Source: Oceaniferula marina (GTDB taxonomy: Bacteria; Verrucomicrobiota; Verrucomicrobiia; Verrucomicrobiales; Akkermansiaceae). From it: a stretch of DNA of 64,000 nt. Every line of letters starts with the position of its first letter. Position 1 is the first letter of the stretch. Below the pieces are notes generated by a model that was not told where the DNA came from, searched no databases, and saw only the letters and a list, made by a program, of their open reading frames with translations. The stretch spans positions 124,001 to 188,000 of the forward strand of contig NZ_JACBAZ010000001.1 in NCBI RefSeq assembly GCF_013391475.1. The letters are read 5' to 3'. Made by a program: the position numbers and the translations under genes. Shown here in pieces: positions 1 through 64,000 of this stretch.

Positions 1-2035
1 GTTGTCCACGGTGGTAGGTGATCTGGTAGGTGTTAAACAGATTGCCACTGTAGGCCTTTCCCGAGTTGGTGTTGCGGGTGCGGTAGTGGAGAACTGCAAA
101 TGCGGTTAAGGTGTTGCGGCCTGCACCCTTGACCCGGATGGCTTCGGTGATTTGATAACTGCGCTGGTTGTATTTCCCTGCATATTTCAAGAGGTCTTTT
201 TTGATGTAGTCTTGAGTAGCAGATTCGATTTTGTAGTAGGGGCTTACTTGCTTATCGTAGTAATCGAGCTGTTTGAGGATGGATCCTCTGTCTGAGTTGC
301 CCGCTTTGATGAATCGGGTGATGAATTCGACGATGTCTTTTTTCTGGGCTTCGGCATTGTAGCGGACCGATGCTTCCTCGAGGACTTCGTTGTTGATCGC
401 GGAGATGACAGGTTTGTTGTGTTTGGTTCCGATGGAGAGTTTGCTGAGGACTTTACCTGTGCGAGATTCCACACCATTGCTAACTTCGTATTGCAGGGCT
501 GTTTGCGTGTGGTAGAGATGGGAGGATGCGCGATCAATATGGATGTTGGTGCCTGGTGTGTAATTTCGCTCGGGCCACCGCTGGTTATAATTCCGGCTGT
601 CGGTGTCGATGGCATTCCGAGGATACGACGGTTTACCAAAGTAGTTGACGTAGTCGGCATAATATTTGAGTTGTTGTCCGGTTTTTCCATCATTGTAGTA
701 GTCGAGGACGAACTGCCTGATGTCGGAATGGCTGACGGGTTTGAGGTCGTTTTTATTGTCAGTTGAGTCTTGCTGGTTCTGCTGCTGTTTTGATTCGGAT
801 GTTTTTGTTTGGTGATTGGTTTCTGATTTGAGGGTGTTGGTTTGCTTCGCAGTTTGGTTTTTGTTTTGCTGTTGGTAGTGTTTGACGCCGAGATAGGTTC
901 CCAGCGTGATGAGTCCGATTAATAAAAAGATGATGCCGCTTAGGAGCACGACCGGTTTTTGTTTGCGGTGGCGTGTTGTCTGTCGGACGGTCGATGGAGA
1001 CCTGCGGTCGGGCTGATGGGGGACGGGCGGTTTCGCTTTGTTGGGGTTCGGTTTGAGGGGGGCGGTGGTTTGCTGATGGTTTGTTTGTTGATGGTTTGTT
1101 TGTTGTTTCGCCGCTCTTGGGCCGATTTGAGCTGCGATATGCCTCAATTCATCTTGCCAGATGCGAGCATTTTGAGGTCGCTGGCGTTCGCTCATCTGCA
1201 TAGCGTGCGCAATGGCGTTCGAGAGTGTTGGCGAGGCTTTGCGGAGCTGGAGCAGGGGAATGCATGGATCTTTTTTTCCATGGCGCAGGGCGTTGTTGCG
1301 GTCCGGGGCCTCAGGCGGAGGCGTGCCCGTGAGCATGAAATAGGCGACGGATGCCAGGGCGTAGACATCGGACCATGGCCCCTGGTATTTTGCTTCGGTC
1401 GAGTATTGTTCGATGGGTGCGTATCCGGGGGAGATGATGGAGGTGATGGCTTGGCTTTTGAGCGCGACGAGATTGCGGGAGGCTCCGAAGTCGAGCAGGA
1501 TCGGCATCTGCTTGCTTTGCTCGAGGATGATGTTTTCGGGTTTAATGTCCCGGTGTAAGATCCCGGCTTGGTGGATGGTGTTGACGGCATCACAGAGAGA
1601 GATCAATATATTGAGACATTGGCCTTCCGTGAAGGTTCCGTAGGCTGCTACGTGACCTTTGATGTCATCGCCCTGAATGTAGGGCATCACCATGTAGGCT
1701 GTGCCGTTTTGCTCAAAAAACTCAAGCATCCGGACAAGGTGGGGGTGTTTGAACTTAGCCAGAGTTCTGGCCTCTTTGATGAACGAGTCGATGGCCCAAC
1801 GGAAATCATCATGCAGCGACTGGGAGTGTGCGCTTACACTGAGGTCATGATGTCGTGTTGCGATCGCCGTGGGAAGCAGCTCCTTGATGGCTAGTTCCGA
1901 GCCCGTATGAATATCTTGTGCTGCATAGGTGATACCAAAGCCACCCTTGCCGATCACCCGCGTGATTTGATAGTGATTGACAATATGTCCAGGAGGGAGC
2001 GCCAAGGCGTCCTCATCTGGGAGGTTGGGGGACAT
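1..2035 (-). CDS. Transmembrane Ser/Thr protein kinase, C-terminus cut by window edge
   Basis: An open frame on the minus strand starts at ATG 2035 and is still open at base 1, so the 3' end is missing (about 678 residues visible). It has a full Hanks-type kinase domain: glycine loop VIGKGGFGITY near residue 28, catalytic Lys in AIKELLP near 51, HRDIKPEN near 160, DFGAS, and GYAPIEQYS in the activation segment. A Gln/Lys/Thr-rich linker leads to one membrane helix near 360-380 (LLSGIIFLLIGLITLG). The outer part has two stretches with the YYG...RWPxRxY pattern seen in NTF2-like extracellular domains. It starts 20 nt after the stop of the vWA gene at 2056, so the two are probably cotranscribed. 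Predicted role: inner-membrane kinase sensing the periplasm. It is a paralogue of the kinase at 7232-10036. Kinase identity is firm; ligand and targets are unknown. Confidence 0.93.
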   Translation of the reverse strand, partial: MSPNLPDEDALALPPGHIVNHYQITRVIGKGGFGITYAAQDIHTGSELAIKELLPTAIATRHHDLSVSAHSQSLHDDFRWAIDSFIKEARTLAKFKHPHLVRMLEFFEQNGTAYMVMPYIQGDDIKGHVAAYGTFTEGQCLNILISLCDAVNTIHQAGILHRDIKPENIILEQSKQMPILLDFGASRNLVALKSQAITSIISPGYAPIEQYSTEAKYQGPWSDVYALASVAYFMLTGTPPPEAPDRNNALRHGKKDPCIPLLQLRKASPTLSNAIAHAMQMSERQRPQNARIWQDELRHIAAQIGPRAAKQQTNHQQTNHQQTTAPLKPNPNKAKPPVPHQPDRRSPSTVRQTTRHRKQKPVVLLSGIIFLLIGLITLGTYLGVKHYQQQNKNQTAKQTNTLKSETNHQTKTSESKQQQNQQDSTDNKNDLKPVSHSDIRQFVLDYYNDGKTGQQLKYYADYVNYFGKPSYPRNAIDTDSRNYNQRWPERNYTPGTNIHIDRASSHLYHTQTALQYEVSNGVESRTGKVLSKLSIGTKHNKPVISAINNEVLEEASVRYNAEAQKKDIVEFITRFIKAGNSDRGSILKQLDYYDKQVSPYYKIESATQDYIKKDLLKYAGKYNQRSYQITEAIRVKGAGRNTLTAFAVLHYRTRNTNSGKAYSGNLFNTYQITYHRGQ
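1074..1103. repeat. Two perfect 15-bp tandem copies inside the kinase gene
   Basis: The unit TGATGGTTTGTTTGT occurs twice head to tail. Being a multiple of three, it keeps frame and encodes a duplicated Asn-His-Gln-Gln-Thr unit in the cytoplasmic linker between kinase domain and membrane helix. Copy-number change would alter linker length without breaking the protein. Confidence 0.85.
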
Positions 2036-2055
2036 GATTTTGTAGGAGGTGTGGG

Positions 2056-2937
2056 TCAGGGCGAAAGGGTCGCCCGGATCAGACTGTTGAGCATACGGCC
2101 GCTGTCTTCAATGTATTCTCCGTCACCGCGGCGGGCCAGATTTTGGAGGAAGCCGGGTGCTTGATCGTCCATGTTGTCCGTTCTGGCCAAAATGGATGTC
2201 ACTCTGCTGGAGATTGACGAGCGGGAGCTGTTGCTGAACTTGGAAGCCAATTGCCAGGCCTGCTCTTCGTTTTTGGCGGAAGCATCGGTGATGACCACGA
2301 TGATGTGTTTCCAATTACCTGAAGTCCAACTCATTTGACTAGCCTGCTCCAGGGCGATGGATACGGACTCGGGTTTGTCCGAGTTCTTATCGGAACTTGC
2401 TTCCAGAGCATCGACGAAGCGGCTCAGGCTGCGAAACGATTGGTCGTTCATTTCTCGGATTGGAAATTTTTTGGTGACATAGGATGTGGCGCTGCTGGCC
2501 TCGACTTCATCCCGGTAAGCGACAAAACCAATTCGAATCCGTTTATTGACGAGCTTGAGGGTGTCAACCACATCCTTGAGGTTGGTTTTGATGTCCTCCA
2601 GATGGCTGTCCATGCTGCTGGTCGTGTCGCAGACGAATACAATTTCCACATCTTTCGGTTGAAGTGATGCCGCTTCGGCTTCGGCTTTTTTTTGTGCGGC
2701 TTCGTGTCGGGCCGCTTTGGCTTCCGCTTTGTTACGGGCTGCCTCCATGGTGGCCGCTGTCTTTTTTGCTTCTTCTAACTGGGCTGAGACGATTCGAGCT
2801 TTGGCTACGAGGTCATCATTCTTCATGTAGTAGGGGAAGAGGATGACAGCGATGATTACGAAGGCCCCCATAGCCGACGCAAAAAGGTCGAGCGTGGAAA
2901 TACTAAAAATATTCAATTGACGGGATGGGCGCCTCAT
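2056..2937 (-). CDS. Single-helix membrane protein with periplasmic vWA domain (MotB/ExbD-like helix)
   Basis: The protein has about 293 residues from ATG 2937; a GTG at 2949 would add four residues. A short basic N-terminus is followed by one helix, roughly residues 18-38, reading TLDLFASAMGAFVIIAVIL. The Asp at the helix start followed by a small/aromatic pattern resembles MotB, ExbD and ZorB stator helices (my comparison from memory). An Ala/Lys/Glu-rich coiled coil comes next (about 45-95). A vWA domain follows with MIDAS motif DTTSS after a hydrophobic strand and a later ITDAS strand end. Topology should place the vWA domain in the periplasm. The gene is divergent from the vWA-FHA operon and is followed by a kinase gene 20 nt downstream. 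It probably partners the MotA/TolQ/ExbB-like protein at 4832-5587. The vWA call is strong; the stator role is inference. Confidence 0.88.
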   Translation of the reverse strand: MRRPSRQLNIFSISTLDLFASAMGAFVIIAVILFPYYMKNDDLVAKARIVSAQLEEAKKTAATMEAARNKAEAKAARHEAAQKKAEAEAASLQPKDVEIVFVCDTTSSMDSHLEDIKTNLKDVVDTLKLVNKRIRIGFVAYRDEVEASSATSYVTKKFPIREMNDQSFRSLSRFVDALEASSDKNSDKPESVSIALEQASQMSWTSGNWKHIIVVITDASAKNEEQAWQLASKFSNSSRSSISSRVTSILARTDNMDDQAPGFLQNLARRGDGEYIEDSGRMLNSLIRATLSP

Positions 2938-3022
2938 AAGTAATACCACTAGGGTAGTCTTGTGATGTGTGACAAGTTTATTTCAGTGTCATAATGTCAT
3001 TTGAACGTGCATCCAAACTCTT

Positions 3023-3036
3023 AAGCCACTAGGCTT
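3023..3036. repeat. Inverted repeat in the divergent intergenic region (AAGCC-ACTA-GGCTT)
   Basis: A perfect 5-bp stem with a 4-nt loop lies 24 nt before the ATG of the vWA-FHA gene, in the 122-bp region between two divergent operons (2938-3059). TGTCAT also occurs twice nearby. It could be an operator or a 5' leader hairpin. I found no convincing -35/-10 pair in this region. Confidence 0.35.
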
Positions 3037-3059
3037 GTTAAATCTTATCCCCCTATAAA

Positions 3060-4781
3060 ATGATTAGACGCTCGATTGATAGTTCACTGTTTGCCAAGGT
3101 TTTTCTGATTTGGTTTTTGATTCTAACCAAACTGATGGGTGGGTTGGATGAACGATACACTGGGGTAAGTGAAGATGTGGATAAACCGAATCTGGTTCGT
3201 TTTGAATATAAGTTGAACCCTTACGAGGAAGTTACCGGAGTCTCCGTTAAGAGTGATGCAGATGAGCTCTTTCCCAAATTGCTTTCCTATGTTGATCAGC
3301 CGGATGCCAAAACCGCAGTGTTGTTTCTCATCGATACCAGCAACCCTCGGCGGGGAAAAGAGGTTGAGCAGGCGAGAAAGTTGGTTATGGACACCTTGAG
3401 TGCTGCGGATGCCACGCGTCATGTGATCGGGGTCTATCCTTTTCATGGTCAGATCGACGAGGGGTTTGCTCCCATGGGGACGCCTTTAAAGGAACTTCAG
3501 GAAAAAGCAAAGACGATCAAGGCAAACGGGATCAACACCATTCTTTATGGTAGTGCGTTGAAGGCAATTGGTATTTTGGAAAAGACCGAGGCCGAACGTA
3601 AGGCCATTGTAATTATTTCGGATTGGAAAAGTGAAGACAATGTCATGGATGCAAAGGGCTTTGTGCAGAAGGCCGAAACATTACTTCGAAATGGTAAGAT
3701 TGTTTGCCATAGTGTGATTCTTGCAGAAGAGGATCAGAGTGAAGTGGATACGGCTGAGCATTTGGCTGAGTCAACCGGAGGGCAGGTAGTCAAGGTGTCG
3801 AAAAAGAATCTCCGGATCCCGGCATCTTTTGCTGGAGAGTTGCTGTTGCATTTGGAAAGTGGTGGGCAGGCTGTGGTTGATCTGACAGGTCGGGAACAAG
3901 CCGCCAAGGTTGTCTTCGAAGTGCAAACAAAATCAGGCGCTACTTATCCTTATACCTATGACCGTCAAGCGAAGACGGGAGGGGCTTCGGACGTTGTTGA
4001 TCCAAAGAACCCCCAAGCGACAGATCCTGATGCTGATCCTGGTGCCGCTGTTGATCCTGATGAGGATACCAGTGGTGGCGATGCTCCGGGGGATACGACG
4101 AACCCTGATGAGGCTCAAGGACCTGACCAAGGTTCGGCGTCGTCAGATGATGGGGCAGCTGGGTCTGATTCGAAATCAACGAAATCGGAAGAGGGTGGTT
4201 TTCTTGGGCTGCCAATTTGGATGGTGCTTTCCGGTGTGGGAGTAGGTGTCGTTGTTCTGGTGATTTTGATTGTTCTGATTCTGCGCAATAAAGAGGAAGA
4301 TGTTTTTGAGCAGGATTATCAGGCTCAGGATCTGGATGGGGACAACCCGTTTGTTGTTGATGATGCCGTAGATCCGGTTGACGCTCCTGAGAACGATCCA
4401 TTGCAAGTGCCTGCTCTGTATGCCGCTGAGTTTGAGCTCGGCAATGGGACGGCCATTTGTAACACCTTGCCGGATCCTGGAGAGGAGGTTGCGGCCTACC
4501 TCAAATTTGGAGAAGCAGGCTCACGCGGTGTGTATCCGATTGCCAAGACCGCGGTTCGCATTGGCCGGGGGCAGGACAACGATCTGTCATTGAAAAATGA
4601 CAGTGTGTCGAGGCATCATGCTGAGATTCTGAACAAACGCGACGGAAGTTTTTCCATCACTGATCTGGACTCCGGGAACCGGGTCTACGTGAATGGTGAG
4701 GAGATTACTCAGGCCTCGCTGCAGGTAGGCGATGTGGTCGAGGTCGGGGAAGTCACATTTACTTTTGATCTCGAGGCCTGA
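3060..4781 (+). CDS. vWA - transmembrane - FHA signalling protein
   Basis: The protein has 573 residues. An N-terminal hydrophobic segment (about 10-28, signal peptide or anchor) precedes a vWA-like domain (about 75-260; LFLIDTSNP and IVIISDWKSED at the MIDAS positions). A long acidic Asp/Pro/Ser linker follows (about 305-380). Then comes a strong membrane helix (about 387-412) ending in Lys/Glu. A C-terminal FHA domain (about 485-570) has the hallmarks IGRGQDNDL, SRHHAEI and VNGEEI. So vWA should be outside the inner membrane and the phosphothreonine-binding FHA domain inside. The MIDAS is degenerate: the fifth residue is Pro in place of Ser. First gene of a four-gene plus-strand run ending with a phosphatase. 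Role: probable link between a periplasmic event and kinase-dependent binding in the cytoplasm. Confidence 0.9.
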   Translation: MIRRSIDSSLFAKVFLIWFLILTKLMGGLDERYTGVSEDVDKPNLVRFEYKLNPYEEVTGVSVKSDADELFPKLLSYVDQPDAKTAVLFLIDTSNPRRGKEVEQARKLVMDTLSAADATRHVIGVYPFHGQIDEGFAPMGTPLKELQEKAKTIKANGINTILYGSALKAIGILEKTEAERKAIVIISDWKSEDNVMDAKGFVQKAETLLRNGKIVCHSVILAEEDQSEVDTAEHLAESTGGQVVKVSKKNLRIPASFAGELLLHLESGGQAVVDLTGREQAAKVVFEVQTKSGATYPYTYDRQAKTGGASDVVDPKNPQATDPDADPGAAVDPDEDTSGGDAPGDTTNPDEAQGPDQGSASSDDGAAGSDSKSTKSEEGGFLGLPIWMVLSGVGVGVVVLVILIVLILRNKEEDVFEQDYQAQDLDGDNPFVVDDAVDPVDAPENDPLQVPALYAAEFELGNGTAICNTLPDPGEEVAAYLKFGEAGSRGVYPIAKTAVRIGRGQDNDLSLKNDSVSRHHAEILNKRDGSFSITDLDSGNRVYVNGEEITQASLQVGDVVEVGEVTFTFDLEA

Positions 4782-4831
4782 TTTGAAAGGAGTCCTTCAA
4801 ATGTTTATTCACTGCGATTATTGATTTCCCT

Positions 4832-5587
4832 ATGGAACGATTATTAACGGCGATTATCGCCATCATGTTGGGTATTGTAACGGTGGTTGTACTGAACCTC
4901 TCGTTGACGGGCGGTGAGACCGCCGCGATGCTACTGATCAACAAGTCAGATAACGCGTTGGTCTGGGTATCTGAGCAGGCATTAATGTGGATGTTTTTTT
5001 ACCTTGGCTTGGGAGAGTTGGTCTTACGTTTTCTCGCCTCGAGCAAAGAGGGAAAACAAACCAAGCGCAACCTGCTTCCCGAGGAGGATTCTGTGATATT
5101 GACCTCCAAGGAATTGCCCGCTGTTTATACCAGGGCCAAACAGGCGGGGAGCGCGTATTTACCCCGCTTGATTCAACGAGTGGTCCGCCAATTCCAAATT
5201 TCGCAATCAGCAGATCAGGCCAACAGTGTGCTGGATTCCAGTATGGAGCTTTTCCTGCATGAGATTGATTTAAAATACAATATGCTCCGATACATTATGT
5301 GGGTGATTCCTACGATTGGCTTTATTGGAACGGTTCGAGGGATTGCTTTGGGCTTGAGTACCGCAGCCGCGGAATCTCATAAGGGCAATACCGATGATTT
5401 GCTTTATGTGGTGTCGACCGATTTGGCGGTTGCTTTTTATACGACCATGCTGGCGCTGGTGATGTCCGGTGTGCTGGTTTTGATCATGCATATTTGCCAA
5501 GGCCGGGAAGAAGGTGGTCTGAACCGCTCCGGGCAGTATTGTATCGACCACCTGATTAATAAACTCTACAATCCACAACCATCATAA
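4832..5587 (+). CDS. MotA/TolQ/ExbB-like proton-channel protein
   Basis: The protein has 251 residues and four predicted membrane helices (about 5-25, 48-70, 152-178, 198-225) with a cytoplasmic loop of some 80 residues between helices 2 and 3. The family signature is in helix 3: IPTIGFIGTVRGI followed by LGLSTA. The next helix follows STDLAVAFYTTMLAL, the usual pore-side segment. Known members form pentamers around a dimer of single-helix partners and use ion flow to do mechanical work. The obvious local partner is the single-helix vWA protein at 2056-2937, encoded on the other arm of this locus. No TolR/ExbD or OmpA-type MotB is present. It lies 50 nt after the vWA-FHA gene and 15 nt before the FHA gene. 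Family call strong; the ion used is unknown. Confidence 0.88.
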   Translation: MERLLTAIIAIMLGIVTVVVLNLSLTGGETAAMLLINKSDNALVWVSEQALMWMFFYLGLGELVLRFLASSKEGKQTKRNLLPEEDSVILTSKELPAVYTRAKQAGSAYLPRLIQRVVRQFQISQSADQANSVLDSSMELFLHEIDLKYNMLRYIMWVIPTIGFIGTVRGIALGLSTAAAESHKGNTDDLLYVVSTDLAVAFYTTMLALVMSGVLVLIMHICQGREEGGLNRSGQYCIDHLINKLYNPQPS

Positions 5588-5602
5588 ACCAAATAGACGA
5601 CT

Positions 5603-6319
5603 ATGGACTCTGACGCCGATAAAACCCGAATGATCCGAAGGAGCCGTCCAGCCAGCGATGCTGGGACGCCTGCTACCCCACCGAAATTGCCCGACACTTC
5701 TCATCACGACCCGGATGCAACCCGTATTATTCAGCCCAATCAAGCGCCTCAACCCAGTTTGCATCAAGTTCCTGAAACAGGGGGGATCGATGACGATGCG
5801 ACCCGTCTGATTGCGCAACCGAATCCTGGTCTTGATCCAGGGGCACCACAAAGTGCAGGAGTGGATGATTCCGATAAAACCAAATTGGTGCGTCGGTCTT
5901 CCGGGGGTGCGGCAAGTGTTGCCACCACAGGCTCATCGCAAGGGCCCGGAACTTCCATGGACGATCCTGTGACCGGATGGTTGGTGGTTATTGACGGACC
6001 GGGTAAAGGGAATCAGGTGGCCATTGGTGAGCAGGATAATCATGTTGGCCGGTCAGGAGGGGCAGACGGGGCCCGGGTTTGTTTGGATTTTGGCGATCAC
6101 GGTATCTCCAGGAACAATGCCTTTGTGCTACGCTATGATCCTAAAAAGCGCCGCTTCAAAATTTTGCCAGGGGAGGGAGCCAACATTGTTTATTTGAACG
6201 ATGATGATTTGGATGTCCCCACGGAAATAAAAGCGGGAGATGTGATTGAACTCAGCGATACCAAATTACGTTTTGTGCCGTTTTGCGGACCTGAATTTGA
6301 TTGGGTCGACACGGAGTAA
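5603..6319 (+). CDS. Cytoplasmic FHA-domain protein with repeated Asp-x-Thr-Arg motifs
   Basis: The protein has 238 residues and no signal peptide or membrane helix. The N-terminal half is Pro/Ser/Gln rich and carries four short threonine motifs: DKTRMIRRS, DATRIIQ, DATRLIA and DKTKLVRRS. The C-terminal half (about 128-230) is an FHA domain: a GKGNQVAIG strand, HVGRSGG, then HGISRNNAFV and a late YLNDDD turn. The conserved His of SRxxH is replaced by Asn. Such a layout fits a small adaptor phosphorylated on threonine by a membrane kinase and bound by its own or another FHA domain. The same K-T-R motif recurs at the end of the next gene's phosphatase. Gene spacing of 15 nt before and 32 nt after supports an operon. 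The phospho-sites are inferred only. Confidence 0.85.
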   Translation: MDSDADKTRMIRRSRPASDAGTPATPPKLPDTSHHDPDATRIIQPNQAPQPSLHQVPETGGIDDDATRLIAQPNPGLDPGAPQSAGVDDSDKTKLVRRSSGGAASVATTGSSQGPGTSMDDPVTGWLVVIDGPGKGNQVAIGEQDNHVGRSGGADGARVCLDFGDHGISRNNAFVLRYDPKKRRFKILPGEGANIVYLNDDDLDVPTEIKAGDVIELSDTKLRFVPFCGPEFDWVDTE

Positions 6320-6351
6320 GGCCGCGGGGTTCGATTCTGAGGACATGATTC

Positions 6352-7203
6352 ATGTTTGAAGTAGAGAGAGATTTTGCTGGTTTGCAGCGTCCGGGGGCTC
6401 GTCCGTATCAGGAGGATTCCCAGGGCTTTGCTGTGCTCTCGGAACGTGAGGACGGCGGGATTGAAACCTTGCTGGTTGTCTTGGCTGATGGCATGGGGGG
6501 TGAAAATGCCGGTGATTATGCAAGCCAAACAGTGGTTGATACCTTTGTTGCCTATTGTCATACACACTATCATTCGGATCGGGTTCCAGAGATGTTGACA
6601 AGCGCGATGCAGGTAGCCAATGAAAAGGTGGCAGATGCCATTGTTCGCAAACCTTCATTGGAGGGCATGGGGTCTACCTTGCTTGCCGCTGTGGTGAGCG
6701 AGGACTCTTTGTATTGGCTCAGCGTCGGAGACTCACCGCTTTATTTGTTCCGTGACGGGAAGTTGAGTCAGATCAACGAGGATCATTCGATGATGCCGGT
6801 GTTGTTGAAGCTCGTTGAAGAAGGGGATTTGGAAGAGGCTGAGTTGGCGACACACCCTGACCGGAACGTGTTGCGATCAGCGATTATCGGGGATGAAATT
6901 GAACTGATTGACTGCCCCGATCAAGCAATTGCCATGCAAGCGGGTGATGTGCTGCTTGTGGCATCAGACGGATTGCAGACTCTGGAGAAGGAGGAGATCG
7001 AATTGCGGCTCACGCGGCATAAACAGCTGCCCGCAGATGGGCTTGCCCGGATTCTCTTGCGTGCTGTTGAACGTGCAGCGAACCCTAAACAGGACAATGT
7101 TTCGATTAACGTTGTTTGTCTACCCGGTCTGACCCGAACAGGGGATGTGGATGAAGATTGGATGAGTAAAACCCGTATCTTACGGCGCGGTGAGGAGGGG
7201 TGA
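6352..7203 (+). CDS. PP2C-type (PPM) Ser/Thr protein phosphatase
   Basis: The protein has 283 residues, is soluble, and matches the usual length of bacterial PPM phosphatases. The metal-binding motifs are intact: RPYQEDS, LADGMGGENAGDYAS, MGSTLLAAV, LSVGDSPLYLF, LLVASDGLQTL and the closing QDNVSINVV. It should remove phosphate from Thr/Ser residues placed by the two flanking membrane kinases. An unusual short tail follows the catalytic domain and ends SKTRILRRG, matching the DKTRMIRRS motif of the FHA protein just upstream, so the phosphatase may itself be a kinase substrate and FHA ligand. It is the last gene of the plus-strand run; the kinase gene at 7232 converges on it with a 28-nt gap and no visible terminator. 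Confidence 0.95.
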   Translation: MFEVERDFAGLQRPGARPYQEDSQGFAVLSEREDGGIETLLVVLADGMGGENAGDYASQTVVDTFVAYCHTHYHSDRVPEMLTSAMQVANEKVADAIVRKPSLEGMGSTLLAAVVSEDSLYWLSVGDSPLYLFRDGKLSQINEDHSMMPVLLKLVEEGDLEEAELATHPDRNVLRSAIIGDEIELIDCPDQAIAMQAGDVLLVASDGLQTLEKEEIELRLTRHKQLPADGLARILLRAVERAANPKQDNVSINVVCLPGLTRTGDVDEDWMSKTRILRRGEEG

Positions 7204-7231
7204 TCCCGAGCTGGGTTTCTCCGAGTAATGG

Positions 7232-10036
7232 TTAATACCTGACGGATGTGACGTAAGGTTTTCCTTTTTGGAAGCGGACTTTGACCCGTTCGTCACGAGT
7301 GGTTTTATGGGTTCCTTTGATGACATCCGTTTTACAGACAAAGGTAAAGGTCGTGCCTTTGCCTGAGGCCGCATCCGTGATGTGCTTGAAGTCTGAATAC
7401 GAGCGGGCTGTATAGATTCTGGTTCCATGTTTTGCCCGGGATGTTTTTATTTTTTGTGTGATTTCCGCCCGGTTAAGCGTCCGGTCGCCATAGTATTCAG
7501 TGCTGTCTGAGTAGTAGGCCGCTTCGCCTGCCGGGGATTCACCACCCTCGGAGTCTCCCGCAGTGAGCCGTTTTTGATTAAATTCTTTGAGTCGTTCGAT
7601 CAGGGCGTCGTCGTCAAAGCTTCGGTCGTCTTCATCATCTTCTCCATCCTGGTCATCATCTCGTTTAATGCTCTTGTGTGACCCGATCAAAGGAATGCCA
7701 TTAAATTCGGCAATAGCAAAGAGTCCTTTTCGTTTCCCTTTAATGGTGAAGATTCCATCGCTCCATTCGTAGGTGTATTTGATCGAGACGACCCACGTTT
7801 GTTTGGAGTCTGAGAGGCGGGATGTTACAGAGTCGGGGTCAATGGTGTATGACCTGATTGACCAATGGGAGAACAGCTCGGAGGTTTCTTTTGCTATCTC
7901 TGTTCTGGATTTGTGGTTCTCCTGATCGTCACCCCAGTAGACCTGGGTGTGTAGTAGTTTCATTTGTTCGGCAGTGCTGTGCCTGCTGCTCCCTTTGTTG
8001 ATGAAAGCTTTTGCGACGGCAATGGCTTCTTCTTTTGTTATCCCTTCTGGGGCCTCCTTTTGAGGGGATAGCTTGATTGCTGGCAAACTGATCGGGCTGC
8101 CGATGCTGTTCATCTCGAACTTCTTTGTAGATTCCTGGAATCCCTGCGCTTTTACCGTCAATGTGTTTGGACCCTCTTGGTTTGCCCGGAATGAGCCTGA
8201 TTGAAGTTGGATTTTTTTTCCGTTTAGATAGAGGTCTGCTGTTTTCGGTTCTACAGTGATAGAGACGAGGGATTGATTTTTTTGAATGAACTTATCTGCT
8301 TTTTTGATGGATGCCTTGGCCTTGTCCTTCAGTGATTCGGGTATGTCTTCTCCTTTGAGCTCCTGGTTTGCATAGTAGATATTTTGATACTCTTCATCTG
8401 CGAGTGCTTCATTAAGATCATCAATGAGGTCTACAATTTTTGTTGATTGTTTGTCAGGTTTGAGTGTGACCGACCCCAGTTCGATGACGCCGTCGATCTC
8501 TTTGACGTTGAAATTAATCGATTGTGGTCGATAGCCATCAGCGGTAATTCTCAAGGTGCGGTTACCGAGCCCTTTGACTTTGATGCTGCCATTCTTCAAC
8601 GGGCATGGCGTGCCATTGATCGAAGTGGTGACTGCCCTCGGCTGGATATTGATTTTCACACTGGTGAGAGAGTTTTCGACCAGATGCGAGTATTGTTTTT
8701 TGAGCTTGTCGTAGTGGCTTTGCTGTTCCGGCGTCAGGCTGTTTCGTTCGATCCCGTCGAGAATGGCAAGTGCTTTTTCATGTTGCCTGACATCCAGATA
8801 GGTTTCTGCCTGGGTGAGTTTTTTAGGAGTGGTGGTGTCGGCGGGGGCAGCTTCAGGTGTTGTTTCAGCTGTTGTTTCGGACCAGTGTTTCCATGCGACC
8901 AGTCCTCCGGCTGTAACCAGAGTCAGCACGAGAACGGCAACGGCTCCGAAGAGTAAGATATGGGGCTTTTTGCTCCGTGGTGCTTGGCCGGATGGGGGTG
9001 TCGCGGCAATGGGAGAATTGGGGCCTAGTGATGATGTCGGACCTGTCGAATGTGGTGGCGGAGAGTGTGGTGGTGGAGAATGAAAGCTCGACTCGGGAGT
9101 GGCTGTTGCCGGTGATGGAGTGGTGGTGGTCGAGTGAAGCGTTAGATGATCTCTCCAGGCGGAAATGGATTGTGGCCGCTGGCTTTCCGCCATTTCGAGA
9201 GCTTGGTCAATTCCTTCCAAAAAGGATGGAGGAAAGCCGATATACTGGGAAGCGGTGTCTGATAATTTCGGTTGAGGGTCAGGTTGTTGGTTGCGATGCG
9301 CATCACTCCGATCACTGGCCGGAACCGGCTGTTTGCCTGTGATCATGAAATAGGCACAGGCGGCAAGAGCGTAGATGTCACTCCAGGGGCCCTGATACTT
9401 GGCATCGGTCGAATACTGTTCTACGGGAGCGTAGCCTGGAGTGATGATACTGGTTACATCCTGGGTTTTGCCACTGATCTGCTGGCGAGCTGCTCCGAAA
9501 TCAATCAGCATCGGTTTACCTTCGCTAGAGATGATGATGTTGTCGGGTTTGATATCGCGGTGTAGCGTGTTGGCCTGGTGCACGATCTCGAGCCCATCCA
9601 TCAGGGCCAGTAGGATGGCTTGCACTTTTTCATAGGGCAGGGGGCCGTTGTTTTTGACAACTTGTTTCAGGCTAAGGCCTTCGACAAAGGGCATGACCAT
9701 GTAAGCCGTCTGATGGGCCTCGAAGAGGCGGTAGACGTGTACGATGTTCGGGTGGTTGAAACTAGCGAGAATCTGAGCTTCTTTCAGGAAAGAATCCACG
9801 GCCCATCGGAAGTCGGATTCCAGACTGCGGGTCTGGGCGATCACACTGTATCCGTCTCCGCGGGTGGCAATCCCGTCCGGCAGTAGCTCCTTGATTGCTA
9901 CTTTTTTACGTAAATTGACATCTTCCGCAAGATACGTGATTCCAAAGCCCCCTTTGCCGAGGACGGATTCGATGCGGTAGTCTTTGATTTGGCTGCCTTG
10001 GGGAAGGCAGTGAGAAGGGTATTCAGGGGGAGTCAT
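7232..10036 (-). CDS. Large transmembrane Ser/Thr kinase with PEGA-like and NTF2-like domains
   Basis: The protein has 934 residues. Kinase domain, about 20-300: VLGKGGFGITY, Lys in AIKELLP near 49, HRDIKPDN, DFGAARQ, GYAPVEQYS. A Pro/Ser/His linker with repeated PPPHS follows, then one helix near 358-380. The periplasmic part holds a helical stretch, two PEGA-like beta units (near 455-520 and 590-655, with INGTPC and LNGKKI turns), and two segments resembling the YYGxxxxxR domains of the kinase at 1-2035. A run of Asp/Glu (DDDQDGEDDEDD) separates the last two. All catalytic residues are present. It is transcribed on its own and converges on the phosphatase gene. Probable job: senses an envelope state and phosphorylates the FHA proteins. 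The name of the ligand cannot be read from sequence. Confidence 0.93.
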   Translation of the reverse strand: MTPPEYPSHCLPQGSQIKDYRIESVLGKGGFGITYLAEDVNLRKKVAIKELLPDGIATRGDGYSVIAQTRSLESDFRWAVDSFLKEAQILASFNHPNIVHVYRLFEAHQTAYMVMPFVEGLSLKQVVKNNGPLPYEKVQAILLALMDGLEIVHQANTLHRDIKPDNIIISSEGKPMLIDFGAARQQISGKTQDVTSIITPGYAPVEQYSTDAKYQGPWSDIYALAACAYFMITGKQPVPASDRSDAHRNQQPDPQPKLSDTASQYIGFPPSFLEGIDQALEMAESQRPQSISAWRDHLTLHSTTTTPSPATATPESSFHSPPPHSPPPHSTGPTSSLGPNSPIAATPPSGQAPRSKKPHILLFGAVAVLVLTLVTAGGLVAWKHWSETTAETTPEAAPADTTTPKKLTQAETYLDVRQHEKALAILDGIERNSLTPEQQSHYDKLKKQYSHLVENSLTSVKINIQPRAVTTSINGTPCPLKNGSIKVKGLGNRTLRITADGYRPQSINFNVKEIDGVIELGSVTLKPDKQSTKIVDLIDDLNEALADEEYQNIYYANQELKGEDIPESLKDKAKASIKKADKFIQKNQSLVSITVEPKTADLYLNGKKIQLQSGSFRANQEGPNTLTVKAQGFQESTKKFEMNSIGSPISLPAIKLSPQKEAPEGITKEEAIAVAKAFINKGSSRHSTAEQMKLLHTQVYWGDDQENHKSRTEIAKETSELFSHWSIRSYTIDPDSVTSRLSDSKQTWVVSIKYTYEWSDGIFTIKGKRKGLFAIAEFNGIPLIGSHKSIKRDDDQDGEDDEDDRSFDDDALIERLKEFNQKRLTAGDSEGGESPAGEAAYYSDSTEYYGDRTLNRAEITQKIKTSRAKHGTRIYTARSYSDFKHITDAASGKGTTFTFVCKTDVIKGTHKTTRDERVKVRFQKGKPYVTSVRY

Positions 10037-10060
10037 GTTCGCGTGCGTAACAACCTGAAC

Positions 10061-10088
10061 AATGTATGAAAGATAGGATGGCTTACAA
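10061..10088 (-). promoter_or_regulatory. Weak candidate promoter for the 934-residue kinase
   Basis: On the minus strand TTGTAA (10083-10088) and TACATT (10061-10066) are separated by 16 bp, each matching four of six consensus positions. This would give a 5' leader of under 30 nt before ATG 10036. Weak evidence from spacing alone. Confidence 0.22.
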
Positions 10089-10148
10089 GAATTAGTTTAA
10101 ATTAACACGTCATGACAGATATGTGGATTTGTTCAAGCGACAGGCGTA

Positions 10149-10181
10149 AATGCGTTTGATTGGACCGTGAATGCGTTTGAT
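10149..10181. repeat. Direct repeat AATGCGTTTGAT, copies 21 bp apart
   Basis: Two perfect 12-bp copies (10149-10160 and 10170-10181; 15 of 16 bases match if extended to the following GGA) sit just after the photolyase stop and more than 110 bp before the kinase start. A 21-bp offset puts both on one face of the helix, as for a dimeric regulator. No function is known. Confidence 0.5.
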
Positions 10182-10191
10182 GGGATCTCTA

Positions 10192-11664
10192 CTAGGGCGA
10201 ATATTGCTTTTTGATTTCGGTGAAGCGGCGGTAGGCTTCGAGTGCCCGTTCCCGGCCTTCGGTGTGTGGAATGATGGGAGAAGGGTAAGCCGGGGCTCCT
10301 GATGCAGCCTTGGGGAGGCTTGCATGTCCTGGGAAATCCCAAGGGGTGTGGATCCATTTGGCCGGAAGGTCCCGAAGTTCGGGGATCCAGGTTCGGATGT
10401 AGCTGCCGTCGGGGTCGAATTTTTTGCTTTGTAGGATGGGGTTGAAAATTCGGAAATAGGGTGAAGCGTCGGCTCCTGAGCCTGCGATCCATTGCCAGCC
10501 CATGGTGTTGTTTGCGAGGTCGGCATCGACCAGGGTGTCCCAGAACCAACGGGCACCTTCCTGCCATGGTTGGAGCAGGTGTTTGACGAGGAATGAGGCG
10601 GTGATCATCCGCACTCGGTTGTGCATCCATCCGGTCTGCCAGAGTTGGCGCATGCCGGCATCGATGATCGGGAAGCCGGTTGTCCCATCTTGCCAGCGTT
10701 GCAAGTGGTCACGATTGAATTTCCATGGGAATAGATCGTATTCCGGTTTTAAGGCATGGGATTGACTGTGTGGGTAGTGATAGAGTAAATGAGCGGAAAA
10801 CTCACGCCAGTAGAGTTGCCTCAGGATGCCGGACTGCGCAGTTTCGGCGGATGCAGAGTGCTGGATGAGATGGTGGTGGAATTCATGAGGGCTGATTTGG
10901 CCAAAGTGCAAATAAGCTGAAAGCTGACTGGTGCCGTCGATAGCCGGGATGTCTCGCTGGTCATGATAGTTGCAGCAATGGATAGCGGTTTTTTGTAGCT
11001 GACTGAGGCCCGATTTACGTGTCGCTTGCCAATGCTGTGAGATTCCAGTGTCCCAGTTTTTTGTTGGTAGGAGATTGAGTTTTTCCAAGTTACAGCATCC
11101 GGGGATCTGTCCGGAATAGGAACGATGGCCGGAGTGGGTTATACTCAGGTCATCTGAATGGATCGGTGGTCTCGGCGGGTCTTGCAGACAATGTTTCCAA
11201 AAGGGCGTGAATACCTGGAACGGCTTGCCTGAGCGGTTTCTGAGGCTGAGGGGGTCGCACAAGAGGCTGCCATTCATGCTTTCGACGGAAATCCCTTGTT
11301 TCGTGAGAGCCGCTTTGATTTTCGAGTCCCTCTCTACGAAAGCGGGTTCGTAGCAACGGTTCCAGACGATCGCTTTGGCTCCGCTTGAGTGGAGAATATG
11401 ATCTAATATCGATTGGCTCGATTGGTTCGTTTCGGCCTTGAAGATGAGTAGCTGGCTTCCGCTCTGTTTGAGTTGGGCCGAGAGATCTTGTAGTGCTTGG
11501 TGCAACCACCATTTCGATGCCGCCCCTCTGCTCCACGGTTGTTCTTCTCCCGGAGCGTGGATATAAATCGGGAGAATGGGGGCTTTTCGTTTCAGCGCCC
11601 AGTTCCAGGCCGGGTTGTCATCAAGCCGGAGGTCTCTTCTAAACCAGACAATGGTGGAGGACAT
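10192..11664 (-). CDS. phrB: Deoxyribodipyrimidine photolyase
   Basis: The protein has 490 residues, the normal length for a class I CPD photolyase, and uses light to split cyclobutane pyrimidine dimers. The N-terminal antenna domain begins with IVWFRRDLRLDDNPAW. The FAD-binding C-terminal half is clear: TSQLSAYLHFGQISPHEF, WREFSAHLLYHYP, then GFPIIDAGMRQLWQTGWMHN, RVRMITASFLVKHL, and NNTMGWQWIAGSG near 400. The gene starts 1 nt after the stop of the crtO-like gene, so it belongs to the carotenoid operon. Joining DNA photorepair to pigment synthesis is common in light-exposed bacteria. Deazaflavin versus folate antenna cannot be decided by eye. Confidence 0.95.
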   Translation of the reverse strand: MSSTIVWFRRDLRLDDNPAWNWALKRKAPILPIYIHAPGEEQPWSRGAASKWWLHQALQDLSAQLKQSGSQLLIFKAETNQSSQSILDHILHSSGAKAIVWNRCYEPAFVERDSKIKAALTKQGISVESMNGSLLCDPLSLRNRSGKPFQVFTPFWKHCLQDPPRPPIHSDDLSITHSGHRSYSGQIPGCCNLEKLNLLPTKNWDTGISQHWQATRKSGLSQLQKTAIHCCNYHDQRDIPAIDGTSQLSAYLHFGQISPHEFHHHLIQHSASAETAQSGILRQLYWREFSAHLLYHYPHSQSHALKPEYDLFPWKFNRDHLQRWQDGTTGFPIIDAGMRQLWQTGWMHNRVRMITASFLVKHLLQPWQEGARWFWDTLVDADLANNTMGWQWIAGSGADASPYFRIFNPILQSKKFDPDGSYIRTWIPELRDLPAKWIHTPWDFPGHASLPKAASGAPAYPSPIIPHTEGRERALEAYRRFTEIKKQYSP

Positions 11665-11665
11665 G

Positions 11666-12136
11666 TTAGATTGATTGGGTCGATGGGTGGAGGATTCGGA
11701 TCAGGCGGATACGCGTGTATCTGAGATTGAGAATGCAAGGTAGGTTGGACAAGGTGGCGTAGATGAGAATGATGAGGTGATAAGGGGAGGGCGTCCAGAC
11801 AATGAAGCATGAAATGGCGAGCCATTGTAGCCAGTGTGAACATTCCCCGCGTCTGGTTTCTTTGACGAAGGTTTCCAGATACTCTCGTTCAGTTGATTGG
11901 AGGGAGCTCTTTGAAAACCCCTTGAGCCAAGGGGCTCCATCCGGAAGGTAATGCTTCCAGCGTTTGATTTGGAATAAACGAAGATAAAGCCGGAGGTTTT
12001 GTTCTTTTTTATCGAGAGGTCGAGAAAAGCAGCTTTCCGGCAGTTGCGTTATTCCCCATGCGATGAGCAAATGGGCCATGGGGATGCCGAGGGCATTGAT
12101 GCCGGCAATCCAGTAAGGATGGAGTTCGATCCACAT
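11666..12136 (-). CDS. crtO: CrtO-like glycosyl-carotenoate acyltransferase
   Basis: The protein has 156 residues, close to the roughly 165 of Staphylococcus aureus CrtO, which adds a fatty acyl chain to the sugar of glycosyl diaponeurosporenoate. It is an integral membrane protein: helices near 10-30 and 105-140. Shared blocks with the staphylococcal enzyme as I remember it are KRWKHYLPDG, ETRRGECSHW and the end segment IYATLSNLPCILNLRYTRIR followed by a Leu/Ile-rich tail. It lies between crtQ (10-nt gap) and the photolyase (1-nt gap), keeping the P-Q neighbourhood of the staphyloxanthin operon. The family call is good despite the short length; the acyl chain transferred is not predictable. 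Confidence 0.82.
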   Translation of the reverse strand: MWIELHPYWIAGINALGIPMAHLLIAWGITQLPESCFSRPLDKKEQNLRLYLRLFQIKRWKHYLPDGAPWLKGFSKSSLQSTEREYLETFVKETRRGECSHWLQWLAISCFIVWTPSPYHLIILIYATLSNLPCILNLRYTRIRLIRILHPSTQSI

Positions 12137-12145
12137 GGTATGAGT

Positions 12146-13270
12146 TCAGGACGTTGGTCGACCTTTCCAGAGGATGTTTCGCCCCCGGCGTTTGTCGATG
12201 ATGGATGAAAAAAAGAGATACTGATAGAATATCAGACTGACTGGATAACAGAGGGCATTGACCCAAGAAAAGTTACCGGCCATACGAAAGGCGATCAGGC
12301 ATTGGAAAACATAGACGATGTAGGCGATCAGGCTGAGTGGTAAAAATGCCGGGGGAACAAAAGGGGTGCACATGCATGCGAGGGAGACCAGAGAGAACAT
12401 AGCTCCGGTGATCCAGATGGAGCTAAGAGCCAATGCCGTTGGGTTGGCTTGGGCTGCACCTGAGGAAAAACCTTTTTTCCAACTCGAGATCAATTCGCTC
12501 ATGCCTCCCGGGAACATACGCATCTCGATCTGCCCACGACCTAGCCGACAATCCCGAGGGATTCCACACTTGGCAAGTTGTCGGGCTAAGCTGAAATTTT
12601 CGAGGATCTCCCCCTTGACCGATGTATGCCCGCCTACACGTTGGTAGTCGTGTTTGGAGATGAATAAGCACTGACCGAACAGGGCCGAGTCGGGGTTGGA
12701 TTTATGGTGGATTCCGAAGGCATTGGCTCCAGCCAGCATCAAGACATTGAAAAAAGCGGAGAACTCTTCATAGTTTTTTTCGATGCGATGATAGGGGGCG
12801 ACTGAGATACAGGCCTGCTTGTCCTCGTAGTTGAGGATCAGATATTCGAGGGCCGTAGGCTTGAGTTCGGTATCGGCATCGAGAAAGAGCAGGAGTTCCC
12901 CATGGGCAGTGTCAGCCCCTTGTTGGCATGCCCAGGACTTTCCCAGCCATCCTTGCGGTGCCTTTTTTCCCTCGTGCACGCGGGCTCCACCTTGTGCAGC
13001 GACTGCCGCAGTGGAATCCTCCGACTGATCATTGACAACAATGATTTCATGTGGCTTCTGAGATTGTCTGGCCAGCGAGTTGAGTAGTTTCGAGATGTTC
13101 TGCTCCTCGTTGCGTGCCGGGATGATGATGCTGACTTTGGGATTGAGGGGGGGATTGTTGTCTGGTAATGCCTTACCGATTTTCCTGTGATCCATGTAGC
13201 GTGGTTTGCCAAGGACGAACCAGAATGCGGGGGCGCAGACCAATGCCAGAATGGGAAGGATGACGAGCAT
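12146..13270 (-). CDS. crtQ: CrtQ-like carotenoid glycosyltransferase (family 2)
   Basis: The protein has 374 residues, matching the 375 of S. aureus CrtQ, which joins a sugar to the carotenoic acid. N-terminal membrane anchor; GT2 catalytic core with VSIIIPARNEEQNI, VVNDQSEDST, GKSWACQQGAD and the metal motif FLDADTELK. Then come the family's SVAPYH and FSAFFNV blocks, and two or three C-terminal helices (about 270-345) before a final WKGR. The start ATG 13270 sits 2 nt after a run of nine C on the coding strand. The gene is 25 nt from crtP upstream and 9 nt from crtO downstream. Rubritalea carotenoids carry xylose esters, so the donor could be UDP-xylose rather than UDP-glucose; that is inference. 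Confidence 0.85.
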   Translation of the reverse strand: MLVILPILALVCAPAFWFVLGKPRYMDHRKIGKALPDNNPPLNPKVSIIIPARNEEQNISKLLNSLARQSQKPHEIIVVNDQSEDSTAAVAAQGGARVHEGKKAPQGWLGKSWACQQGADTAHGELLLFLDADTELKPTALEYLILNYEDKQACISVAPYHRIEKNYEEFSAFFNVLMLAGANAFGIHHKSNPDSALFGQCLFISKHDYQRVGGHTSVKGEILENFSLARQLAKCGIPRDCRLGRGQIEMRMFPGGMSELISSWKKGFSSGAAQANPTALALSSIWITGAMFSLVSLACMCTPFVPPAFLPLSLIAYIVYVFQCLIAFRMAGNFSWVNALCYPVSLIFYQYLFFSSIIDKRRGRNILWKGRPTS

Positions 13271-13271
13271 A

Positions 13272-13280
13272 GGGGGGGGG
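13272..13280. repeat. Nine-base homopolymer next to the crtQ start codon
   Basis: Nine G on the plus strand (nine C on the coding strand) occupy the place where a ribosome-binding site would be, 2 nt before the crtQ ATG. Slippage here would change the leader, not the reading frame. Confidence 0.8.
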
Positions 13281-13295
13281 ATGAGGTGGGGTGGC

Positions 13296-14795
13296 TTAGC
13301 TCACCGGGTGTCGTTGCATGATGCGGTCCGCACATTTTTGTCCGGAGAGAACGACCATGGGCATGCCGCCCCCAGGGTTGGTGCTGCCTCCGGTGAAGTA
13401 GAGGTTGCGATACTTGCTGGAGGTTTTGGGGGCTTTGAACCCGTAGTTCTTTTTCCAGTCGGTGACCACACCGTAGATGGACCCCCGGTTGGACCGATAC
13501 ATTCGTTCGATGTCGACCGGTGTGAGTAGGTCTTCGGTGATGATGCTGTCGCGTAAGCCGGTGAGTCCGCAGCGTTCCATTTTGTCCAGGCAGCGATCTT
13601 TCAGGGCGAGATAATCTTCATGGCTGATACCGGACCCGTCTTTGAGGGGGGGGATATGCGGTAGGATTTTGATGTTGTCGCATCCGTCGGGAGCTTTGTC
13701 CGGGTCGGTCCGGGTTGGGGCTACGACGTAAAGTGTGGGGTCGTCAGGGAGTTGTTCTTTGTGGAAGACCGTGTCGAAATGCTTGTGTTGGTTTTCTGAG
13801 TAGAAAAAGTTATGGTGGGCAAGTTGAGGGAACAGTCGGTCGGTTCCGATATGGAGCACGATGCCTGAACAGGCGGGGGCAAATTTTTCCAGCTGCCGGG
13901 TGAAATGTTCGGGTTCTTTGAGTAGGTGTTGATAGGTCGGAATGACTTCCATGTTGCTGACCACCAAATCGGATTCAATGTGCGTCCCATCGGCGAGTGT
14001 GATACCCGTCACTTGTTTGCCTGCTGTAGTGATCTGCGAGACATCGGCATTCAGGTGCACCGGGATATTCATTTCATCCATTAGTCGGCCGAGTCCGACA
14101 GCGAGTTGATACATGCCCCCGCGAACGTACCAGAGTCCGTAATCAAACTGAATGATCGGCATCAGGTTCATGTAACCCGGGGCGTCAAGTGCGGATGATC
14201 CGACGTATTTGATGAAATATTCGAAGATCATGCGGAGCTTCGGATCGCTGAAGTGGCTGGCAATGGTTTCGGCCATGCTGCGGTTGTAATCGATTTTACC
14301 TCCTAGCAAGCTGAGTTTGTAGTGGCAAAGAAACTCCCACAAGGTATCGAGCCCTTTATCAAAATAGCCGCTGTCGACGATCTGATACTGGCGGCGGGCG
14401 TATTCAAGAAACCCTTGAAGTTCCTGCCAGTGGGCGTTGGGTTCACCTGGCAATTTTGCCAGCTCCTGTTTCATCAAGTCGTCCTCCTGATAGAGGTCGA
14501 TGCTTGGACCTGACTCGAAAAAATTCCTCCAGTGTGGAGTAACCGCATCCAGTTGCACGTAGTCTTCCATTTTTTTTCCAGCCCTTTCGAACAAGGATTC
14601 GAACATTTGAGGTAGAGTGAAAATCGAGGGGCCAAGATCAAAGGTAAACCCGTCTTTTTCCATCACGTTGAGTTTCCCTCCGATCTGTGGATTTTTTTCG
14701 TAGACTTGCACGTCATAGCCTGCAGCCTTCAGAGAAATGGCTGCGGAGAGTCCCCCAAGACCGGCACCAATAACAGAAACACGTGTTGATTGCAT
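13296..14795 (-). CDS. crtP: CrtP-like 4,4'-diaponeurosporene oxygenase
   Basis: The protein has 499 residues from ATG 14795; an upstream ATG at 14822 is in frame but leaves little room for a promoter. It is an FAD-dependent carotenoid desaturase-family oxidase. The dinucleotide-binding motif is VIGAGLGGLSAAISLKAAGY. It matches S. aureus CrtP (about 497 residues), as I remember it, much better than CrtN: GPSIFTLPQMFESLF, FIKYVGSS, GLWYVRGGMYQLA, VSNMEVIPTY, PQLAHHNFFYSEN, KILPHIPP and the C-terminal STNPGGGMPMVVLSGQ. It should oxidise a terminal methyl of a C30 carotenoid to an aldehyde. A C8 run lies inside the coding region at 13646-13653. The first genes of the pathway, crtM and crtN, are not in this window. 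Confidence 0.88.
   Translation of the reverse strand: MQSTRVSVIGAGLGGLSAAISLKAAGYDVQVYEKNPQIGGKLNVMEKDGFTFDLGPSIFTLPQMFESLFERAGKKMEDYVQLDAVTPHWRNFFESGPSIDLYQEDDLMKQELAKLPGEPNAHWQELQGFLEYARRQYQIVDSGYFDKGLDTLWEFLCHYKLSLLGGKIDYNRSMAETIASHFSDPKLRMIFEYFIKYVGSSALDAPGYMNLMPIIQFDYGLWYVRGGMYQLAVGLGRLMDEMNIPVHLNADVSQITTAGKQVTGITLADGTHIESDLVVSNMEVIPTYQHLLKEPEHFTRQLEKFAPACSGIVLHIGTDRLFPQLAHHNFFYSENQHKHFDTVFHKEQLPDDPTLYVVAPTRTDPDKAPDGCDNIKILPHIPPLKDGSGISHEDYLALKDRCLDKMERCGLTGLRDSIITEDLLTPVDIERMYRSNRGSIYGVVTDWKKNYGFKAPKTSSKYRNLYFTGGSTNPGGGMPMVVLSGQKCADRIMQRHPVS
13646..13653. repeat. Eight-base homopolymer inside crtP
   Basis: Eight G on the plus strand (eight C on the coding strand) encode the Pro-Pro of KILPHIPPLKD. 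A one-base slip would shift the frame and truncate the oxygenase. Conserved in protein sequence, so it may be only codon choice. Confidence 0.7.
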
Positions 14796-14830
14796 AATCC
14801 TAACTTGAATCAGAATAAGCACTTGTCAAT

Positions 14831-16267
14831 GTGGAGCACTGTCTTAGTTTGCATAGTCTTGGGATGATGACTCAAGGCTTGGATATGAATCAGATGAATG
14901 AGAGTTTGGATATTGAGGAGGTGGTGAATCGTCAACGGAGGTATTTCTCCGGGGGAGGCACCCGGGATCTGGATACGCGCTTGGAGGCATTGTCCCGGGT
15001 GGAGCATTATCTACAGGGTCACCGTCAGGAATTATTAGATTGTTTGGCTGAAGACCTTGGTAAGCCGGCAATGGAGGCTTACCTTGCCGAGTATCATTTT
15101 TTATTGCAGGAAATCCGTTTGATCCGAGGTTCTCTGAAAAGCTGGCTTCGAGCGAAGAAGGTGAAGAGTCCATTGTATTTTCAACCCTGCAAAAGCCGAA
15201 TCGTTTACGAACCTCTCGGGGTGACTCTGGTTGTAGGTCCATGGAATTATCCGGTTCAACTCTCGTTGAGCCCCTTGCTGGCATCGATCGCCGCTGGCAA
15301 CACGGTGGTATTGAAGCCCTCGGAGGTATCCTCGGCTAGTGAGACGTTTTTGTTGGACTTGGTGGATGCGTGTTTTGATCCCGGGCATGTCTCGGCGGTT
15401 GCAGGAGGTCCTGATGTTGCTTCTGCCTTGTTGGGTCAGTGTTTTGATTTTGTCTTTTTTACCGGGAGCACTTCGATCGGGAGAGTGGTGGCTCGGAAGG
15501 CTGCTGAACATTTGACCCCCAGTATTCTGGAGCTAGGTGGAAAGTGTCCTGCAGTGGTTGATGCTTCTGCGGATTTGGAAACTGCGGCCCGCCGAATTCT
15601 TGCAGGCAAAATGTTTAATGCCGGGCAGACCTGTTTTGCTCCGGACTTTGTCTTGGTGCATCATGATGTCCGGAGTGAACTGTTGGAGTGGATGCGCCGG
15701 ATTCTGGACGAAGTGCCATGGGCCGAGGAAATGACCCGAATCATCAATCGCCACCATTACCAGAGGATTGAGGGATACCTCGAGGCCTATCAGGGCGAGG
15801 TCATGACGTCGTTTGACGATGATCCGGAAACCTTGCGGCTCGCCCCCCGGATCTTACCTGATGCCAGGTGGGAGGATTTGGTGATGCAAGAGGAGATTTT
15901 TGGCCCGGTCTTGCCGGTGCTGACCTACGAGGACGAGTCTTCATTATGCGGATGTTTACGCGATAGGTCATCGCCTCTGGCATTGTATTTGTTCAGCAAG
16001 GATGAGGCCTGGGTTCAGAGGCTGATAGCTGAAACTCGCTCTGGCGGCGTTTGTGTGAATGATACAATGAAGCAAGGGAGCAGCCTGAGCTTGCCCTTCG
16101 GTGGTGTTGGGGAAAGCGGCTACGGTCGCTACCGGGGTCGGGCAGGAGTGCTTGCTCTCTCGAATCAACGGGCGGTGGTGGAACGTCCGGCAAAGGGGCC
16201 GGCCTGGGCCGAGTTGATGCCACCATACGGCAAGCGCTTCGAATGGGTTAAGAAGTGGCTGCGTTGA
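14831..16267 (+). CDS. aldH: Aldehyde dehydrogenase, probable carotenoid-aldehyde dehydrogenase
   Basis: Up to 478 residues. The first ATG (14831) is only 35 nt from the divergent crtP start; ATGs at 14864, 14885 or 14894 give a more normal N-terminus and room for a promoter. Class 3-type ALDH: GPWNYPVQLSLSPL, GNTVVLKPSE, FTGSTSIGR, catalytic Glu in LELGGKCP, catalytic Cys in FNAGQTCFAPD and the EEIFGPVLPV block. Its C-terminal SLPFGGVGESGYGRY is typical of fatty-aldehyde enzymes. In S. aureus, AldH turns the CrtP product, 4,4'-diaponeurosporenal, into the carboxylic acid used by CrtQ. Divergent placement next to crtP-crtQ-crtO supports that role. The 3' end overlaps the convergent SRPBCC gene by 20 nt. 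Confidence 0.88.
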   Translation: MEHCLSLHSLGMMTQGLDMNQMNESLDIEEVVNRQRRYFSGGGTRDLDTRLEALSRVEHYLQGHRQELLDCLAEDLGKPAMEAYLAEYHFLLQEIRLIRGSLKSWLRAKKVKSPLYFQPCKSRIVYEPLGVTLVVGPWNYPVQLSLSPLLASIAAGNTVVLKPSEVSSASETFLLDLVDACFDPGHVSAVAGGPDVASALLGQCFDFVFFTGSTSIGRVVARKAAEHLTPSILELGGKCPAVVDASADLETAARRILAGKMFNAGQTCFAPDFVLVHHDVRSELLEWMRRILDEVPWAEEMTRIINRHHYQRIEGYLEAYQGEVMTSFDDDPETLRLAPRILPDARWEDLVMQEEIFGPVLPVLTYEDESSLCGCLRDRSSPLALYLFSKDEAWVQRLIAETRSGGVCVNDTMKQGSSLSLPFGGVGESGYGRYRGRAGVLALSNQRAVVERPAKGPAWAELMPPYGKRFEWVKKWLR

Positions 16268-16709
16268 AAATCTCATCACAAAGTCGGGCACGTTCATCGA
16301 AGATGTGCTGGAGCTGTTGTTTTACATAAAGCTTGTGAACGAGTTTGCCGAGTGGGCCGAAGGGCATGGCGTAGTTGACTTCATCACTCATCAGGACGCC
16401 GCCATCTTGTTCTTTGAATTTGTGGCAGTGATGCCAAACCTTGTAGGGGCCAAGCCTCTGGTCGTCGATAAATGAATCCATGGGGACGACCTGGGTGATC
16501 TCAGTCATCCAGCTAAGCCACACCATCGGAGCTACTTTGATTTTGTAAGTAATAATTTGTCCCGGGTGCATCTGCTCGGACTGCAAGTGGGTGATTTTGA
16601 ATCCAACGGATTTCGGGGTAAGTCGATCGAGGTTGCGCGGGGATGAAAAAAAGCTCCACGCTTGTTCAAGATGGCAGTTGAGCCACTGTTGTCGATAGAG
16701 GTGATACAT
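16248..16709 (-). CDS. SRPBCC (START-like) family protein
   Basis: From ATG 16709 the protein is about 153 residues, a normal length for this fold; an open frame upstream to 16793 is low-quality. It begins MYHLYRQQWLNCHLEQAWSF and has FFSSPRNLDRLTP, then GFKITHL, strands through VAPMVWLSWMTEITQV, and the late block DEVNYAMPFGPLGKLVHKLY. This pattern matches the COG4276-type SRPBCC proteins that often accompany photolyase and carotenoid genes. The fold makes a hydrophobic ligand cavity; no catalytic residues can be named. Convergent with the aldH gene, overlapping by 20 nt at the 3' ends. Confidence 0.8.
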   Translation of the reverse strand: MYHLYRQQWLNCHLEQAWSFFSSPRNLDRLTPKSVGFKITHLQSEQMHPGQIITYKIKVAPMVWLSWMTEITQVVPMDSFIDDQRLGPYKVWHHCHKFKEQDGGVLMSDEVNYAMPFGPLGKLVHKLYVKQQLQHIFDERARLCDEIFNAATS

Positions 16710-16893
16710 GGATTTAATTATCGGGGATAATGGAATAAAGGTGCAGCAAGTCCTGAGGTATGCAAGCTGGGATCGGGACAAGGTGGCAAGCATGCTTGGT
16801 GCCTACTGGCTGGCTGGAAGTGGATTCCTATAGGATAGTGCTTGCCTAGCGGGGCGCTGGCTCGTATTTCCATGGGTCTCAGCCCATTCACTT

Positions 16894-17925
16894 ATGATGC
16901 ACTTAAGCCTAGATGATATAGTCGGCCTCACCGGAGGAACCTTGATCCGATCAGGAAACACAACGGTATTCAAAGGAATGGCCGCATTGGATGAGGCCGG
17001 GGAAGACGAGGTCTCATTTCTAGGTAATGAGAAATACTATCAGGATTTTATCAACACCAGCGCGGGCGTGGTATTGATTCCCGCCGGGGTTCCCGAATAC
17101 CCGGAAGGGGCGGCATTGATTGAAGTGGAGAATCCGACCTTGGTATTTGGTGAGGTCATCAAGCATTTTGTGTCTTCGGCTTCAGCTTTTTCCCCTGGGG
17201 TGCATCCCACTGCCTATGTCGCCGAGGGCGTTTCTTTTGATCCTGATCAAGTGAGCGTCAAGGCGGGTGCTGTGATTGAGCACGGCGTTTCCATTGGTGA
17301 CGGAACGGAAATCGGTTGTGGCGTCGTTATTGGTGCCGGTGTGGAAATCGGAGAAAACTGCCTGTTGCATGCCAACTGCACGGTGCGGGAGCGCTGCGTG
17401 TTGAAGGACCAAGTGGTTTTGCAACCTGGTTGCGTCATCGGATCCGATGGATACGGATACCAATTGGTCGACGGCAGACATGAAAAGATCGACCAGGTTG
17501 GGATTGTGGTTTTGGAAAAGGATGTCGAAATTGGAGCCAACAGCACGATCGACCGAGCCCGGTTTGGAAAAACCATCATCGGAGAAGGTTGTAAAATTGA
17601 TAATCAGGTGCAAATCGGGCACAATGTGCGCATGGGCAAACATTGCCTGATTGTTTCCCAGGTGGGGATCTCAGGTAGCACGCAGGTGGGGAATTACGTG
17701 ACGATGGCCGGTCAGGCCGGGGCGGCCGGGCATCTTAAAATTGGAGATAAGGCTACCCTGACGGGGCGGACCGGGGCGATCAAGGATCTGGATGGCGGTG
17801 TGGTCTACATGGGGATGCCCGCTCGGCCCATGAGGGAAGAGCTCAAAAAACAGGCCAATCTTGCCCGTCTGCCGAAGCTGATTGCCGAGGTGAAGGAATT
17901 AAAGAAAAAGCTCGCTGAAGAATAA
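16894..17925 (+). CDS. lpxD: UDP-3-O-acylglucosamine N-acyltransferase
   Basis: The protein has 343 residues, as expected for LpxD, which adds the second hydroxyacyl chain in lipid A synthesis. The N-terminal uridine-binding domain has FKGMAALDEAGEDEVSFLGN and the ALIEVENPTLVFGEV block. A left-handed beta helix of hexapeptide repeats fills about 105-310. The catalytic His is in IGHNVRMGKH and a second His in QAGAAGHLKIGD. A C-terminal helix ends KELKKKLAEE. The gene stands alone: no lpxA, fabZ or bamA is next to it. A short hairpin (ATGGG...CCCAT, 16872-16887) lies 7 nt before the start and could cover the ribosome site. Shows that the organism makes lipid A and has an outer membrane. Confidence 0.97.
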   Translation: MMHLSLDDIVGLTGGTLIRSGNTTVFKGMAALDEAGEDEVSFLGNEKYYQDFINTSAGVVLIPAGVPEYPEGAALIEVENPTLVFGEVIKHFVSSASAFSPGVHPTAYVAEGVSFDPDQVSVKAGAVIEHGVSIGDGTEIGCGVVIGAGVEIGENCLLHANCTVRERCVLKDQVVLQPGCVIGSDGYGYQLVDGRHEKIDQVGIVVLEKDVEIGANSTIDRARFGKTIIGEGCKIDNQVQIGHNVRMGKHCLIVSQVGISGSTQVGNYVTMAGQAGAAGHLKIGDKATLTGRTGAIKDLDGGVVYMGMPARPMREELKKQANLARLPKLIAEVKELKKKLAEE

Positions 17926-18073
17926 GGGATCGATCCCCGGAGACGCCCGCATTGTCATCAGACGAGGCACTTATCGGGCTGCTGTCTGCAATTCTTCATT
18001 TTCTAGGTGGACTCGCCGGGGATTTCGGTGCAGAAAACCTCTGCCCAATTCTAATAATCGAGGCATTTTTAAA

Positions 18074-18493
18074 ATGGATATTCAAATTGCTACTCTTTGT
18101 GACTTCGCTGCCGACTACAACGGCAAGATGGTTCTTTCCGGAACTTTTGACACTCTCGCAGCCCAGGCATTGCCCGTGGTTCACCCACAGTGCTGTCTTG
18201 CTCTTCGCCTTTGCATTACCCCTGAGGACAACGGCCAACACAAGTTTTCTGTAAACATCATCGATGCCGATGGAAACTCACTTGATAAAAACATGCCGAT
18301 CGACGCCGATATGCCTGTTGAGTTGCCTGATAACGTGCCCTTTATGACGCGTAACCTGGTGCTGAACCTGCAGGGACTCAAGTTCCCTGAGGACGGATTC
18401 TACTCCATCGATATCAGCATCGATGACGAGCTTGTGCAGCGACTGCCATTGCGCATTGTCAAAGTAGACCAACAGCAGGGACAACCAGCCTAA
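18074..18493 (+). CDS. Small conserved protein, resembles DUF6941
   Basis: The protein has 139 residues. It opens with IATLCDFAADYNGKMVLSG then FDTL, the pattern I associate with DUF6941: an 'alert to CDF, gains a G' beta-rich fold of unknown role. It has no signal peptide, membrane helix or catalytic motif. The C-terminal half is amphipathic strands (GFYSIDISIDDELVQRLPL) and a Gln-rich tail. It is 148 nt after lpxD and 15 nt before the SDR gene, so it may be cotranscribed with the SDR. Family assignment is from memory and moderate; function unknown. Confidence 0.75.
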   Translation: MDIQIATLCDFAADYNGKMVLSGTFDTLAAQALPVVHPQCCLALRLCITPEDNGQHKFSVNIIDADGNSLDKNMPIDADMPVELPDNVPFMTRNLVLNLQGLKFPEDGFYSIDISIDDELVQRLPLRIVKVDQQQGQPA

Positions 18494-18508
18494 GCTGCTA
18501 ATTTCAAT

Positions 18509-19330
18509 ATGACTGCCCCTGTAACCTCGCCATCGGCCGATCTGGCTTACCAATGTGCTCTGGTTACAGGTGCGTCGTCGGGGCTCGGCGTGGAATACGC
18601 CCGCCAGCTTGCCCCGGCATGTGAATCAATGATCCTCGTGGCCCGCCGCGAGGATCTTTTGCATCAATTGGCTGAGGATTTGCGTCAGTGCTGGCCCGGC
18701 CTGGTGGTGCATTGTTTGAATGTGGATTTGACGCTTGAGGCGGATCGGCATTCCTTATTCGCGTGGATGGAACAGAAAAAACTGGTTCCAGATTTGTTGG
18801 TGAACAATGCCGGCATGGGGGATTATGGTGAGTTTTCTTCTGCCGAATGGCCGAAGCTTGATGCCATGTTGCAGGTAAACGTAACCGCCTTGACCCACCT
18901 TTGCCACGGGGTGCTTCCGGCGATGATTGCGAGTGGTCGGGGCAATATCATCAATGTCAGTTCTCTGGCGAGTGCCTTGCCAATTCCCGATTTTACGGTT
19001 TATGCCGCGACCAAGGCTTATGTCACAAGCTTTTCGGAAGCCCTGCGTATGGAGTTGCGGGATTTTGATATCCCGGTTTTAGCGGTATGTCCCGGACCGG
19101 TGCATACTGGTTTTGGTAAAGTGGCGATGCGGATGACGGACGCCGATGGCATTCCGTCACGGGAGGGGTTTTACACCGAGCCTGAGGTGGTGGTTGCGGA
19201 GTCGATCCGAGCTCTTCGAGCGGATAAAGCACGGGTCTATCCAGGGTGGAAAATCGCCTTGTTGGCTGCCGGTATTTCCATACTACCCATGGCTGTCATT
19301 CGAGCTGTGCAGATCGGGCGGCGATCTTAA
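18509..19330 (+). CDS. Short-chain dehydrogenase/reductase
   Basis: The protein has 273 residues. Classical SDR features are all present: cofactor motif TGASSGLG near residue 22, ARREDLL after the second strand (favouring NADP), LLVNNAGMGDYG, the Ser in INVSSLASALP, and the catalytic YAATK. PGPVHTGF follows as the usual loop. A hydrophobic C-terminal tail (about 245-270) suggests loose membrane attachment, as in SDRs acting on lipids or retinol-like substrates. It lies 15 nt downstream of the DUF6941-like gene. The substrate cannot be told from the sequence. Confidence 0.92.
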   Translation: MTAPVTSPSADLAYQCALVTGASSGLGVEYARQLAPACESMILVARREDLLHQLAEDLRQCWPGLVVHCLNVDLTLEADRHSLFAWMEQKKLVPDLLVNNAGMGDYGEFSSAEWPKLDAMLQVNVTALTHLCHGVLPAMIASGRGNIINVSSLASALPIPDFTVYAATKAYVTSFSEALRMELRDFDIPVLAVCPGPVHTGFGKVAMRMTDADGIPSREGFYTEPEVVVAESIRALRADKARVYPGWKIALLAAGISILPMAVIRAVQIGRRS

Positions 19331-19427
19331 TACAAAGGGGCTCGACAATTGGAAGCGCTCTGCCTAGAGAGGCTCCGAACGTCACACCAGCGATGTGTGA
19401 AGAACTTGAAGCTTCATTGATTTTGCC

Positions 19428-20021
19428 ATGCTTTTTTATTGGGACATTGCGGGGGTTTTTATTTTTGCCATTTCCGGGGCGTTGGCCGGACGTCAGAAAA
19501 GTATGGATTTTTGGGGGATCTATATCATGGCGCTGGTAACGTCATGTGGAGGAGGCACCTTGCGCAGTATCTTGATTGGTGACGTTCCTCCGTTTTTATT
19601 CACCCAGCCTGTGTACCTTATCGTTGCTGCAGTAGGAACCTTGTTTGCTCGATTTTTTCCCTCTCTTTGGGATATGTTTAGTCGTGAGGTTTCTGTGTTG
19701 GATGCCTTGGGGCTGGGAATCTTTGTGTGTATTGGGACGGACATCGCTCTGGATCATGGCTTATCCTGGTGGGCGGCTGCAGGTTTGGGCGTGATCACAG
19801 CCACTTTTGGTGGCGTGATTCGGGATGTCTTGCGGAATGAGGTCCCTTTGATTTTCCGAAAAGAAATCTACGCCACCGCAGCTCTTGGCGGCAGTTTGTT
19901 GCTGATGGGCTTGCAATCGGTCGGCTTAGGTCAGCAGTGGTGTATTGCCATTGCCACCGTGGCAACCGCGGTGGTTCGCTTGCTGGCGATTCGTTACGCC
20001 ATCAATCAATCGTCTTCGTAA
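19428..20021 (+). CDS. TRIC/UPF0126 (YicG-like) membrane protein
   Basis: The protein has 197 residues with seven hydrophobic helices and no signal peptide. It consists of two similar halves, each with a Gly-rich signature: SGALAGRQKSMDFWG then TSCGGGTLRSILIGDVPP in the first half; LGLGIFVCIGTDIA then ATFGGVIRDVLRNEVPLIF in the second. That is the diagnostic repeat of the bacterial TRIC/UPF0126 family, homotrimeric monovalent-cation channels in the inner membrane. The gene has 97 nt before it and stands alone. The ion or metabolite carried here is not predictable. Confidence 0.93.
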   Translation: MLFYWDIAGVFIFAISGALAGRQKSMDFWGIYIMALVTSCGGGTLRSILIGDVPPFLFTQPVYLIVAAVGTLFARFFPSLWDMFSREVSVLDALGLGIFVCIGTDIALDHGLSWWAAAGLGVITATFGGVIRDVLRNEVPLIFRKEIYATAALGGSLLLMGLQSVGLGQQWCIAIATVATAVVRLLAIRYAINQSSS

Positions 20022-20096
20022 AAGCAAGAAATGCGTGGGGTCTAGCAGGCTGGACCTTGCGCATTCAGGGTGTCATGGCATAGGCTCATCGGCACT

Positions 20097-20999
20097 ATGT
20101 ACATAAAAACGATGATTGCCGTGACCTCGGGACTTGCATTGCTTTGTTTTCCCTCGTGTAAGAAGACCTCAACGGGTCAGGGCGGAGCGGCGCCCGAAGT
20201 TGAAGAAAAAGACCAGAGTTATGTTTTGTATAAGGAAGGGTATTCCTTGCCGGTGGGCACGGTGATTACGGAATCCAGCGTGAACATGATGAAGGATGCT
20301 CGGCTGGAAGTTGCTATGATGGGGCAAGTGAGCAAGGGAACCATGGAGAGCAAAGGTGAAACGGTCGAGGTTACGACTTATGACAGTGAGAGCCAGCGCA
20401 CCTTGTTTTTCGAGAAAGATCAGGAGATCAAAAAGTCTGAAATGGATGGGAAAGAGGAACCGGAGCAAACTTTGACCAAGCCCATGCAGGGGAAATCTGT
20501 GGTGCTTTCGAAGGATGATCAGGGAGTTTGGTCGGCGAAGCTGAAAGAGGGCGAGCCAACTGAAGAAATACAGAAGAAAATAGACAAGCTGGTAAAGTCA
20601 CAGAACACCGAAGAAGGAGCCGAGATGTATGGTGCGGCTCCTCGCAAAATTGGAGACACCTGGGAAGTGGATATCGCAAAACTGTCGGCGTTTGATGTTG
20701 CCGATGGCGATTCCGAGGGAACCATTAAGCTTACGTTTCAATCGGTTGAAGAATTCGAAGGGATGCGTTGTGCCGTCTTGAGTGCAGACTTGGAGATGGT
20801 TTCCGAGCTGGACCAGGGGATGAAAATGAAGTTGAAGGGCACGGTCACCGTTCTGCGTTCACTGGATTACTTTGAAGACCTCAAAATGAAGGTCGAAGCG
20901 GATGTGAAGCTTACAGGTGCAATCGGCAATGGGGCTGGATCGGTCAAGATGACAGGTAAGATGGTAGCCGATGGAAAGAAAATGCTGAAACTTCCTTAG
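20097..20999 (+). CDS. Predicted lipoprotein of unknown function
   Basis: From ATG 20097 the protein is about 300 residues; an in-frame ATG nine codons upstream (20070) is less likely because it lengthens the signal peptide. The signal peptide MIAVTSGLALLCFPSC ends in a plausible lipobox Cys. The mature part is charged and soluble, with long amphipathic beta strands (GTIKLTFQSVEEFEGMRC, LKGTVTVLRSLDY). Methionine content is unusually high (MMKDARLEVAMMGQ, KPMQGKS). No named domain recognised. It likely sits in the periplasm on the outer membrane. Monocistronic, convergent with purU. Confidence 0.8.
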   Translation: MYIKTMIAVTSGLALLCFPSCKKTSTGQGGAAPEVEEKDQSYVLYKEGYSLPVGTVITESSVNMMKDARLEVAMMGQVSKGTMESKGETVEVTTYDSESQRTLFFEKDQEIKKSEMDGKEEPEQTLTKPMQGKSVVLSKDDQGVWSAKLKEGEPTEEIQKKIDKLVKSQNTEEGAEMYGAAPRKIGDTWEVDIAKLSAFDVADGDSEGTIKLTFQSVEEFEGMRCAVLSADLEMVSELDQGMKMKLKGTVTVLRSLDYFEDLKMKVEADVKLTGAIGNGAGSVKMTGKMVADGKKMLKLP

Positions 21000-21057
21000 A
21001 TCGTATCGTCAGCCAGATCATCGACCTCTTCCGGGACATCGTTCCGTTTATTCCGGT

Positions 21058-21918
21058 TTAATCCGGAAAGACAATCGCCCGGTTGCGGTGGATGATCGTT
21101 CGGTCGTTGACGTGGTAGCGGATCCCTCGAGCCAGCGCGATACGTTCGCAATCACGCCCGAGACGCATCAGGTCCTGAGGCGTGTGAAAGTGTTGAACCC
21201 GCTTGACCTCTTGCTCAATAATCGGGCCGGCATCGAGCTCGCTGGTCACGTAATGGCAGGTGGCTCCGATCAGCTTGACCCCGCGCTCGTAGGCTTGACG
21301 GTAGGGGTTGGCTCCGATGAACGCGGGAAGAAAGGAATGGTGGATGTTGATGATTTTTCCTCCAAGTTCCTGACAAAACCAGTCGGGAAGGATCTGCATG
21401 AAGCGGGCAAGCACCGTGAGTTCCACTTGTTCGTCGATGAGAATTTGGCGGATCTGTTGGAACCCGGCTTCTTTCTTTGTGGCGTCGCCGTCCATGTCGA
21501 CCAGATGGAAGGGGACTTCCGCTTTTTCTGCGATGCTTTGGCAGGTGTCACGGTTGCCGATGATTGAGGTGATTTCGACGGGCATTTCCCCAAGTTGGGT
21601 GCGCCAGAGGATTTCATTGAGGCAGTGGTTGGTGTTGGTCACCAGCACAGCCGTGCGCATTTTATACGGGTAGTGACGGAAATCCCAGTTGGCTGAAAGA
21701 GATTTTCCCAAGGTGCGAAAGCCACTGATGAAGTCCTCGGTATCTACGGTCAGGTCGCTGGTATCAATTTCCACCCGGGCAAAAAATTTGCCATATTGTT
21801 CATCGGTGAATTGGGAAAGCTCAATCAAGTTGCCGGCGTAATCTGCGATATACGATGCAATTTTGGCGACGATCCCGTGTTGGTCCGGGCAATCGATTTT
21901 AAGAATCAGACCTTTCAT
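21058..21918 (-). CDS. purU: Formyltetrahydrofolate deformylase
   Basis: The protein has 286 residues, normal for PurU, which hydrolyses 10-formyl-THF to formate and THF. The N-terminal ACT domain (about 1-85) begins LKIDCPDQHGIVAKIA. The C-terminal formyltransferase-like domain has ITSIIGNRDTCQ, PFHLVDMDGDATKK, ARFMQILPDWF, INIHHSFLPAFIGANPY and the catalytic HYVTSELDAGPII. It is separated by 65 nt from lipB upstream on the same strand. Known also as a step of aerobic C1-unit oxidation (it is part of chloromethane loci), so it could drain formyl units from the methyl-transfer cluster at 46082-61755, though it is 25 kb away. Confidence 0.96.
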   Translation of the reverse strand: MKGLILKIDCPDQHGIVAKIASYIADYAGNLIELSQFTDEQYGKFFARVEIDTSDLTVDTEDFISGFRTLGKSLSANWDFRHYPYKMRTAVLVTNTNHCLNEILWRTQLGEMPVEITSIIGNRDTCQSIAEKAEVPFHLVDMDGDATKKEAGFQQIRQILIDEQVELTVLARFMQILPDWFCQELGGKIINIHHSFLPAFIGANPYRQAYERGVKLIGATCHYVTSELDAGPIIEQEVKRVQHFHTPQDLMRLGRDCERIALARGIRYHVNDRTIIHRNRAIVFPD

Positions 21919-21983
21919 GGCAGACGCTGATATAGCGGATCGGATGCGCGAAGCAATGCTTTAGCCTGTCACGATCTAATCGA

Positions 21984-22652
21984 TCACTTCGTCGCGGACG
22001 TTTCTCTGGCTTGCTGCATTTCTGCCAGAACCGACTCCAAATGCGGGAGAAGCTTGTCTGCAAATGCCCGAACATCGACATCGGTGCCGCATTCATTTTC
22101 CAAACAGGTCATTTGTACGCCATCGATTCCACATGGCGTGATGGCAAAAAATCCGTTCAGGCTTTCACGGGTGATATTGATGGCGTAGCCGTGCAGGGCA
22201 ATCCACTTGCGCACACCAACTCCGATGGACGCCAGCTTACGGTTTTCGACCCAGACACCGGTCAGCCCCTCGCGTCGCCCTGCCACCACATTAAACTCGG
22301 AACACGTCCGGATCAGCGCTTCTTCGAGCCCCCGGATGTAAGCATGCAAATCGTTGCCCAGTGGGTGCAGGTCGATGATCGGGTAACCTGTCAGTTGGCC
22401 GGGGCCATGGTAGGTGGCCTGGCCGCCTCGACTGATTTCAACAACCGGGTGGGGGAGATGGGATGTTTGATTCCCCAGTGAAGACCGGTCACGCGTGCGG
22501 CCGATGGTGTAGACCGGGCTGTGTTCCAGATTCAGCAGTTGATTGCCGGTTTTACCATCGATGATGTTCTGGACACACTGGTTTTGGAGATCGAGCCCTT
22601 GTTGGTAATCGATGTTTTGTCCAAGCCACTGGTGTTGCAAACGCATACCCAT
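21984..22652 (-). CDS. lipB: Lipoyl(octanoyl) transferase
   Basis: The protein has 222 residues, standard for LipB, which moves octanoate from acyl carrier protein to lipoyl domains. It shows the family signature EISRGGQATYHGPGQLTGYP near 90-110, the catalytic Lys in NRKLASIGVGVRKW, and the catalytic Cys in FFAITPCGIDG. HGYAINI links them. A lipA gene is not in the window. It may be cotranscribed with purU (65-nt gap). Start ATG at 22652; a second Met two codons later is also possible. Confidence 0.96.
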   Translation of the reverse strand: MGMRLQHQWLGQNIDYQQGLDLQNQCVQNIIDGKTGNQLLNLEHSPVYTIGRTRDRSSLGNQTSHLPHPVVEISRGGQATYHGPGQLTGYPIIDLHPLGNDLHAYIRGLEEALIRTCSEFNVVAGRREGLTGVWVENRKLASIGVGVRKWIALHGYAINITRESLNGFFAITPCGIDGVQMTCLENECGTDVDVRAFADKLLPHLESVLAEMQQARETSATK

Positions 22653-22759
22653 GCCTACTTGTGATTGTCGCCGTGCGCAAGAGCCGAGTGTGTTCGCCCC
22701 ACGGGTGGGGGGTCATCTGGGTTAGCTAATTGTTTCACTTTTCTTAAGTGCTGATATAT

Positions 22760-22802
22760 ACAATATATGCTATATGTTTGCCTGTATAATACAACATATG
22801 CT
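22760..22802. repeat. Two near-identical 12-mers in the AT-rich region before smc
   Basis: ACAATATATGCT (22760-22771) and ACAACATATGCT (22791-22802) differ at one base and are offset by 31 bp, three helical turns. Between them lies TATAAT at 22785-22790, a perfect -10 hexamer though without a good -35. The stretch is far more AT-rich than its surroundings. It probably holds the smc promoter and perhaps an operator. Confidence 0.4.
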
Positions 22803-22929
22803 GTTTTTGATCGATTTCACTTGGTCGCTGTCTGTTCTTGACTATAGTGGTTTAGCGCGAGACGTCATGTCCAGACATCGACGTCCCGCCTTCCCCCTCG
22901 TTAATAATCCCTGAACTCTGATCCACGTT

Positions 22930-25900
22930 ATGTATCTCAAATCTCTCGAACTCCACGGTTTCAAATCGTTTGCAGACAAGACCAAGTTTGAATTTCATCC
23001 AAACGGGGTGACTGGCATTGTGGGGCCGAATGGTTGTGGGAAGTCCAACGTGGTGGATGCGATCCGTTGGGTCTTGGGGGAGACCTCGGCCAAGGCCTTG
23101 CGTGGTGGAGAGATGGCGGATGTCATTTTCAACGGCACGGACAAAAGCGGAACCAGTCGTGCCCGGGCAGCCTTGAGTATGGCTGAGGTGACGATGACGC
23201 TGGCCGACTGTGAGGAAATTCTCAAAATCGATTATAACGAAGTGGCAATCACACGCCGCGTGTTCCGTGATGGGAAGTCGGAATATCGGATCAACAACAC
23301 CTTGTGTCGCTTACGTGATATTCATGAGATGTTTATGGATACCGGTATTGGTCGGACGTCTTACTCGATCATGGAGCAGGGTAAAATCGATATGTTGCTG
23401 AGCTCCAAGCCGGAAGACCGCCGGATGGTCTTTGAGGAGGCTGCGGGGATCACGAAGTTCAAGAAGGAAAAGAAAGAGGCGCTTCGCAAGTTGGAGTACA
23501 CGGAAGTGAACCTTCTGAGGGTGTCCGACGTTCTGGCGGAACAGGAGCGGCGGATGAACTCACTGAAGCGTCAGGTTTCCAAGGCCCGTCGTTACCAAGA
23601 GCTAGCCAAGGATGTTACCATTTTAGACACCCACTTCAGCCATAAAAAATGCACCGAATACAAAGCCGAGTTGTCCGAGTTGGAGAACTCGATTCACTCA
23701 TTGGAGGTGCGTGAAACCGAGCTGGAGGTTGGCTTACCCGAAAAAGAGCAGGCTGTTGTGGAAGCCCGGGATGCGGCACAGAGACTCGAGGCCGAGCTGT
23801 CTGAGATTCGTCAGCAACTGAATCACCACACCAATGCCGCGAGTGCGTCTGAGAGCCGGATGGCATTTAACCAGGAAAACCACTCTGAGCTGCAGGGACG
23901 GGTGAGCCAAAACCAGCAAGAAATCGAAGAAGCCCGAGGTAAACTCGACCAGCAGCAGTCGGATTATGAAGAATCGGAAAAACTTTTGATCGAGTTGACT
24001 GAGCGGATTGAATCGAAGCAGGCACAATTATCCGAGCTCGAATCGCGGGTTGCAGGTCTGCGTTCGGAGCGCGAGGAAAAAGACGGCATATTACGTAGCC
24101 TGCGTGGCGAGGCGAATACTACTCAGTCGGTGATAGCAGCAAGCCAGGCAAAAATTGAAAGTTCGCTTTCCCAGATGGAGAACAGCCGCGAGCGCTCTCG
24201 CAAGCTGTCTGAAGAACATGACCGACTTCAGACCGAACACGAGGAAGCTGCGTTGGAGCGGGGGAAAATTGCCTCCGAGCTTGAAAAGCGTCAAGACAAG
24301 CTGAAGGCACTGGAAGAAGAAAAGGAGGTGGCAGAGCGGACGTTCCAGCACACCCGGGGTGATCTGGATGCCACCCGGGATCGTGCAACATCGGCTCACA
24401 AGGAGTTGGCCCGGGCGTCATCTCGCCTGGATGTCTTGCGTCAGTTGGTAGACAGCGGCGAAGGGTTTGAAAAGGGGACCCAGTCGGTGCTCAAAGGGTT
24501 GGATGAACCTGAATTTTTTAACAACGGTGTGCGCGGTGTTTTGGCCGGCTTGATCGAAGTAGAAAAAGAATTTACCTTGCCGGTCGAGGCTGCTCTGGGG
24601 TCTCACCTGCAGGCAGTATTGGTGAGTGACAGCTCTTATACCCAGGCGATCATCGACCGTCTGACCGAGAAAAAACTGGGTGAAGCTGCGATCATCTCCG
24701 AAGATTTTGTGGCGGCTGCCGCCGAGAGCCAGATGATGACCTTGCCGGACGGGGCCGAAACCTGGGCCATGGACCGGGTGAAGTTTGATCCGAAAGTGGC
24801 ATCGGTGATCGAGAGCTTGCTCGAAAATGTATTGATTGTCTCGGACTTATCCACGGCGATGGAAATGCGCAAGGACCTGCGCGGTGTGACCTTGGTCACC
24901 ATGCGTGGTGAGTTGTGCACGCCGGATGGTGTTGTGCGTGGAGGATTGGGGAAAGGAGGTCAGAGTTCGGTGCTGGAGCGCCAGAATGAAGTGCGTGAAC
25001 TCGATGCCGAAGTTCGTGAGTTGGAAACTGCCGATGAAGAAGCCCGGGTGGCTCTCTCACGTCTGGAGCAACAACTGACAGAACAACGGGAAGCCACCGA
25101 GGCCGCACGCGAGAGAGTGCAGAAAGCCCATGTGGAGGAGTCCACGTTGAAGGGACAACTCAGTCTCGCAAGCCGCGAAGTGGAATCGCTCGAGAGTAAG
25201 ATCTCCAGTGTGGAGTGGGAGCAAAATGATATCAATGAACGGGACGCCAGTGCGAACAACGGCCTGGAAAACTTGCAGGGCGATCTCGAATCTGCCCGGG
25301 TTCGTTTTGAGCAGCTTGAGTCCGACCAGATTCGTTTGGTTGGCGAACTCGAGGAAGCCAGTCGGCGGGAGAGTGAAGCTGCATTTGAATTGCAGGAATT
25401 TAGAACCAGCCTCGCGGTTGAGCGTCAGGCATTTGAAGCGGCCGAAGCCCAGCGCTCGCCAATGGCTGCTCGCCTGGAGGAGCTGCGGTCGATCAGCATG
25501 CGGAGGGACGAGGAAATTGCCGGGTTCCTAGAGCGGATGGAAAAGGCACTGGCTGAAAATCAACAGCTGGCGGAAACGATCGAGACCCATCGCGCTGAGG
25601 CCCGGGACCTGGAGGAGTTGTTGGAAACTACGTCGGCGAGCCGCGGGCAACTGCATCAGGCGATCGAAGTCAGCGAGCGGGGACTATCCGAACTCCGGCA
25701 TGAGGTGGCAAAAATCATCGAACAAAAAGGACGCGAAGAAGTAGCCGCCACAAAAATCGGCTTACGTCTGGAAAACCTGACCGAAACCGTCATGGAGCGG
25801 CATCAGATCGAAATCGAACATTTCCGGCCGGATGCTCATGCTCTGTTAGCCTGTCTGCAAGAGCGGGCGAAATCCTATGATCGTCAGGAAATGCGCCGCG

Positions 25901-26712
25901 CCGAGAAGGAGGGCCGGAGCTATGTTTCCCATGTCAAAGTGCCGGACGAATCAGAAGAATCGGAGCAGGCGCTTCCGGGCGAGTCCGGACCCGACTGGGA
26001 GTTGTTGGAAAAGATTGTGATCGACCTGAAACGCAAGCTCGATTCGATGGGACCGGTCAACCTGGATGCCATTGAAGAATACGACGAATTGGAAGATTTG
26101 CATAACAACCTGCGCAACCAGCATGATGATCTGGTGAATTCCAAGACGGAACTGATTGGTGTGATCGAACGGATCAATATCGAAACCAAAGCTCGCTTCT
26201 CAGAGACATTCAATCAGGTGACCAAGAACTTTAAAGGCATGTTCAAGATTCTCTTTGGCGAAAAGGCCAAGGCCAATCTGGTCCTCATCGATGAAGATGA
26301 TCCGCTTGAAAGTGGTATTGATATCATTGCCAAACCTCCCGGGAAAAAACTGCAGTCGATCAGCCTGCTGTCCGGTGGTGAACGCTCGATGACCGCCGTG
26401 GCCTTGCTCTTTTCGATCTTCCAAATCAAGCCCAGCCCCTTCTGTGTGCTGGATGAGTTGGATGCTCCTTTGGATGAAGCGAACATCGGTCGATTCCTCA
26501 AGGTGCTGGATAACTTTATTGATAAGAGCCAGTTCATTATCGTGACCCACAGCAAACGTACGATGCATCGTGCCGATGTGATTTACGGGGTGACCATGGA
26601 AGATTTCGGGGTTTCCAAGCCTGTGGGCATGCGTCTCACGGATGCGGACCACGCTCACAAGGGGGAAGCCAAAACGGCAGCCCAGAAGGCGGCACTCGAG
26701 CTGGATTCCTAG
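22930..26712 (+). CDS. smc: Chromosome segregation protein SMC
   Basis: The protein has 1260 residues, slightly longer than the typical 1190. N-terminal ATPase half: LHGFKSFADKT and Walker A GIVGPNGCGKSNVVDAI. Two long Glu/Arg/Gln-rich coiled coils (about 170-500 and 680-1010) flank a hinge near 520-660 with GVRGVLAGLIEV and VTLVTMRGELCTPDGVVRGG. The C-terminal half has the signature LLSGGERSMTAVALLF and Walker B FCVLDELDAPLDEANI. A charged insertion before the C-terminal head (EESEQALPGESG region, near 1015-1030) is longer than usual. It organises and compacts DNA with ScpA and ScpB, which are not encoded nearby. Long AT-rich upstream region; monocistronic. Confidence 0.98.
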   Translation: MYLKSLELHGFKSFADKTKFEFHPNGVTGIVGPNGCGKSNVVDAIRWVLGETSAKALRGGEMADVIFNGTDKSGTSRARAALSMAEVTMTLADCEEILKIDYNEVAITRRVFRDGKSEYRINNTLCRLRDIHEMFMDTGIGRTSYSIMEQGKIDMLLSSKPEDRRMVFEEAAGITKFKKEKKEALRKLEYTEVNLLRVSDVLAEQERRMNSLKRQVSKARRYQELAKDVTILDTHFSHKKCTEYKAELSELENSIHSLEVRETELEVGLPEKEQAVVEARDAAQRLEAELSEIRQQLNHHTNAASASESRMAFNQENHSELQGRVSQNQQEIEEARGKLDQQQSDYEESEKLLIELTERIESKQAQLSELESRVAGLRSEREEKDGILRSLRGEANTTQSVIAASQAKIESSLSQMENSRERSRKLSEEHDRLQTEHEEAALERGKIASELEKRQDKLKALEEEKEVAERTFQHTRGDLDATRDRATSAHKELARASSRLDVLRQLVDSGEGFEKGTQSVLKGLDEPEFFNNGVRGVLAGLIEVEKEFTLPVEAALGSHLQAVLVSDSSYTQAIIDRLTEKKLGEAAIISEDFVAAAAESQMMTLPDGAETWAMDRVKFDPKVASVIESLLENVLIVSDLSTAMEMRKDLRGVTLVTMRGELCTPDGVVRGGLGKGGQSSVLERQNEVRELDAEVRELETADEEARVALSRLEQQLTEQREATEAARERVQKAHVEESTLKGQLSLASREVESLESKISSVEWEQNDINERDASANNGLENLQGDLESARVRFEQLESDQIRLVGELEEASRRESEAAFELQEFRTSLAVERQAFEAAEAQRSPMAARLEELRSISMRRDEEIAGFLERMEKALAENQQLAETIETHRAEARDLEELLETTSASRGQLHQAIEVSERGLSELRHEVAKIIEQKGREEVAATKIGLRLENLTETVMERHQIEIEHFRPDAHALLACLQERAKSYDRQEMRRAEKEGRSYVSHVKVPDESEESEQALPGESGPDWELLEKIVIDLKRKLDSMGPVNLDAIEEYDELEDLHNNLRNQHDDLVNSKTELIGVIERINIETKARFSETFNQVTKNFKGMFKILFGEKAKANLVLIDEDDPLESGIDIIAKPPGKKLQSISLLSGGERSMTAVALLFSIFQIKPSPFCVLDELDAPLDEANIGRFLKVLDNFIDKSQFIIVTHSKRTMHRADVIYGVTMEDFGVSKPVGMRLTDADHAHKGEAKTAAQKAALELDS

Positions 26713-26877
26713 ATCCGGTCAGGAGACGTCGTCTCTTGATGCCTCAAGTCTCGACCTTCAATGAGCTTGGGTTCCAGATCCGAAGGGGGCTGGGTGATGC
26801 CTGGCCGCCTATTGTCTGACCTCAGCTTAGTGTTGGTCATTCTTAGGCTGGACGATTCAGCCTGCTTGCCCTAAACG

Positions 26878-27729
26878 ATGCGCATGCGTGGCACGATCAA
26901 GGTCGAACCGGGAAACGAAGGGCTTTTGTCTTTTGTTGATCCGGAGCGGCCATTCGAGAGCCTCAGCGAGTATTTTGGCTATCCGCTTGGGAAGCATCAA
27001 CGTCGGCGCTCCAAAGTGGCGTGTAAGGAGTTGAGCGGAAGCGATGGCGAAAAGGTCGTCGTGTATTTTAAACTTTATGGTTACCGGCGCTTGAGACGTG
27101 CTCTTTCCCGGATATTCAAACCGACCCGTTCTCAGTCGGAAATTGCCAATTTGAAGTGGTTCAAAGAACTGGGGATTCCATGTTGTGAACCCGTGCTGCA
27201 AGGGGTGTATCGCAATTGCTTTGGGATTGCGCGAAACTGCATGTTGATCACCCGTGAATTGACCGGGACACAGCAATTGGATGATTTTGTGCCGGCTTTG
27301 AGGGAAACGGTCCCGGATGAGGAGCAGAGAAAGGCAATCCGGCGAAATCTCTACGTTTCTTTGGCTTCCAGCCTGAAGAAAATTCATGATCGGCGTTTTT
27401 ATCATGACGATTTCAAATGGCGTAATATCCTTGTGCGTCGTGCCGGGGCTGCGGAGAGCACCGAGGTCGAGGTGTTTTGGATTGATTGTCCGAATGGCTA
27501 TTTTGACCGGACCGGAGGGATGCGTGGAAAACACGGTATGGTCAAGGATCTGGCGACCTTCGATTATGATGCTAAAAAGTGGGTCAGCGATGAGGAAAGG
27601 ATGCTGTTTTTGTCTTTATACAGCGGCGAGGCTCCGAATAGCCCGGCGTTGAAGGCTCTTTTTTCCGAGGTCGAAGCCTACCGAAAGCTTAAAATCGACG
27701 ACGATCGGCCGGGGCGAAAAGGACGCTGA
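26878..27729 (+). CDS. Lipopolysaccharide-kinase (InaA/WaaP-like) family protein
   Basis: The protein has 283 residues, soluble with many basic residues. It has the compact kinase fold of LPS core kinases: Lys in VVVYFKLYGYRRL, LITRELTG at the hinge, the catalytic loop YHDDFKWRNILV (His-x-Asp...Asn as in WaaP/KdkA) and WIDCPN in place of DFG. Family members add phosphate to Kdo or heptose of the LPS core on the cytoplasmic side. The gene has 165 nt before it (with a GAGAC-GTC-GTCTC hairpin after smc) and is followed by the sigma factor gene after 103 nt. The acceptor sugar cannot be told. Confidence 0.88.
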   Translation: MRMRGTIKVEPGNEGLLSFVDPERPFESLSEYFGYPLGKHQRRRSKVACKELSGSDGEKVVVYFKLYGYRRLRRALSRIFKPTRSQSEIANLKWFKELGIPCCEPVLQGVYRNCFGIARNCMLITRELTGTQQLDDFVPALRETVPDEEQRKAIRRNLYVSLASSLKKIHDRRFYHDDFKWRNILVRRAGAAESTEVEVFWIDCPNGYFDRTGGMRGKHGMVKDLATFDYDAKKWVSDEERMLFLSLYSGEAPNSPALKALFSEVEAYRKLKIDDDRPGRKGR

Positions 27730-27777
27730 GGCTTGTTTGGAACGCCCCCGGTGGGTAGGAATCGCTTAGCTGACGTA

Positions 27778-27802
27778 AATTATCTTAAAAACTGTGATAA
27801 TT
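27778..27802. repeat. 7-bp inverted repeat before the sigma-factor gene
   Basis: AATTATC (27778-27784) and GATAATT (27796-27802) are perfect inverse copies with an 11-nt A-rich spacer, ending 30 nt before the sigma-factor ATG. It may be an operator or a leader hairpin. It has no T-run, so it is not a terminator. Confidence 0.4.
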
Positions 27803-27832
27803 GCGGGTGGATTGGCTGCGTAGCTATGGTAT

Positions 27833-28516
27833 ATGAACAGCACGATGGCTGAAGAATCAGAAGAAAACGGCGAAAACGGCGAAGACGCCAAGATGGAAGC
27901 AGCGTATGCGCATACCCGGAAGAGTTTGATTGCCAGACTGGATAACTGGGAGGATCAGCGGACGTGGGATGATTTTTACAAAACCTATTGGAAACTGATT
28001 TACTCGGTGGCCATGAAAGCCGGATTGCGTTCGGAAGAGGCATTCGACGTTGTTCAGGAGACCATTATTTCGATTGCCAAGCAGAGTAAGAAAAACATGT
28101 ATGATCCGGACAAGGGCTCATTCAAGTCCTGGCTGATGAATATGACCCGTTGGCGGATCAACGATCAGTTCCGTAAACGTAAAAAGGACACGGCGATGAG
28201 TATCAGCGAGTGGGGTGAGGAAGGCCGGAAGACTTCGGTGATCGACAGTGTGGAGGATACCAAAAGTGGCACCCTTGAGCGCTTGTGGGAAGTGGAATGG
28301 AAAAAGAACCTGGCGGATGCCGCGCTAGCGCGGGTTAAGGCGCAGGTCTCTCCCAAACAATACCAGATCTTTGATTGTTATGTCATCCGGGAGTGGGATG
28401 CGGACCGGGTGAAAGCCCACCTTGGCGTGAGTATGTCGCAGGTGTATTTGGCAAAGCACCGGGTAGGAAAGATCCTCAAAAAGGAGCTCGCCCGTCTGAA
28501 CGAAGATGAGGGGTAA
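27833..28516 (+). CDS. ECF-type RNA polymerase sigma factor
   Basis: The protein has 227 residues. After a Glu-rich N-terminal tail of some 25 residues, sigma region 2 is seen in WDDFYKTYWKLIYSVAMKAG, EEAFDVVQETIISIAKQ and KGSFKSWLMNMTRWRINDQF followed by a basic RKRKK stretch. Region 4 is the helix-turn-helix near 175-220: VSPKQYQIFDCYVI, VKAHLGVSMSQVYLAKHRV. No anti-sigma factor is encoded next to it. Instead the gene overlaps by 11 nt with a membrane kinase gene, which suggests that phosphorylation controls it. Family call strong. Its regulon is unknown; the operon itself is a candidate. Confidence 0.92.
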   Translation: MNSTMAEESEENGENGEDAKMEAAYAHTRKSLIARLDNWEDQRTWDDFYKTYWKLIYSVAMKAGLRSEEAFDVVQETIISIAKQSKKNMYDPDKGSFKSWLMNMTRWRINDQFRKRKKDTAMSISEWGEEGRKTSVIDSVEDTKSGTLERLWEVEWKKNLADAALARVKAQVSPKQYQIFDCYVIREWDADRVKAHLGVSMSQVYLAKHRVGKILKKELARLNEDEG

Positions 28517-31103
28517 GGTTCGTCCAGAGCCGGAGATTCCGGATCACAAGGTGCTGCGCAAGATTGGTGGTGGCTCCTATGGCGAAGTGTGGTTGGCCCA
28601 GGGGGTGACTGGCGCGATGCGTGCCGTCAAGGTGGTTCGTCGCGAAGACTTTGAAGACGAGCGGGGATTTGAGCGCGAGTTCGAGGGGATTCTCAAGTAT
28701 GAGCCGATTTCGAGGGATCACCCCGGTCTGGTGAATATCCTTCACGTCGGGCGCAGTGAGGTGGAAGGCGAGTTTTATTACTATGTGATGGAACTCGGGG
28801 ACGATATTGATACCGGACAGGAAATCAACCCGGTTGAATATGAGGCCCGGAACCTGCTGACCGATTTGAGAAATGGTGCAGGCACGCCTTTGGATCCTGA
28901 TTTTGTCATCGATGTGGGAGTTCGCCTGTCCGAAGCCCTGCTGCATCTGCATAAAAAGGGACTCGCTCATCGCGATATCAAGCCGTCGAATATTATCTTT
29001 GTCGGGGGTAAAGCGAAATTGGCGGATATTGGACTGGTTGCAGCCCGCGGGCAGCGAACGTTTGTGGGGACCGAGGGCTTTGTTCCACCCGAGGGACCGG
29101 GATCGGCGCAGGCAGATGTTTACGGCCTGGGCAAGGTGCTCTATGAGATGGCAACGGGCAAGGACCGCCTTCAATTTCCCGAGTTGCCGGATGAATTGCC
29201 TGAATCGGCGAATCGCAAGCGCTGGCTGGCGCTCAATCAGGTGATTTGTGATATTTGCGAACCGAGGTTGAGCAAGCGTACGGTCACTTCGGCTGAGGAA
29301 TTGGCGGATGCTTTGAGGCGATTGCAACGCGGAAAGCGGATTCGCCGTCGGCGAAAGTGGTCGGTTTTGACCGTGGTGCCGATAGTTGCCGGCTTGATAT
29401 TAGTGGGTTGGGTTTTACGGGATCATGTTCCCTGGTTCCAACCGCAGTGGGGTGGTGGAGACCAAGTTGTGGATGATGAAGTTCAACCTGAAAAGTATGG
29501 CTTTGTAAAAATCACCAGCGATTTGGAAGATGTTGAAGTTTACGATGGCAACGGTGAGTTTCTCGGGTTCACTCAGTTGAAGATCATGCGCATGAAGGCT
29601 GGACGTAGCTATGCCTTTGAGTTTCGTATGGAGGGATACCGAACCGTACGTGAGGAGGTTTTGGTCAAAGCGGGTGAGACCACGGTCGTTCGTCCGGAGA
29701 TGTCGATTTATGCTCCTCCGGAGCCCGGACAAGAGTGGGTGGATAACTTTGGTATTCATTACCAACCGATGGACGGTTACCACATCAGCGAAGGTTATGT
29801 TCGTTTGTTCCAATGGCGGAGATATGAAAAACACCTGGGAAAAGAAACCGGGGCCGAGGTGATTGACCACAGTGAAAGTGGTCTGAAGCGACGGATTATT
29901 TTGGTTCAGCGGGAACAGGCTGAAGCGTATTGCCGCTGGCAGACGCAGCAGGCAGTCGATGAGGGCTACCTCGATGTAGATCAGTATATTTCGCCGAAAA
30001 TGGATCAGAGTTTTTCCGCCGCCTCGATGACGGATAAGGCAAAAAAGGAACAATTCCGGCCGTTCCAGTGTATGGTGAAGAATATCGCCTTTGCCAGCAT
30101 GGCGGTTCATTCGGAGCCGGAGGGGGCGAGTGTTCTGGTTAATGGCGTTTACAAAGGCGTGACCCCAATGCCTGTTATTGGCCGAATCAAACCTGGCAAG
30201 GTGGAGTTGAGTTTGGTGTTGGAAGGATTCAGGAGATCCACTCAGACGGTTGAACTCAAAGACTGGGCGCATGAGCAAATTAGGGTGAACCTGCAGCGAA
30301 ACAACAGCGTGGTCTTTGATGCCAACTGGGAGAATAGTCTCGGGATGCGATTGGTGCCTGTATATAAAAATCTAATGGTTTCCGCTTGGGAGACCCGAGT
30401 CTCTGATTACCAAACGTATGTTAAAGAGACCAAGGCAAACAAGCCGCCGGCCGCTGGATTTGATCAAAGCCCAAACCACCCGGTGGTGCAGGTGTCGCGC
30501 CAGGATGCCATGGGCTTCTGTGAGTGGCTCACCGAACGAGAACGCAAACAAGAGCGAATCACCAACGATGATCGGTATCGCTTGTTGACCGACTGGGAGT
30601 GGAGTTATGTTGCCGGGCTTGAGGACGGGCTTCATGATTTGCCTGCCCAGCGCGAGTTGCGTCAAGTGGGCTTGTTCCCTTGGGGCCGTTCATGGCCTCC
30701 GGAGAGGGCCGGATTTCTAGTCGGCAATCTCGCCGACCAAACGGCGAGCCAGGCTGTGGATATCCGGCGTGACCGAACATTGCTCAACTACGACGACGGC
30801 TTTGAAAAAACCTCACCGGTTGGCTCGTTCCCATCGAATGAATTCGGGGTTTACGACCTGGCGGGCAACGCCCACGAGTGGGTGATGGACGATTACAACG
30901 GGCAGGGTGACTATGGCGTTCTTCGCGGAGGGGGCTGGAACAGCTGGCAGAAAGAACACCTTTATGTCACCCACCGAAACATCATCGAACCGAAAAAACG
31001 AAGCAACCTTTACGGATTCAGGGTGGCATTGGTAAAGACACCTCCGCAACCCGAGGAACCGGAAACCGAAACCGAACTATACGAATTGAACGAAAACAAC
31101 TAA
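28506..31103 (+). CDS. Transmembrane Ser/Thr kinase with PEGA and FGE-like (SUMF1-fold) domains
   Basis: The protein has 865 residues; the start overlaps the sigma factor by 11 nt. Kinase domain, about 15-275: IGGGSYGEVWLA, Lys in MRAVKVVRR, HRDIKPSN and ADIGLV, where Phe of DFG is Ile. One helix follows near 286-306. Outside it: a PEGA unit (about 330-400), a degenerate FGE-like piece, a second PEGA unit (about 535-590; SEPEGASVLVNGVYKG) and a full FGE/SUMF1-fold domain (about 600-850) with NSLGMRLVPV, HPVVQVSRQDAMGFCEWL and DLAGNAHEWVMDD. The Cys pair used by true formylglycine-generating enzymes near the C-terminus is absent (NLYGFRV in its place), so this is probably a ligand-binding module. 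It likely senses an envelope signal and acts on the neighbouring sigma factor. Confidence 0.92.
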   Translation: MRGKVRPEPEIPDHKVLRKIGGGSYGEVWLAQGVTGAMRAVKVVRREDFEDERGFEREFEGILKYEPISRDHPGLVNILHVGRSEVEGEFYYYVMELGDDIDTGQEINPVEYEARNLLTDLRNGAGTPLDPDFVIDVGVRLSEALLHLHKKGLAHRDIKPSNIIFVGGKAKLADIGLVAARGQRTFVGTEGFVPPEGPGSAQADVYGLGKVLYEMATGKDRLQFPELPDELPESANRKRWLALNQVICDICEPRLSKRTVTSAEELADALRRLQRGKRIRRRRKWSVLTVVPIVAGLILVGWVLRDHVPWFQPQWGGGDQVVDDEVQPEKYGFVKITSDLEDVEVYDGNGEFLGFTQLKIMRMKAGRSYAFEFRMEGYRTVREEVLVKAGETTVVRPEMSIYAPPEPGQEWVDNFGIHYQPMDGYHISEGYVRLFQWRRYEKHLGKETGAEVIDHSESGLKRRIILVQREQAEAYCRWQTQQAVDEGYLDVDQYISPKMDQSFSAASMTDKAKKEQFRPFQCMVKNIAFASMAVHSEPEGASVLVNGVYKGVTPMPVIGRIKPGKVELSLVLEGFRRSTQTVELKDWAHEQIRVNLQRNNSVVFDANWENSLGMRLVPVYKNLMVSAWETRVSDYQTYVKETKANKPPAAGFDQSPNHPVVQVSRQDAMGFCEWLTERERKQERITNDDRYRLLTDWEWSYVAGLEDGLHDLPAQRELRQVGLFPWGRSWPPERAGFLVGNLADQTASQAVDIRRDRTLLNYDDGFEKTSPVGSFPSNEFGVYDLAGNAHEWVMDDYNGQGDYGVLRGGGWNSWQKEHLYVTHRNIIEPKKRSNLYGFRVALVKTPPQPEEPETETELYELNENN

Positions 31104-31107
31104 ATCC

Positions 31108-31521
31108 ATGGTCGAAATCAATATCAACTACGAAGGTGGGCTGCGCTGCCAAAACACCCACGGGCCGTCCGCTGTCCAAGTCTCCACCGATGCTCCCGTC
31201 GATAACAACGGCAAAGGGGAATCGTTTTCTCCCACCGATCTCGTGGCCACCGCCCTGGGAAGCTGCATGGCCACCATCATGGGCATCGTCGCAGAGCGTA
31301 AAGGGCTGGAACTCGAGGGCTTGAACATCAAGGTGGGCAAACACATGTCGACAGAGCTACCACGGCGTATTTCCAAACTCGAGGTCAGCATCGAGGTTCC
31401 CTTACCGGACGATCACCCTGCCCGCAAAGCTCTCGAGGCTGCCGCGCTGGCTTGCCCAGTGCACCAGAGCATTCATCCGGATATCGAAGTGCCGATTCTC
31501 TGGAAATGGCAGACTACTTGA
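31108..31521 (+). CDS. OsmC/Ohr-family protein
   Basis: The protein has 137 residues, typical for the YhfA-like branch of OsmC. Both redox cysteines are in place: LGSCMATIMG near 52 and ALACPVHQS near 115, as are SPTDLVATAL and an Arg in the N-terminal half. Family members reduce organic hydroperoxides, but this branch is poorly studied. It begins 4 nt after the kinase stop, so it is probably the last gene of the sigma-kinase operon, and could be a stress output of it. Confidence is high in the fold and moderate in peroxidase activity. Confidence 0.9.
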   Translation: MVEININYEGGLRCQNTHGPSAVQVSTDAPVDNNGKGESFSPTDLVATALGSCMATIMGIVAERKGLELEGLNIKVGKHMSTELPRRISKLEVSIEVPLPDDHPARKALEAAALACPVHQSIHPDIEVPILWKWQTT

Positions 31522-31807
31522 TGCTGGCTGTATGATAGGTCAATACATTGTAGATCAAAAGCTTGTCATTCATACGATTGATTAACTTTTTTTGATTAAA
31601 AATTCCAAAAATCACTTGCGGAGACCGGAAAGCTGGGGCAAATGGATCATGTCAGCGCGAGGTTGTCCAAGGGACCCAGCAGCCGGACGTTTGACAGGCC
31701 TCGAAAATTCACTTCTTAGTCCCAAGCGGTGGATTGGATAGGTAACAAATCTTTCCAAAATATTCATGAAGGTGAAGACCGGATGGTGCGTAGAGAGATT
31801 CTGCGAC

Positions 31808-31826
31808 AGGAGGAAGTTAACCTCCT
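31808..31826 (+). promoter_or_regulatory. Hairpin covering a Shine-Dalgarno-like AGGAGG
   Basis: AGGAGG (31808-31813) pairs perfectly with CCTCCT (31821-31826) over a 7-nt loop. Two nt later an ATG at 31828 opens a 15-codon frame (MKQRCSLNMEEGFRK, stop 31873-31875). If translated, its ribosome site would be closed by the hairpin. Possibly chance, but the three elements fit together. Confidence 0.3.
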
Positions 31827-31916
31827 CATGAAACAAAGGTGTTCACTGAATATGGAAGAGGGATTTCGCAAATAATGGGCTGTCTGTCAGCGCAAGATTT
31901 GCAAACTCATTTGAGG

Positions 31917-31954
31917 CAGGCAACGAGATTTTCTCGTTGCCTGTTTCTTTTTTT
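31917..31954 (+). terminator. Strong intrinsic terminator
   Basis: A perfect 12-bp stem, CAGGCAACGAGA paired with TCTCGTTGCCTG, has a 3-nt T loop and is followed by TTTCTTTTTTT. It acts in the plus direction only; the other strand lacks a T-run. It is the best terminator in the window. Confidence 0.92.
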
Positions 31955-32054
31955 GTTCGGGTGGGTTGATTCCCACCCAATGCCGTCATCGAGCCTGAGC
32001 CATTAGAGTAGGCCATCAAGAGCAGGCCATCAGCGTGGTTTTACAGGGGGCTTG

Positions 32055-33281
32055 TTATGGTTGGTGAACGGGGGGGATCGCAACCGATGGGCTGTCCACC
32101 GCCGGAGCTTTGCTTGTGACAAAGTCGCTGCGGTTTTTTTGCAAGGCGGTGAGTGTGGTGTGGCCAACTTGGTAGATACGCCCCTCAAACACCCGGCTTT
32201 GCTCGAGTTGTTCTTTGAGCTGGTTTTGGCGTGTGGCAAATTCTGCATCGAGTCGGGCGGCGTCTTCCGCTTTTTCGTCGGCTTGTTTGCTGCGTTCCTT
32301 GGGGAGTTCGGCTGTGATGTTCACGGTGAGTAGCCAAGCTGCCTGGGCGGGGGGAAGTGGTGATTCCGGATCATGGCTTTCGGTCGCTGGTTCTTTTTGT
32401 GGCCAGTAGGCGAGCTGGTAGGTGATACCATCGAAGGTTTGGATGACTGCTTGTCGTTTGAGTTTGGCATCCGGGTTTGCACTGGCACCGGCTTCTTCTT
32501 TACTGAGCACATCCTGGAATGAGCTGTAGGAGAAGAGGTTACGTAGGGGGGCTGTTGAGGTCACTTGCATGCTTTCCTTTTCTCCCAGATCGGCCAGTTT
32601 GAACTGCGAGCTGGCTTGATTACCTTCGCGACGAAGTTCCCAGCTTACAAAGTTGGGGTCGGAGGGGGCGCTCACCTTGACGCTTTGAATATTCTGAATA
32701 CTCAGGAATTGTTTTTCCAGCCATGATGGAGCGTCAGCGTAGACTCCGGGAAAAGTTTCACCCACCGCGTAGATGCCGGAGTCATCGCCGGTAACGCGGA
32801 TGAAGCGTCCGGCGTCACCGCGGCCTGTTCCACTGTATTTGCCGAGGTAGGCTTCTGCCAGAGTCTCACCGGAGCTATTGTTCATGCTTACTTTTAATCC
32901 CAGGTCACTTGCCTCTTCGCTTTCTTTGGCAAGGCCAAATTTGCCGAAGTGTTTGGCGCTGCAGGGGAATCCCTGGGTGACCTTGACCTCGTGTAGGGTG
33001 CCTAGCAAGTTTCTCAGAAGTTCGTGGTTGGCTGGGTAATGACCACGTTCCTTGACAGTCCAGAGATTGTTCTCTCCGCGAACCAGTGTGGTGAGCTCGT
33101 CACCTTGTTGCAGTGTGACGGACGTGAGTTCGCGAATGGGGAGCTTGGGCAGAACTTTGTCGCCGGCGACCCTGTTGGTCTGGCTTCCCACGGTTTCATT
33201 TCCGTGGAATTTAACGAAGTAGGCTGCGATGCCAAGCACGATGGCAATCGACCAGAGGATGATGACAGTGCGTTGTTTCAT
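32055..33281 (-). CDS. DUF4340-domain membrane-anchored protein
   Basis: The protein has 408 residues with one N-terminal helix (about 6-24, VIILWSIAIVLGIAAYFVKF) and an otherwise periplasmic beta-rich body. The repeating pattern of DUF4340 is clear: ITSVTLQQGDELTTLVRG, NNLWTVKERGHYPA, FGLAKESEEASDLGLKV, YLGKYS, GIYAVGETFPGVYADAPSWL. A charged Gln/Glu/Ala stretch (about 325-365) and a Pro/Ser-rich tail follow. In many Verrucomicrobiota and Bacteroidota-like loci this family accompanies the Gld-type ABC transporter. Here it is 63 nt downstream of the GldG-like gene, last in the operon. Exact role unknown. Confidence 0.88.
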   Translation of the reverse strand: MKQRTVIILWSIAIVLGIAAYFVKFHGNETVGSQTNRVAGDKVLPKLPIRELTSVTLQQGDELTTLVRGENNLWTVKERGHYPANHELLRNLLGTLHEVKVTQGFPCSAKHFGKFGLAKESEEASDLGLKVSMNNSSGETLAEAYLGKYSGTGRGDAGRFIRVTGDDSGIYAVGETFPGVYADAPSWLEKQFLSIQNIQSVKVSAPSDPNFVSWELRREGNQASSQFKLADLGEKESMQVTSTAPLRNLFSYSSFQDVLSKEEAGASANPDAKLKRQAVIQTFDGITYQLAYWPQKEPATESHDPESPLPPAQAAWLLTVNITAELPKERSKQADEKAEDAARLDAEFATRQNQLKEQLEQSRVFEGRIYQVGHTTLTALQKNRSDFVTSKAPAVDSPSVAIPPVHQP

Positions 33282-33344
33282 GAAGAATAGGTATCGGTTA
33301 TTCGTTAGCTGCTGTGGAAGATGGTGAGCGCAGCGTGAGGGGGA

Positions 33345-35246
33345 TTAGAGGGCCCGGGTGGTTTTCCGGCGGATGAGCCAGACGGCGAGCCCGAGTAGAG
33401 CCACAAAGGCAGGGGTCACGGCGACGGTGAGTCGGGTGATTTTAGCGTAGAGGGCGTCTTTTCTCGATCTCAGGCTTTTTTGCTTATCGCGTAGTTCGCG
33501 TCGGAGTTGGATTTCTTTCTCTTGCAGTTCAATGATTTTCAGCTCTTGTTCAGGGCTCAGGACCAGTTGTTTTCCTTGTGATTTCTGGCTTTGCAGTTGC
33601 TGCAGCTGAGTGACGATGTCCTGCATCTCCTGTTGTGCTTTTTCGACGTCTTCACGCAGCTCTTTGGCAAACTGGGTCTCCATTTCCTTGACGACAGTGA
33701 AGGGGCGCATGGTGGCCGCACGGCTACGGGCTCCAATCAGATGCTTGGAGCCGGTGCATTGATCGAGGATGTTTTCGATCAGAGCGGCGTTGTTATTGAC
33801 TGCGATATGCCCCTGGGGAGAGGATTGGAAACAGGCAACGTCAAAGAGGAAGTCGGCATCAGAGATAAGGTAAACGGTTCCGGGCTTTTCAGCTTTCTTG
33901 AGGCCGGACGACGCGTTCTCGGCCAGCGTTTTGTCTCCTTCGGCCTCAGCCTTTGTATCGGCGCTTTGTTCATTCCCAGGTTTGCCGTCGGGGAAGGCAC
34001 TCGGGAAGGAACCTTGAAGCCGCATGAGCAAGCCATAGGATTTGCCGGTGGGTTGACTGCGGGTGAACAGTCCGGGATCCGGGTTGCCGGCTGATTGCGC
34101 CGTGACCAGAATGACTTCATTGGAGCTCTTGACCAGTGTTTCGACATTGAGCCCCTTGTTCTCATTGAGTGTGAGCCCGCCTGCAAGCGGCAGATAGAGG
34201 CTTTCAAAATTACGGGTCGTGATTTCGTCTTTATCAGTGATGGCCTCCTGACTGAGATTAAGGTGGGCGTACATCCGGCGGTTTTCACCGAAATCCGATG
34301 CATACTTGCCGTCTGCGATCACGTGGGTGCTGTCCATGCCGATTCCCCAGGCCTGAAGGAGTGTGGGCAGGTGTGAGGATTTTGGCACGCCGCCTCCACC
34401 CATGGCCCCCATCATTGGGTTCCCCTGAGGAGCCGTGATGGCATAGGGGTCGATGCAGGCGATGATGATGCCTCCCTTGAGTAGATATTGGTCGAGGGTG
34501 TATTCGGTTTCAGGAGTGATCCCGGCAGGGTGGACGAGAAGGATGACCGGTGTGTCTTCCGGGTTGAGATCCGCCGGCGTCATCCCGAGGTTCTGGAGCT
34601 CGTAGCGCTGTTCGAGGAGCTGATACATGATCCACGGTTGCTGTGGCTGCTGGCCGGGCATCTGGGCAGGTGAACCGGCCATCGGCAGGGTGGTCATCAG
34701 CCCGACACGAGTCTTTTTGAATGAGGTGACATTGGCGATGGCGCTCGAAAGGTGGTATTCGAGCATGGTTTCGTCGTTCGGGTCGAGGTAGGGGATTGCG
34801 GATTTTTGATTGAGACTGGAAATGGAAAGCCCGAAATAGAGGTTTTCGTCGTTGATGCGCTGCCCACTGATGCCGTCGAGGTTGGCGGAGTCTTCGGCGT
34901 CGGTGTCGGGTTGCGGGTCCAGATGTTCGATGATGATTTGGCCCTTGGACAAGTTGCGGTACCGGTTGAGCAGGTCGTCGACCTTACGCATGTAGTTTTT
35001 GAGCTGTCGGGGCATCATTTCACTTTTGCGCGTGGCGTAATAGCGAATGATTACCGGGGTATCGAGCTCGGAGAGGATGGCCTTGGTTCCTTCGGTCAGG
35101 GTGTGGCGTTTGTCTTCGGTGAGATCGAGATTGCGGTTGCCCAGGGATGTGGAGCTCATCAACCAGTTGGCAAAGATGACGATCAGGATAACGGCAATGA
35201 TACCAAGGATCGCCCTGCGGTTTGGGTGTGTGACTTTGGTAGACAT
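33345..35246 (-). CDS. GldG-like ABC transporter auxiliary protein
   Basis: From ATG 35246 (MSTKVTHPNRRAILG) the protein has about 633 residues; the frame runs upstream to 35363 but that part overlaps the next gene and looks non-coding. One N-terminal helix (IIAVILIVIFANWLM), then a large periplasmic region with the GldG/ABC auxiliary pattern: LTEDKRHTLTEGTKAIL, TPVIIRYYATR, DDLLNRYRNLSKGQI, and a mid-protein DTPVILLVHPAGITPETEY plus YLLKGGIIIACIDP. A coiled coil near 540-600 precedes a second helix at the C-terminus (TVAVTPAFVALLGLAVWLI) and RRK. It sits with an ABC-2 permease and ATPase in GldA-F-G order. Substrate unknown; does not by itself imply gliding. Confidence 0.88.
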   Translation of the reverse strand: MSTKVTHPNRRAILGIIAVILIVIFANWLMSSTSLGNRNLDLTEDKRHTLTEGTKAILSELDTPVIIRYYATRKSEMMPRQLKNYMRKVDDLLNRYRNLSKGQIIIEHLDPQPDTDAEDSANLDGISGQRINDENLYFGLSISSLNQKSAIPYLDPNDETMLEYHLSSAIANVTSFKKTRVGLMTTLPMAGSPAQMPGQQPQQPWIMYQLLEQRYELQNLGMTPADLNPEDTPVILLVHPAGITPETEYTLDQYLLKGGIIIACIDPYAITAPQGNPMMGAMGGGGVPKSSHLPTLLQAWGIGMDSTHVIADGKYASDFGENRRMYAHLNLSQEAITDKDEITTRNFESLYLPLAGGLTLNENKGLNVETLVKSSNEVILVTAQSAGNPDPGLFTRSQPTGKSYGLLMRLQGSFPSAFPDGKPGNEQSADTKAEAEGDKTLAENASSGLKKAEKPGTVYLISDADFLFDVACFQSSPQGHIAVNNNAALIENILDQCTGSKHLIGARSRAATMRPFTVVKEMETQFAKELREDVEKAQQEMQDIVTQLQQLQSQKSQGKQLVLSPEQELKIIELQEKEIQLRRELRDKQKSLRSRKDALYAKITRLTVAVTPAFVALLGLAVWLIRRKTTRAL

Positions 35247-35326
35247 GTTCTGAAGCGGTGGTCGGAATGAAAAAAGAGATGAATAAAGTCGGAATACTGC
35301 GGAATGCGTTTGCGTGAATCTTCCTC

Positions 35327-36052
35327 TTAGGCTCGTTTGGCGTTGAGGATGGCACTGGTGCACACCAGGCAGGCTGCAATGATGGAGCCAAAGTAGGTTA
35401 GGTCCTGAATCCGGATGGAACCTCTCAGCAGAGGTTGCAGATGGTTGAGGACCGAGGTCGAAACAATGGCATCGGTCGTAGCGCTTGAAAAGTTGCGTGC
35501 GATCTCGGTTTCGATGTTGCGGAATCCGATAATGACCAGCAGCACGCAGATACTGCAGGAGATGATCAGACAGGAGACTTGGTCACGGGTGAAGGCTGAA
35601 ATCAGGCAGGTGATCGCGAGAAAACTGCAGCAAACCAAATAGCTGCCAATGTATCCGGAAAAAATCGTCAGGTTGTCGGGGTCACCCAGCGTGTTGACGG
35701 CCATCACCATCGGGCAGGTCAGCAGCAAGGCAACGAGCCAGACGGTGGCCGCGGCCAGATACTTGCCAACGATGGCCGACCAGATCGTGGTGGGAAAGGT
35801 CCCGAGCAGTTCAATGGTTCCGCTGCGTTGTTCATCGGACCAGAGGCGCATGCCGAGCGCAGGAGCCAGCAGCATAAAGATCCAGGGGTGCCAGAAGAAA
35901 AAGCTCCACTCCAGGTTGGCGTCACCGATTTGGATGAAACTGCCGAGCGTGAAGGTCAGGAAGAGTGACATGAAGAGGAAAATACAGATGACCGCGTAGG
36001 CCGTCGGCTGCGTGAAATAGCTTTTTAATTCGCGTTGGTAAATGGTGAACAT
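35327..36052 (-). CDS. ABC-2 type permease (GldF-like)
   Basis: The protein has 241 residues with six hydrophobic helices. It starts MFTIYQRELKSYFTQPTAYA, the classic beginning of GldF-type permeases, and has the conserved APALGMRLWSDEQRSGTIEL segment between helices 2 and 3. The last helix ends in AILNAKRA. It lies 47 nt downstream of the ATPase gene and 80 nt upstream of the GldG-like start. A run of eight G lies in the gap before it, just after the ATPase stop. Together the ATPase and this permease would form the membrane part of an exporter of unknown cargo. Confidence 0.92.
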   Translation of the reverse strand: MFTIYQRELKSYFTQPTAYAVICIFLFMSLFLTFTLGSFIQIGDANLEWSFFFWHPWIFMLLAPALGMRLWSDEQRSGTIELLGTFPTTIWSAIVGKYLAAATVWLVALLLTCPMVMAVNTLGDPDNLTIFSGYIGSYLVCCSFLAITCLISAFTRDQVSCLIISCSICVLLVIIGFRNIETEIARNFSSATTDAIVSTSVLNHLQPLLRGSIRIQDLTYFGSIIAACLVCTSAILNAKRA

Positions 36053-36099
36053 GAAGCCGGTAATTCGTTAATCGTGAATGAAGAGGGAGGGGGGGGAGT

Positions 36100-36822
36100 T
36101 TATTCGGTTTCCTTGGTGGTGACCGTGCGGAATAAATCGTGCAGTGAGTTGCTGCCGGACTGTTCCCGGAGCTCGGCCGGGGTGCCGTCGGCAACGATCG
36201 AGCCTTGATCGATGATCACGGCCCGGGTGCAGGCTGCGTCCACTTCTTCGAGAATGTGGGTGGAGAAGAGAATCGCCTTGGTTTCTCCCAGGCGGGCAAT
36301 CAGTTGGCGCACTTCGTGTTTTTGGTTGGGATCCAGACCATCCGTCGGTTCATCCAGAATCAAGACCTCCGGATCGTGCAGCAAGGACTGAGCCAGACAG
36401 GTCCGGTGTCGGTATCCCTTCGACAGGGTGCTGATGGACTGGGGGGCGACTTTTTGCAAAAAGCAGGTTTCGATGGCGTAATCAACCGCCTCGCGCCTGG
36501 CTTTTCCTGAAAGCCCACGCATGGATGCGCAAAACTTGAGGAAATCGACCACTGTCATATCATCATAGAGAGGTGCGGATTCCGGCAGGTAGCCGATTTT
36601 GCCCTTGGCTTGTTTCGGATGATCCACCATGGAAATACCACAGATTTTGGCATCCCCGCTATTGGGGGAGAGAAAGCCGGTCACCATACGCATGGTGGTC
36701 GATTTCCCCGCGCCATTCGGGCCGAGAAAGCCGAGAACCTCTCCCGGTTCGACTGTGAAGGATAGATCGCGAACCACGGTCTTGGGACCGAAGTGTTTGG
36801 TAAGATTGCTGACCTCGATCAT
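36100..36822 (-). CDS. ABC transporter ATPase (GldA-like)
   Basis: The protein has 240 residues, a normal ABC-2 ATPase length. Walker A GFLGPNGAGKST near 33, Q-loop region YLPESAPLYDDMTVVDFL, signature LSKGYRHRTCLAQ, Walker B VLILDEPTDGLDPNQ, H-loop FSTHILEEV. The C-terminal part GSNSLHDLFRTVT is the usual GldA/CcmA-type tail. It is the first gene of a four-gene minus-strand operon (ATPase, permease, GldG-like, DUF4340). Energises the permease by hydrolysing ATP at the inner membrane. Confidence 0.95.
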   Translation of the reverse strand: MIEVSNLTKHFGPKTVVRDLSFTVEPGEVLGFLGPNGAGKSTTMRMVTGFLSPNSGDAKICGISMVDHPKQAKGKIGYLPESAPLYDDMTVVDFLKFCASMRGLSGKARREAVDYAIETCFLQKVAPQSISTLSKGYRHRTCLAQSLLHDPEVLILDEPTDGLDPNQKHEVRQLIARLGETKAILFSTHILEEVDAACTRAVIIDQGSIVADGTPAELREQSGSNSLHDLFRTVTTKETE

Positions 36823-36920
36823 AGTTTAATGAATATACAAAATGAGTGCCGAGAAACTTATGGATTCCGGTGAAAAATCAAGAGGAAAATTGATTTTCGC
36901 CTAGGCAAAATACGCATAGG

Positions 36921-37085
36921 ATGGCGGAACGATTGCTGGGTAATGAACGGTGGAAACTTTTCTTTCGGGCTTCACCGTTCGATTTTCCTTCTGGGTATGT
37001 CTTTATCGCAGGGGGGATGGGGTGTTTTTCCTTCCTGAATTGGTTTATCTGGGTGAGGGGGAGTAAATTTAGCAAGGTGACGTAA
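36921..37085 (+). CDS. Possible 54-residue small membrane protein
   Basis: An ATG-to-TAA frame of 54 codons lies in the 305-nt gap between two divergent genes. The product is aromatic and hydrophobic in its second half (SGYVFIAGGMGCFSFLNWF followed by IWVRG), which could be one membrane helix, with a basic end. There is only a weak TAGG before the ATG. It ends 42 nt before the khpB-like start. No homologue comes to mind; chance coding is quite possible. Apart from this frame the gap shows nothing clear. Confidence 0.22.
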   Translation: MAERLLGNERWKLFFRASPFDFPSGYVFIAGGMGCFSFLNWFIWVRGSKFSKVT

Positions 37086-37127
37086 GTGGTATTTGACGTT
37101 TTTGCAGGAATTGTCTATCACCTGTGT

Positions 37128-37592
37128 ATGAATGACCTTGTTGCAGCGGGAAAGATTTTATCCGCGATGTTGGAGAAGCTCGGTTTCGAGGTGGAACTCG
37201 AGACTTCGGAAAACGAGGATGGCCCCTGTCTGAATATGATTAGTGAAGACAGCTCTTACTTGATTGGCAAACACGGCGACCGACTCGAGGATTTGCAGTA
37301 TTTGATGAATCGTATTCTGGTTAAACACTACCCGGATTCGCCACGAGTCCGAGTGGATTGTGATCATTACCGGGCTAATCAAGAAAAGCAGTTGCGGGAG
37401 ACCGCTATTCAGACCGCCAGCCAAGTCATTGAAGATGGTAAAGCCCGCAAGCTCAAGCCGCTGAATGCATATTACCGTCGATTGGCATACAATGCGATTA
37501 TGCAAGTGGAAGGGGTGAAAGCCACCTCACCTAACGGGCGGTCTCGATACAAACGGATATCCATCGAAAAAGTCGGAGCAACAGATTCGTGA
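37128..37592 (+). CDS. khpB: KhpB/Jag-like RNA-binding protein (KH + R3H)
   Basis: From ATG 37128 the protein has about 154 residues; an earlier frame start at 37086 adds 14 residues that do not look native. KH domain near 15-75 with the GxxG-type loop LIGKHGDRLEDLQYLMN. R3H domain near 80-145 with RVRVDCDHYRANQEKQL and KPLNAYYRRLAYNAI, then SPNGRSRYKRISI. It lacks the N-terminal Jag domain of Gram-positive KhpB, as usual in Verrucomicrobia-like short forms. It binds RNA, often with KhpA, and is normally near yidC or rnpA; here it precedes a thioesterase gene by 31 nt. Confidence 0.9.
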   Translation: MNDLVAAGKILSAMLEKLGFEVELETSENEDGPCLNMISEDSSYLIGKHGDRLEDLQYLMNRILVKHYPDSPRVRVDCDHYRANQEKQLRETAIQTASQVIEDGKARKLKPLNAYYRRLAYNAIMQVEGVKATSPNGRSRYKRISIEKVGATDS

Positions 37593-37623
37593 AGCACGCA
37601 ATGATACTACGTCCACCGAAACG

Positions 37624-37998
37624 ATGATCACGCACCGACTTGTCTTACCCGAGGACTTGAACCAGTATGGTTTTTTGTTCGGTGGGAAAATGTTGGCCTG
37701 GGTGGATGAAGCATCGTGGATTGCTGCTAGCTTGGATTTTCCCGGATGTCACTTTGTGACGGTGGGCATGGATAAAGTGGAATTTCACCACGGCGTGGCC
37801 AAAGGGGTTATTCTGGAGATCCAATGTGTCCTCGTAAAACAGGGACGGACGTCCGTGACCTATCAGGTCGAAGTCAGACAGGGGAGTAGTAAGGATCAAG
37901 GTGTGATCTTTTCCACCTGTGTCAGTTTTGTCAATGTGGATTCGGACGGATCTAAAAAAGAGCTCGGAGATAAAATCGAATCCACCCCATCAGTATGA
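37624..37998 (+). CDS. Hotdog-fold acyl-CoA thioesterase
   Basis: The protein has 124 residues, a single hotdog domain of the YciA/BFIT type. Signature: LVLPEDLNQYGFLFGGKMLAWVDEAS, carrying the usual Asn-His/Gly-Gly and Asp region, then VTVGMDKVEFHHGVAKG and CVLVKQGRTSVTYQVEV. It should hydrolyse short or medium acyl-CoA in the cytoplasm. Its last four bases overlap the next gene (ATGA, 37995-37998), which indicates translational coupling with the FAD dehydrogenase. Substrate chain length is not predictable. Confidence 0.9.
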   Translation: MITHRLVLPEDLNQYGFLFGGKMLAWVDEASWIAASLDFPGCHFVTVGMDKVEFHHGVAKGVILEIQCVLVKQGRTSVTYQVEVRQGSSKDQGVIFSTCVSFVNVDSDGSKKELGDKIESTPSV

Positions 37999-39569
37999 AA
38001 CAGATCGTTACGACGGATATTATCCTCCCCTTGGAGGCCTCTGAAAATCAAGAGGTGTGGCGTAAAAAATTGGCTCGCAAACTGAAGGTCCATCCAAGGC
38101 AGATTCTTGACATGCGCTTGCGCAAGCATTCCATTGATGCCCGCAAGAAAGAGCTCAAGGTCAACCTACGCATCGAGGTTGGTCTCGGCCAAACATTGCC
38201 CCCGGAGCCCGAATATCGAGCCGATTACCCGCAGGTTCCTGATCAGGCCCGTCAGGTGATTATTGTTGGTTGTGGTCCAGCAGGCATGTTTGCGGCACTC
38301 AAGGCCATTGAATTGGGATGGAAACCGGTGGTGCTGGAGCGAGGCAAGGATGTCTCAGCCCGACGTTTTGACCTGGCTCCGATCATGCGCCATGGCAAGG
38401 TGATCGAGGATTCGAATTACTGCTTTGGAGAAGGGGGCGCCGGGACGTTTTCCGATGGGAAGTTATACACGCGGGCGACCAAACGAGGTCCGGTGCGCGA
38501 TGTGTATGAAACCTTTGTAGCCCATGGAGCCCCACGAAAAATTTTGACCGACGCCCACCCTCATATCGGGTCGAATCTGCTGCCGAATGTAGTTAAGGCC
38601 ATCCGTCACAGTATCTTGAGCGCAGGGGGGGAAGTGCATTTTGGAGCCAAGGTGACGGAGTTTTTGAGAACTCTCGATTCCGGTAAGGTGCGTGGTGTCG
38701 CTACTGCTGACGGTCGTGAATTTTTAGGGGAAGCTGTCATTTTGGCCACGGGGCATAGCGCCCGGGACATTTACCGAAAATTGGCTGAGGAACAGGTGTT
38801 GATGGAGCAAAAAACATTTGCCGTCGGCGTCCGGATAGAACATCCGCAACCCTTGATCGATAGTATCCAGTATCATTACCGACGCGGGACTGAAAGACCT
38901 CGCATCCTACCCGCTGCACGCTACCGTTTGGCGTGCAAGATCGGCGGACGCGGAGTTCACTCTTTTTGTATGTGCCCCGGTGGTTTTATTGTGCCTGCCG
39001 CCACTGAAAATGATGAGGTTGTGGTCAACGGGATGTCGTTGGCCCGGAGGGATTCACCCTTCGCGAATAGTGGGCTGGTGGTAAGTGTGGACCCTGAAGA
39101 TACTCGGAGTTTTGATGCCGAACATGGTATTCTTTCAGGGATTGCTTTTCAAAAAGAAATGGAAGTGCTGGCATCTCGCCTGGGTGGTGGAATGCAAAAA
39201 GCCCCCGGCCAGCGAGTGAGCGACTTTCTTGATCACAAGCTGTCGGACTCACTGCCTGATACGAGTTATTTTCCAGGGGTGACCAGTGTTCCCTTGCATC
39301 AGGAGATGCCTGCCTTCATTTCAACACGTATGCAAACGGGACTCAAAAAGTTCGGGCGGGAAATGAAGGGCTATGTGACAGAGGAGGCTGGGTTGTTAGG
39401 TTTTGAGACCCGGACAAGTAGTCCTTTACGTATTCCTCGAGAGGATGGTCATTTGCAACACCCTGAATGGTTGGGGCTTTACCCTTGTGGTGAAGGGGCG
39501 GGTTATGCTGGAGGCATTATTTCAGCGGCCTTGGATGGAATGAAGTGTGCGCAGGCTGCGTGCGGGTAA
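37995..39569 (+). CDS. FAD-dependent dehydrogenase (COG2509 family)
   Basis: The protein has 524 residues. The first 75 form a small basic domain (WRKKLARKLKVHPRQILDMR...). An FAD-binding Rossmann motif follows: VIIVGCGPAGMFAALKAIEL. The family blocks FGEGGAGTFSDGKLYTR, HPHIGSNLLPNVVKAIR, ATGHSARDIYR, VGVRIEHPQPLID and the C-terminal YPCGEGAGYAGGIISAA are all intact. It is cytoplasmic with no signal peptide. This family is widespread and biochemically ill-defined, sometimes called uncharacterised NAD(FAD)-utilising dehydrogenase. Start shares ATGA with the thioesterase stop. Confidence 0.92.
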   Translation: MKQIVTTDIILPLEASENQEVWRKKLARKLKVHPRQILDMRLRKHSIDARKKELKVNLRIEVGLGQTLPPEPEYRADYPQVPDQARQVIIVGCGPAGMFAALKAIELGWKPVVLERGKDVSARRFDLAPIMRHGKVIEDSNYCFGEGGAGTFSDGKLYTRATKRGPVRDVYETFVAHGAPRKILTDAHPHIGSNLLPNVVKAIRHSILSAGGEVHFGAKVTEFLRTLDSGKVRGVATADGREFLGEAVILATGHSARDIYRKLAEEQVLMEQKTFAVGVRIEHPQPLIDSIQYHYRRGTERPRILPAARYRLACKIGGRGVHSFCMCPGGFIVPAATENDEVVVNGMSLARRDSPFANSGLVVSVDPEDTRSFDAEHGILSGIAFQKEMEVLASRLGGGMQKAPGQRVSDFLDHKLSDSLPDTSYFPGVTSVPLHQEMPAFISTRMQTGLKKFGREMKGYVTEEAGLLGFETRTSSPLRIPREDGHLQHPEWLGLYPCGEGAGYAGGIISAALDGMKCAQAACG

Positions 39570-39621
39570 GGGGAATGGATATTGACGCCTCAAGCTCTCC
39601 CTGATAGGGTGCACGGGATTT

Positions 39622-41040
39622 ATGAATGCTGAGAAAAAATCTCAATGGGGCCGGCAGTGCTCAAACTCGGACTGGGCTGGTTTGGTATGTGGCGTGTTGA
39701 TGAGCCTTACCGGGGGTGTTATCGCTGAACCCGGACCGGCATATTTGGCTGCGGAAGCCCCGGTGACCCCCGAATTGAGAGGTGACCGATCCGCAACCGC
39801 AACGGTCGGCGCCATACCGGAGGACTTGCTTAATCAGTATGATCCTTTTGCTGTTTTGCCGCGAAAGTGGTTACCTTCTTTGAGGGAAAAGTACATCCCC
39901 AAGACGGGGCACTCTTTTGTTGATGGTATTCAATTTGAGGTCAAACCGAGGTTTTATTATTTTCATCGGGATGTGGAGAGTGAGGGGATTCAGGAGACTG
40001 CGGCATTTGGCGGAGAGTTAGGTGTGGAAAGTGGGTGGTTCCGCGATTGGTTCCGCGTGGGGTTAACTCTTTACACTTCACAAAAAATTTATGGACCATC
40101 GGATCGGGATGGTTTGAATTTGTTAGCTCCAGGCCAGCATGGTTACACAGCTCTGGGTGAGGCCTACGCCGACTTCAGGCATGGGGAGAACCTGCTTCGA
40201 GCTGGTCGGTCTCGAGTCGATTTACCATATATTAATGCCAATGATTTTCGGATGACTCCTCATACTTTTGAAATGGTGGGCTTTCGTATCGCCTCGATCG
40301 AAAATCTGCGTATCGGAGCGGGGCATGTGGCACGTATCAAAACCCAGACATCGACAGATTTCGAATCCATGTCGTCTGTGGCTGGTAGCGACCAGGGAGA
40401 CCGTGGTGTTTCGATCGTATCATTACGCTATGAGTTCAGTGATGAAACTTTTGTGGCGGCATCCGAACAATATGGATGGGATATGTTTAATAGCTTTTAT
40501 GTGGAAGCTGAAACCTTGATTGAATGGTCGGATGACTTGAAGCTTGAGCTTGGTGTTCAGTTCACCGATCAGCGAAGTGTAGGAGATGAATGGTTAGGTG
40601 ACTTTAAGACCCAGTCGGCAGGAGTGAAAGTAGCTTTGCAGTATTGTAACTTTGCTGCGGCATTGTCTTACCAGAGGACCGCTAATGGAAGTGGCGTCCT
40701 CAAACCCTGGGGAGGCTCTCCAGCATATAACTCATCCATCATTCAGGATTTTGACCGGGCCGGTGAGGAGTCGTTTCGCTTGGGCTTGACCTATGATTTT
40801 GCTCCGCACGGTCTGGACGGGGTTTCCGTTGATACTTCCTGGATCATTGGTGATACGCCGGACAGCGGAAGCCAGGCGTCACCTGACCAGCAGGAATTTG
40901 ATTTCACCATCGATTACAAGCCGTCGGTTGAATTGTTTGATGGTGTATGGTTTCGAGCCCGTTATGCAAAAAATTGGATCGATGAAGGGAATGATATCGA
41001 GGATATCCGCTTCATCTTAAATTACTCCTATCAGTTTTAG
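39622..41040 (+). CDS. OprD-like outer-membrane porin
   Basis: The protein has 472 residues. The N-terminal signal peptide (about 1-36, VCGVLMSLTGGVIAEP) is followed by a beta barrel rich in alternating strands. OprD-family features: FEVKPRFYYFHRDVES near 108, AFGGELGVESGWFRDW, GEAYADFRHGENLLRAGRSR with LPYINANDFRMTP just after, and the last strand ends IRFILNYSYQF with a C-terminal Phe for BAM recognition. It should let small solutes such as amino acids, peptides or aromatic acids across the outer membrane. Monocistronic by spacing: 52 nt before and 72 nt after. Substrate not predictable. Confidence 0.82.
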   Translation: MNAEKKSQWGRQCSNSDWAGLVCGVLMSLTGGVIAEPGPAYLAAEAPVTPELRGDRSATATVGAIPEDLLNQYDPFAVLPRKWLPSLREKYIPKTGHSFVDGIQFEVKPRFYYFHRDVESEGIQETAAFGGELGVESGWFRDWFRVGLTLYTSQKIYGPSDRDGLNLLAPGQHGYTALGEAYADFRHGENLLRAGRSRVDLPYINANDFRMTPHTFEMVGFRIASIENLRIGAGHVARIKTQTSTDFESMSSVAGSDQGDRGVSIVSLRYEFSDETFVAASEQYGWDMFNSFYVEAETLIEWSDDLKLELGVQFTDQRSVGDEWLGDFKTQSAGVKVALQYCNFAAALSYQRTANGSGVLKPWGGSPAYNSSIIQDFDRAGEESFRLGLTYDFAPHGLDGVSVDTSWIIGDTPDSGSQASPDQQEFDFTIDYKPSVELFDGVWFRARYAKNWIDEGNDIEDIRFILNYSYQF

Positions 41041-41112
41041 CTCATCTGATAGAGTTGGGTGGTATGGGTGTCTGGTTTTGAGTTGAAACCACTTGATGTG
41101 TGGTGACGCTCA

Positions 41113-44100
41113 ATGAACGATGTGTATAGTGAGGATTATACAAATCCAAATCTATACCGTATGCATCTCAGTGTTTTATCAGCCAATCGTAAAAAAGTTT
41201 CGCATCGAGTGCGGTGTCGGTCTCAAGCGAGTGGGCACGGTTTTGCTTTGGTTGCCACGATTTCGGTGATGGTCTTGCTCGTCATGGTTGCGCTGTCGAT
41301 GCTTGGTTTATCTACGGTAGAATTAAGGTCAGGCAGCCAAGGGCGAGCGATGATGGAGGCCAGATCGAATGCTCGTATGGCATTGATGTTGGCTATTGGA
41401 GAATTACAAAAACACGCAGGGCCGGATCAGCGGGTGACCGCGGAGGCTGACATTATAGGTGATTCGGGTTTTGCAGGGTGGTCTCGGCACGAAACAAAAA
41501 AGCATTATGTCGGGGTGTTCACCACTGAAAAGTGGGCGGATAGGGATGATGCTGGGATGCGAGCATATTGGAAACCGTATGAGCAAACCCGCAATGAAAA
41601 AGCGTTCCTTCGATGGTTGATTTCAGGTGCTCCGGAAGATGTGGGTAATTTGGAATTCGCAAAATCGAGTATTGATTCGCGAGATGTCGAGGAACTCATT
41701 GGTGAAGGAACCTTGGGCAAAGCGATGGCTGATGATGAGCGTTTGCTGGTTCCAAAAATGAAACTATACAAGGATGGTTTACATCGGGGGGGATATGCTT
41801 GGGGGGTGATTGACGAGGGGGTGAAAGCAAATGTCGCTACGGCTCCGTCCAGAGGGTATACAGCCATATTGGAAGACCGGACGTCTCGGCTGAATCTGAT
41901 GAGTCAGGCTACGGTCGGTGTGAAGCACCTTGATGGTTTTGAGCAGTTTGAAAGTGATGGACACGAATTGGAATTGAACCGGGTGCTTAGTCGGGGGCAG
42001 ATGTCATTATTTCGCGATGGGGTGGTTTCTGAAGAGGTTGCCAAAGAGCGTTTTCATGATGTGAGTGTGGTTAGCCGTTCGGTTCTCGCTGATGTGTTGA
42101 GGGGTGGGTTAAGGCGCGACTTGTCATTGCCATTTGAATTGCCTGACCTAAAGGCAAATGACTCAGCAAGTGACTGGGAGTATGATCTGAATGATGCAGA
42201 TTTGCTTACGGACCGGCCTTCGAATTACACCTCGATTTGGGAGTTTAATAACTCGGGTGATCAAGAAAGTCAGTTCAGGCATGCCCGGATGGATGCCTCG
42301 AACTACAGCCCCTACTGGTGGGCAAAAAAAATGGGATACCTTTTTGCCTATCCTGGCGAATCGTCGGGAAGTGACCGTACGGGGAAACGCAAATATTTAA
42401 GGGGGCCTTCCTGGGATTTGCTGCGTTGTCATTACAGACAATACAAACGGGAATTTGAAAAGTTGGACAAAAGTCACCGAGCCCGAAGAGGGATGAAATC
42501 TCCTTCAAACGAGCGGACATGGTTGGCCCAACCGTATCAACCTTACAGTCATCGGACAGACTCGTATGGACGGCACCCCTTGTCTACGACATATGTCGGT
42601 GAGTCGGAGACTTCGGGAGGAGGGTATGCCTCAGACAGTCTATGGGACCCGTTCTGGGTTTACGACAATGCCGCGCAAAAGGGTGACCGGCCGTGGAATA
42701 ATCTGTCATTCAGAACTTATGGAATGACCCCGGTGCTCACCAAGTTTGGGTTCGTCCTCAGTGTCTACAAAGAATACAGCAGTCGTTACAAATCAGATAT
42801 CTTGCACGTCTGTATTGATGCCGTAGGAACCTTGTGGAATCCTTACAATGTTTCAGTGGAAGCGGAGTCTGTGTTCACGCAAATGAATTTGGCGGGGTTA
42901 TTGTGGTCTCTTGAGCGCAGGCGTGGAAGCAGTGTCGAGCAGTGGGCTTCAGAACCGGGGAAACCGTTCGGGGTTGACCGCGCATTTCCTTTTAAGCATA
43001 TCAGGATCGGTGTGGCTCATCCTCTGGGGGGAGATTCCCGCCCTGAGAAAAACCTTGAGCTGCAACCGGGAGAGTTGCGGACATTTGCCTTGGATTTTCC
43101 CGCGCCCAAAGCCTATTCGTATAGTAAACTTTATACTGAGCCCGGTAAGTTTACGAATAATTGGAATGGCGGGTATTATTTGAAGCATTCGAGTAAATGG
43201 CAGTTGCAAGCCGGGGATGAAATCAAATTCATTTTTAAAGCCGACAATACGCAAAGGTCATCGTTTGAAACCAATCTCGGATACTTTGAGACCTTGACCG
43301 GTGGGGCATATAATCCTTTTGATACGAAAACGAGTGATGAGCTGATTGATCAGCCGGAGATGAGCTCAGTACATATCACAGATAGCTCGAAGATGGTTGA
43401 GCAAGGTAAGTTCGAAACTAGTACGACAACCATTCCCACGGGGGCGGACAATAAAAAGGCGGTTGCCTATATTGAGTTTAAACGTCCCGCCTCTGATGAA
43501 GCGCTTTATGGTATGGCGACGGCGATAGACCCCCGGTCCATTGTGAACCATAGTAAGGCGATGAACTCCGGCGGAGGTATTCCTGAAACGTGGATGGCAT
43601 CCATTAAGAAGGTGGCTGACTTTGATTTGTTACAGAATGGTGTCGGGGCTCGGAATAACGGATTCTGGGGAAGCTCGCATGAAGGGTTCGGACAAAGCCG
43701 TGTGATTTATTATGATGTGCCAGATGCTCCACTGGTATCATTGGGTGGTTTTCAAAGTTGCCAGTTAGCCTCTTCGGGGTGGACGAACCCATATACGATA
43801 GGTAGCTCTTTCCCTCATCCGACGCTGGCAACAAATGAAATTGTCAAAAGTGAAACTGAAGATGGTTTTGAAAATGTAATCTATGATCTTTCCTATTTGA
43901 CGAATATGGAATTGTGGGACCGGTATTTCCTGAGTGGTCTCTATTTGGAGGGGGATTATGATGAGAACAGTGGTGATGCTGCGCTTGAAGAAGCGGAAGA
44001 ACACATCCGGCGCTATCTCAATCCTAGTGAGAAGAATCCTTTGGCTAACAAGAGGATCGTGCTTTCTCCGGATAGCTTGGCAAAGAGTGAAGACCAATTG

Positions 44101-44883
44101 GTTGATGAGCTTACTCACTACCGCTGGATGGCCAGAAATTTGATGTTAAACGGAGGCTTTAATGTGAACTCCACACGGAAAGAAGCGTGGAAGGCATGGC
44201 TGGCGAGTATGTATAAAAAAGACATACCGAAGTTAAACCCAATCAATGGTCAGGTATCCGTTCATTCCACCAGCGGAACGCCATTCGCCCGGATGTCCGT
44301 GCCTTCAGGAGGAGAAGGTGAAGATTGGCTTGGATACGTTGAGCTCACGGAAACTCAGATTGACCAACTGGCTGAGTCCATCGTTGAACAAGTTCGCTCG
44401 CGAGGGCCGTTTTTATCCGTCAGTGATTTTGTGAACCGGAGGATCTCCTCTGACAAGACAGGGGAGGCCGGAGCCTTGGAAGCAGCTATTGAAGACGCTT
44501 TGTCTTCCGGACTTTATGGAACGGGAACTGAGCGTGGAATTACCGGACGTCTGAGGCAGAGTGATGTATTGGCAAGTTTGGGGAATGTGTTGGTTGCGAG
44601 ATCGGACACGTTTGTGGTTCGGGCTTATGGAGAAGCGGTTAATCCATCGACAGGGAAAATTATGGCAAGAGCATGGTGTGAGGCGACCGTTCAGCGTGTG
44701 CCAACACCCGTCGGTGACAATGGCAGCTTACTGGATAGACTGAATCCGGAATATAAAACGACAAGTGACCCTGCTGGAGAGGACCCGTATGTTTTAAATA
44801 CTGACGCATCAGAGGAAGCCAAAATTTACGGCCGTCAAATCAAGGTGGTTTCGTTCAGGTGGTTGAATGCGAGTGAAGTTTAA
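41113..44883 (+). CDS. Verru_Chthon cassette protein A
   Basis: The protein has 1256 residues; ATG 41161 is an alternative start that gives a 25-residue leader. It has a type IV prepilin-like N-terminus: basic leader, GHGFALVATISVMVLLVMVA, then MLGLSTVELRSG. RAMMEARSNARMALMLAIGELQ is the typical continuation of the Verru_Chthon A family, which is restricted to Verrucomicrobia and relatives. The long remainder is a secreted, Ser/Tyr-rich domain with GVIDEGVKANVA, an inner repeat-poor region and a closing segment like type II secretion minor pseudopilin K. Usually such proteins occur with cassette partners B, C and D; none is next to this one. Probable role: pseudopilus-like surface structure. 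Confidence 0.85.
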   Translation: MNDVYSEDYTNPNLYRMHLSVLSANRKKVSHRVRCRSQASGHGFALVATISVMVLLVMVALSMLGLSTVELRSGSQGRAMMEARSNARMALMLAIGELQKHAGPDQRVTAEADIIGDSGFAGWSRHETKKHYVGVFTTEKWADRDDAGMRAYWKPYEQTRNEKAFLRWLISGAPEDVGNLEFAKSSIDSRDVEELIGEGTLGKAMADDERLLVPKMKLYKDGLHRGGYAWGVIDEGVKANVATAPSRGYTAILEDRTSRLNLMSQATVGVKHLDGFEQFESDGHELELNRVLSRGQMSLFRDGVVSEEVAKERFHDVSVVSRSVLADVLRGGLRRDLSLPFELPDLKANDSASDWEYDLNDADLLTDRPSNYTSIWEFNNSGDQESQFRHARMDASNYSPYWWAKKMGYLFAYPGESSGSDRTGKRKYLRGPSWDLLRCHYRQYKREFEKLDKSHRARRGMKSPSNERTWLAQPYQPYSHRTDSYGRHPLSTTYVGESETSGGGYASDSLWDPFWVYDNAAQKGDRPWNNLSFRTYGMTPVLTKFGFVLSVYKEYSSRYKSDILHVCIDAVGTLWNPYNVSVEAESVFTQMNLAGLLWSLERRRGSSVEQWASEPGKPFGVDRAFPFKHIRIGVAHPLGGDSRPEKNLELQPGELRTFALDFPAPKAYSYSKLYTEPGKFTNNWNGGYYLKHSSKWQLQAGDEIKFIFKADNTQRSSFETNLGYFETLTGGAYNPFDTKTSDELIDQPEMSSVHITDSSKMVEQGKFETSTTTIPTGADNKKAVAYIEFKRPASDEALYGMATAIDPRSIVNHSKAMNSGGGIPETWMASIKKVADFDLLQNGVGARNNGFWGSSHEGFGQSRVIYYDVPDAPLVSLGGFQSCQLASSGWTNPYTIGSSFPHPTLATNEIVKSETEDGFENVIYDLSYLTNMELWDRYFLSGLYLEGDYDENSGDAALEEAEEHIRRYLNPSEKNPLANKRIVLSPDSLAKSEDQLVDELTHYRWMARNLMLNGGFNVNSTRKEAWKAWLASMYKKDIPKLNPINGQVSVHSTSGTPFARMSVPSGGEGEDWLGYVELTETQIDQLAESIVEQVRSRGPFLSVSDFVNRRISSDKTGEAGALEAAIEDALSSGLYGTGTERGITGRLRQSDVLASLGNVLVARSDTFVVRAYGEAVNPSTGKIMARAWCEATVQRVPTPVGDNGSLLDRLNPEYKTTSDPAGEDPYVLNTDASEEAKIYGRQIKVVSFRWLNASEV

Positions 44884-44887
44884 TGTG

Positions 44888-45658
44888 ATGATATACAAAA
44901 TTTTATTGTTGGCGCTTGTTTCAAGCTCGTTGTTGTCTGTTGGTCGAGCCCAAAGCCATGAGCAGAATGAATTAGGCGAGCGGATGCATGCGGCGAGTCT
45001 GAAATTTAGAACCGCCGGATGGAAGAACATCAAGGAGCCCCTTTATTACCGGGTTTTTCGAAAGAAAAAGGGCGGGGGGGAAGCAAAGCAGGAGTCCGTT
45101 TATAAACAGACCAGTTTGTTTGAGATGGAGCCATCACTCGTTGGACAAACATTTCCGGGAAGATGGGTGTCTTTTTACAGGAAGGCATCTGTCGATGGCA
45201 AGGATGTGTATTCGCTTGCTGCGAAAGCCAGAATCAACCCGGAAAAGAAAAGGTATCTCTTTTTGTTTTTCCCGAAGGAGACAGCCCGTGGCAAATACAA
45301 GGTCTACAGTATTCCTGACACACGATTGGATTCACCCTATGGAGCCTATCAGTTCCACAATATGACCCAATTGAGCATGGAAGGTTCCATCGGTAAAAAG
45401 AAATTTAAGATGAGCCCCCAGAGGAAAGTGCACACACTTCAGTTCAAGTATTCGAAAAAAACGCCTCTTCCATTTGCCCTCTACCGAAAAGAAGCGGAAA
45501 AGGTAGAATGGTATGCTCGCAATACCTATCATTTCAACCCGAACAAACACCTCAAGTTGTTTGTGTATTCAGAGAAGGATGTCCGGGGGCGGCCCCGGGT
45601 TAAGGTGAAGGGGATCGTTGATTTTTATGAGCCCCCGGTGAGGCGTGAGCAAGATTGA
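44888..45658 (+). CDS. Secreted protein next to Verru_Chthon A, unknown family
   Basis: From ATG 44888 the protein has 256 residues and the best signal peptide (MIYKILLLALVSSSLLSVGRAQ, cut near Ala-Gln); a GTG/ATG seven codons upstream at 44867 would overlap the previous gene by 17 nt. The mature protein is rich in Lys, Tyr and Phe with many predicted strands (YLFLFFPKETARGKYKVYSI, HLKLFVYSEKDVRG). No Cys, no known motif. It starts 4 nt after the stop of the Verru_Chthon A gene, so they are very likely cotranscribed and act together at the envelope. Confidence 0.75.
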   Translation: MIYKILLLALVSSSLLSVGRAQSHEQNELGERMHAASLKFRTAGWKNIKEPLYYRVFRKKKGGGEAKQESVYKQTSLFEMEPSLVGQTFPGRWVSFYRKASVDGKDVYSLAAKARINPEKKRYLFLFFPKETARGKYKVYSIPDTRLDSPYGAYQFHNMTQLSMEGSIGKKKFKMSPQRKVHTLQFKYSKKTPLPFALYRKEAEKVEWYARNTYHFNPNKHLKLFVYSEKDVRGRPRVKVKGIVDFYEPPVRREQD

Positions 45659-46081
45659 TTGCGCTCACATCCTCGATAGATCTCGAGCTGTGTGGCTAAG
45701 CCAACAATACTGAGAACTACAGAGAATGGCTGAGAATTGAGTGGCGCGCTGCAATGGCTGGTATGCCTTTATGGATGCTAACGCCACGATCAAGAGGTGC
45801 CGCAGCGGGGGAGTCTTCCCCTTTGATCGTATGTATTGGCCATGGTTCTGCTTTTCGTCCCCGACTCATACCACTCCGCAAAACAGACGAGACGATTGAT
45901 CGTTGTTGAGGTATTTGGAAAAGTACTGTGGAAAAGCACTGCGTGATCCATGAGAGTTCCGGATGAATGACTCCTTTGGCTTTGTTTCTCCTTAGTCATG
46001 GTTCCCGCACCATTCCTTCGTCGCGCCTTACCAAAGAACTCATTCATCTCGGCTATCGTCCCGTCTGTTTACTACTTGGTA
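45659..46081. other. Intergenic region with no credible gene
   Basis: These 423 nt separate two convergent genes. Open frames at 45790-46047 (minus) and 45967-46164 (plus) are short, lack coding character and overlap a real gene or each other, so I do not call them. The main structure is the long inverted repeat at 45786-45830. Confidence 0.6.
45786..45830. repeat. Nested inverted repeat between convergent genes
   Basis: ACGATCAA (45786-45793) and TTGATCGT (45823-45830) are perfect inverse copies of 8 bp. Inside them GGGGA and TCCCC (near 45808-45821) form a second stem. It lies between the ends of convergent genes, so it may stop or stabilise transcripts from either side, although there is no T-run. 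Confidence 0.45.
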
Positions 46082-47485
46082 TTAGCTCGTCGGGGGGAGT
46101 GCTGGTAGAGACGCTGCGGCAACAGCCTGTCCATGACGCTTCATTTTTTCGTCCGGTTGGGTGATATTGATTTTTTCAGCCAGGGCTGGAAATTCCAGCT
46201 TGAGCACGTCTTCTGCCGAGTCGATCATGATTTGACCTCCGGGTCCGGAGGTGGCACGGCCCATGATGATCAATGTTTCGATATCGTAGAAATCGGCGTA
46301 ATGGGCAATGGCATATCCAAAGCACGTTCCGATGGTCTGGTAGATTTTAGCCGCCCTTTCGTCACCATCGGCCATGGCTTTTTGCACTTCGACAAGTTGT
46401 TCCGGGAAAGGCATGTCACCAAAATCAAAGCCTGCCGCGGGTGCAAGCCGAGCGACCCCTTGTTGGCTGAAGAACTGCACGCCGCAGCCTTCATCACCGG
46501 ACCATTCATCGACGGGGCCGTTTTCACGGTAATCAATCGGAGCAAAGGCAAGTTCGTTGATTTGGGCGGTGACGTTACCCTGCGGATCGACATAGCCCAC
46601 GGCTTCGGATGTCCCCATGGCGACGCCGAGAACGGCGTTGGTATTCATGCTGATGGAGCCCGCAAGTGCGGTGACCTCACCGTCATTGATGACTTCAAAA
46701 GGAATGCCTGGGTATTCTTCCGCCATGATGTTCTTGAACATAGGTCTGACTTTTTCCCCAAACAGGTCTTTATCGGTGATGCCTCGGAAAAGTGATGCAA
46801 CTCGGACGTCGTTGTTGATGTAGATCCCTGCGGACGATCCTCCAATGGCGTCGACTCGTGGTAAATGCTCGGCGGCGAGTCGCAGCGAGTCAACGATCCC
46901 TTCATATTGATAGGAGGGGTCTGACTGGAAATAGGGATCCCATGGCACCTCTTCGGAAAAAACGACCTCACCATCCATCACCGCAGCGCATTTACGGTCG
47001 GATCCTCCGAGGTCAAACCCGATACGGCAGCCCTCAAGGTGTCTGCCCAGTGGGGCTGCTGCGTTGTTTTCGGCAGGGATGTCTTCGAGTGTGCAGGCAA
47101 TCACTTTGATGTGTTCACCAAACATGCCGTTACCAATGATTTCCCAGTCGAAGCGTTGCCGGCCCTCCGATGTGTAAAACTCACTGAGTGATGCCGCGAT
47201 GGCGTCATCGCCTGCAATGTGGATTTGGCTTCCTCCAAGGCCCCAAAGCATGAACTTGATCAGGCGCTCAATGTATTTGATGTTGGTGGCCTGGTTTTCC
47301 CCTTCGTGATTGAGGACCCGCACGGATCGGCGAAACACGGTTCCATCGGTTCGACACAAGGCGATTTCGACATCATGGGCTCCTGGGTCGGAGCTTATTT
47401 TTTCTTCAAACGCGCGGTTCCAAAGGACTGCAGGAACAAAGTCGGGGTCGAGGACGGGTGTGATTTTTGCTTGTGGTGTGATCAT
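46082..47485 (-). CDS. ROK/ASKHA-type sugar-kinase-like protein
   Basis: The protein has 467 residues, longer than a standard ROK kinase (about 300) because of an extra N-terminal domain of some 150 residues with ADGDDAIAASLSEF-like character. The ASKHA core starts near 155: GCRIGFDLGGSDRKCAAVMDG (phosphate-1), GGSSAGIYINNDV, FEVINDGEVTALAG (phosphate-2 with a catalytic-type Asp), VLGVAMGTSEAVGYV (adenosine) and TLIIMGRATSG. It probably phosphorylates a sugar or polyol, but might be a regulator. It is the last gene of the minus-strand run and 20 nt from the sulfatase gene, so the two likely share a catabolic role. Confidence 0.78.
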   Translation of the reverse strand: MITPQAKITPVLDPDFVPAVLWNRAFEEKISSDPGAHDVEIALCRTDGTVFRRSVRVLNHEGENQATNIKYIERLIKFMLWGLGGSQIHIAGDDAIAASLSEFYTSEGRQRFDWEIIGNGMFGEHIKVIACTLEDIPAENNAAAPLGRHLEGCRIGFDLGGSDRKCAAVMDGEVVFSEEVPWDPYFQSDPSYQYEGIVDSLRLAAEHLPRVDAIGGSSAGIYINNDVRVASLFRGITDKDLFGEKVRPMFKNIMAEEYPGIPFEVINDGEVTALAGSISMNTNAVLGVAMGTSEAVGYVDPQGNVTAQINELAFAPIDYRENGPVDEWSGDEGCGVQFFSQQGVARLAPAAGFDFGDMPFPEQLVEVQKAMADGDERAAKIYQTIGTCFGYAIAHYADFYDIETLIIMGRATSGPGGQIMIDSAEDVLKLEFPALAEKINITQPDEKMKRHGQAVAAASLPALPPTS

Positions 47486-47505
47486 GGGTATGTTGGGTGA
47501 AAGGT

Positions 47506-49284
47506 TTATTGTTTTTCTGTTTGGAGTTGGCGAAATCCATGTTTTTTGAGTTCCTCGTTTGCGACTTTCAAGTAGGCCTCAATTTCTTTTTTGCTTCTGA
47601 CCAGAGGGTTGTCAGATGGTGGGATTTCGGGGATATTGAGTTGTTCGCGGGGGATAACATCTGAATTTGCTGCCCATTGGTCGTAGAGGCCACTGAGTTC
47701 TTTGACTTTTTCAGGGTGTTGGGATGCTAGGTTTTGTGTTTCGGTCCGATCTTTGGAGATGTGGTAGAGCTCCCATGCTTGCTGGTAGCCCGCAACAATT
47801 TTCCAATCTCCCACACGCGCCGCTCGGTTGCCGTGGTGTTCCCAGAAGAGGGATTTGTGGTTTTTTTGATCTTTCTCAAATACCGGGAGCAAGCTCTTGC
47901 CGTCCAGCGGCTTGAGTGTTTGGCCTTGATAGCTTTTGGGATACGGCGTTTGTGCTAGTTCGAGACAGGTTGCCATTATGTCTGCGACGTGGGATGGTTG
48001 GTGGCGAAGTTGGTTTTTGGCTTTGATACCCTTGGGCCAGTAGGCGATCATCGGGGTTGAAATTCCTCCTTCGTAGGTGTCCTTTTTGAATTTTTTGAAC
48101 GGGGCGTTGCTGAGGTGAGCCCATTTGGTTCCGTAGCCTCCATATGTGTTGGCCGGGCCGAGTTTCCAACCTGGGATATCGCCGGCGATTACTGGGGCTC
48201 CGTCCGGTGTATAGAGCGGAACGTAGCGCATGTATGCCCAGGGTTTACCCGTGTTTCCGATTTCGCCATACATGTGTTCCTGTTTATCTCCACCGTTATC
48301 GGAGAGAAAGAGGATGAGTGTGTTGTTTCGGACCCCTTTGCTGTCGAGCGTTTCGAGAAGGCTTGCCGTGCTCTGATCAATATGGTCGACCATGGCTGCG
48401 AATGCCTCGAACCGGCTTTGCTCCCACTCTTTGTGTGGAATACTGTCCCACGCCGGGACTTTTGCATCTCTTGATGAGAGTTGGCTTTCTTTGGGGAGAA
48501 TGCCTAATGCCTTCAGGCGTTCCAGACGCTGGGCCCGGAGTTTGTCCCAGCCTGCTGCAAATCGCCCTCTGTATTTTTCAATGACTTTTTGGCGGGCATG
48601 CAACGGCCAGTGGGGAGCTGTATGAGCGAGGTAGAGAAAAAAGGGTTTTTGGGTGTCGTGCTGTTGGATGTATTCACATGCTTTGTTTGTGAGGATTTCC
48701 GTGTAAAACTCACCGGGCTTCATTTTTGTGTAGCTGTTTCCTTCGGTCAGAGTAATGGGGTCCCACTGGCTTCCTGCGGCTAACAGCGTTCCATAAAATT
48801 TGTCGAACCCTCGCTGGAGCGGCCAGTTGTGTTTGGGCCCGTCTTCGGAAAAATCCTTACTAACATGCCACTTGCCAGTCATGTAGGTGCTGTAGCCTGA
48901 CGTTTTTAAGGCTTCAGCAATGGTGACACATTGCCTGTTGAGGTCAGCCCGGTATCCGGGTTTGCCAAAATCCTGAGCGGTCATAAACCCGATCCCGGTT
49001 TTGTGAGGATAGAGACCGGTCAGAAGACTGGCCCGCGTTGGGCAGCATCGACCACAATTGTAAAACTGGGTAAACCTCAGCCCTTCGGAGGCAAGCTTGT
49101 CGATTGTTGGTGTGTCGATCTCTCCACCGTAACACCCGATGTCCGAAAACCCCATATCATCAACTAAAATAACAATGATATTAGGCCTGGAGTCTTGGGG
49201 CGCTTTTGTCTGGGCTGGTATAGCTCCGGTGCTTAGAAGCATTACCGCAAGCATGAGAGCTGGAGATGGAAGAGAAAGGTTCAT
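47506..49284 (-). CDS. Secreted arylsulfatase (formylglycine type)
   Basis: The protein has 592 residues. Signal peptide about 1-24 (MLAVMLLSTGAIPAQ). Metal-binding NIIVILVDDMGFSDIGCYGG. The catalytic motif is CCPTRASLLTG, where the first Cys would be converted to formylglycine; a following second Cys is common in this subgroup. Other conserved blocks: TGKWHV, FFLYLAHTAPHWPL and LILFLSDNGGDK. It removes sulfate esters from glycans or aromatics in the periplasm or outside. It continues the minus-strand run (133-nt gap to the amidohydrolase gene, 20 nt to the kinase gene). A maturase (anSME or FGE) is not in the window. The true substrate is unknown. Confidence 0.95.
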   Translation of the reverse strand: MNLSLPSPALMLAVMLLSTGAIPAQTKAPQDSRPNIIVILVDDMGFSDIGCYGGEIDTPTIDKLASEGLRFTQFYNCGRCCPTRASLLTGLYPHKTGIGFMTAQDFGKPGYRADLNRQCVTIAEALKTSGYSTYMTGKWHVSKDFSEDGPKHNWPLQRGFDKFYGTLLAAGSQWDPITLTEGNSYTKMKPGEFYTEILTNKACEYIQQHDTQKPFFLYLAHTAPHWPLHARQKVIEKYRGRFAAGWDKLRAQRLERLKALGILPKESQLSSRDAKVPAWDSIPHKEWEQSRFEAFAAMVDHIDQSTASLLETLDSKGVRNNTLILFLSDNGGDKQEHMYGEIGNTGKPWAYMRYVPLYTPDGAPVIAGDIPGWKLGPANTYGGYGTKWAHLSNAPFKKFKKDTYEGGISTPMIAYWPKGIKAKNQLRHQPSHVADIMATCLELAQTPYPKSYQGQTLKPLDGKSLLPVFEKDQKNHKSLFWEHHGNRAARVGDWKIVAGYQQAWELYHISKDRTETQNLASQHPEKVKELSGLYDQWAANSDVIPREQLNIPEIPPSDNPLVRSKKEIEAYLKVANEELKKHGFRQLQTEKQ

Positions 49285-49417
49285 GGGAATGGTGAGGTGG
49301 ATGGTCCGATCTTCGTGAGGGACTGGCTACGACGATTGAACGTCATCCTAGCTAACTCAGGTGGATTGTATAGCTTGTGGTGGAGGTATTCTTTCTCTAC
49401 CAGCTGTTTCCTGATCC

Positions 49418-50710
49418 TTACATGAACGAAATATCGTTATCGGACTCGATGACCGTTCCATCAAATAGACAGAGATGATTTTTGCGAAGATTGGTCACAT
49501 TCTCTTCGGGGTGATGGGCACTTAGAATCATTCTGCTTTGATAGCCTTCTTGAATGAGTCCGAATTTTTCATGGAAGTCCAGTCTCTTTGAGCTGTTTCC
49601 GGTCGCGGTGTTGATGACATTGATCGGGGGCAATCCTGCCTCCTGCATCAACTCCAGTTCGTAAAGCAAACCTTCGCCGTGGGGGACTCCGTAGGATCCG
49701 GCGTCACTGCCTGCGATGATCGTCACTCCGATTTGATGTGCATAGCGTAGGCTGTCCTTATGGTTTTCGATGATTTTTTTCAAGTTTGCGAGACAATCCT
49801 CATCCCAGGCCATGATCTCCGCGTGATCGATTTGTTTTTGAACGGGTGCAAATGTGGGAACCCAAGCGATGTTTTTTTCAAGCATCCGGTCGAGCTGGTC
49901 AAAACGGATGAAGAACCCGTGTTCGACGGTATCCACTCCGGCGGCGATGACGTGATCGATGCCGACATCGCCGGATGCATGGGCGAAGCTTTGCTTGCCA
50001 TGCTCGCGTGCGGCCTTGGTGAAAGCGCTGAGCTCCTCCGTGTCCATTTGGGGTTTGGCCGTGACCATGCCCTTTTTGAAGTTGATGATGCTGGTTGGGA
50101 TGAGTTTAATGCGATCGGCTCCTTCGGCGACCCGAGCGGCCACACAATCTGCAGCGTCAGCATGTTGCTCGAGCGGGCTCCCCATGAAACTTCCGTATCG
50201 CCCCTGATGATGAATCGCAGCACCGGGGCTGTCAATGTAGGCCGACGCCCGAGCCGCTTTATGGTGTGAGCGATAGCTTTTACTTAAAGCCAGGCCGACA
50301 CCATCTTTGTCTCCGGCATCGCGCACGGCAATGACTCCAAACCGGGGAAGCATGGCAAGTCGAGGTGTTGCTTGAGAGAGCAATGCCTCGGGGCTCTGGA
50401 TGAGGTGTTGTTTTCGTTTTTCGGCATCGAGTTCTGCTCCTTGAAGAAAGAGGTGGGCATGGGCTTCAATGAGGCCGGGAAGCAGCGTGTGATCCGGCAT
50501 GGTGAGGTCGGGCCGATGCTTTTCTTGAACGATCGCTGCGGGGGGGGCTTCTTTTCCTGCGTAGAGGATGGATTCTGCATTATAGACCACATGCCCCATC
50601 GTGATCGCTTGAGGTGCATGGCCGGTGAGAAGGTGGCCGACCCGAATCCACCTGACGGCTTTCCCTGAACTGGTAAGTTTCTGATAGAAATGATGATCGC
50701 TGGTGTTCAT
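49418..50710 (-). CDS. Amidohydrolase (imidazolonepropionase-like)
   Basis: From ATG 50710 (MNTSDHHFYQKLT) the protein is about 430 residues; an extended frame to 50824 runs through the end of the neighbouring gene. Metal ligands of the amidohydrolase superfamily: His-x-His in LIEAHAHLF, HASGD near 240, VEHGFF, and Asp in IAGSDAGSYG. The first metal's bridging Lys region is at RIKLIPTS. It carries no signal peptide. Such enzymes split cyclic amides, lactams, lactones or amines in the cytoplasm. It starts 13 nt after the stop of the pterin-binding methyltransferase gene, tying it to the methyl-transfer cluster. It may prepare the methylated substrate or its product. Confidence 0.85.
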   Translation of the reverse strand: MNTSDHHFYQKLTSSGKAVRWIRVGHLLTGHAPQAITMGHVVYNAESILYAGKEAPPAAIVQEKHRPDLTMPDHTLLPGLIEAHAHLFLQGAELDAEKRKQHLIQSPEALLSQATPRLAMLPRFGVIAVRDAGDKDGVGLALSKSYRSHHKAARASAYIDSPGAAIHHQGRYGSFMGSPLEQHADAADCVAARVAEGADRIKLIPTSIINFKKGMVTAKPQMDTEELSAFTKAAREHGKQSFAHASGDVGIDHVIAAGVDTVEHGFFIRFDQLDRMLEKNIAWVPTFAPVQKQIDHAEIMAWDEDCLANLKKIIENHKDSLRYAHQIGVTIIAGSDAGSYGVPHGEGLLYELELMQEAGLPPINVINTATGNSSKRLDFHEKFGLIQEGYQSRMILSAHHPEENVTNLRKNHLCLFDGTVIESDNDISFM

Positions 50711-50723
50711 GGCTTTGATCGTG

Positions 50724-51650
50724 TTAGGCTTGTTCGAGGTCGTCGCAAATGTCCATGATGGCTTCGGCCTGATCATATCCGGCTTCTTCCTGGGTAACTC
50801 CCTGGCTGGGTCGTCCTTCTTCAAGCGCAGCTCGTAGTTTGGCTACAAGGTTAGAGGTGGCTTCCAGTGGGCGGGGTGCTTTTTCCGGGTTGGCCAAGGC
50901 ATAATCGAGGCCGTTTTCCATCGCGAGGGTGAGATAAGCATTTTCCAATTGGTGTCGGGCATGTTTGGGGGTTCCCCAGGCGAAGTTTGATAAGCCGACC
51001 ATCATGTGGCAGCCATGTAGTTCGGCATCTTGACGGATCAATTGCATGCCGTCGAGACCTACGTTGATCAGGCCGTAGGTATCTGCACCAACAGGGGCGA
51101 GACCGGGGTCGATGATGATGTCATCGTTGGTTCTTGCTGCTTCACTTTTTAATCGATCCACAAAATAAGCGGCAGTTTGATGGACGTCTTCAGCTTTCAG
51201 GCATGCCTCGCTGCCCCCATGCTCTGTAAATTTTTCTGAAGCAATCACAATGACCCGGGTATCGAACTCTCTGACCAAATCAATCATTTCATCCAGTTGG
51301 TCGCGTGAAGCTGCCAGAGAATTGAGAATCGGAGCCGGGCTTTTTGTCCGGTCGTAATGGCTGAGGCCTACGCGGTGGAACTCAACGGCTGGGTTATCGA
51401 AGCTGATCGGGGTGCTGGTAGCTTGTTGGAGTGCCGGGACCAGCGTCGGGAGGAAATCGAGCATTTCCTCTTGTTTGACCTGCATGGTGGAGGTTCCATC
51501 AATATTGAGTGTCAGGTATCGGGCTCCGAGATTGGTCTGAACTTTAGCCAAGTTTTGGAACCCTTCGAGGTTACGATCTGCCCATGCACGGCGGGCCCGG
51601 GCATAGGCGTTATTGATGAGTTCACCGATGATGTTAAGTTGTTTGGACAT
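50724..51650 (-). CDS. Pterin-binding methyltransferase (MeTr/CmuB-like)
   Basis: From ATG 51650 (MSKQLNIIGELINNAYARAR) the protein is about 308 residues. It has the dihydropteroate-synthase-like TIM barrel of methyl-THF:corrinoid methyltransferases: NIIGELINN, GARYLTLNIDG, TPISFDNPAVEF, a DIIIDPGLAPVG strand and MMVGLSNFAWGTPK. Spacing of these blocks follows AcsE/MeTr. The family moves a methyl group between Co of a corrinoid protein and N5 of tetrahydrofolate; in catabolic clusters such as cmuB it goes from corrinoid to THF. It lies between MetF (52-nt gap) and the amidohydrolase (13 nt). Direction in vivo is inferred from the cluster. Confidence 0.88.
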   Translation of the reverse strand: MSKQLNIIGELINNAYARARRAWADRNLEGFQNLAKVQTNLGARYLTLNIDGTSTMQVKQEEMLDFLPTLVPALQQATSTPISFDNPAVEFHRVGLSHYDRTKSPAPILNSLAASRDQLDEMIDLVREFDTRVIVIASEKFTEHGGSEACLKAEDVHQTAAYFVDRLKSEAARTNDDIIIDPGLAPVGADTYGLINVGLDGMQLIRQDAELHGCHMMVGLSNFAWGTPKHARHQLENAYLTLAMENGLDYALANPEKAPRPLEATSNLVAKLRAALEEGRPSQGVTQEEAGYDQAEAIMDICDDLEQA

Positions 51651-51702
51651 GGTAGTTAGGGTTCTTGTTTGAAAGCTTGTGGTGTTATGGATGTTGGGTG
51701 AT

Positions 51703-53259
51703 TCACTTTTTCTTGGCTGCAATATGATCTCTTTCGAGCCAGCAATTGGCCCATCCTGACGTGCCGCGCAGCGACTGGTCTTGTAGCGTGGGGACGTGTT
51801 TCAGGAGCTGGAGCTCTTCTGCGTCGGGCTTGAGTCGGTCATAGGCGCGTGCCCAGATGCATGCTTTGTCGGCTACTTCGCAAAGTCCGTCTCGGGTGCC
51901 GCCGCAGGGGCCGTTGCGTTGATTTTTGGCGCATTGGGACTCCGGGCAGAGAAAGGCTGTTTCGGGGAGTGAACAGTCCCCGCAGTCTTTGCATGAAAAT
52001 AGCAGGTTTTTACTGAGTCGCTCGACAGCTCGCATCCAGGCAGGCCCTTGTGATGGATCCTTGGCGTTCTGACAGATGCGGGTGCATAAGGGGGCCAAGC
52101 CCTTGCCCGGCGTGAACATGAGACTGTGAAATTGTTTGGATAAACTGTAGCTGAGATCTCTCCCAGACCGATTTTCCAATGACTTGAGATAGCTGGGGTT
52201 CAGTTCGTTGGAGGACAGGCCACTTGTCTCGTCCTGATCAAAAAGATAGAATTCCTCTGGATGGGAAAATGAAAACTCACGGGCAAACTGCTTCCAGTCG
52301 TCCCCGCTGAAACTTTGTTCAATGTTCAGGATTTGATCGACCGCATTGTAGTTGTGTACACCACCGAGGTATCCGGCGTGGTAGCCAAGTCCGCGGTAAA
52401 TGGCCAGTTGTTTGGCTGCGAATTCGTAAAAAAACGCACGTCCTTTGTCGGCTGATTGTTGCTGTTTCTCGGCAATGTGCAAGAGTTGGTCGTTTACGTA
52501 GACTCCGGGGATTTTGCGGGTATGAAAAATTTGAGCCACAAAGGGGTTGAGCACGTAGACGTTGCCAACGAGTGGAACCTGCTGATGACCTTGTCGCTGC
52601 ATGTAGCGGAGGAGTTCGTCCATCTTGCGGGCATCGTAACCGATTTGGTTGATGATATATCTGGCCCCGTTTTCAATTTTTTTATCGAGCTTCAGGTACT
52701 GGGGGATGACTTCGCTTTCGTGTCGCTTAAAATTATTGACGACGGTACCTGTGAAAAAGCGAGTCATGCCGAGTTGGCGGGTGGTGTTGCCGGGGGCTTT
52801 GACCTTGAGCCCCTGGTTCATTTCCCGGAGCATGGTGATCAGCCCTACGGAATCGATATCAAATACGGGTTTTGCCTGCCCGTCATGACCGTCGATCGGA
52901 GAGTCGCCACTCAGAGCCAGGATGTTATGGAACCCTTCGGAATTAAGCTGCCAAGCGACACTTTCCAGCCCGTTCCGATTGAAGTCTTTACAGGAAAGGT
53001 GGATCGCCACCTCCTTGTTGTTTTCGAGCAAAGGCTTACCCAATGCTGCGGGTGCTAACATTGGATTGCCTCCGGCATTGTCCGTGATGGATACCCAGTC
53101 GATACGATCCGTTGCGGCCAGTTCCATGGCAAACTCCCGGGCCTTGACGGCTTTGATTTCCTCCATGGTTCCCCGGGTCGACACCAATTCCATCCCGATC
53201 GGAAACGAGGAGCCGGGATGTTCGGCAGAGGTGGTCAGGATCTCGCGCATTGATTGCAT
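51703..53259 (-). CDS. metF: Methylenetetrahydrofolate reductase with MetV-like C-terminal domain
   Basis: The protein has 518 residues, far above the 290-300 of ordinary MetF. The N-terminal 320 residues are a MetF barrel: GMELVSTRGTMEE, ATDRIDWVSITDNAGGNPM, VAIHLSCKDFNRNGLES, NILALSGDSP and a DARKMDELLRYM block. The C-terminal 180 residues match the MetV/MTHFR C-terminal family with a dense cluster of eight Cys: CKDCGDC, FLCPESQC, GPCGG, LCEVADKAC. Two more lie upstream in LCTRICQ. In acetogens, MetV is a separate zinc-binding partner of MetF. Here one chain carries both. In this cluster it should oxidise methyl-THF to methylene-THF. It is followed by the MeTr gene after 52 nt. Confidence 0.9.
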   Translation of the reverse strand: MQSMREILTTSAEHPGSSFPIGMELVSTRGTMEEIKAVKAREFAMELAATDRIDWVSITDNAGGNPMLAPAALGKPLLENNKEVAIHLSCKDFNRNGLESVAWQLNSEGFHNILALSGDSPIDGHDGQAKPVFDIDSVGLITMLREMNQGLKVKAPGNTTRQLGMTRFFTGTVVNNFKRHESEVIPQYLKLDKKIENGARYIINQIGYDARKMDELLRYMQRQGHQQVPLVGNVYVLNPFVAQIFHTRKIPGVYVNDQLLHIAEKQQQSADKGRAFFYEFAAKQLAIYRGLGYHAGYLGGVHNYNAVDQILNIEQSFSGDDWKQFAREFSFSHPEEFYLFDQDETSGLSSNELNPSYLKSLENRSGRDLSYSLSKQFHSLMFTPGKGLAPLCTRICQNAKDPSQGPAWMRAVERLSKNLLFSCKDCGDCSLPETAFLCPESQCAKNQRNGPCGGTRDGLCEVADKACIWARAYDRLKPDAEELQLLKHVPTLQDQSLRGTSGWANCWLERDHIAAKKK

Positions 53260-53307
53260 GGGGTGATTAAATTGTGGGTGAGGGGCAAAGAAACCGGGGG
53301 CGTTGAG

Positions 53308-53351
53308 AGGGGGGGCTTGGCACAGTACCCCCTAGCTCCGGGGATGCGGAG
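53308..53351. repeat. Two hairpins in the gap between a methyltransferase gene and metF
   Basis: AGGGGG and CCCCCT (53308-53333) form one 6-bp inverted repeat; CTCCG and CGGAG (53336-53351) form another with a 6-nt loop. They occupy the 116-nt gap between two genes on the minus strand. There is no T-run, so an mRNA-stability or processing role is more likely than termination. No cobalamin-riboswitch signature is visible here. Confidence 0.4.
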
Positions 53352-53375
53352 TGCTTGGACTGGTTTGGTTCGGGC

Positions 53376-54473
53376 CTAGATCGAGCGGACGGCGTCGATG
53401 AAATACCGGTAGTTTTCCAGTGGGACGTCTGGTGGGACGTGGTGGTCACAGAACGCAACATATCCACCTTCCTTGATTAAAGGGGCTAAGCGCTCAACTT
53501 CGGCATCGATTTCCTCTTTTCCTTTTGCCAGAATACGTTTGTCAAACCCTCCCATCATGCGGAGATCCTTACCGAAGGTTTTGCGTAGCTCCAGAACATC
53601 ACTGCCGCAGGTTCCGATTTCCACCGGATAGATGATGTTAATACCACCCTCGAGCCAGACTGGGATCAGGTGGTCGAGACGCCCATCCGAATCCAAGGCA
53701 AAGAGATCCATTCCGTGCTGCTTGCAGAAATCGGTGATGCGTTTGTAATGAGGTAGAAGAAACTCACGGGCTGAATCCGGATCGATCATCGGCCCTGAAT
53801 TGAAACAGATATCTTCCCAGAAATAGAGGATGTCGGGCTTGATGCCCATTTCAAAAAGCTTGCCGAGGGTTGCAATAGCGCAGTCGGCGATCGTGGTGAC
53901 TATTTCTTCAAGTAGATCGGGGTCCTCATACTTAAGCATCACAGCTTCTTCGAATCCCATCCAGTTGCGTAACCACCCGAACATGCTGGTTGGTCCGACA
54001 ACCAGAGGTGATTGTTTGCCATTGTCGATCCATTGTTGATAGACCTCCATGCAGTTGTCGGCAACGCGACCGGGGATCTCCGGGTCGAATTTGGGTTTGT
54101 AGTGCTTTTCCCAACTTTCCTGATCGGTTAACACAAAACGTTCAGGGTGGGGGATCGACCCCATTCGCTTTGATTGCACCACCTGAACTCCGTCGTATTG
54201 CTGAACCAGTTCGGTTTCACCACGGTCCTCCAGCTGTTGCACCTCGAAGGCTGGGAAAAGATCCAGGCAAACAGGCAGATAGGTTCGATACGAATCGTGG
54301 CCGAAGTAAGCATCGGTGGTGTTGTCGTCACTGCTGTTCCAGTGCAAGTCGGCCGGAGCCCCTTCCTCGACCCAGCGTTCGATGGTTTCGGGCCAGTAGC
54401 CCCATTCGGTCACGAAGGGTTTGTCCACGCTCTGGTAACGCATGGTGGCGAGGTAACGTTCTCTATCAGTCAT
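53376..54473 (-). CDS. URO-D-type corrinoid methyltransferase 1
   Basis: The protein has 365 residues of the uroporphyrinogen decarboxylase superfamily, close to MtaA/MtbA and to catabolic O- and N-demethylases, not to HemE. It opens MTDRERYLATMRYQSVDKP. Further signatures are PLVVGPTSMFGWLRNWMGFE, YFWEDICFNSGPMIDPD and LFALDSDGRLDHLIPVWLEG. Toward the end are MMGGFDKRILAKG and YVAFCDHHVPPDVPL. The usual zinc-ligand positions HxC...C seem to be replaced by Asp and Cys/His here. It should transfer a methyl group to the corrinoid protein encoded 62 nt upstream. The methyl donor is unknown. Confidence 0.88.
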   Translation of the reverse strand: MTDRERYLATMRYQSVDKPFVTEWGYWPETIERWVEEGAPADLHWNSSDDNTTDAYFGHDSYRTYLPVCLDLFPAFEVQQLEDRGETELVQQYDGVQVVQSKRMGSIPHPERFVLTDQESWEKHYKPKFDPEIPGRVADNCMEVYQQWIDNGKQSPLVVGPTSMFGWLRNWMGFEEAVMLKYEDPDLLEEIVTTIADCAIATLGKLFEMGIKPDILYFWEDICFNSGPMIDPDSAREFLLPHYKRITDFCKQHGMDLFALDSDGRLDHLIPVWLEGGINIIYPVEIGTCGSDVLELRKTFGKDLRMMGGFDKRILAKGKEEIDAEVERLAPLIKEGGYVAFCDHHVPPDVPLENYRYFIDAVRSI

Positions 54474-54535
54474 AGTGGGTGTGGATTTGTCGTTTGTTTG
54501 GATGCGGTGGCGGATGTGATGGGTAGGGGGGAGAC

Positions 54536-55165
54536 CTAGGCCTTGAGCAAGCTCAGTGCGAGGTCGGCGGCTGTCCCCGCGTCCTGGGCGTAGCCGTCAG
54601 CTCCAACCTCATCGGCAAAATCCTGGGTTACAGGAGCACCTCCGATGACGATTTTGACCGGATGTCCGGTTTCCTTGATGGCATCAATGGCATCGCGCAT
54701 GGCCGGCATGGTGGTCGTGAGAAGAGCGGAGAGGCCGACGATGTTGGGTTTGTGCTCTGCAACGGCTTCGGCGAATTTGGCGGCTGGAATGTTCACTCCA
54801 AGATCAATGACCTCGATATTAGCGCCTTTCCACATCATGGATACCAGGTTTTTACCAATGTCGTGAAGGTCACCTTCGACGGTTGCAATGATGGCTTTGA
54901 AGTCGGGCTTAAATCCATCATGCACGAGGATGGGCTCGAGGATAGCCAGAGCGGATTTCATGGCTCGGGCGGCAATCAGCATTTCAGGAACGAAGATTTC
55001 GTTGTTTTTGAATCGTTCCCCAACGACCATCATCCCAGGGACGAGTCGTTCTTCGACGACGAACTGGGCTGTTTCTCCGGCATCCAGGCATTCTTGGACG
55101 AGGTCGGGAACGAGTTTGCGTTTTCCGTTGATAATGGCTTGTGATAGAGGATGTATGTGGTCCAT
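54536..55165 (-). CDS. MtaC/MtbC-like corrinoid protein
   Basis: The protein has 209 residues, exactly the size of methyltransferase corrinoid proteins. N-terminal helical cap (about 10-90) with ERLVPGMMVVGERFKNNEIF and VPEMLIAARAM. The C-terminal Rossmann-like B12 domain has the base-off, His-on motif EGDLHDIGKNL, then DLGVNIPAAKF, GLSALLTTTM and VIGGAPVT. The His in DLHDIG is the lower axial ligand. It carries the methyl group as methyl-Co(III) and must be kept in the Co(I) state by the activator at 55991-57607. Encoded between the AraC regulator (52 nt) and methyltransferase 1 (62 nt). Confidence 0.95.
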   Translation of the reverse strand: MDHIHPLSQAIINGKRKLVPDLVQECLDAGETAQFVVEERLVPGMMVVGERFKNNEIFVPEMLIAARAMKSALAILEPILVHDGFKPDFKAIIATVEGDLHDIGKNLVSMMWKGANIEVIDLGVNIPAAKFAEAVAEHKPNIVGLSALLTTTMPAMRDAIDAIKETGHPVKIVIGGAPVTQDFADEVGADGYAQDAGTAADLALSLLKA

Positions 55166-55217
55166 GGCTTGTAAGATGGATGAATGGGTTGATTAAGTCT
55201 TGTGGTCTCAGATCATT

Positions 55218-55994
55218 CTATTGTGCTCTGGTGCTTATTGCCGGTTGCTCTTTTGACTCGTGGTTGGGGTAGCTGGCTGGGTGCGGCTTGACGGTTTCGC
55301 GATACTGACCGGGAGTGAGCCCTTTACTGTCTTGGAAGACGTTGGTGAAATAACTTTGGTCACAGAAGCCACAGCGAGATGCGATGTCAGCCAGGGTGAG
55401 TTGGCGGTCGGCCAGAAGCTCAATGGCCATGTCCACCCGGCACTGGCGAAGGAGTTGGGTAAACGAACGACCGGTGCGTTTTTTCAGGAGTCGCGAAAAA
55501 TGACTGGGAGAAATACCGGCATGGCGGGCGACTTCATCACGGGAAAGCTCCTCGCTGATATGGTGGCGCATATAGTCCAGAGCCTTGGTGATCAGGATGG
55601 GGGGAGTAAAGTCGTTTTGTTTGCCAATGGTGGCCATGATGTGTTCGATACTATCGGTAAGCCATTTGGATAGTTGTTCATCGTCATCGATAGAGGCTAG
55701 GCGGGTGATGGAGCGGAAGTTCATGCCGAGCACATCGGACTGACTGGCTCCAGCCTCGATGGCTGCACGTGACATCATCACGACGAGTTCGAGCAGGAGA
55801 CCTTTGAGCAGGTCGTTGCGTTCTTCTCCAGCGCTGTAGATTTGGACCAGAACTTGATTGATGATTCCCCGGGCTTCCGAGGTGTTGCCCTGGCGGATGG
55901 CTCCCAGCAGGGATGGCTCCAGATAGAGATAGAGTTCGCGGACCCTGTCGTAGGGTTGATGCTCAAGCAGAGGGATCGATGGAAAGTGGTTCAT
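55218..55994 (-). CDS. AraC-family regulator inside the methyl-transfer cluster
   Basis: The protein has 258 residues. The C-terminal 100 form the two helix-turn-helix units: LSRDEVARHAGISPSHFSRL and LTLADIASRCGFCDQSYFTN followed by GLTPGQYR. The N-terminal part (about 1-140) is all-helical, with LEPSLLGAIRQGNTSEARGI and a run of leucines, which resembles the linker after PocR-type sensor domains but without the PocR domain. Its start overlaps the activator gene stop region by 4 nt (55991-55994), so it is made with the pathway it probably controls. An autoregulatory activator of the cluster is likely. Inducer unknown. The Pro/His/Gln tail is disordered. Confidence 0.92.
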   Translation of the reverse strand: MNHFPSIPLLEHQPYDRVRELYLYLEPSLLGAIRQGNTSEARGIINQVLVQIYSAGEERNDLLKGLLLELVVMMSRAAIEAGASQSDVLGMNFRSITRLASIDDDEQLSKWLTDSIEHIMATIGKQNDFTPPILITKALDYMRHHISEELSRDEVARHAGISPSHFSRLLKKRTGRSFTQLLRQCRVDMAIELLADRQLTLADIASRCGFCDQSYFTNVFQDSKGLTPGQYRETVKPHPASYPNHESKEQPAISTRAQ

Positions 55995-57607
55995 GGTAGC
56001 ATGAGGTGGTTGATGTAACAGTCTTCAAAGTTGGCTTGTTGATTCAGTTCGATTGTTGTTGTTTTTTCGCGAATGGCTTCCATTTCATCCAAGGATGATT
56101 TGTCGATCAATGTGAGCATGGCACCCGCGAGGGAGGTGTTTCCTACAACCTCGATTTGTTTTGGTGAAAAGCCGGGCAATAATCCCATGTCAATGGCGTT
56201 GGCGACGTTGAGGTGCATGCCAAAGCCTCCGGCTAGATAGACCTTGCCAATTTCATCTGCTGTGAGGCCGGATACTTCAAGCAAGGTTTCAATGCCGGCT
56301 CCGATGGCCGCTTTGGCTTGAAGAATGACCGCAATATCGACCTCGCTGATTATCATGCTTCCGCGGCCTTTTGTGTCAGCCAGACATAGGGCTCGACCGT
56401 CTTCATGAACCGACCGATATGGTTCCGGCAGGGACTCCCATGCGGATGGGAGGATCCGTCCGGATGGTGAAATCAAGCCAGATCGACGGCCGTCAGCCAG
56501 AAAATCAATATAGGCGGATCCACAAATACCGCTTGCTCGTGCGAGTGGGACATTGCCGATGACTTTGGCTTCCAAGCGAGAGGCGGGGAGTGAATAGGCA
56601 AGATCGCTGATGGCACCGTGGCGGGCGCGTGTTCCACAGGATAGACCTCCTCCTTCGAATGCAGGGCCGGCCGCTGTGGCACATGCGATCAGTTGGCCCT
56701 GATGGTGAAGCACTATTTCTCCATTGGTTCCAATATCGACCAGCAGGCTGGGAGCGGAGTCATAAAGCATGCCCGTGGCATAGATGCCGGCGACAATATC
56801 AGCTCCGATAAAGGTGGCGATGCCAGGTAAAAGTTGCAAGGGTGTGTCCGCTGGAAGGTTGTTGATTCCGATCTGGCCGTTACGCATCAATTTCCCTTCG
56901 ATAAATCGAGGGGTGAATGGATACACTCCGAGGGAACTTGGGTTCTCCCCTGTTAGCAAGTGCAGCATGGTGGTGTTTCCTGCAATGACACCACCCGCCA
57001 GTTGGGCCGTGGATTTTCCAGCTCGCTCACATGCTGAGTGAATCAGTTCCGGAAAGGTGGTTTCGGTTAGTGCTTGCTGTAACGCACGTAGAGTATCCGG
57101 ATCACCTGAGGCCTGAATTCGGGTCAGGACATTGTCTCCCCATTGGATTTGGGCATTAAAGCCACTTGCCCGAGAGAGGATGTCACCTGTCGATAAGTCG
57201 ATGATGAGCACAGCAACGGTAGTGGTTCCGAGGTCGATGGCGAACCCGATATCTTTGCCGTGGTTACACTTGTCAAAATCGAGTGAGGGCATCGGAAAAA
57301 TAGGCTGATGGGCGTAGGGGATATCAATGCGAAAGCTGTCGCTGACTTGTGCCCGGTGTTCCATGCGTGAGCGCTCGGGGAGTTGGATTTGATCAAGTTT
57401 TCCAGCTTTGATCTGGCATGACTTGACGGTTGAGCCATCGCTTAATCTGACTTCACAGCCATTGCAAAGTCCACGTTTGCCACAGCGAGTATTGAGAGGA
57501 AACCCATGCGCTTCAAGATGGTCGGCAAGGGTTTGTTCCGATGACGGGTCACACGAATCGATCCGGTGGTCGTGTCCATCATCAAGATTGATTACGAGCT
57601 GACGCAT
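55991..57607 (-). CDS. RACo/RamA-like corrinoid reductive activator (2Fe-2S + ASKHA)
   Basis: The protein has 538 residues. N-terminal plant-type ferredoxin domain, about 1-85: TRCGKRGLCNGCEVRL and the distal Cys in VKSCQIKAG, four ligands in all. A linker leads to the DUF4445 ASKHA domain with DIGFAIDLGTTTVAVLI, GGVIAGNTTMLHLLTG, LLVDIGTNGEIVL, CGTRARHGAI, ASGICGSAY and KVYLAGGFGMHLN. Such proteins use ATP to reduce Co(II) to Co(I) when a corrinoid protein is accidentally oxidised. Start at 57607; 28 nt after the DUF1638 gene, and 4-nt overlap with the AraC gene. Its presence shows that the corrinoid pathway must be re-reduced often. Confidence 0.93.
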   Translation of the reverse strand: MRQLVINLDDGHDHRIDSCDPSSEQTLADHLEAHGFPLNTRCGKRGLCNGCEVRLSDGSTVKSCQIKAGKLDQIQLPERSRMEHRAQVSDSFRIDIPYAHQPIFPMPSLDFDKCNHGKDIGFAIDLGTTTVAVLIIDLSTGDILSRASGFNAQIQWGDNVLTRIQASGDPDTLRALQQALTETTFPELIHSACERAGKSTAQLAGGVIAGNTTMLHLLTGENPSSLGVYPFTPRFIEGKLMRNGQIGINNLPADTPLQLLPGIATFIGADIVAGIYATGMLYDSAPSLLVDIGTNGEIVLHHQGQLIACATAAGPAFEGGGLSCGTRARHGAISDLAYSLPASRLEAKVIGNVPLARASGICGSAYIDFLADGRRSGLISPSGRILPSAWESLPEPYRSVHEDGRALCLADTKGRGSMIISEVDIAVILQAKAAIGAGIETLLEVSGLTADEIGKVYLAGGFGMHLNVANAIDMGLLPGFSPKQIEVVGNTSLAGAMLTLIDKSSLDEMEAIREKTTTIELNQQANFEDCYINHLMLP

Positions 57608-57635
57608 GATTCAGTGGATGGTTAGGAGAGTGGGA

Positions 57636-58388
57636 TTAGGATTTGGCACCGTGGGGGAGCGACTTCATGACTGAGAGGTCAGCTGAGTGGGCGAGTTGGT
57701 GGCCGGGCAGGATCGTTTGAAAGCGGTCTTCTGGCCACGGGCCGGTGAGCAAGTCGCGCAATAAGCCGGGGTCTCCTTGGAGTCGTTCGAATTTCCAGCC
57801 TAACCACTGAGCACAGTTTTCTGCATATTGTGCCTCATCATCCGCATCGTTGGTGCCGAGGTCAATGTATGTGGCGGTGTCGTGCATTGACCATGCTTGC
57901 TGCTCGCTTTCGATGAGAAAATCGACATCCTCTGCATCGAATTTCGGGCTTAATTCCCGACGCATGGCCTTGAGTTTGTCTGGCCCGGGAACTCGGCGTC
58001 CACGGTTCCATCCGGGAGTGTAATACATACAACCGGGGCAGCGGGATTGATGTTCGGAAAAACGGTTTTTACTGCCGAGGAAAACGGTGATGCAATCGTG
58101 AGCTCGAGGGATAATCAGTGTGTGCTTTTTCGAGTGGAGACCTGTTGTGCCGCAGCCACAGAGACCGTAGGCAAGGACGATGGCTCCGATACCGTCAAGC
58201 TCATCCAGCGCATCGATTTCGTCTTGTAAGGTTTGGCGTAGAATATCCGGTTGATCATGTAAGCCCATTTCAAAGAACCGGGTGTGCACCCGCTCGAGCG
58301 AACCATGATGTTTGATGACCAAGGGGATTTCTTTTTCAAAAACCGAACAGGCGAGCAGAGCAATGCGAGCTTGTGAACTGGATTCCAT
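57636..58388 (-). CDS. DUF1638 protein
   Basis: The protein has 250 residues, soluble. The DUF1638 core is very clear: ALLACSVFEKEI, AIVLAYGLCGCGTTGL, TLIIPRAHDCITVFLGS and YYTPGWNRG. Several Cys lie in pairs or near turns (CGCG, RCPGCMYYT) and could bind metal. The family is best known from methanogens and anaerobes, beside genes for methylamine and other corrinoid-dependent methyltransferases, but its function has not been settled to my knowledge. It sits between the activator (28-nt gap) and methyltransferase 2 (130-nt gap). Possible roles: corrinoid loading, metal insertion or a methyl-donor enzyme. Confidence 0.9.
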   Translation of the reverse strand: MESSSQARIALLACSVFEKEIPLVIKHHGSLERVHTRFFEMGLHDQPDILRQTLQDEIDALDELDGIGAIVLAYGLCGCGTTGLHSKKHTLIIPRAHDCITVFLGSKNRFSEHQSRCPGCMYYTPGWNRGRRVPGPDKLKAMRRELSPKFDAEDVDFLIESEQQAWSMHDTATYIDLGTNDADDEAQYAENCAQWLGWKFERLQGDPGLLRDLLTGPWPEDRFQTILPGHQLAHSADLSVMKSLPHGAKS

Positions 58389-58448
58389 ATGGCCTGGTGA
58401 GTGAAGCGTTGCGATATCCGGACGAAGGATAATCCCATCTTAAGCTCC

Positions 58449-58520
58449 AAGCATTCGTCCGCAATTTTTCCTATGCGGCCTTTTTATAAGTCCACCTGGC
58501 AAAAGGCTGGATGAATGCTT
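58449..58520. repeat. Long inverted repeat across the end of methyltransferase 2
   Basis: AAGCATTCGTCC (58449-58460) and GGATGAATGCTT (58509-58520) match in 11 of 12 positions as inverted copies; the right arm touches the stop codon. Inside, CCGCA and TGCGG (58459-58463, 58474-58478) form another stem followed by CCTTTTT. It could regulate mRNA decay between two genes of the cluster. Confidence 0.5.
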
Positions 58521-59649
58521 ATGTGAGCGTTTGTTTGCGAGTTTCCTCGAAGATTTCCTGGGCTCGTTGCCGGGCCCACTTGTATTGTTCGTATTTCACG
58601 CCGAAGGGAATGGAATGATCGGAGTGCATAATGAATCCGCCGTTGACAGCTTGAGGGATTTTTTCCAGCAGTTCCTGTTCGAGATCGTTACGAGATCCCA
58701 GAAGATTGGAGACACTGATGTTGCCGTAGCAAGCCATCGTATCGGGGTGGCGTTTACGTAGTTCATTGATATCCATGCTCGCCGCGCATTCGAGAGGGTT
58801 GAGGGCTTCAACCCCAACATCGATCAATCTGGGAATCAGATCCCAGATGCAACCGTCGCTGTGCATCAGGAAACGGATTCCGTGTTGTTGTAAAAAAGCA
58901 CTGATTCGTTTGTAGCACGGTTTGAGCAACGCATCCCAGGTGTTCGGGCTGATGAGCAGGGAGGTCTTAAATCCCATGTCTTCCGGAATGTAAAGTCCGT
59001 CAGGTTTCATGCCTTCATCCAGACCTCGTTGTAAAACCTCGAGTAGGAGGTCGGTGTAGGTATTGAACATATCGGCACACCACTCGGGCTCTTCCAGAAC
59101 ATCCATCAGAAGCTCATCCATGGCATAATGCCTCCAAGTGGCTTCCCAAGGCCCGTAGGCTGTGAAGAGGACAAAACGGTCCTGGGCATAGATCCGGTCG
59201 TATTTTTCTTTGGCCTCTTCCCATGTTGGATACTCGTCGATATGGCAGAAATAACTGGCGGAATCGATTCGGGCCGTGCCAGAGGGGTCATTCAAAATCA
59301 TCTTAGGTTTGGTCTTCTGATACCAATCCTCTTCGGATTTGGTTTTGTGGTCGATGAAGTCGAGGGTTCCTCCGATACCATCTGTTTTGGTGACGGTATA
59401 GCCGGCACGGTCTTCGAAGGTGATCATGCCATCTTTTCGTGAGTGAATAATGGTTTCGAAGCGTGGTGAGGCATCAATGAACATGGATGTGATATCCCAG
59501 TCAAAGTGGTCGGCCGCAGAAACATCTGCAGGCATGCCTTCATTGATCCAAACCTCCTGTAAACCATCCCAGAGTGCGTCACTGACAGGTAGACGGTCAG
59601 GGCATTCAAAATTGAGAGCTGCGTGGATGCGTTCGCGTGATGTCATCAT
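58519..59649 (-). CDS. URO-D-type corrinoid methyltransferase 2
   Basis: The protein has 376 residues, same superfamily as methyltransferase 1 but clearly diverged. It begins MMTSRERIHAALNFECPDRL. Later blocks are FTAYGPWEATWRHYAMDELL, LYIPEDMGFKTSLLISPNTW, the metal-site-like FLMHSDGCIWDLIPRLIDVG, ALNPLECAASMD, YGNISVSNLL and GGFIMHSDHSIPFGV. Here the position corresponding to DSDG in paralogue 1 is HSDG followed by Cys, so its zinc site and substrate probably differ. A 242-nt upstream region with AraC-like repeats suggests a separate promoter. Donor unknown; acceptor likely the corrinoid protein at 54536-55165. Confidence 0.88.
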   Translation of the reverse strand: MMTSRERIHAALNFECPDRLPVSDALWDGLQEVWINEGMPADVSAADHFDWDITSMFIDASPRFETIIHSRKDGMITFEDRAGYTVTKTDGIGGTLDFIDHKTKSEEDWYQKTKPKMILNDPSGTARIDSASYFCHIDEYPTWEEAKEKYDRIYAQDRFVLFTAYGPWEATWRHYAMDELLMDVLEEPEWCADMFNTYTDLLLEVLQRGLDEGMKPDGLYIPEDMGFKTSLLISPNTWDALLKPCYKRISAFLQQHGIRFLMHSDGCIWDLIPRLIDVGVEALNPLECAASMDINELRKRHPDTMACYGNISVSNLLGSRNDLEQELLEKIPQAVNGGFIMHSDHSIPFGVKYEQYKWARQRAQEIFEETRKQTLT

Positions 59650-59794
59650 GATGGTTTTTTTGGTTGATCGTTTTGTCGGGCCGTTGTGGCAACAGGATTA
59701 AGGATGTTAGAGGACTGCGGTGGGTTGTGGTGGGGCTATCGAAGGGGGGCTTTTCTTGGTTAAAGCGTTTTCGGGTTTGCAGGGCTATACATTA

Positions 59795-59822
59795 TTATTC
59801 ATGATATGGTCTTTTTATTCAT
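59795..59822. promoter_or_regulatory. Direct repeat TTATTCAT, 20 bp apart, candidate AraC-type site
   Basis: Two perfect copies, 59795-59802 and 59815-59822 (ATGAATAA on the coding strand), lie about 150-170 nt upstream of methyltransferase 2 in an AT-rich part of a 242-nt gap. Offset of two helical turns and same orientation is the usual layout of AraC-family half-sites. No clear core promoter could be read. Confidence 0.4.
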
Positions 59823-59891
59823 CTATTCGTGCGAGTGGTGGCGCGCGATCGGTGCGTGCAGGCATGTTGAGTGGGGAGATTTTGTGAACGA

Positions 59892-60683
59892 TTAAATCAT
59901 GCCTTTTGCTTGGAGTTGGCTGTCGAGAGCTGCTTGGTAGGCTTTTTTTGAAGCTTCATTTTCGACACAACTGTCAGCATAATAGATGGCTCCCATGGCT
60001 TGTCGGGATTTTGTTTTTGATCGATTGCCGTCCGCCCAGTGGGTGGTGAGTGAGTGGTGGGCGATAAGGTGACCGGCCTTGCAGGGGAAGGACATGGTAT
60101 TGGCGCGATCGTAGGGAATGCCAAAATCAAGAATGGCTTGTGAAAACCCGAGAACCCCACTGGCACCGTGGGCTCGCATGCCATATTTGTGGGAACCTTG
60201 CACATAGTTAACACATCCCTGTTCCGGTTCGACATCTTCGAGGGCAAACCAAATCGTAATGGCGTGGTTTGGTGTCAGGTGAAAAAAGTATCCGTCTTGA
60301 TGAGGCGGGGTTGCTTGTCCTCCTCCGGCGTGTTTGTTAAAATATTGCATATTGATCGGTCGGGATTTTTCTCCCAGGCAGATCGATGAGAGCAACGAGA
60401 GTTTGCTGTTCTCAGCCATCAGGTCGCCGAAAAATTTGTCGTGTTTCCAGACTTGCTGCAGTTGTTTCAAGGTGCTGGTATCGTTCGGGTCTTCATAATA
60501 CACCTCGTTTTCCGGCATGTTTGGAACCACTTCCCGGATGAACCGCTCTTTGTTTTTATGGATGGCATCTAACTCCTGAGTATTAAAAAATCCAGGAATG
60601 GAAACATAGCCATTTAGATTGAACTCATGGTGAATTCGCTTGCTGTGTTTGTTTAATTGTTCGGTGCTTAGTAGATCAGTCAT
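59892..60683 (-). CDS. Phytanoyl-CoA dioxygenase-family (Fe(II)/2-oxoglutarate) enzyme
   Basis: The protein has 263 residues, a typical PhyH length. Double-stranded beta helix with the iron facial triad His-x-Asp in PPHQDGYFFHL and the distal His in IAHHSLTTHWADGN; Arg of the co-substrate site in NRSKTKSRQAMGAIYY. The opening NGYVSIPGFFN is typical. Cytoplasmic. It would hydroxylate a C-H bond using oxygen, for instance on a methyl or methoxy group or a small organic acid. Presence of an O2-using enzyme next to corrinoid methyltransferases shows this cluster is not strictly anaerobic. Gap of 88 nt after the aldo/keto reductase gene. Confidence 0.9.
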   Translation of the reverse strand: MTDLLSTEQLNKHSKRIHHEFNLNGYVSIPGFFNTQELDAIHKNKERFIREVVPNMPENEVYYEDPNDTSTLKQLQQVWKHDKFFGDLMAENSKLSLLSSICLGEKSRPINMQYFNKHAGGGQATPPHQDGYFFHLTPNHAITIWFALEDVEPEQGCVNYVQGSHKYGMRAHGASGVLGFSQAILDFGIPYDRANTMSFPCKAGHLIAHHSLTTHWADGNRSKTKSRQAMGAIYYADSCVENEASKKAYQAALDSQLQAKGMI

Positions 60684-60718
60684 ATTCGTTAATGTTTAGG
60701 GTTTCTGTTTAGGGGGGC

Positions 60719-60770
60719 ATCCGGATTGGCCGGATAGAGGGGGCAGGTTTTTCGGACGGGGGAAACCCCG
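60719..60770. repeat. Two compact hairpins between aldo/keto reductase and PhyH genes
   Basis: ATCCGG-ATTGG-CCGGAT (60719-60735) and CGGGG-GAAA-CCCCG (60757-60770) are perfect stems; the second has a GNRA-type loop on the plus strand. They fill most of the 88-nt gap. No T-run follows on either strand, so they may mark RNA processing or weak attenuation. Confidence 0.4.
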
Positions 60771-60771
60771 C

Positions 60772-61755
60772 CTAGTAGAATGAATGTTTCCAAGTGTGTT
60801 GGCGCAGTTGTTTGACGAGCTCGTTTGGAAACTTGGCTCCGTCACTGTGGTGGATGTTGAGGTCAACTTCGTGACCGTTGCGCATACCTGGAATGGTGAG
60901 CGATACGGCTTTGTGATGGAGGACAAATCGAAGTGCAGCCTCGGCCAGGCCAGTATAATAAGGAGTGCAGGTATCTTTGATCTTCTCGATTCGTTCGAGT
61001 GTGTGCTCAAAGTTGCCATCCTTGGCATACATTTGGTGACGTTTATCGTCGCCGGGCCATTGTTCGATGGTTTCTTTTGTCCAGGTTCCGGTGAGTGAAC
61101 CGGAGTCGAGAGGAACCCGGGCAATGATCGCCGTGTTGGATTCACAAGCGGCGGGGAAGAGTTCTAACATGGGTTCCTGTTCGAAAATATTGAACAAAAC
61201 CTGGATGGAATCGACCAGTCCGAGCTTGGCCAACATCACTCCCTGGTCTGGACGGGCATCGTGCAGGGAGACCCCGATGTGTTGAACCTTACCTTCCGAT
61301 TTGAGTGTGTTCAGAGCTTCAAGCCAGTCGAGTTCGTAACACCCCTTGTGATACCATCCATGGAGCTGAATCAGATCGAGACAATCAATGTTGAGACGGC
61401 GCAGGCAGGACTCAACTTGCTCTTTGGCATAGACGAGAGGATATCGACCGCGCATGGGCGCGTCGATGTCCATTTGTTGGTTCCAGACGGCGGGGGGGAT
61501 TTTGCTTGCTATATAAATCGGGTCCTTACTGTGTTGTTGCCATTGGCGAAGGGCTTTGCCGACGACTTCTTCCGAGCGACCGGCACCATAGAGAGCCGCC
61601 GTATCAACAAAGTTGATTCCTTGGGAAAAGGCGTAAAGCAGCGTATCGATCGATTCCTGATCGTCCACCTTGCCCCATGTTCCTCCGAGTTGCCAGGCTC
61701 CGAAACCGATTTCGGAGACCTGCCAGTTCGTTTTTCCAAAAGGTCTGTATTGCAT
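60772..61755 (-). CDS. Aldo/keto reductase
   Basis: From ATG 61755 (MQYRPFGKTNWQVSEIGFGA) the protein is 327 residues; the frame continues upstream to 61821 but without an AKR-like sequence. AKR signatures: FGAWQLGGTWG, NFVDTAALYGAGRSEEVVG with catalytic Tyr, Lys in IYIASKIPP, His in LIQLHGWY, IIARVPLDSGSLTG, and a late TIPGMRNGHEV for NADPH binding. Reduces or oxidises a carbonyl, often a sugar. It is the first gene of the long minus-strand run and divergent from an AraC regulator, with a palindrome between them. That fits a catabolic locus controlled from this point. Confidence 0.93.
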   Translation of the reverse strand: MQYRPFGKTNWQVSEIGFGAWQLGGTWGKVDDQESIDTLLYAFSQGINFVDTAALYGAGRSEEVVGKALRQWQQHSKDPIYIASKIPPAVWNQQMDIDAPMRGRYPLVYAKEQVESCLRRLNIDCLDLIQLHGWYHKGCYELDWLEALNTLKSEGKVQHIGVSLHDARPDQGVMLAKLGLVDSIQVLFNIFEQEPMLELFPAACESNTAIIARVPLDSGSLTGTWTKETIEQWPGDDKRHQMYAKDGNFEHTLERIEKIKDTCTPYYTGLAEAALRFVLHHKAVSLTIPGMRNGHEVDLNIHHSDGAKFPNELVKQLRQHTWKHSFY

Positions 61756-61842
61756 GTGTTTGAATATTGGGTTGAGCTGTCGTGATGTTGTGTATTCCCG
61801 AATCATAGGCATATGAATCACTGCGTGAATTTTATATTCTTT

Positions 61843-61860
61843 ACTATATTGTGATATAGT
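61843..61860. promoter_or_regulatory. Palindrome ACTATAT-TGTG-ATATAGT between divergent genes
   Basis: A perfect 7-bp inverted repeat with a 4-nt centre lies 15 nt before the AraC-family start and 88 nt before the aldo/keto reductase start. Placement fits an operator that controls one or both divergent transcripts. ATATAG elements also make it a plausible -10 region. Confidence 0.5.
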
Positions 61861-61874
61861 TAACTTTATCGTGC

Positions 61875-62666
61875 GTGATCCGGTTTTTGTTGCATAGTTA
61901 TGGTGAGTTTTCTTCGGCGATGGCGATGAAGCCTTCGGTTTGGCCTCATTTTGATTTACTTTTCATTCACTCTGGCAGGATGGAGATGCGTATTGAAGGC
62001 CGGGGTCGGGTGAGTTTGGGGGAAGGAGAAGGAGTCTTGTTGTTTCCCCATACGGCTTTTGCTCCTTACGGTCAGCAGTATCGGGCCAAAGCCTCGGTGC
62101 AGCATTTTTCCTTGGATGAGGATTCCGTTCTACCGGCACCGTTTGATGTATTGGCGGGGCGGTCCGAGGCTGCGATCATTCGACAGGGGCCGAGGAATCT
62201 TCAACTTGAGGCTGATATTGAGCGGGCTATGACTCTGGCTGTTGCAGAGCCGAGTCCGATGCTGTCATTGATGCGAGAAGCACTGCTGACATTGATCTTG
62301 GGAGAGTTTCTAACCAAGCCGTTGCCTGACCCTTCATCTGATCGGCGGGTGGCAACCTTGATGAAATGGGCTGAGGCTCAGAGCCTCGAGAGCTTGAATG
62401 TGCACCGTTTGGCCGAGAAGGTTCATTTGACTCCGAGCGGCTTGCGCCGTCGCTTCATCAACGAGGTCCAATTGACCCCGAGCCAATTTCTTTTGAATTT
62501 AAAAATGAACGAAGCCAGCCGGCTGTTGCGTGAGACGTCGTTACCGGTCAAAGAAATTGCCCGGCGCCTAGGCTATGGCAGTTCGGTGGCCTTTCATGCT
62601 GCTTTTCGCAAGGGTAAGGGGGAGACCCCCTCGAGCTATAGAAAAGGGCACCGGACTGTCGGTTAA
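61875..62666 (+). CDS. AraC-family transcriptional regulator
   Basis: The protein has 263 residues from GTG 61875. An N-terminal cupin-like sensor (about 20-100; HFDLLFIHSGRMEMRIEG, LFPHTAFAPYG) binds a small effector. The C-terminal DNA-binding half has two helix-turn-helix units: LNVHRLAEKVHLTPSGLRRR and LPVKEIARRLGYGSSVAFHA, then FRKGKGETPSSYR. Cupin-AraC proteins usually respond to sugars or related compounds. Divergent from the aldo/keto reductase, so probably the switch of the 46082-61755 run. Distinct from the all-helical AraC protein at 55218-55994. GTG start chosen since no ATG precedes the sensor domain. Confidence 0.93.
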   Translation: MIRFLLHSYGEFSSAMAMKPSVWPHFDLLFIHSGRMEMRIEGRGRVSLGEGEGVLLFPHTAFAPYGQQYRAKASVQHFSLDEDSVLPAPFDVLAGRSEAAIIRQGPRNLQLEADIERAMTLAVAEPSPMLSLMREALLTLILGEFLTKPLPDPSSDRRVATLMKWAEAQSLESLNVHRLAEKVHLTPSGLRRRFINEVQLTPSQFLLNLKMNEASRLLRETSLPVKEIARRLGYGSSVAFHAAFRKGKGETPSSYRKGHRTVG

Positions 62667-62722
62667 GGAGCCAAACGATGGGGTTTGCCAATGGCGAGGT
62701 TTAACCCTTTATCTCCGACTAT

Positions 62723-62755
62723 ATGAAAAGTTAGAATTGGCCTTTAATTTTTCAT
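62723..62755. repeat. Inverted repeat before the GntR-type regulator
   Basis: ATGAAAA (62723-62729) and TTTTCAT (62749-62755) are perfect inverted copies with a 19-nt AT-rich spacer, ending 28 nt before the regulator start. It could be an autoregulatory operator. Confidence 0.35.
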
Positions 62756-62783
62756 TCTGGTAATTAGCTTCCGGTAAAGACTG

Positions 62784-63902
62784 ATGGATTCTCTTCCCCC
62801 ACGTAACAATCGAGCACTTCAGGCGGTGGACCTCCTGAAGAACGAAATATTATCCGGCCAGCTCAAAGGTTTTCTACCAGGTGAACGTGAGCTGGCGAAA
62901 CGCATCCGGGTAAGCCGTATTACGCTTCGTAAGGCGATGCAGATTCTCGAGAATCAAAAATGGGTCAGCCCGACAAAAGCCGGTTGCCGGAGAAAAACCC
63001 TTAAACGGCCACACTCAAAAAACAAAAAAGCCGGAGGAGGGGGACAGGGCGAAAGTGCTCATCTGGAGCTAGGGAAAACCATTGTGGTTCTGGCTCCTGT
63101 GAAATTAGATCAGATGCCGTCCAAGGAACTGTTTGATCATACACGGTTAAATTCCTATTGCTCACGGGTCGGGATCACCTTGTTGCATCGGGTTGCCGAT
63201 CTTTCCCATTTAAAAAGGCCCGGCCATAGGCTCCGGGAGTTTATTAAGCAGAACCCGGCAGATTTGTATCTTTTGCAGTTAGCAACGGAGCAAACCCAGA
63301 AATGGTTTTACCAGCATGACGTGCCCAGCATTGTTCTGGGAAGCACCTGGGAGGAGGCAAATCTGCCATCGGCGGATATGCATCAGCAAGCTCTTGGTGT
63401 TCATGTGGCCCATTTGTTGACCAGAATGGGGCATCGAAGGGTTGGGATGCTGTTTCCTGATCCTGTTAAAGCGGGGATGCAGAATTTTTTGATGAACCTG
63501 CGTCAGGCAGCTCCCGAGATGGATGTTGTTTTGGCCAATGAAGATGACTCTCAGGAATCCGTTACCCGTGCACTGCAGAAACTTGTGTCCGATCCGGAGC
63601 GTCGGCCTTCGGCCATCATCTTACCCCGTGTTGCATATGCTTCGCTAGCGACGGGTTTTTTGCCCTCCCTTGGTTTGAGAATCCCCGAAGACATTTCTTT
63701 GATTTGTCTGGTTTATGATGAAGTTCTGGCCTTTTTGTATCCTCAGGTAGCAGGCTACCGCATTCCTGTGGATGCCTACCCGAAGGCCATTTTTGACCTT
63801 GCTGTTAAGTGCTTGCGGCACCCGGAAATGCGAAATGTTGAACATGCCCTCATCATCCCCGATTTTGTTCCCGGAGGGAGCTTGTCAAAGCACCCCGGTT
63901 AA
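62784..63902 (+). CDS. GntR-type DNA-binding regulator with LacI-like sensor domain
   Basis: The protein has 372 residues. N-terminal winged helix of the GntR family (about 10-75): AVDLLKNEILSGQLKGFLPG, ERELAKRIRVSRITLRKAM, LENQKWV. A basic Lys/Gly linker (about 75-95) follows. The remaining 275 residues form a periplasmic-binding-protein fold like LacI/GalR: RLREFIKQNPADLYLL, GVHVAHLLTRMGHRRVGMLF, RPSAIILPRVAYASLATG, IPEDISLICLVYDE and a closing IPDFVPGGS. GntR-LacI hybrids (AraR-like) usually sense sugars. It lies 117 nt after the AraC gene on the same strand. The last 98 nt of the window after it show only short GATTGA repeats. Confidence 0.88.
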   Translation: MDSLPPRNNRALQAVDLLKNEILSGQLKGFLPGERELAKRIRVSRITLRKAMQILENQKWVSPTKAGCRRKTLKRPHSKNKKAGGGGQGESAHLELGKTIVVLAPVKLDQMPSKELFDHTRLNSYCSRVGITLLHRVADLSHLKRPGHRLREFIKQNPADLYLLQLATEQTQKWFYQHDVPSIVLGSTWEEANLPSADMHQQALGVHVAHLLTRMGHRRVGMLFPDPVKAGMQNFLMNLRQAAPEMDVVLANEDDSQESVTRALQKLVSDPERRPSAIILPRVAYASLATGFLPSLGLRIPEDISLICLVYDEVLAFLYPQVAGYRIPVDAYPKAIFDLAVKCLRHPEMRNVEHALIIPDFVPGGSLSKHPG

Positions 63903-64000
63903 AAGAAAAGGCTTGCCCTTAGAAAGTTTGCAGCTGTAGGTTGACGTAGGTTGAATGATCAAATCGGCTGATTGAGATTGATTGAGTCGGAGCATCATTC

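Follow-up and report, generated by a model that had tools for sequence, protein, structure and literature searches.

A putative phosphorylation-switched envelope motor of the MotA/TolQ/ExbB superfamily with exchangeable outer heads

The window analysed here is a whole 64,000-nucleotide stretch of the Oceaniferula marina genome. The genes and features with which we are concerned lie at its left end and, left of it, in locus L003:

2..2035, minus strand: Ser/Thr kinase K1 (Pfam Pkinase E 4e-39), running off the window
2056..2937, minus strand: B, the proposed pore partner, with a single helix, a coiled coil and an outer vWA head (293 aa)
2836..2892, minus strand: transmembrane (TM) helix of B, LDLFASAMGAFVIIAVILF, with the invariant Asp17 at codon 2887-2889 (alignment of 14 B proteins and hydropathy)
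2059..2649, minus strand: vWA domain forming the head of B, with its MIDAS DTTSS at codons 2614-2628 (Pfam VWA E 6e-11)
3060..4781, plus strand: vWA-FHA, a protein with vWA (outside), TM 389-407 and FHA (inside) (573 aa)
4832..5587, plus strand: A, the pore protein of the MotA/TolQ/ExbB superfamily (251 aa; Pfam MotA_ExbB E 8e-10)
5603..6319, plus strand: FHA_L, a soluble protein of 238 aa with FHA and, N-terminally, a long disordered tail
5603..5977, plus strand: tail of FHA_L with five T-x-x-I/V/L sites
6352..7203, plus strand: PP2C phosphatase 1 (Pfam PP2C_2 E 3e-13; metal-site motifs intact)
7232..10036, minus strand: Ser/Thr kinase K2 with TM 360-378 and PEGA-like outer repeats (Pfam Pkinase E 8e-41)
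L003:11085-11957, left of the window: second PP2C
L003:9496-11073, left of the window: trypsin-TM-FHA protein

An earlier note on this DNA had listed seven open reading frames, and all of them were recovered by an ORF check at the same positions and on the same strands; the second PP2C and the trypsin-TM-FHA protein escaped it because they lie left of the window, where K1 is also complete (L003:11963-14035, 690 aa). B, K1, PP2C-2 and trypsin-FHA follow one another on the minus strand, 5-20 bp apart, in what looks like a single operon. vWA-FHA, A, FHA_L and PP2C-1 make up a second operon, divergent from that of B and K1, and K2 is convergent with this A operon. Terminator-like sites number 22 in the region vs 10 expected and fall mostly within genes. 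The GC content of the locus (0.507 vs 0.520 in the rest) gives no signal of foreign origin. A domain scan found the module domains absent from the rest of the window save for one more kinase, a Ser/Thr kinase-like ORF at window positions 28506-31103, away from the A and B genes. NCBIfam named no module protein above its cut-offs, and PADLOC had no model matching B, FHA_L or vWA-FHA, whereas A, PP2C, the kinases and the protease drew weak or generic matches at best.

The two kinases, the vWA-TM-FHA protein, the FHA protein and the PP2C that had been read from the translations were all matched by Pfam, FHA_L weakly. In vWA-FHA the FHA domain is clear (E 1e-18) and the weak VWA match (E 0.005) is backed by homologues, as is the weak FHA match of FHA_L (E 0.003, below Pfam's cut-off). 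K1 has a cytosolic kinase domain with intact K, HRD and DFG motifs, a TM at 362-380 and an outer domain; by hydropathy K1 and K2 each have one TM, after the kinase domain, and vWA-FHA has an N-terminal signal/anchor followed by a TM before its FHA domain, which agrees with the arrangement suggested earlier, sensors outside and kinase and FHA parts inside. The kinase, PP2C and trypsin His/Ser motifs are intact in the window's proteins, and both kinases appear active judging by these motifs. Among 14 trypsin-like domains fused to FHA, the GNSGGP serine motif is kept in 10 and lost in 4, so that some trypsin-FHA proteins may be peptide-binding sensors, not enzymes. A metalloprotease-like domain (HE-x-x-H-type by eye) precedes TM and FHA in L026:6342-9428 and L024:5557-7770, and in L026 this protein is also fused to PP2C, an outer protease thus being tied to an inner FHA.

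The assignment of A to the MotA/TolQ/ExbB superfamily is supported by its Pfam match and by Foldseek and VIA fold matches, in line with the earlier note. Hydropathy resolves three clear helices (4-22, 155-173 and 193-211), and a further one, second in order (48-77), is visible in the AlphaFold2 model (mean pLDDT 74), so that the four long helices ascribed to A are recovered by combining the two. Top Foldseek matches of this model were ExbB, MotA, PomA and TolQ, and VIA Z scores reached 12-13 with TolQ/ExbB and about 10 with ZorA/PomA/MotA (about 10.8 for ZorA), on a scale on which some designed or unrelated helical bundles also reach 8-10. A profile of 14 A relatives against PDB sequences likewise placed TolQ first (E 1.5e-4), and similarity to MotA was weak (E 0.06). 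Thr167 (codon 5330-5332) and Thr205 (codon 5444-5446) are invariant in all 14 aligned A sequences, align with the TolQ threonines in GTV and ATA, fall in the last two helices and qualify as pore-lining threonines. In a tree of 50 A-type proteins, midpoint-rooted for drawing only, the A partners of B-like proteins form one clade (support 100/98), apart from the ExbB/TolQ of the same genomes.

The start of B at the ATG at 2937 agrees with the N-terminus of its homologues, which is nearly invariant (REINIFSMSALDLFASAMGAF; consensus of 14 B proteins, REINIFSMSALDLFASAMGAFILIAVILFPYY). It forms a helix at about 16-34, followed by a coiled coil and then the head. Asp17, near the start of the helix, is invariant in all 14 aligned B proteins. 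The earlier note had likened the string DLFASAMGAF to the MotB-type pattern; this likeness is suggestive only, with an hhalign score of 14.7 vs a shuffled-column best of 13.9, in a weak test that scores even MotB vs ExbD at only 17.0. Against ExbD, B scored 10.9, below the shuffled-column maximum of 14.7 on the same scale, and neither similarity is significant. Pfam gave B no match to MotB_plug or ExbD and no OmpA/Pal-type or peptidoglycan-binding domain, and its helix found only chance matches, to insect odorant receptors, among PDB sequences.

The vWA domain and its MIDAS (residues 104-108) were read correctly in B, and even in a structure model of low confidence (mean pLDDT 54) its outer portion resembles vWA folds (E 1e-7). 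As the defining part of the partner, however, the vWA domain did not hold up, since about half of the relatives carry other heads on the same stalk. By sequence, the heads of 25 B proteins can be sorted into five clusters: two kinds of vWA (7, with the window's B among them, and 6), beta-sandwich-like heads (9), small Cys/Trp-rich heads (2) and a singleton (1). Several unrelated head types thus ride on one conserved B stalk, and with the outer head varying while the N-terminus is nearly invariant, vWA is one option. The beta-sandwich-like heads resemble DUF2135 by eye; that identity was rejected on a Pfam E of 2.4.

Because the Asp is invariant and an ExbD HMM had no match in any B1 or B2 locus, B is very probably the pore partner of A. 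The same two observations weigh against reading B as a TolA/TonB-like transducer at the side of an A-based motor with its true B subunit elsewhere. A vWA transducer family of such a kind has been proposed (PMC12204202), and the window's genome holds 13 ExbD-family matches elsewhere; nevertheless, the N-terminal profile of B is homologous to that of a tandem vWA family (FSLSFLDCICCGFGA; hhalign probability 97.7, E 2e-12) resembling the published pore-inserted TPH-vWA proteins, and we regard the transducer as very unlikely.

Similar gene sets were found in Alphaproteobacteria, Gammaproteobacteria (Marithrix, Pseudomonas sp. WN033 and MAGs), Desulfobacterota and Verrucomicrobiota, mostly in draft genomes and rare in each group at about 0.5-2% of genomes. 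With the seed genomes counted, B had strong matches in 2 of 388 genomes from the window's phylum, in 6 of 369 drawn from the class to which the Pseudomonas genome belongs, in 8 of 337 from an alphaproteobacterial draw (10 at E 1e-6) and in 3 of 345 drawn from the phylum of the Desulfococcaceae genome (5 at E 1e-6). The alphaproteobacterial loci include a 1.3-Mb conjugative plasmid of Rhizobium leguminosarum, the one plasmid match. One gene order is seen repeatedly, FHA_S - A - FHA_L - PP2C - trypsin-FHA or vWA-FHA - B - kinase. The neighbourhood survey that the earlier note had called for, with domain models built from the same loci, found kinase, FHA and PP2C genes as regular neighbours elsewhere, an outcome that leaves the note's combined reading standing. 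Since such sets recur in four bacterial groups, the module is more than a chance grouping. The same domain kinds, kinase, PP2C and FHA, would also be present if a threonine-phosphorylation accessory set of a type VI secretion system (T6SS; PpkA/PppA/Fha-like) merely stood beside an unrelated MotA gene. This reading is contradicted by TssC, which the window's genome lacks and which 5 of 15 module genomes have and 10 do not; no T6SS genes were seen in the loci and the A-B-FHA linkage is conserved, which leaves it hardly credible.

Of 22 B loci, 16 have A alongside, in a sampling that fixes the presence of B, so that the counts inform on A and the signalling genes only. Three of the six B loci lacking A are on contigs shorter than 8 kb, and L071 is close to the start of its contig. 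The remaining two, L067 (9975-11331) and L068 (6218-6958), come from an alphaproteobacterial MAG that has its A at L025; they add three further B genes, bearing different heads and remote from A, as though a single motor could accept several heads. A small FHA gene (FHA_S) adjoins A in 15 of 19 A loci and is missing from the window. At least one locus, L103, pairs A with B in the absence of any kinase, FHA or PP2C gene, indicating that phospho-control is not obligatory for the A-B pair, and is possibly a stripped-down version of the module; its pair (L103:9054-10850) lies near a TonB-dependent receptor gene.

Candidate phosphorylation sites are concentrated in the tails of the FHA proteins. 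The FHA_L tails are long, N-terminal and of low complexity, and T-x-x-I/V/L occurs 28 times in 13 of them vs 11.6 +/- 3.0 expected from composition-preserving shuffles (z 5.5; 0 of 2000 shuffles as high), in a test that treats the 13 tails as unrelated. The excess peaks at T+3, with a smaller one at +2, largely of T-R/Q-I-type strings, and the shuffle test gave no matching excess for Ser. Four of the five sites in the window's FHA_L tail are TR[MIL]I or TKLV after acidic residues, and the C-terminal tail of PP2C-1, SKTRILRR, contains another TxxL. By eye, the C-terminal tail of FHA_S ends in T-x-x-I/V in 12 of 15 proteins, for example RDPETGEII, NPETGEII and DPATGKII. The residue at pT+3 is a known determinant of FHA specificity and binding (PMC5549992), and the enrichment has the signature of FHA ligands, with the threonines as predicted phosphorylation sites.

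Taken together, it is reasonable to suggest, with confidence somewhat above even, that the module is a phosphorylation-switched, ion-driven 5:2 inner-membrane motor whose B subunit carries an exchangeable head. Probably five copies of A would surround two of B, which would replace MotB/ExbD/TolR in an ion-driven motor of the MotA/TolQ/ExbB kind, and the ion-binding Asp of the B helix would face the Thr ring of A while the head on the B coiled coil grips or senses an envelope target in the periplasm. The kinases, through their outer sensors, could phosphorylate the T-x-x-I/V/L threonines in the tails that soluble FHA proteins and PP2C 1 carry; FHA domains, including those of the vWA-FHA and trypsin-FHA sensors, could bind these phosphothreonines, the bound FHA proteins forming a layer of regulators at A on its cytosolic side, and the PP2Cs would reset the phosphorylated state. 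The 5:2 assembly, the ion flow, the proteins phosphorylated, the direction of control and the envelope target are all deduced rather than observed. A comparable step occurs in A. tumefaciens, where FHA binding to pThr on the inner-membrane protein TssL activates the T6SS (PMC3953482).

The main rival reverses the flow of information, A and B with the head acting as a mechanosensor or tension gauge and the kinases, FHA proteins and PP2Cs signalling the envelope or contact state downstream. The heads show the variability of sensor domains, outer domains are also present on the kinases and FHA-TM proteins, and a signal could pass from the FHA proteins and PP2Cs to further targets. The kinases, however, already own outer sensor domains, and neither response regulators nor transcription factors are conserved nearby; beyond the module there are no further conserved neighbours, and the flanks share only generic response-regulator, NuoF and RND families and one other. 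Since the pore Thr and the Asp are conserved, energised work is suggested, and we consider the sensor reading unlikely. Distinctly less likely again is a gated ion leak, in which phosphorylation would open the A-B pore and depolarise the membrane as a defence or growth-arrest effector, possibly anti-phage and Zorya-like. The patchy distribution with one copy on the conjugative plasmid could fit such a role, as could weak PADLOC matches of A to ZorA (E 4e-6) and of the kinases to PD-T4-6/mad6 models, though any Hanks-type kinase may match the latter. On the other side, the module is without a nuclease or other DNA-acting effector and without conserved defence neighbours, its heads on coiled coils suggest mechanical work, and a scan of viral contigs with A confirmed no relative. 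That scan also speaks against a phage origin.

To our knowledge, the known MotA/TolQ/ExbB motors are for the most part regulated by the load or the partner that they drive, and a kinase/FHA/PP2C switch that travels with its motor would control it in a different way. If the switched-motor reading is true, the module, as a compact transferable unit, could be tested directly, and the range of heads that nature has exchanged on one invariant stalk would help in probing the role of such motors in the envelope. The vWA-motor idea of 2025 would then extend to a signalling system with a testable phospho-code. The stronger claim, a new class of 5:2 motors gated by threonine phosphorylation and FHA docking and driving exchangeable periplasmic heads (vWA types, a beta-sandwich-like domain and others) on one conserved stalk, is put forward tentatively, with somewhat less than even confidence; such a motor would be a mechanical effector of the envelope, modular and gated by signals. 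The earlier note had presented the combination as undescribed. The vWA replacement of TolR/ExbD is not new, because vWA pore partners for TolQ-like motors have already been proposed (PMC12204202); what we did not find described in the open-access literature is the combination of kinase, FHA and PP2C with the motor, and the swapping of heads.

In that proposal, TolQ-like motors have a vWA pore partner with an Asp-bearing helix, mostly as heterologous pairs (Mol Biol Evol 2025; PMC12204202), and the vWA proteins (TPH-vWA) rotate inside a TolQ-like pentamer without TolR/ExbD. The module shares with it a TM-tethered vWA, an Asp in the helix, a tolQ-like neighbour and the absence of tolR/exbD. TPH-vWA proteins are mostly heterologous pairs, whereas B is single in the window and most relatives (pairs occur in L099, L102 and L067, and possibly in L100); the TPH-vWA head is a vWA, whereas module heads go beyond it; and the paper mentions neither kinase nor FHA, whereas the module has kinase, FHA, PP2C and protease-FHA. 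The tandem vWA family, compared by description only, is probably the published TPH-vWA (Idiomarina set). Its loci combine an A-type gene with one or two vWA genes (FSLSFLDCICCGFGAVILLFVL; L063:4917-9469, L069:5034-8998, L104, L105, L108 and L109), with PEGA/FGE-sulfatase and TPR proteins as neighbours in some (L104, L108) and, by eye, an adjoining actin/Hsp70-like protein in L063. A third clade of relatives is found within the window's taxonomic order (L135:3645-7814, L136:4087-7724, L137:4092-7367, L138:1985-5254). Its A-type proteins of 420-510 aa have a zinc-ribbon-like motif at the N-terminus and are accompanied by two dissimilar single-helix partners, of which just one has an Asp in the helix motif (SLDSLLDTMTNVVGVL).

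Among the classical motors, TolQR/ExbBD provide the best fold and sequence matches of A, and the pore Thr and the Asp helix of B are alike; however, the periplasmic ExbD/TolR domain and its gene are missing beside A in all B loci, A sits in a separate clade and has four long helices in its model, and membership was rejected. MotAB/PomAB resemble the module by eye in the Asp-first helix pattern and also have four long helices in A, but B is without their peptidoglycan-binding domain and the A-MotA likeness is weak. With ZorAB the module shares the fold match of A to ZorA, but it is without ZorC/D/E, the ZorA tail and the OmpA/Pal-like head; Zorya membership was rejected, the outer part of B being a vWA and PADLOC giving no ZorC, ZorD or ZorE match among nine module proteins of the window locus. 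The Zorya paper does not mention kinases.

Signalling parallels exist in several envelope and motility systems. In Myxococcus gliding, the TolQ-type AglR binds the FHA-domain membrane protein GltG in two-hybrid assays (PMC3169522), a TolQ-type motor with an FHA membrane protein as here, although AglRQS-GltG has TolR-type AglQ/S and a TonB-like GltG, and no kinase/PP2C module is reported for it. The T6SS PpkA-PppA-Fha pathway controls an envelope machine with kinase and FHA, and PP2C in other systems, via inner-membrane pThr (PMC3953482), but the machine differs and the window's genome has no sheath gene. Sulfolobus ArnA-ArnB, an FHA and a vWA protein, repress motility in a phosphorylation-dependent manner via archaellum expression (PMC6509490), a phospho-control of motility by FHA and vWA that is alike but has no MotA-type motor. 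The TerY triad, finally, combines vWA, kinase and PP2C, kinds of protein also present in the module, where however the vWA proteins are membrane-anchored, with their vWA domains predicted outside.
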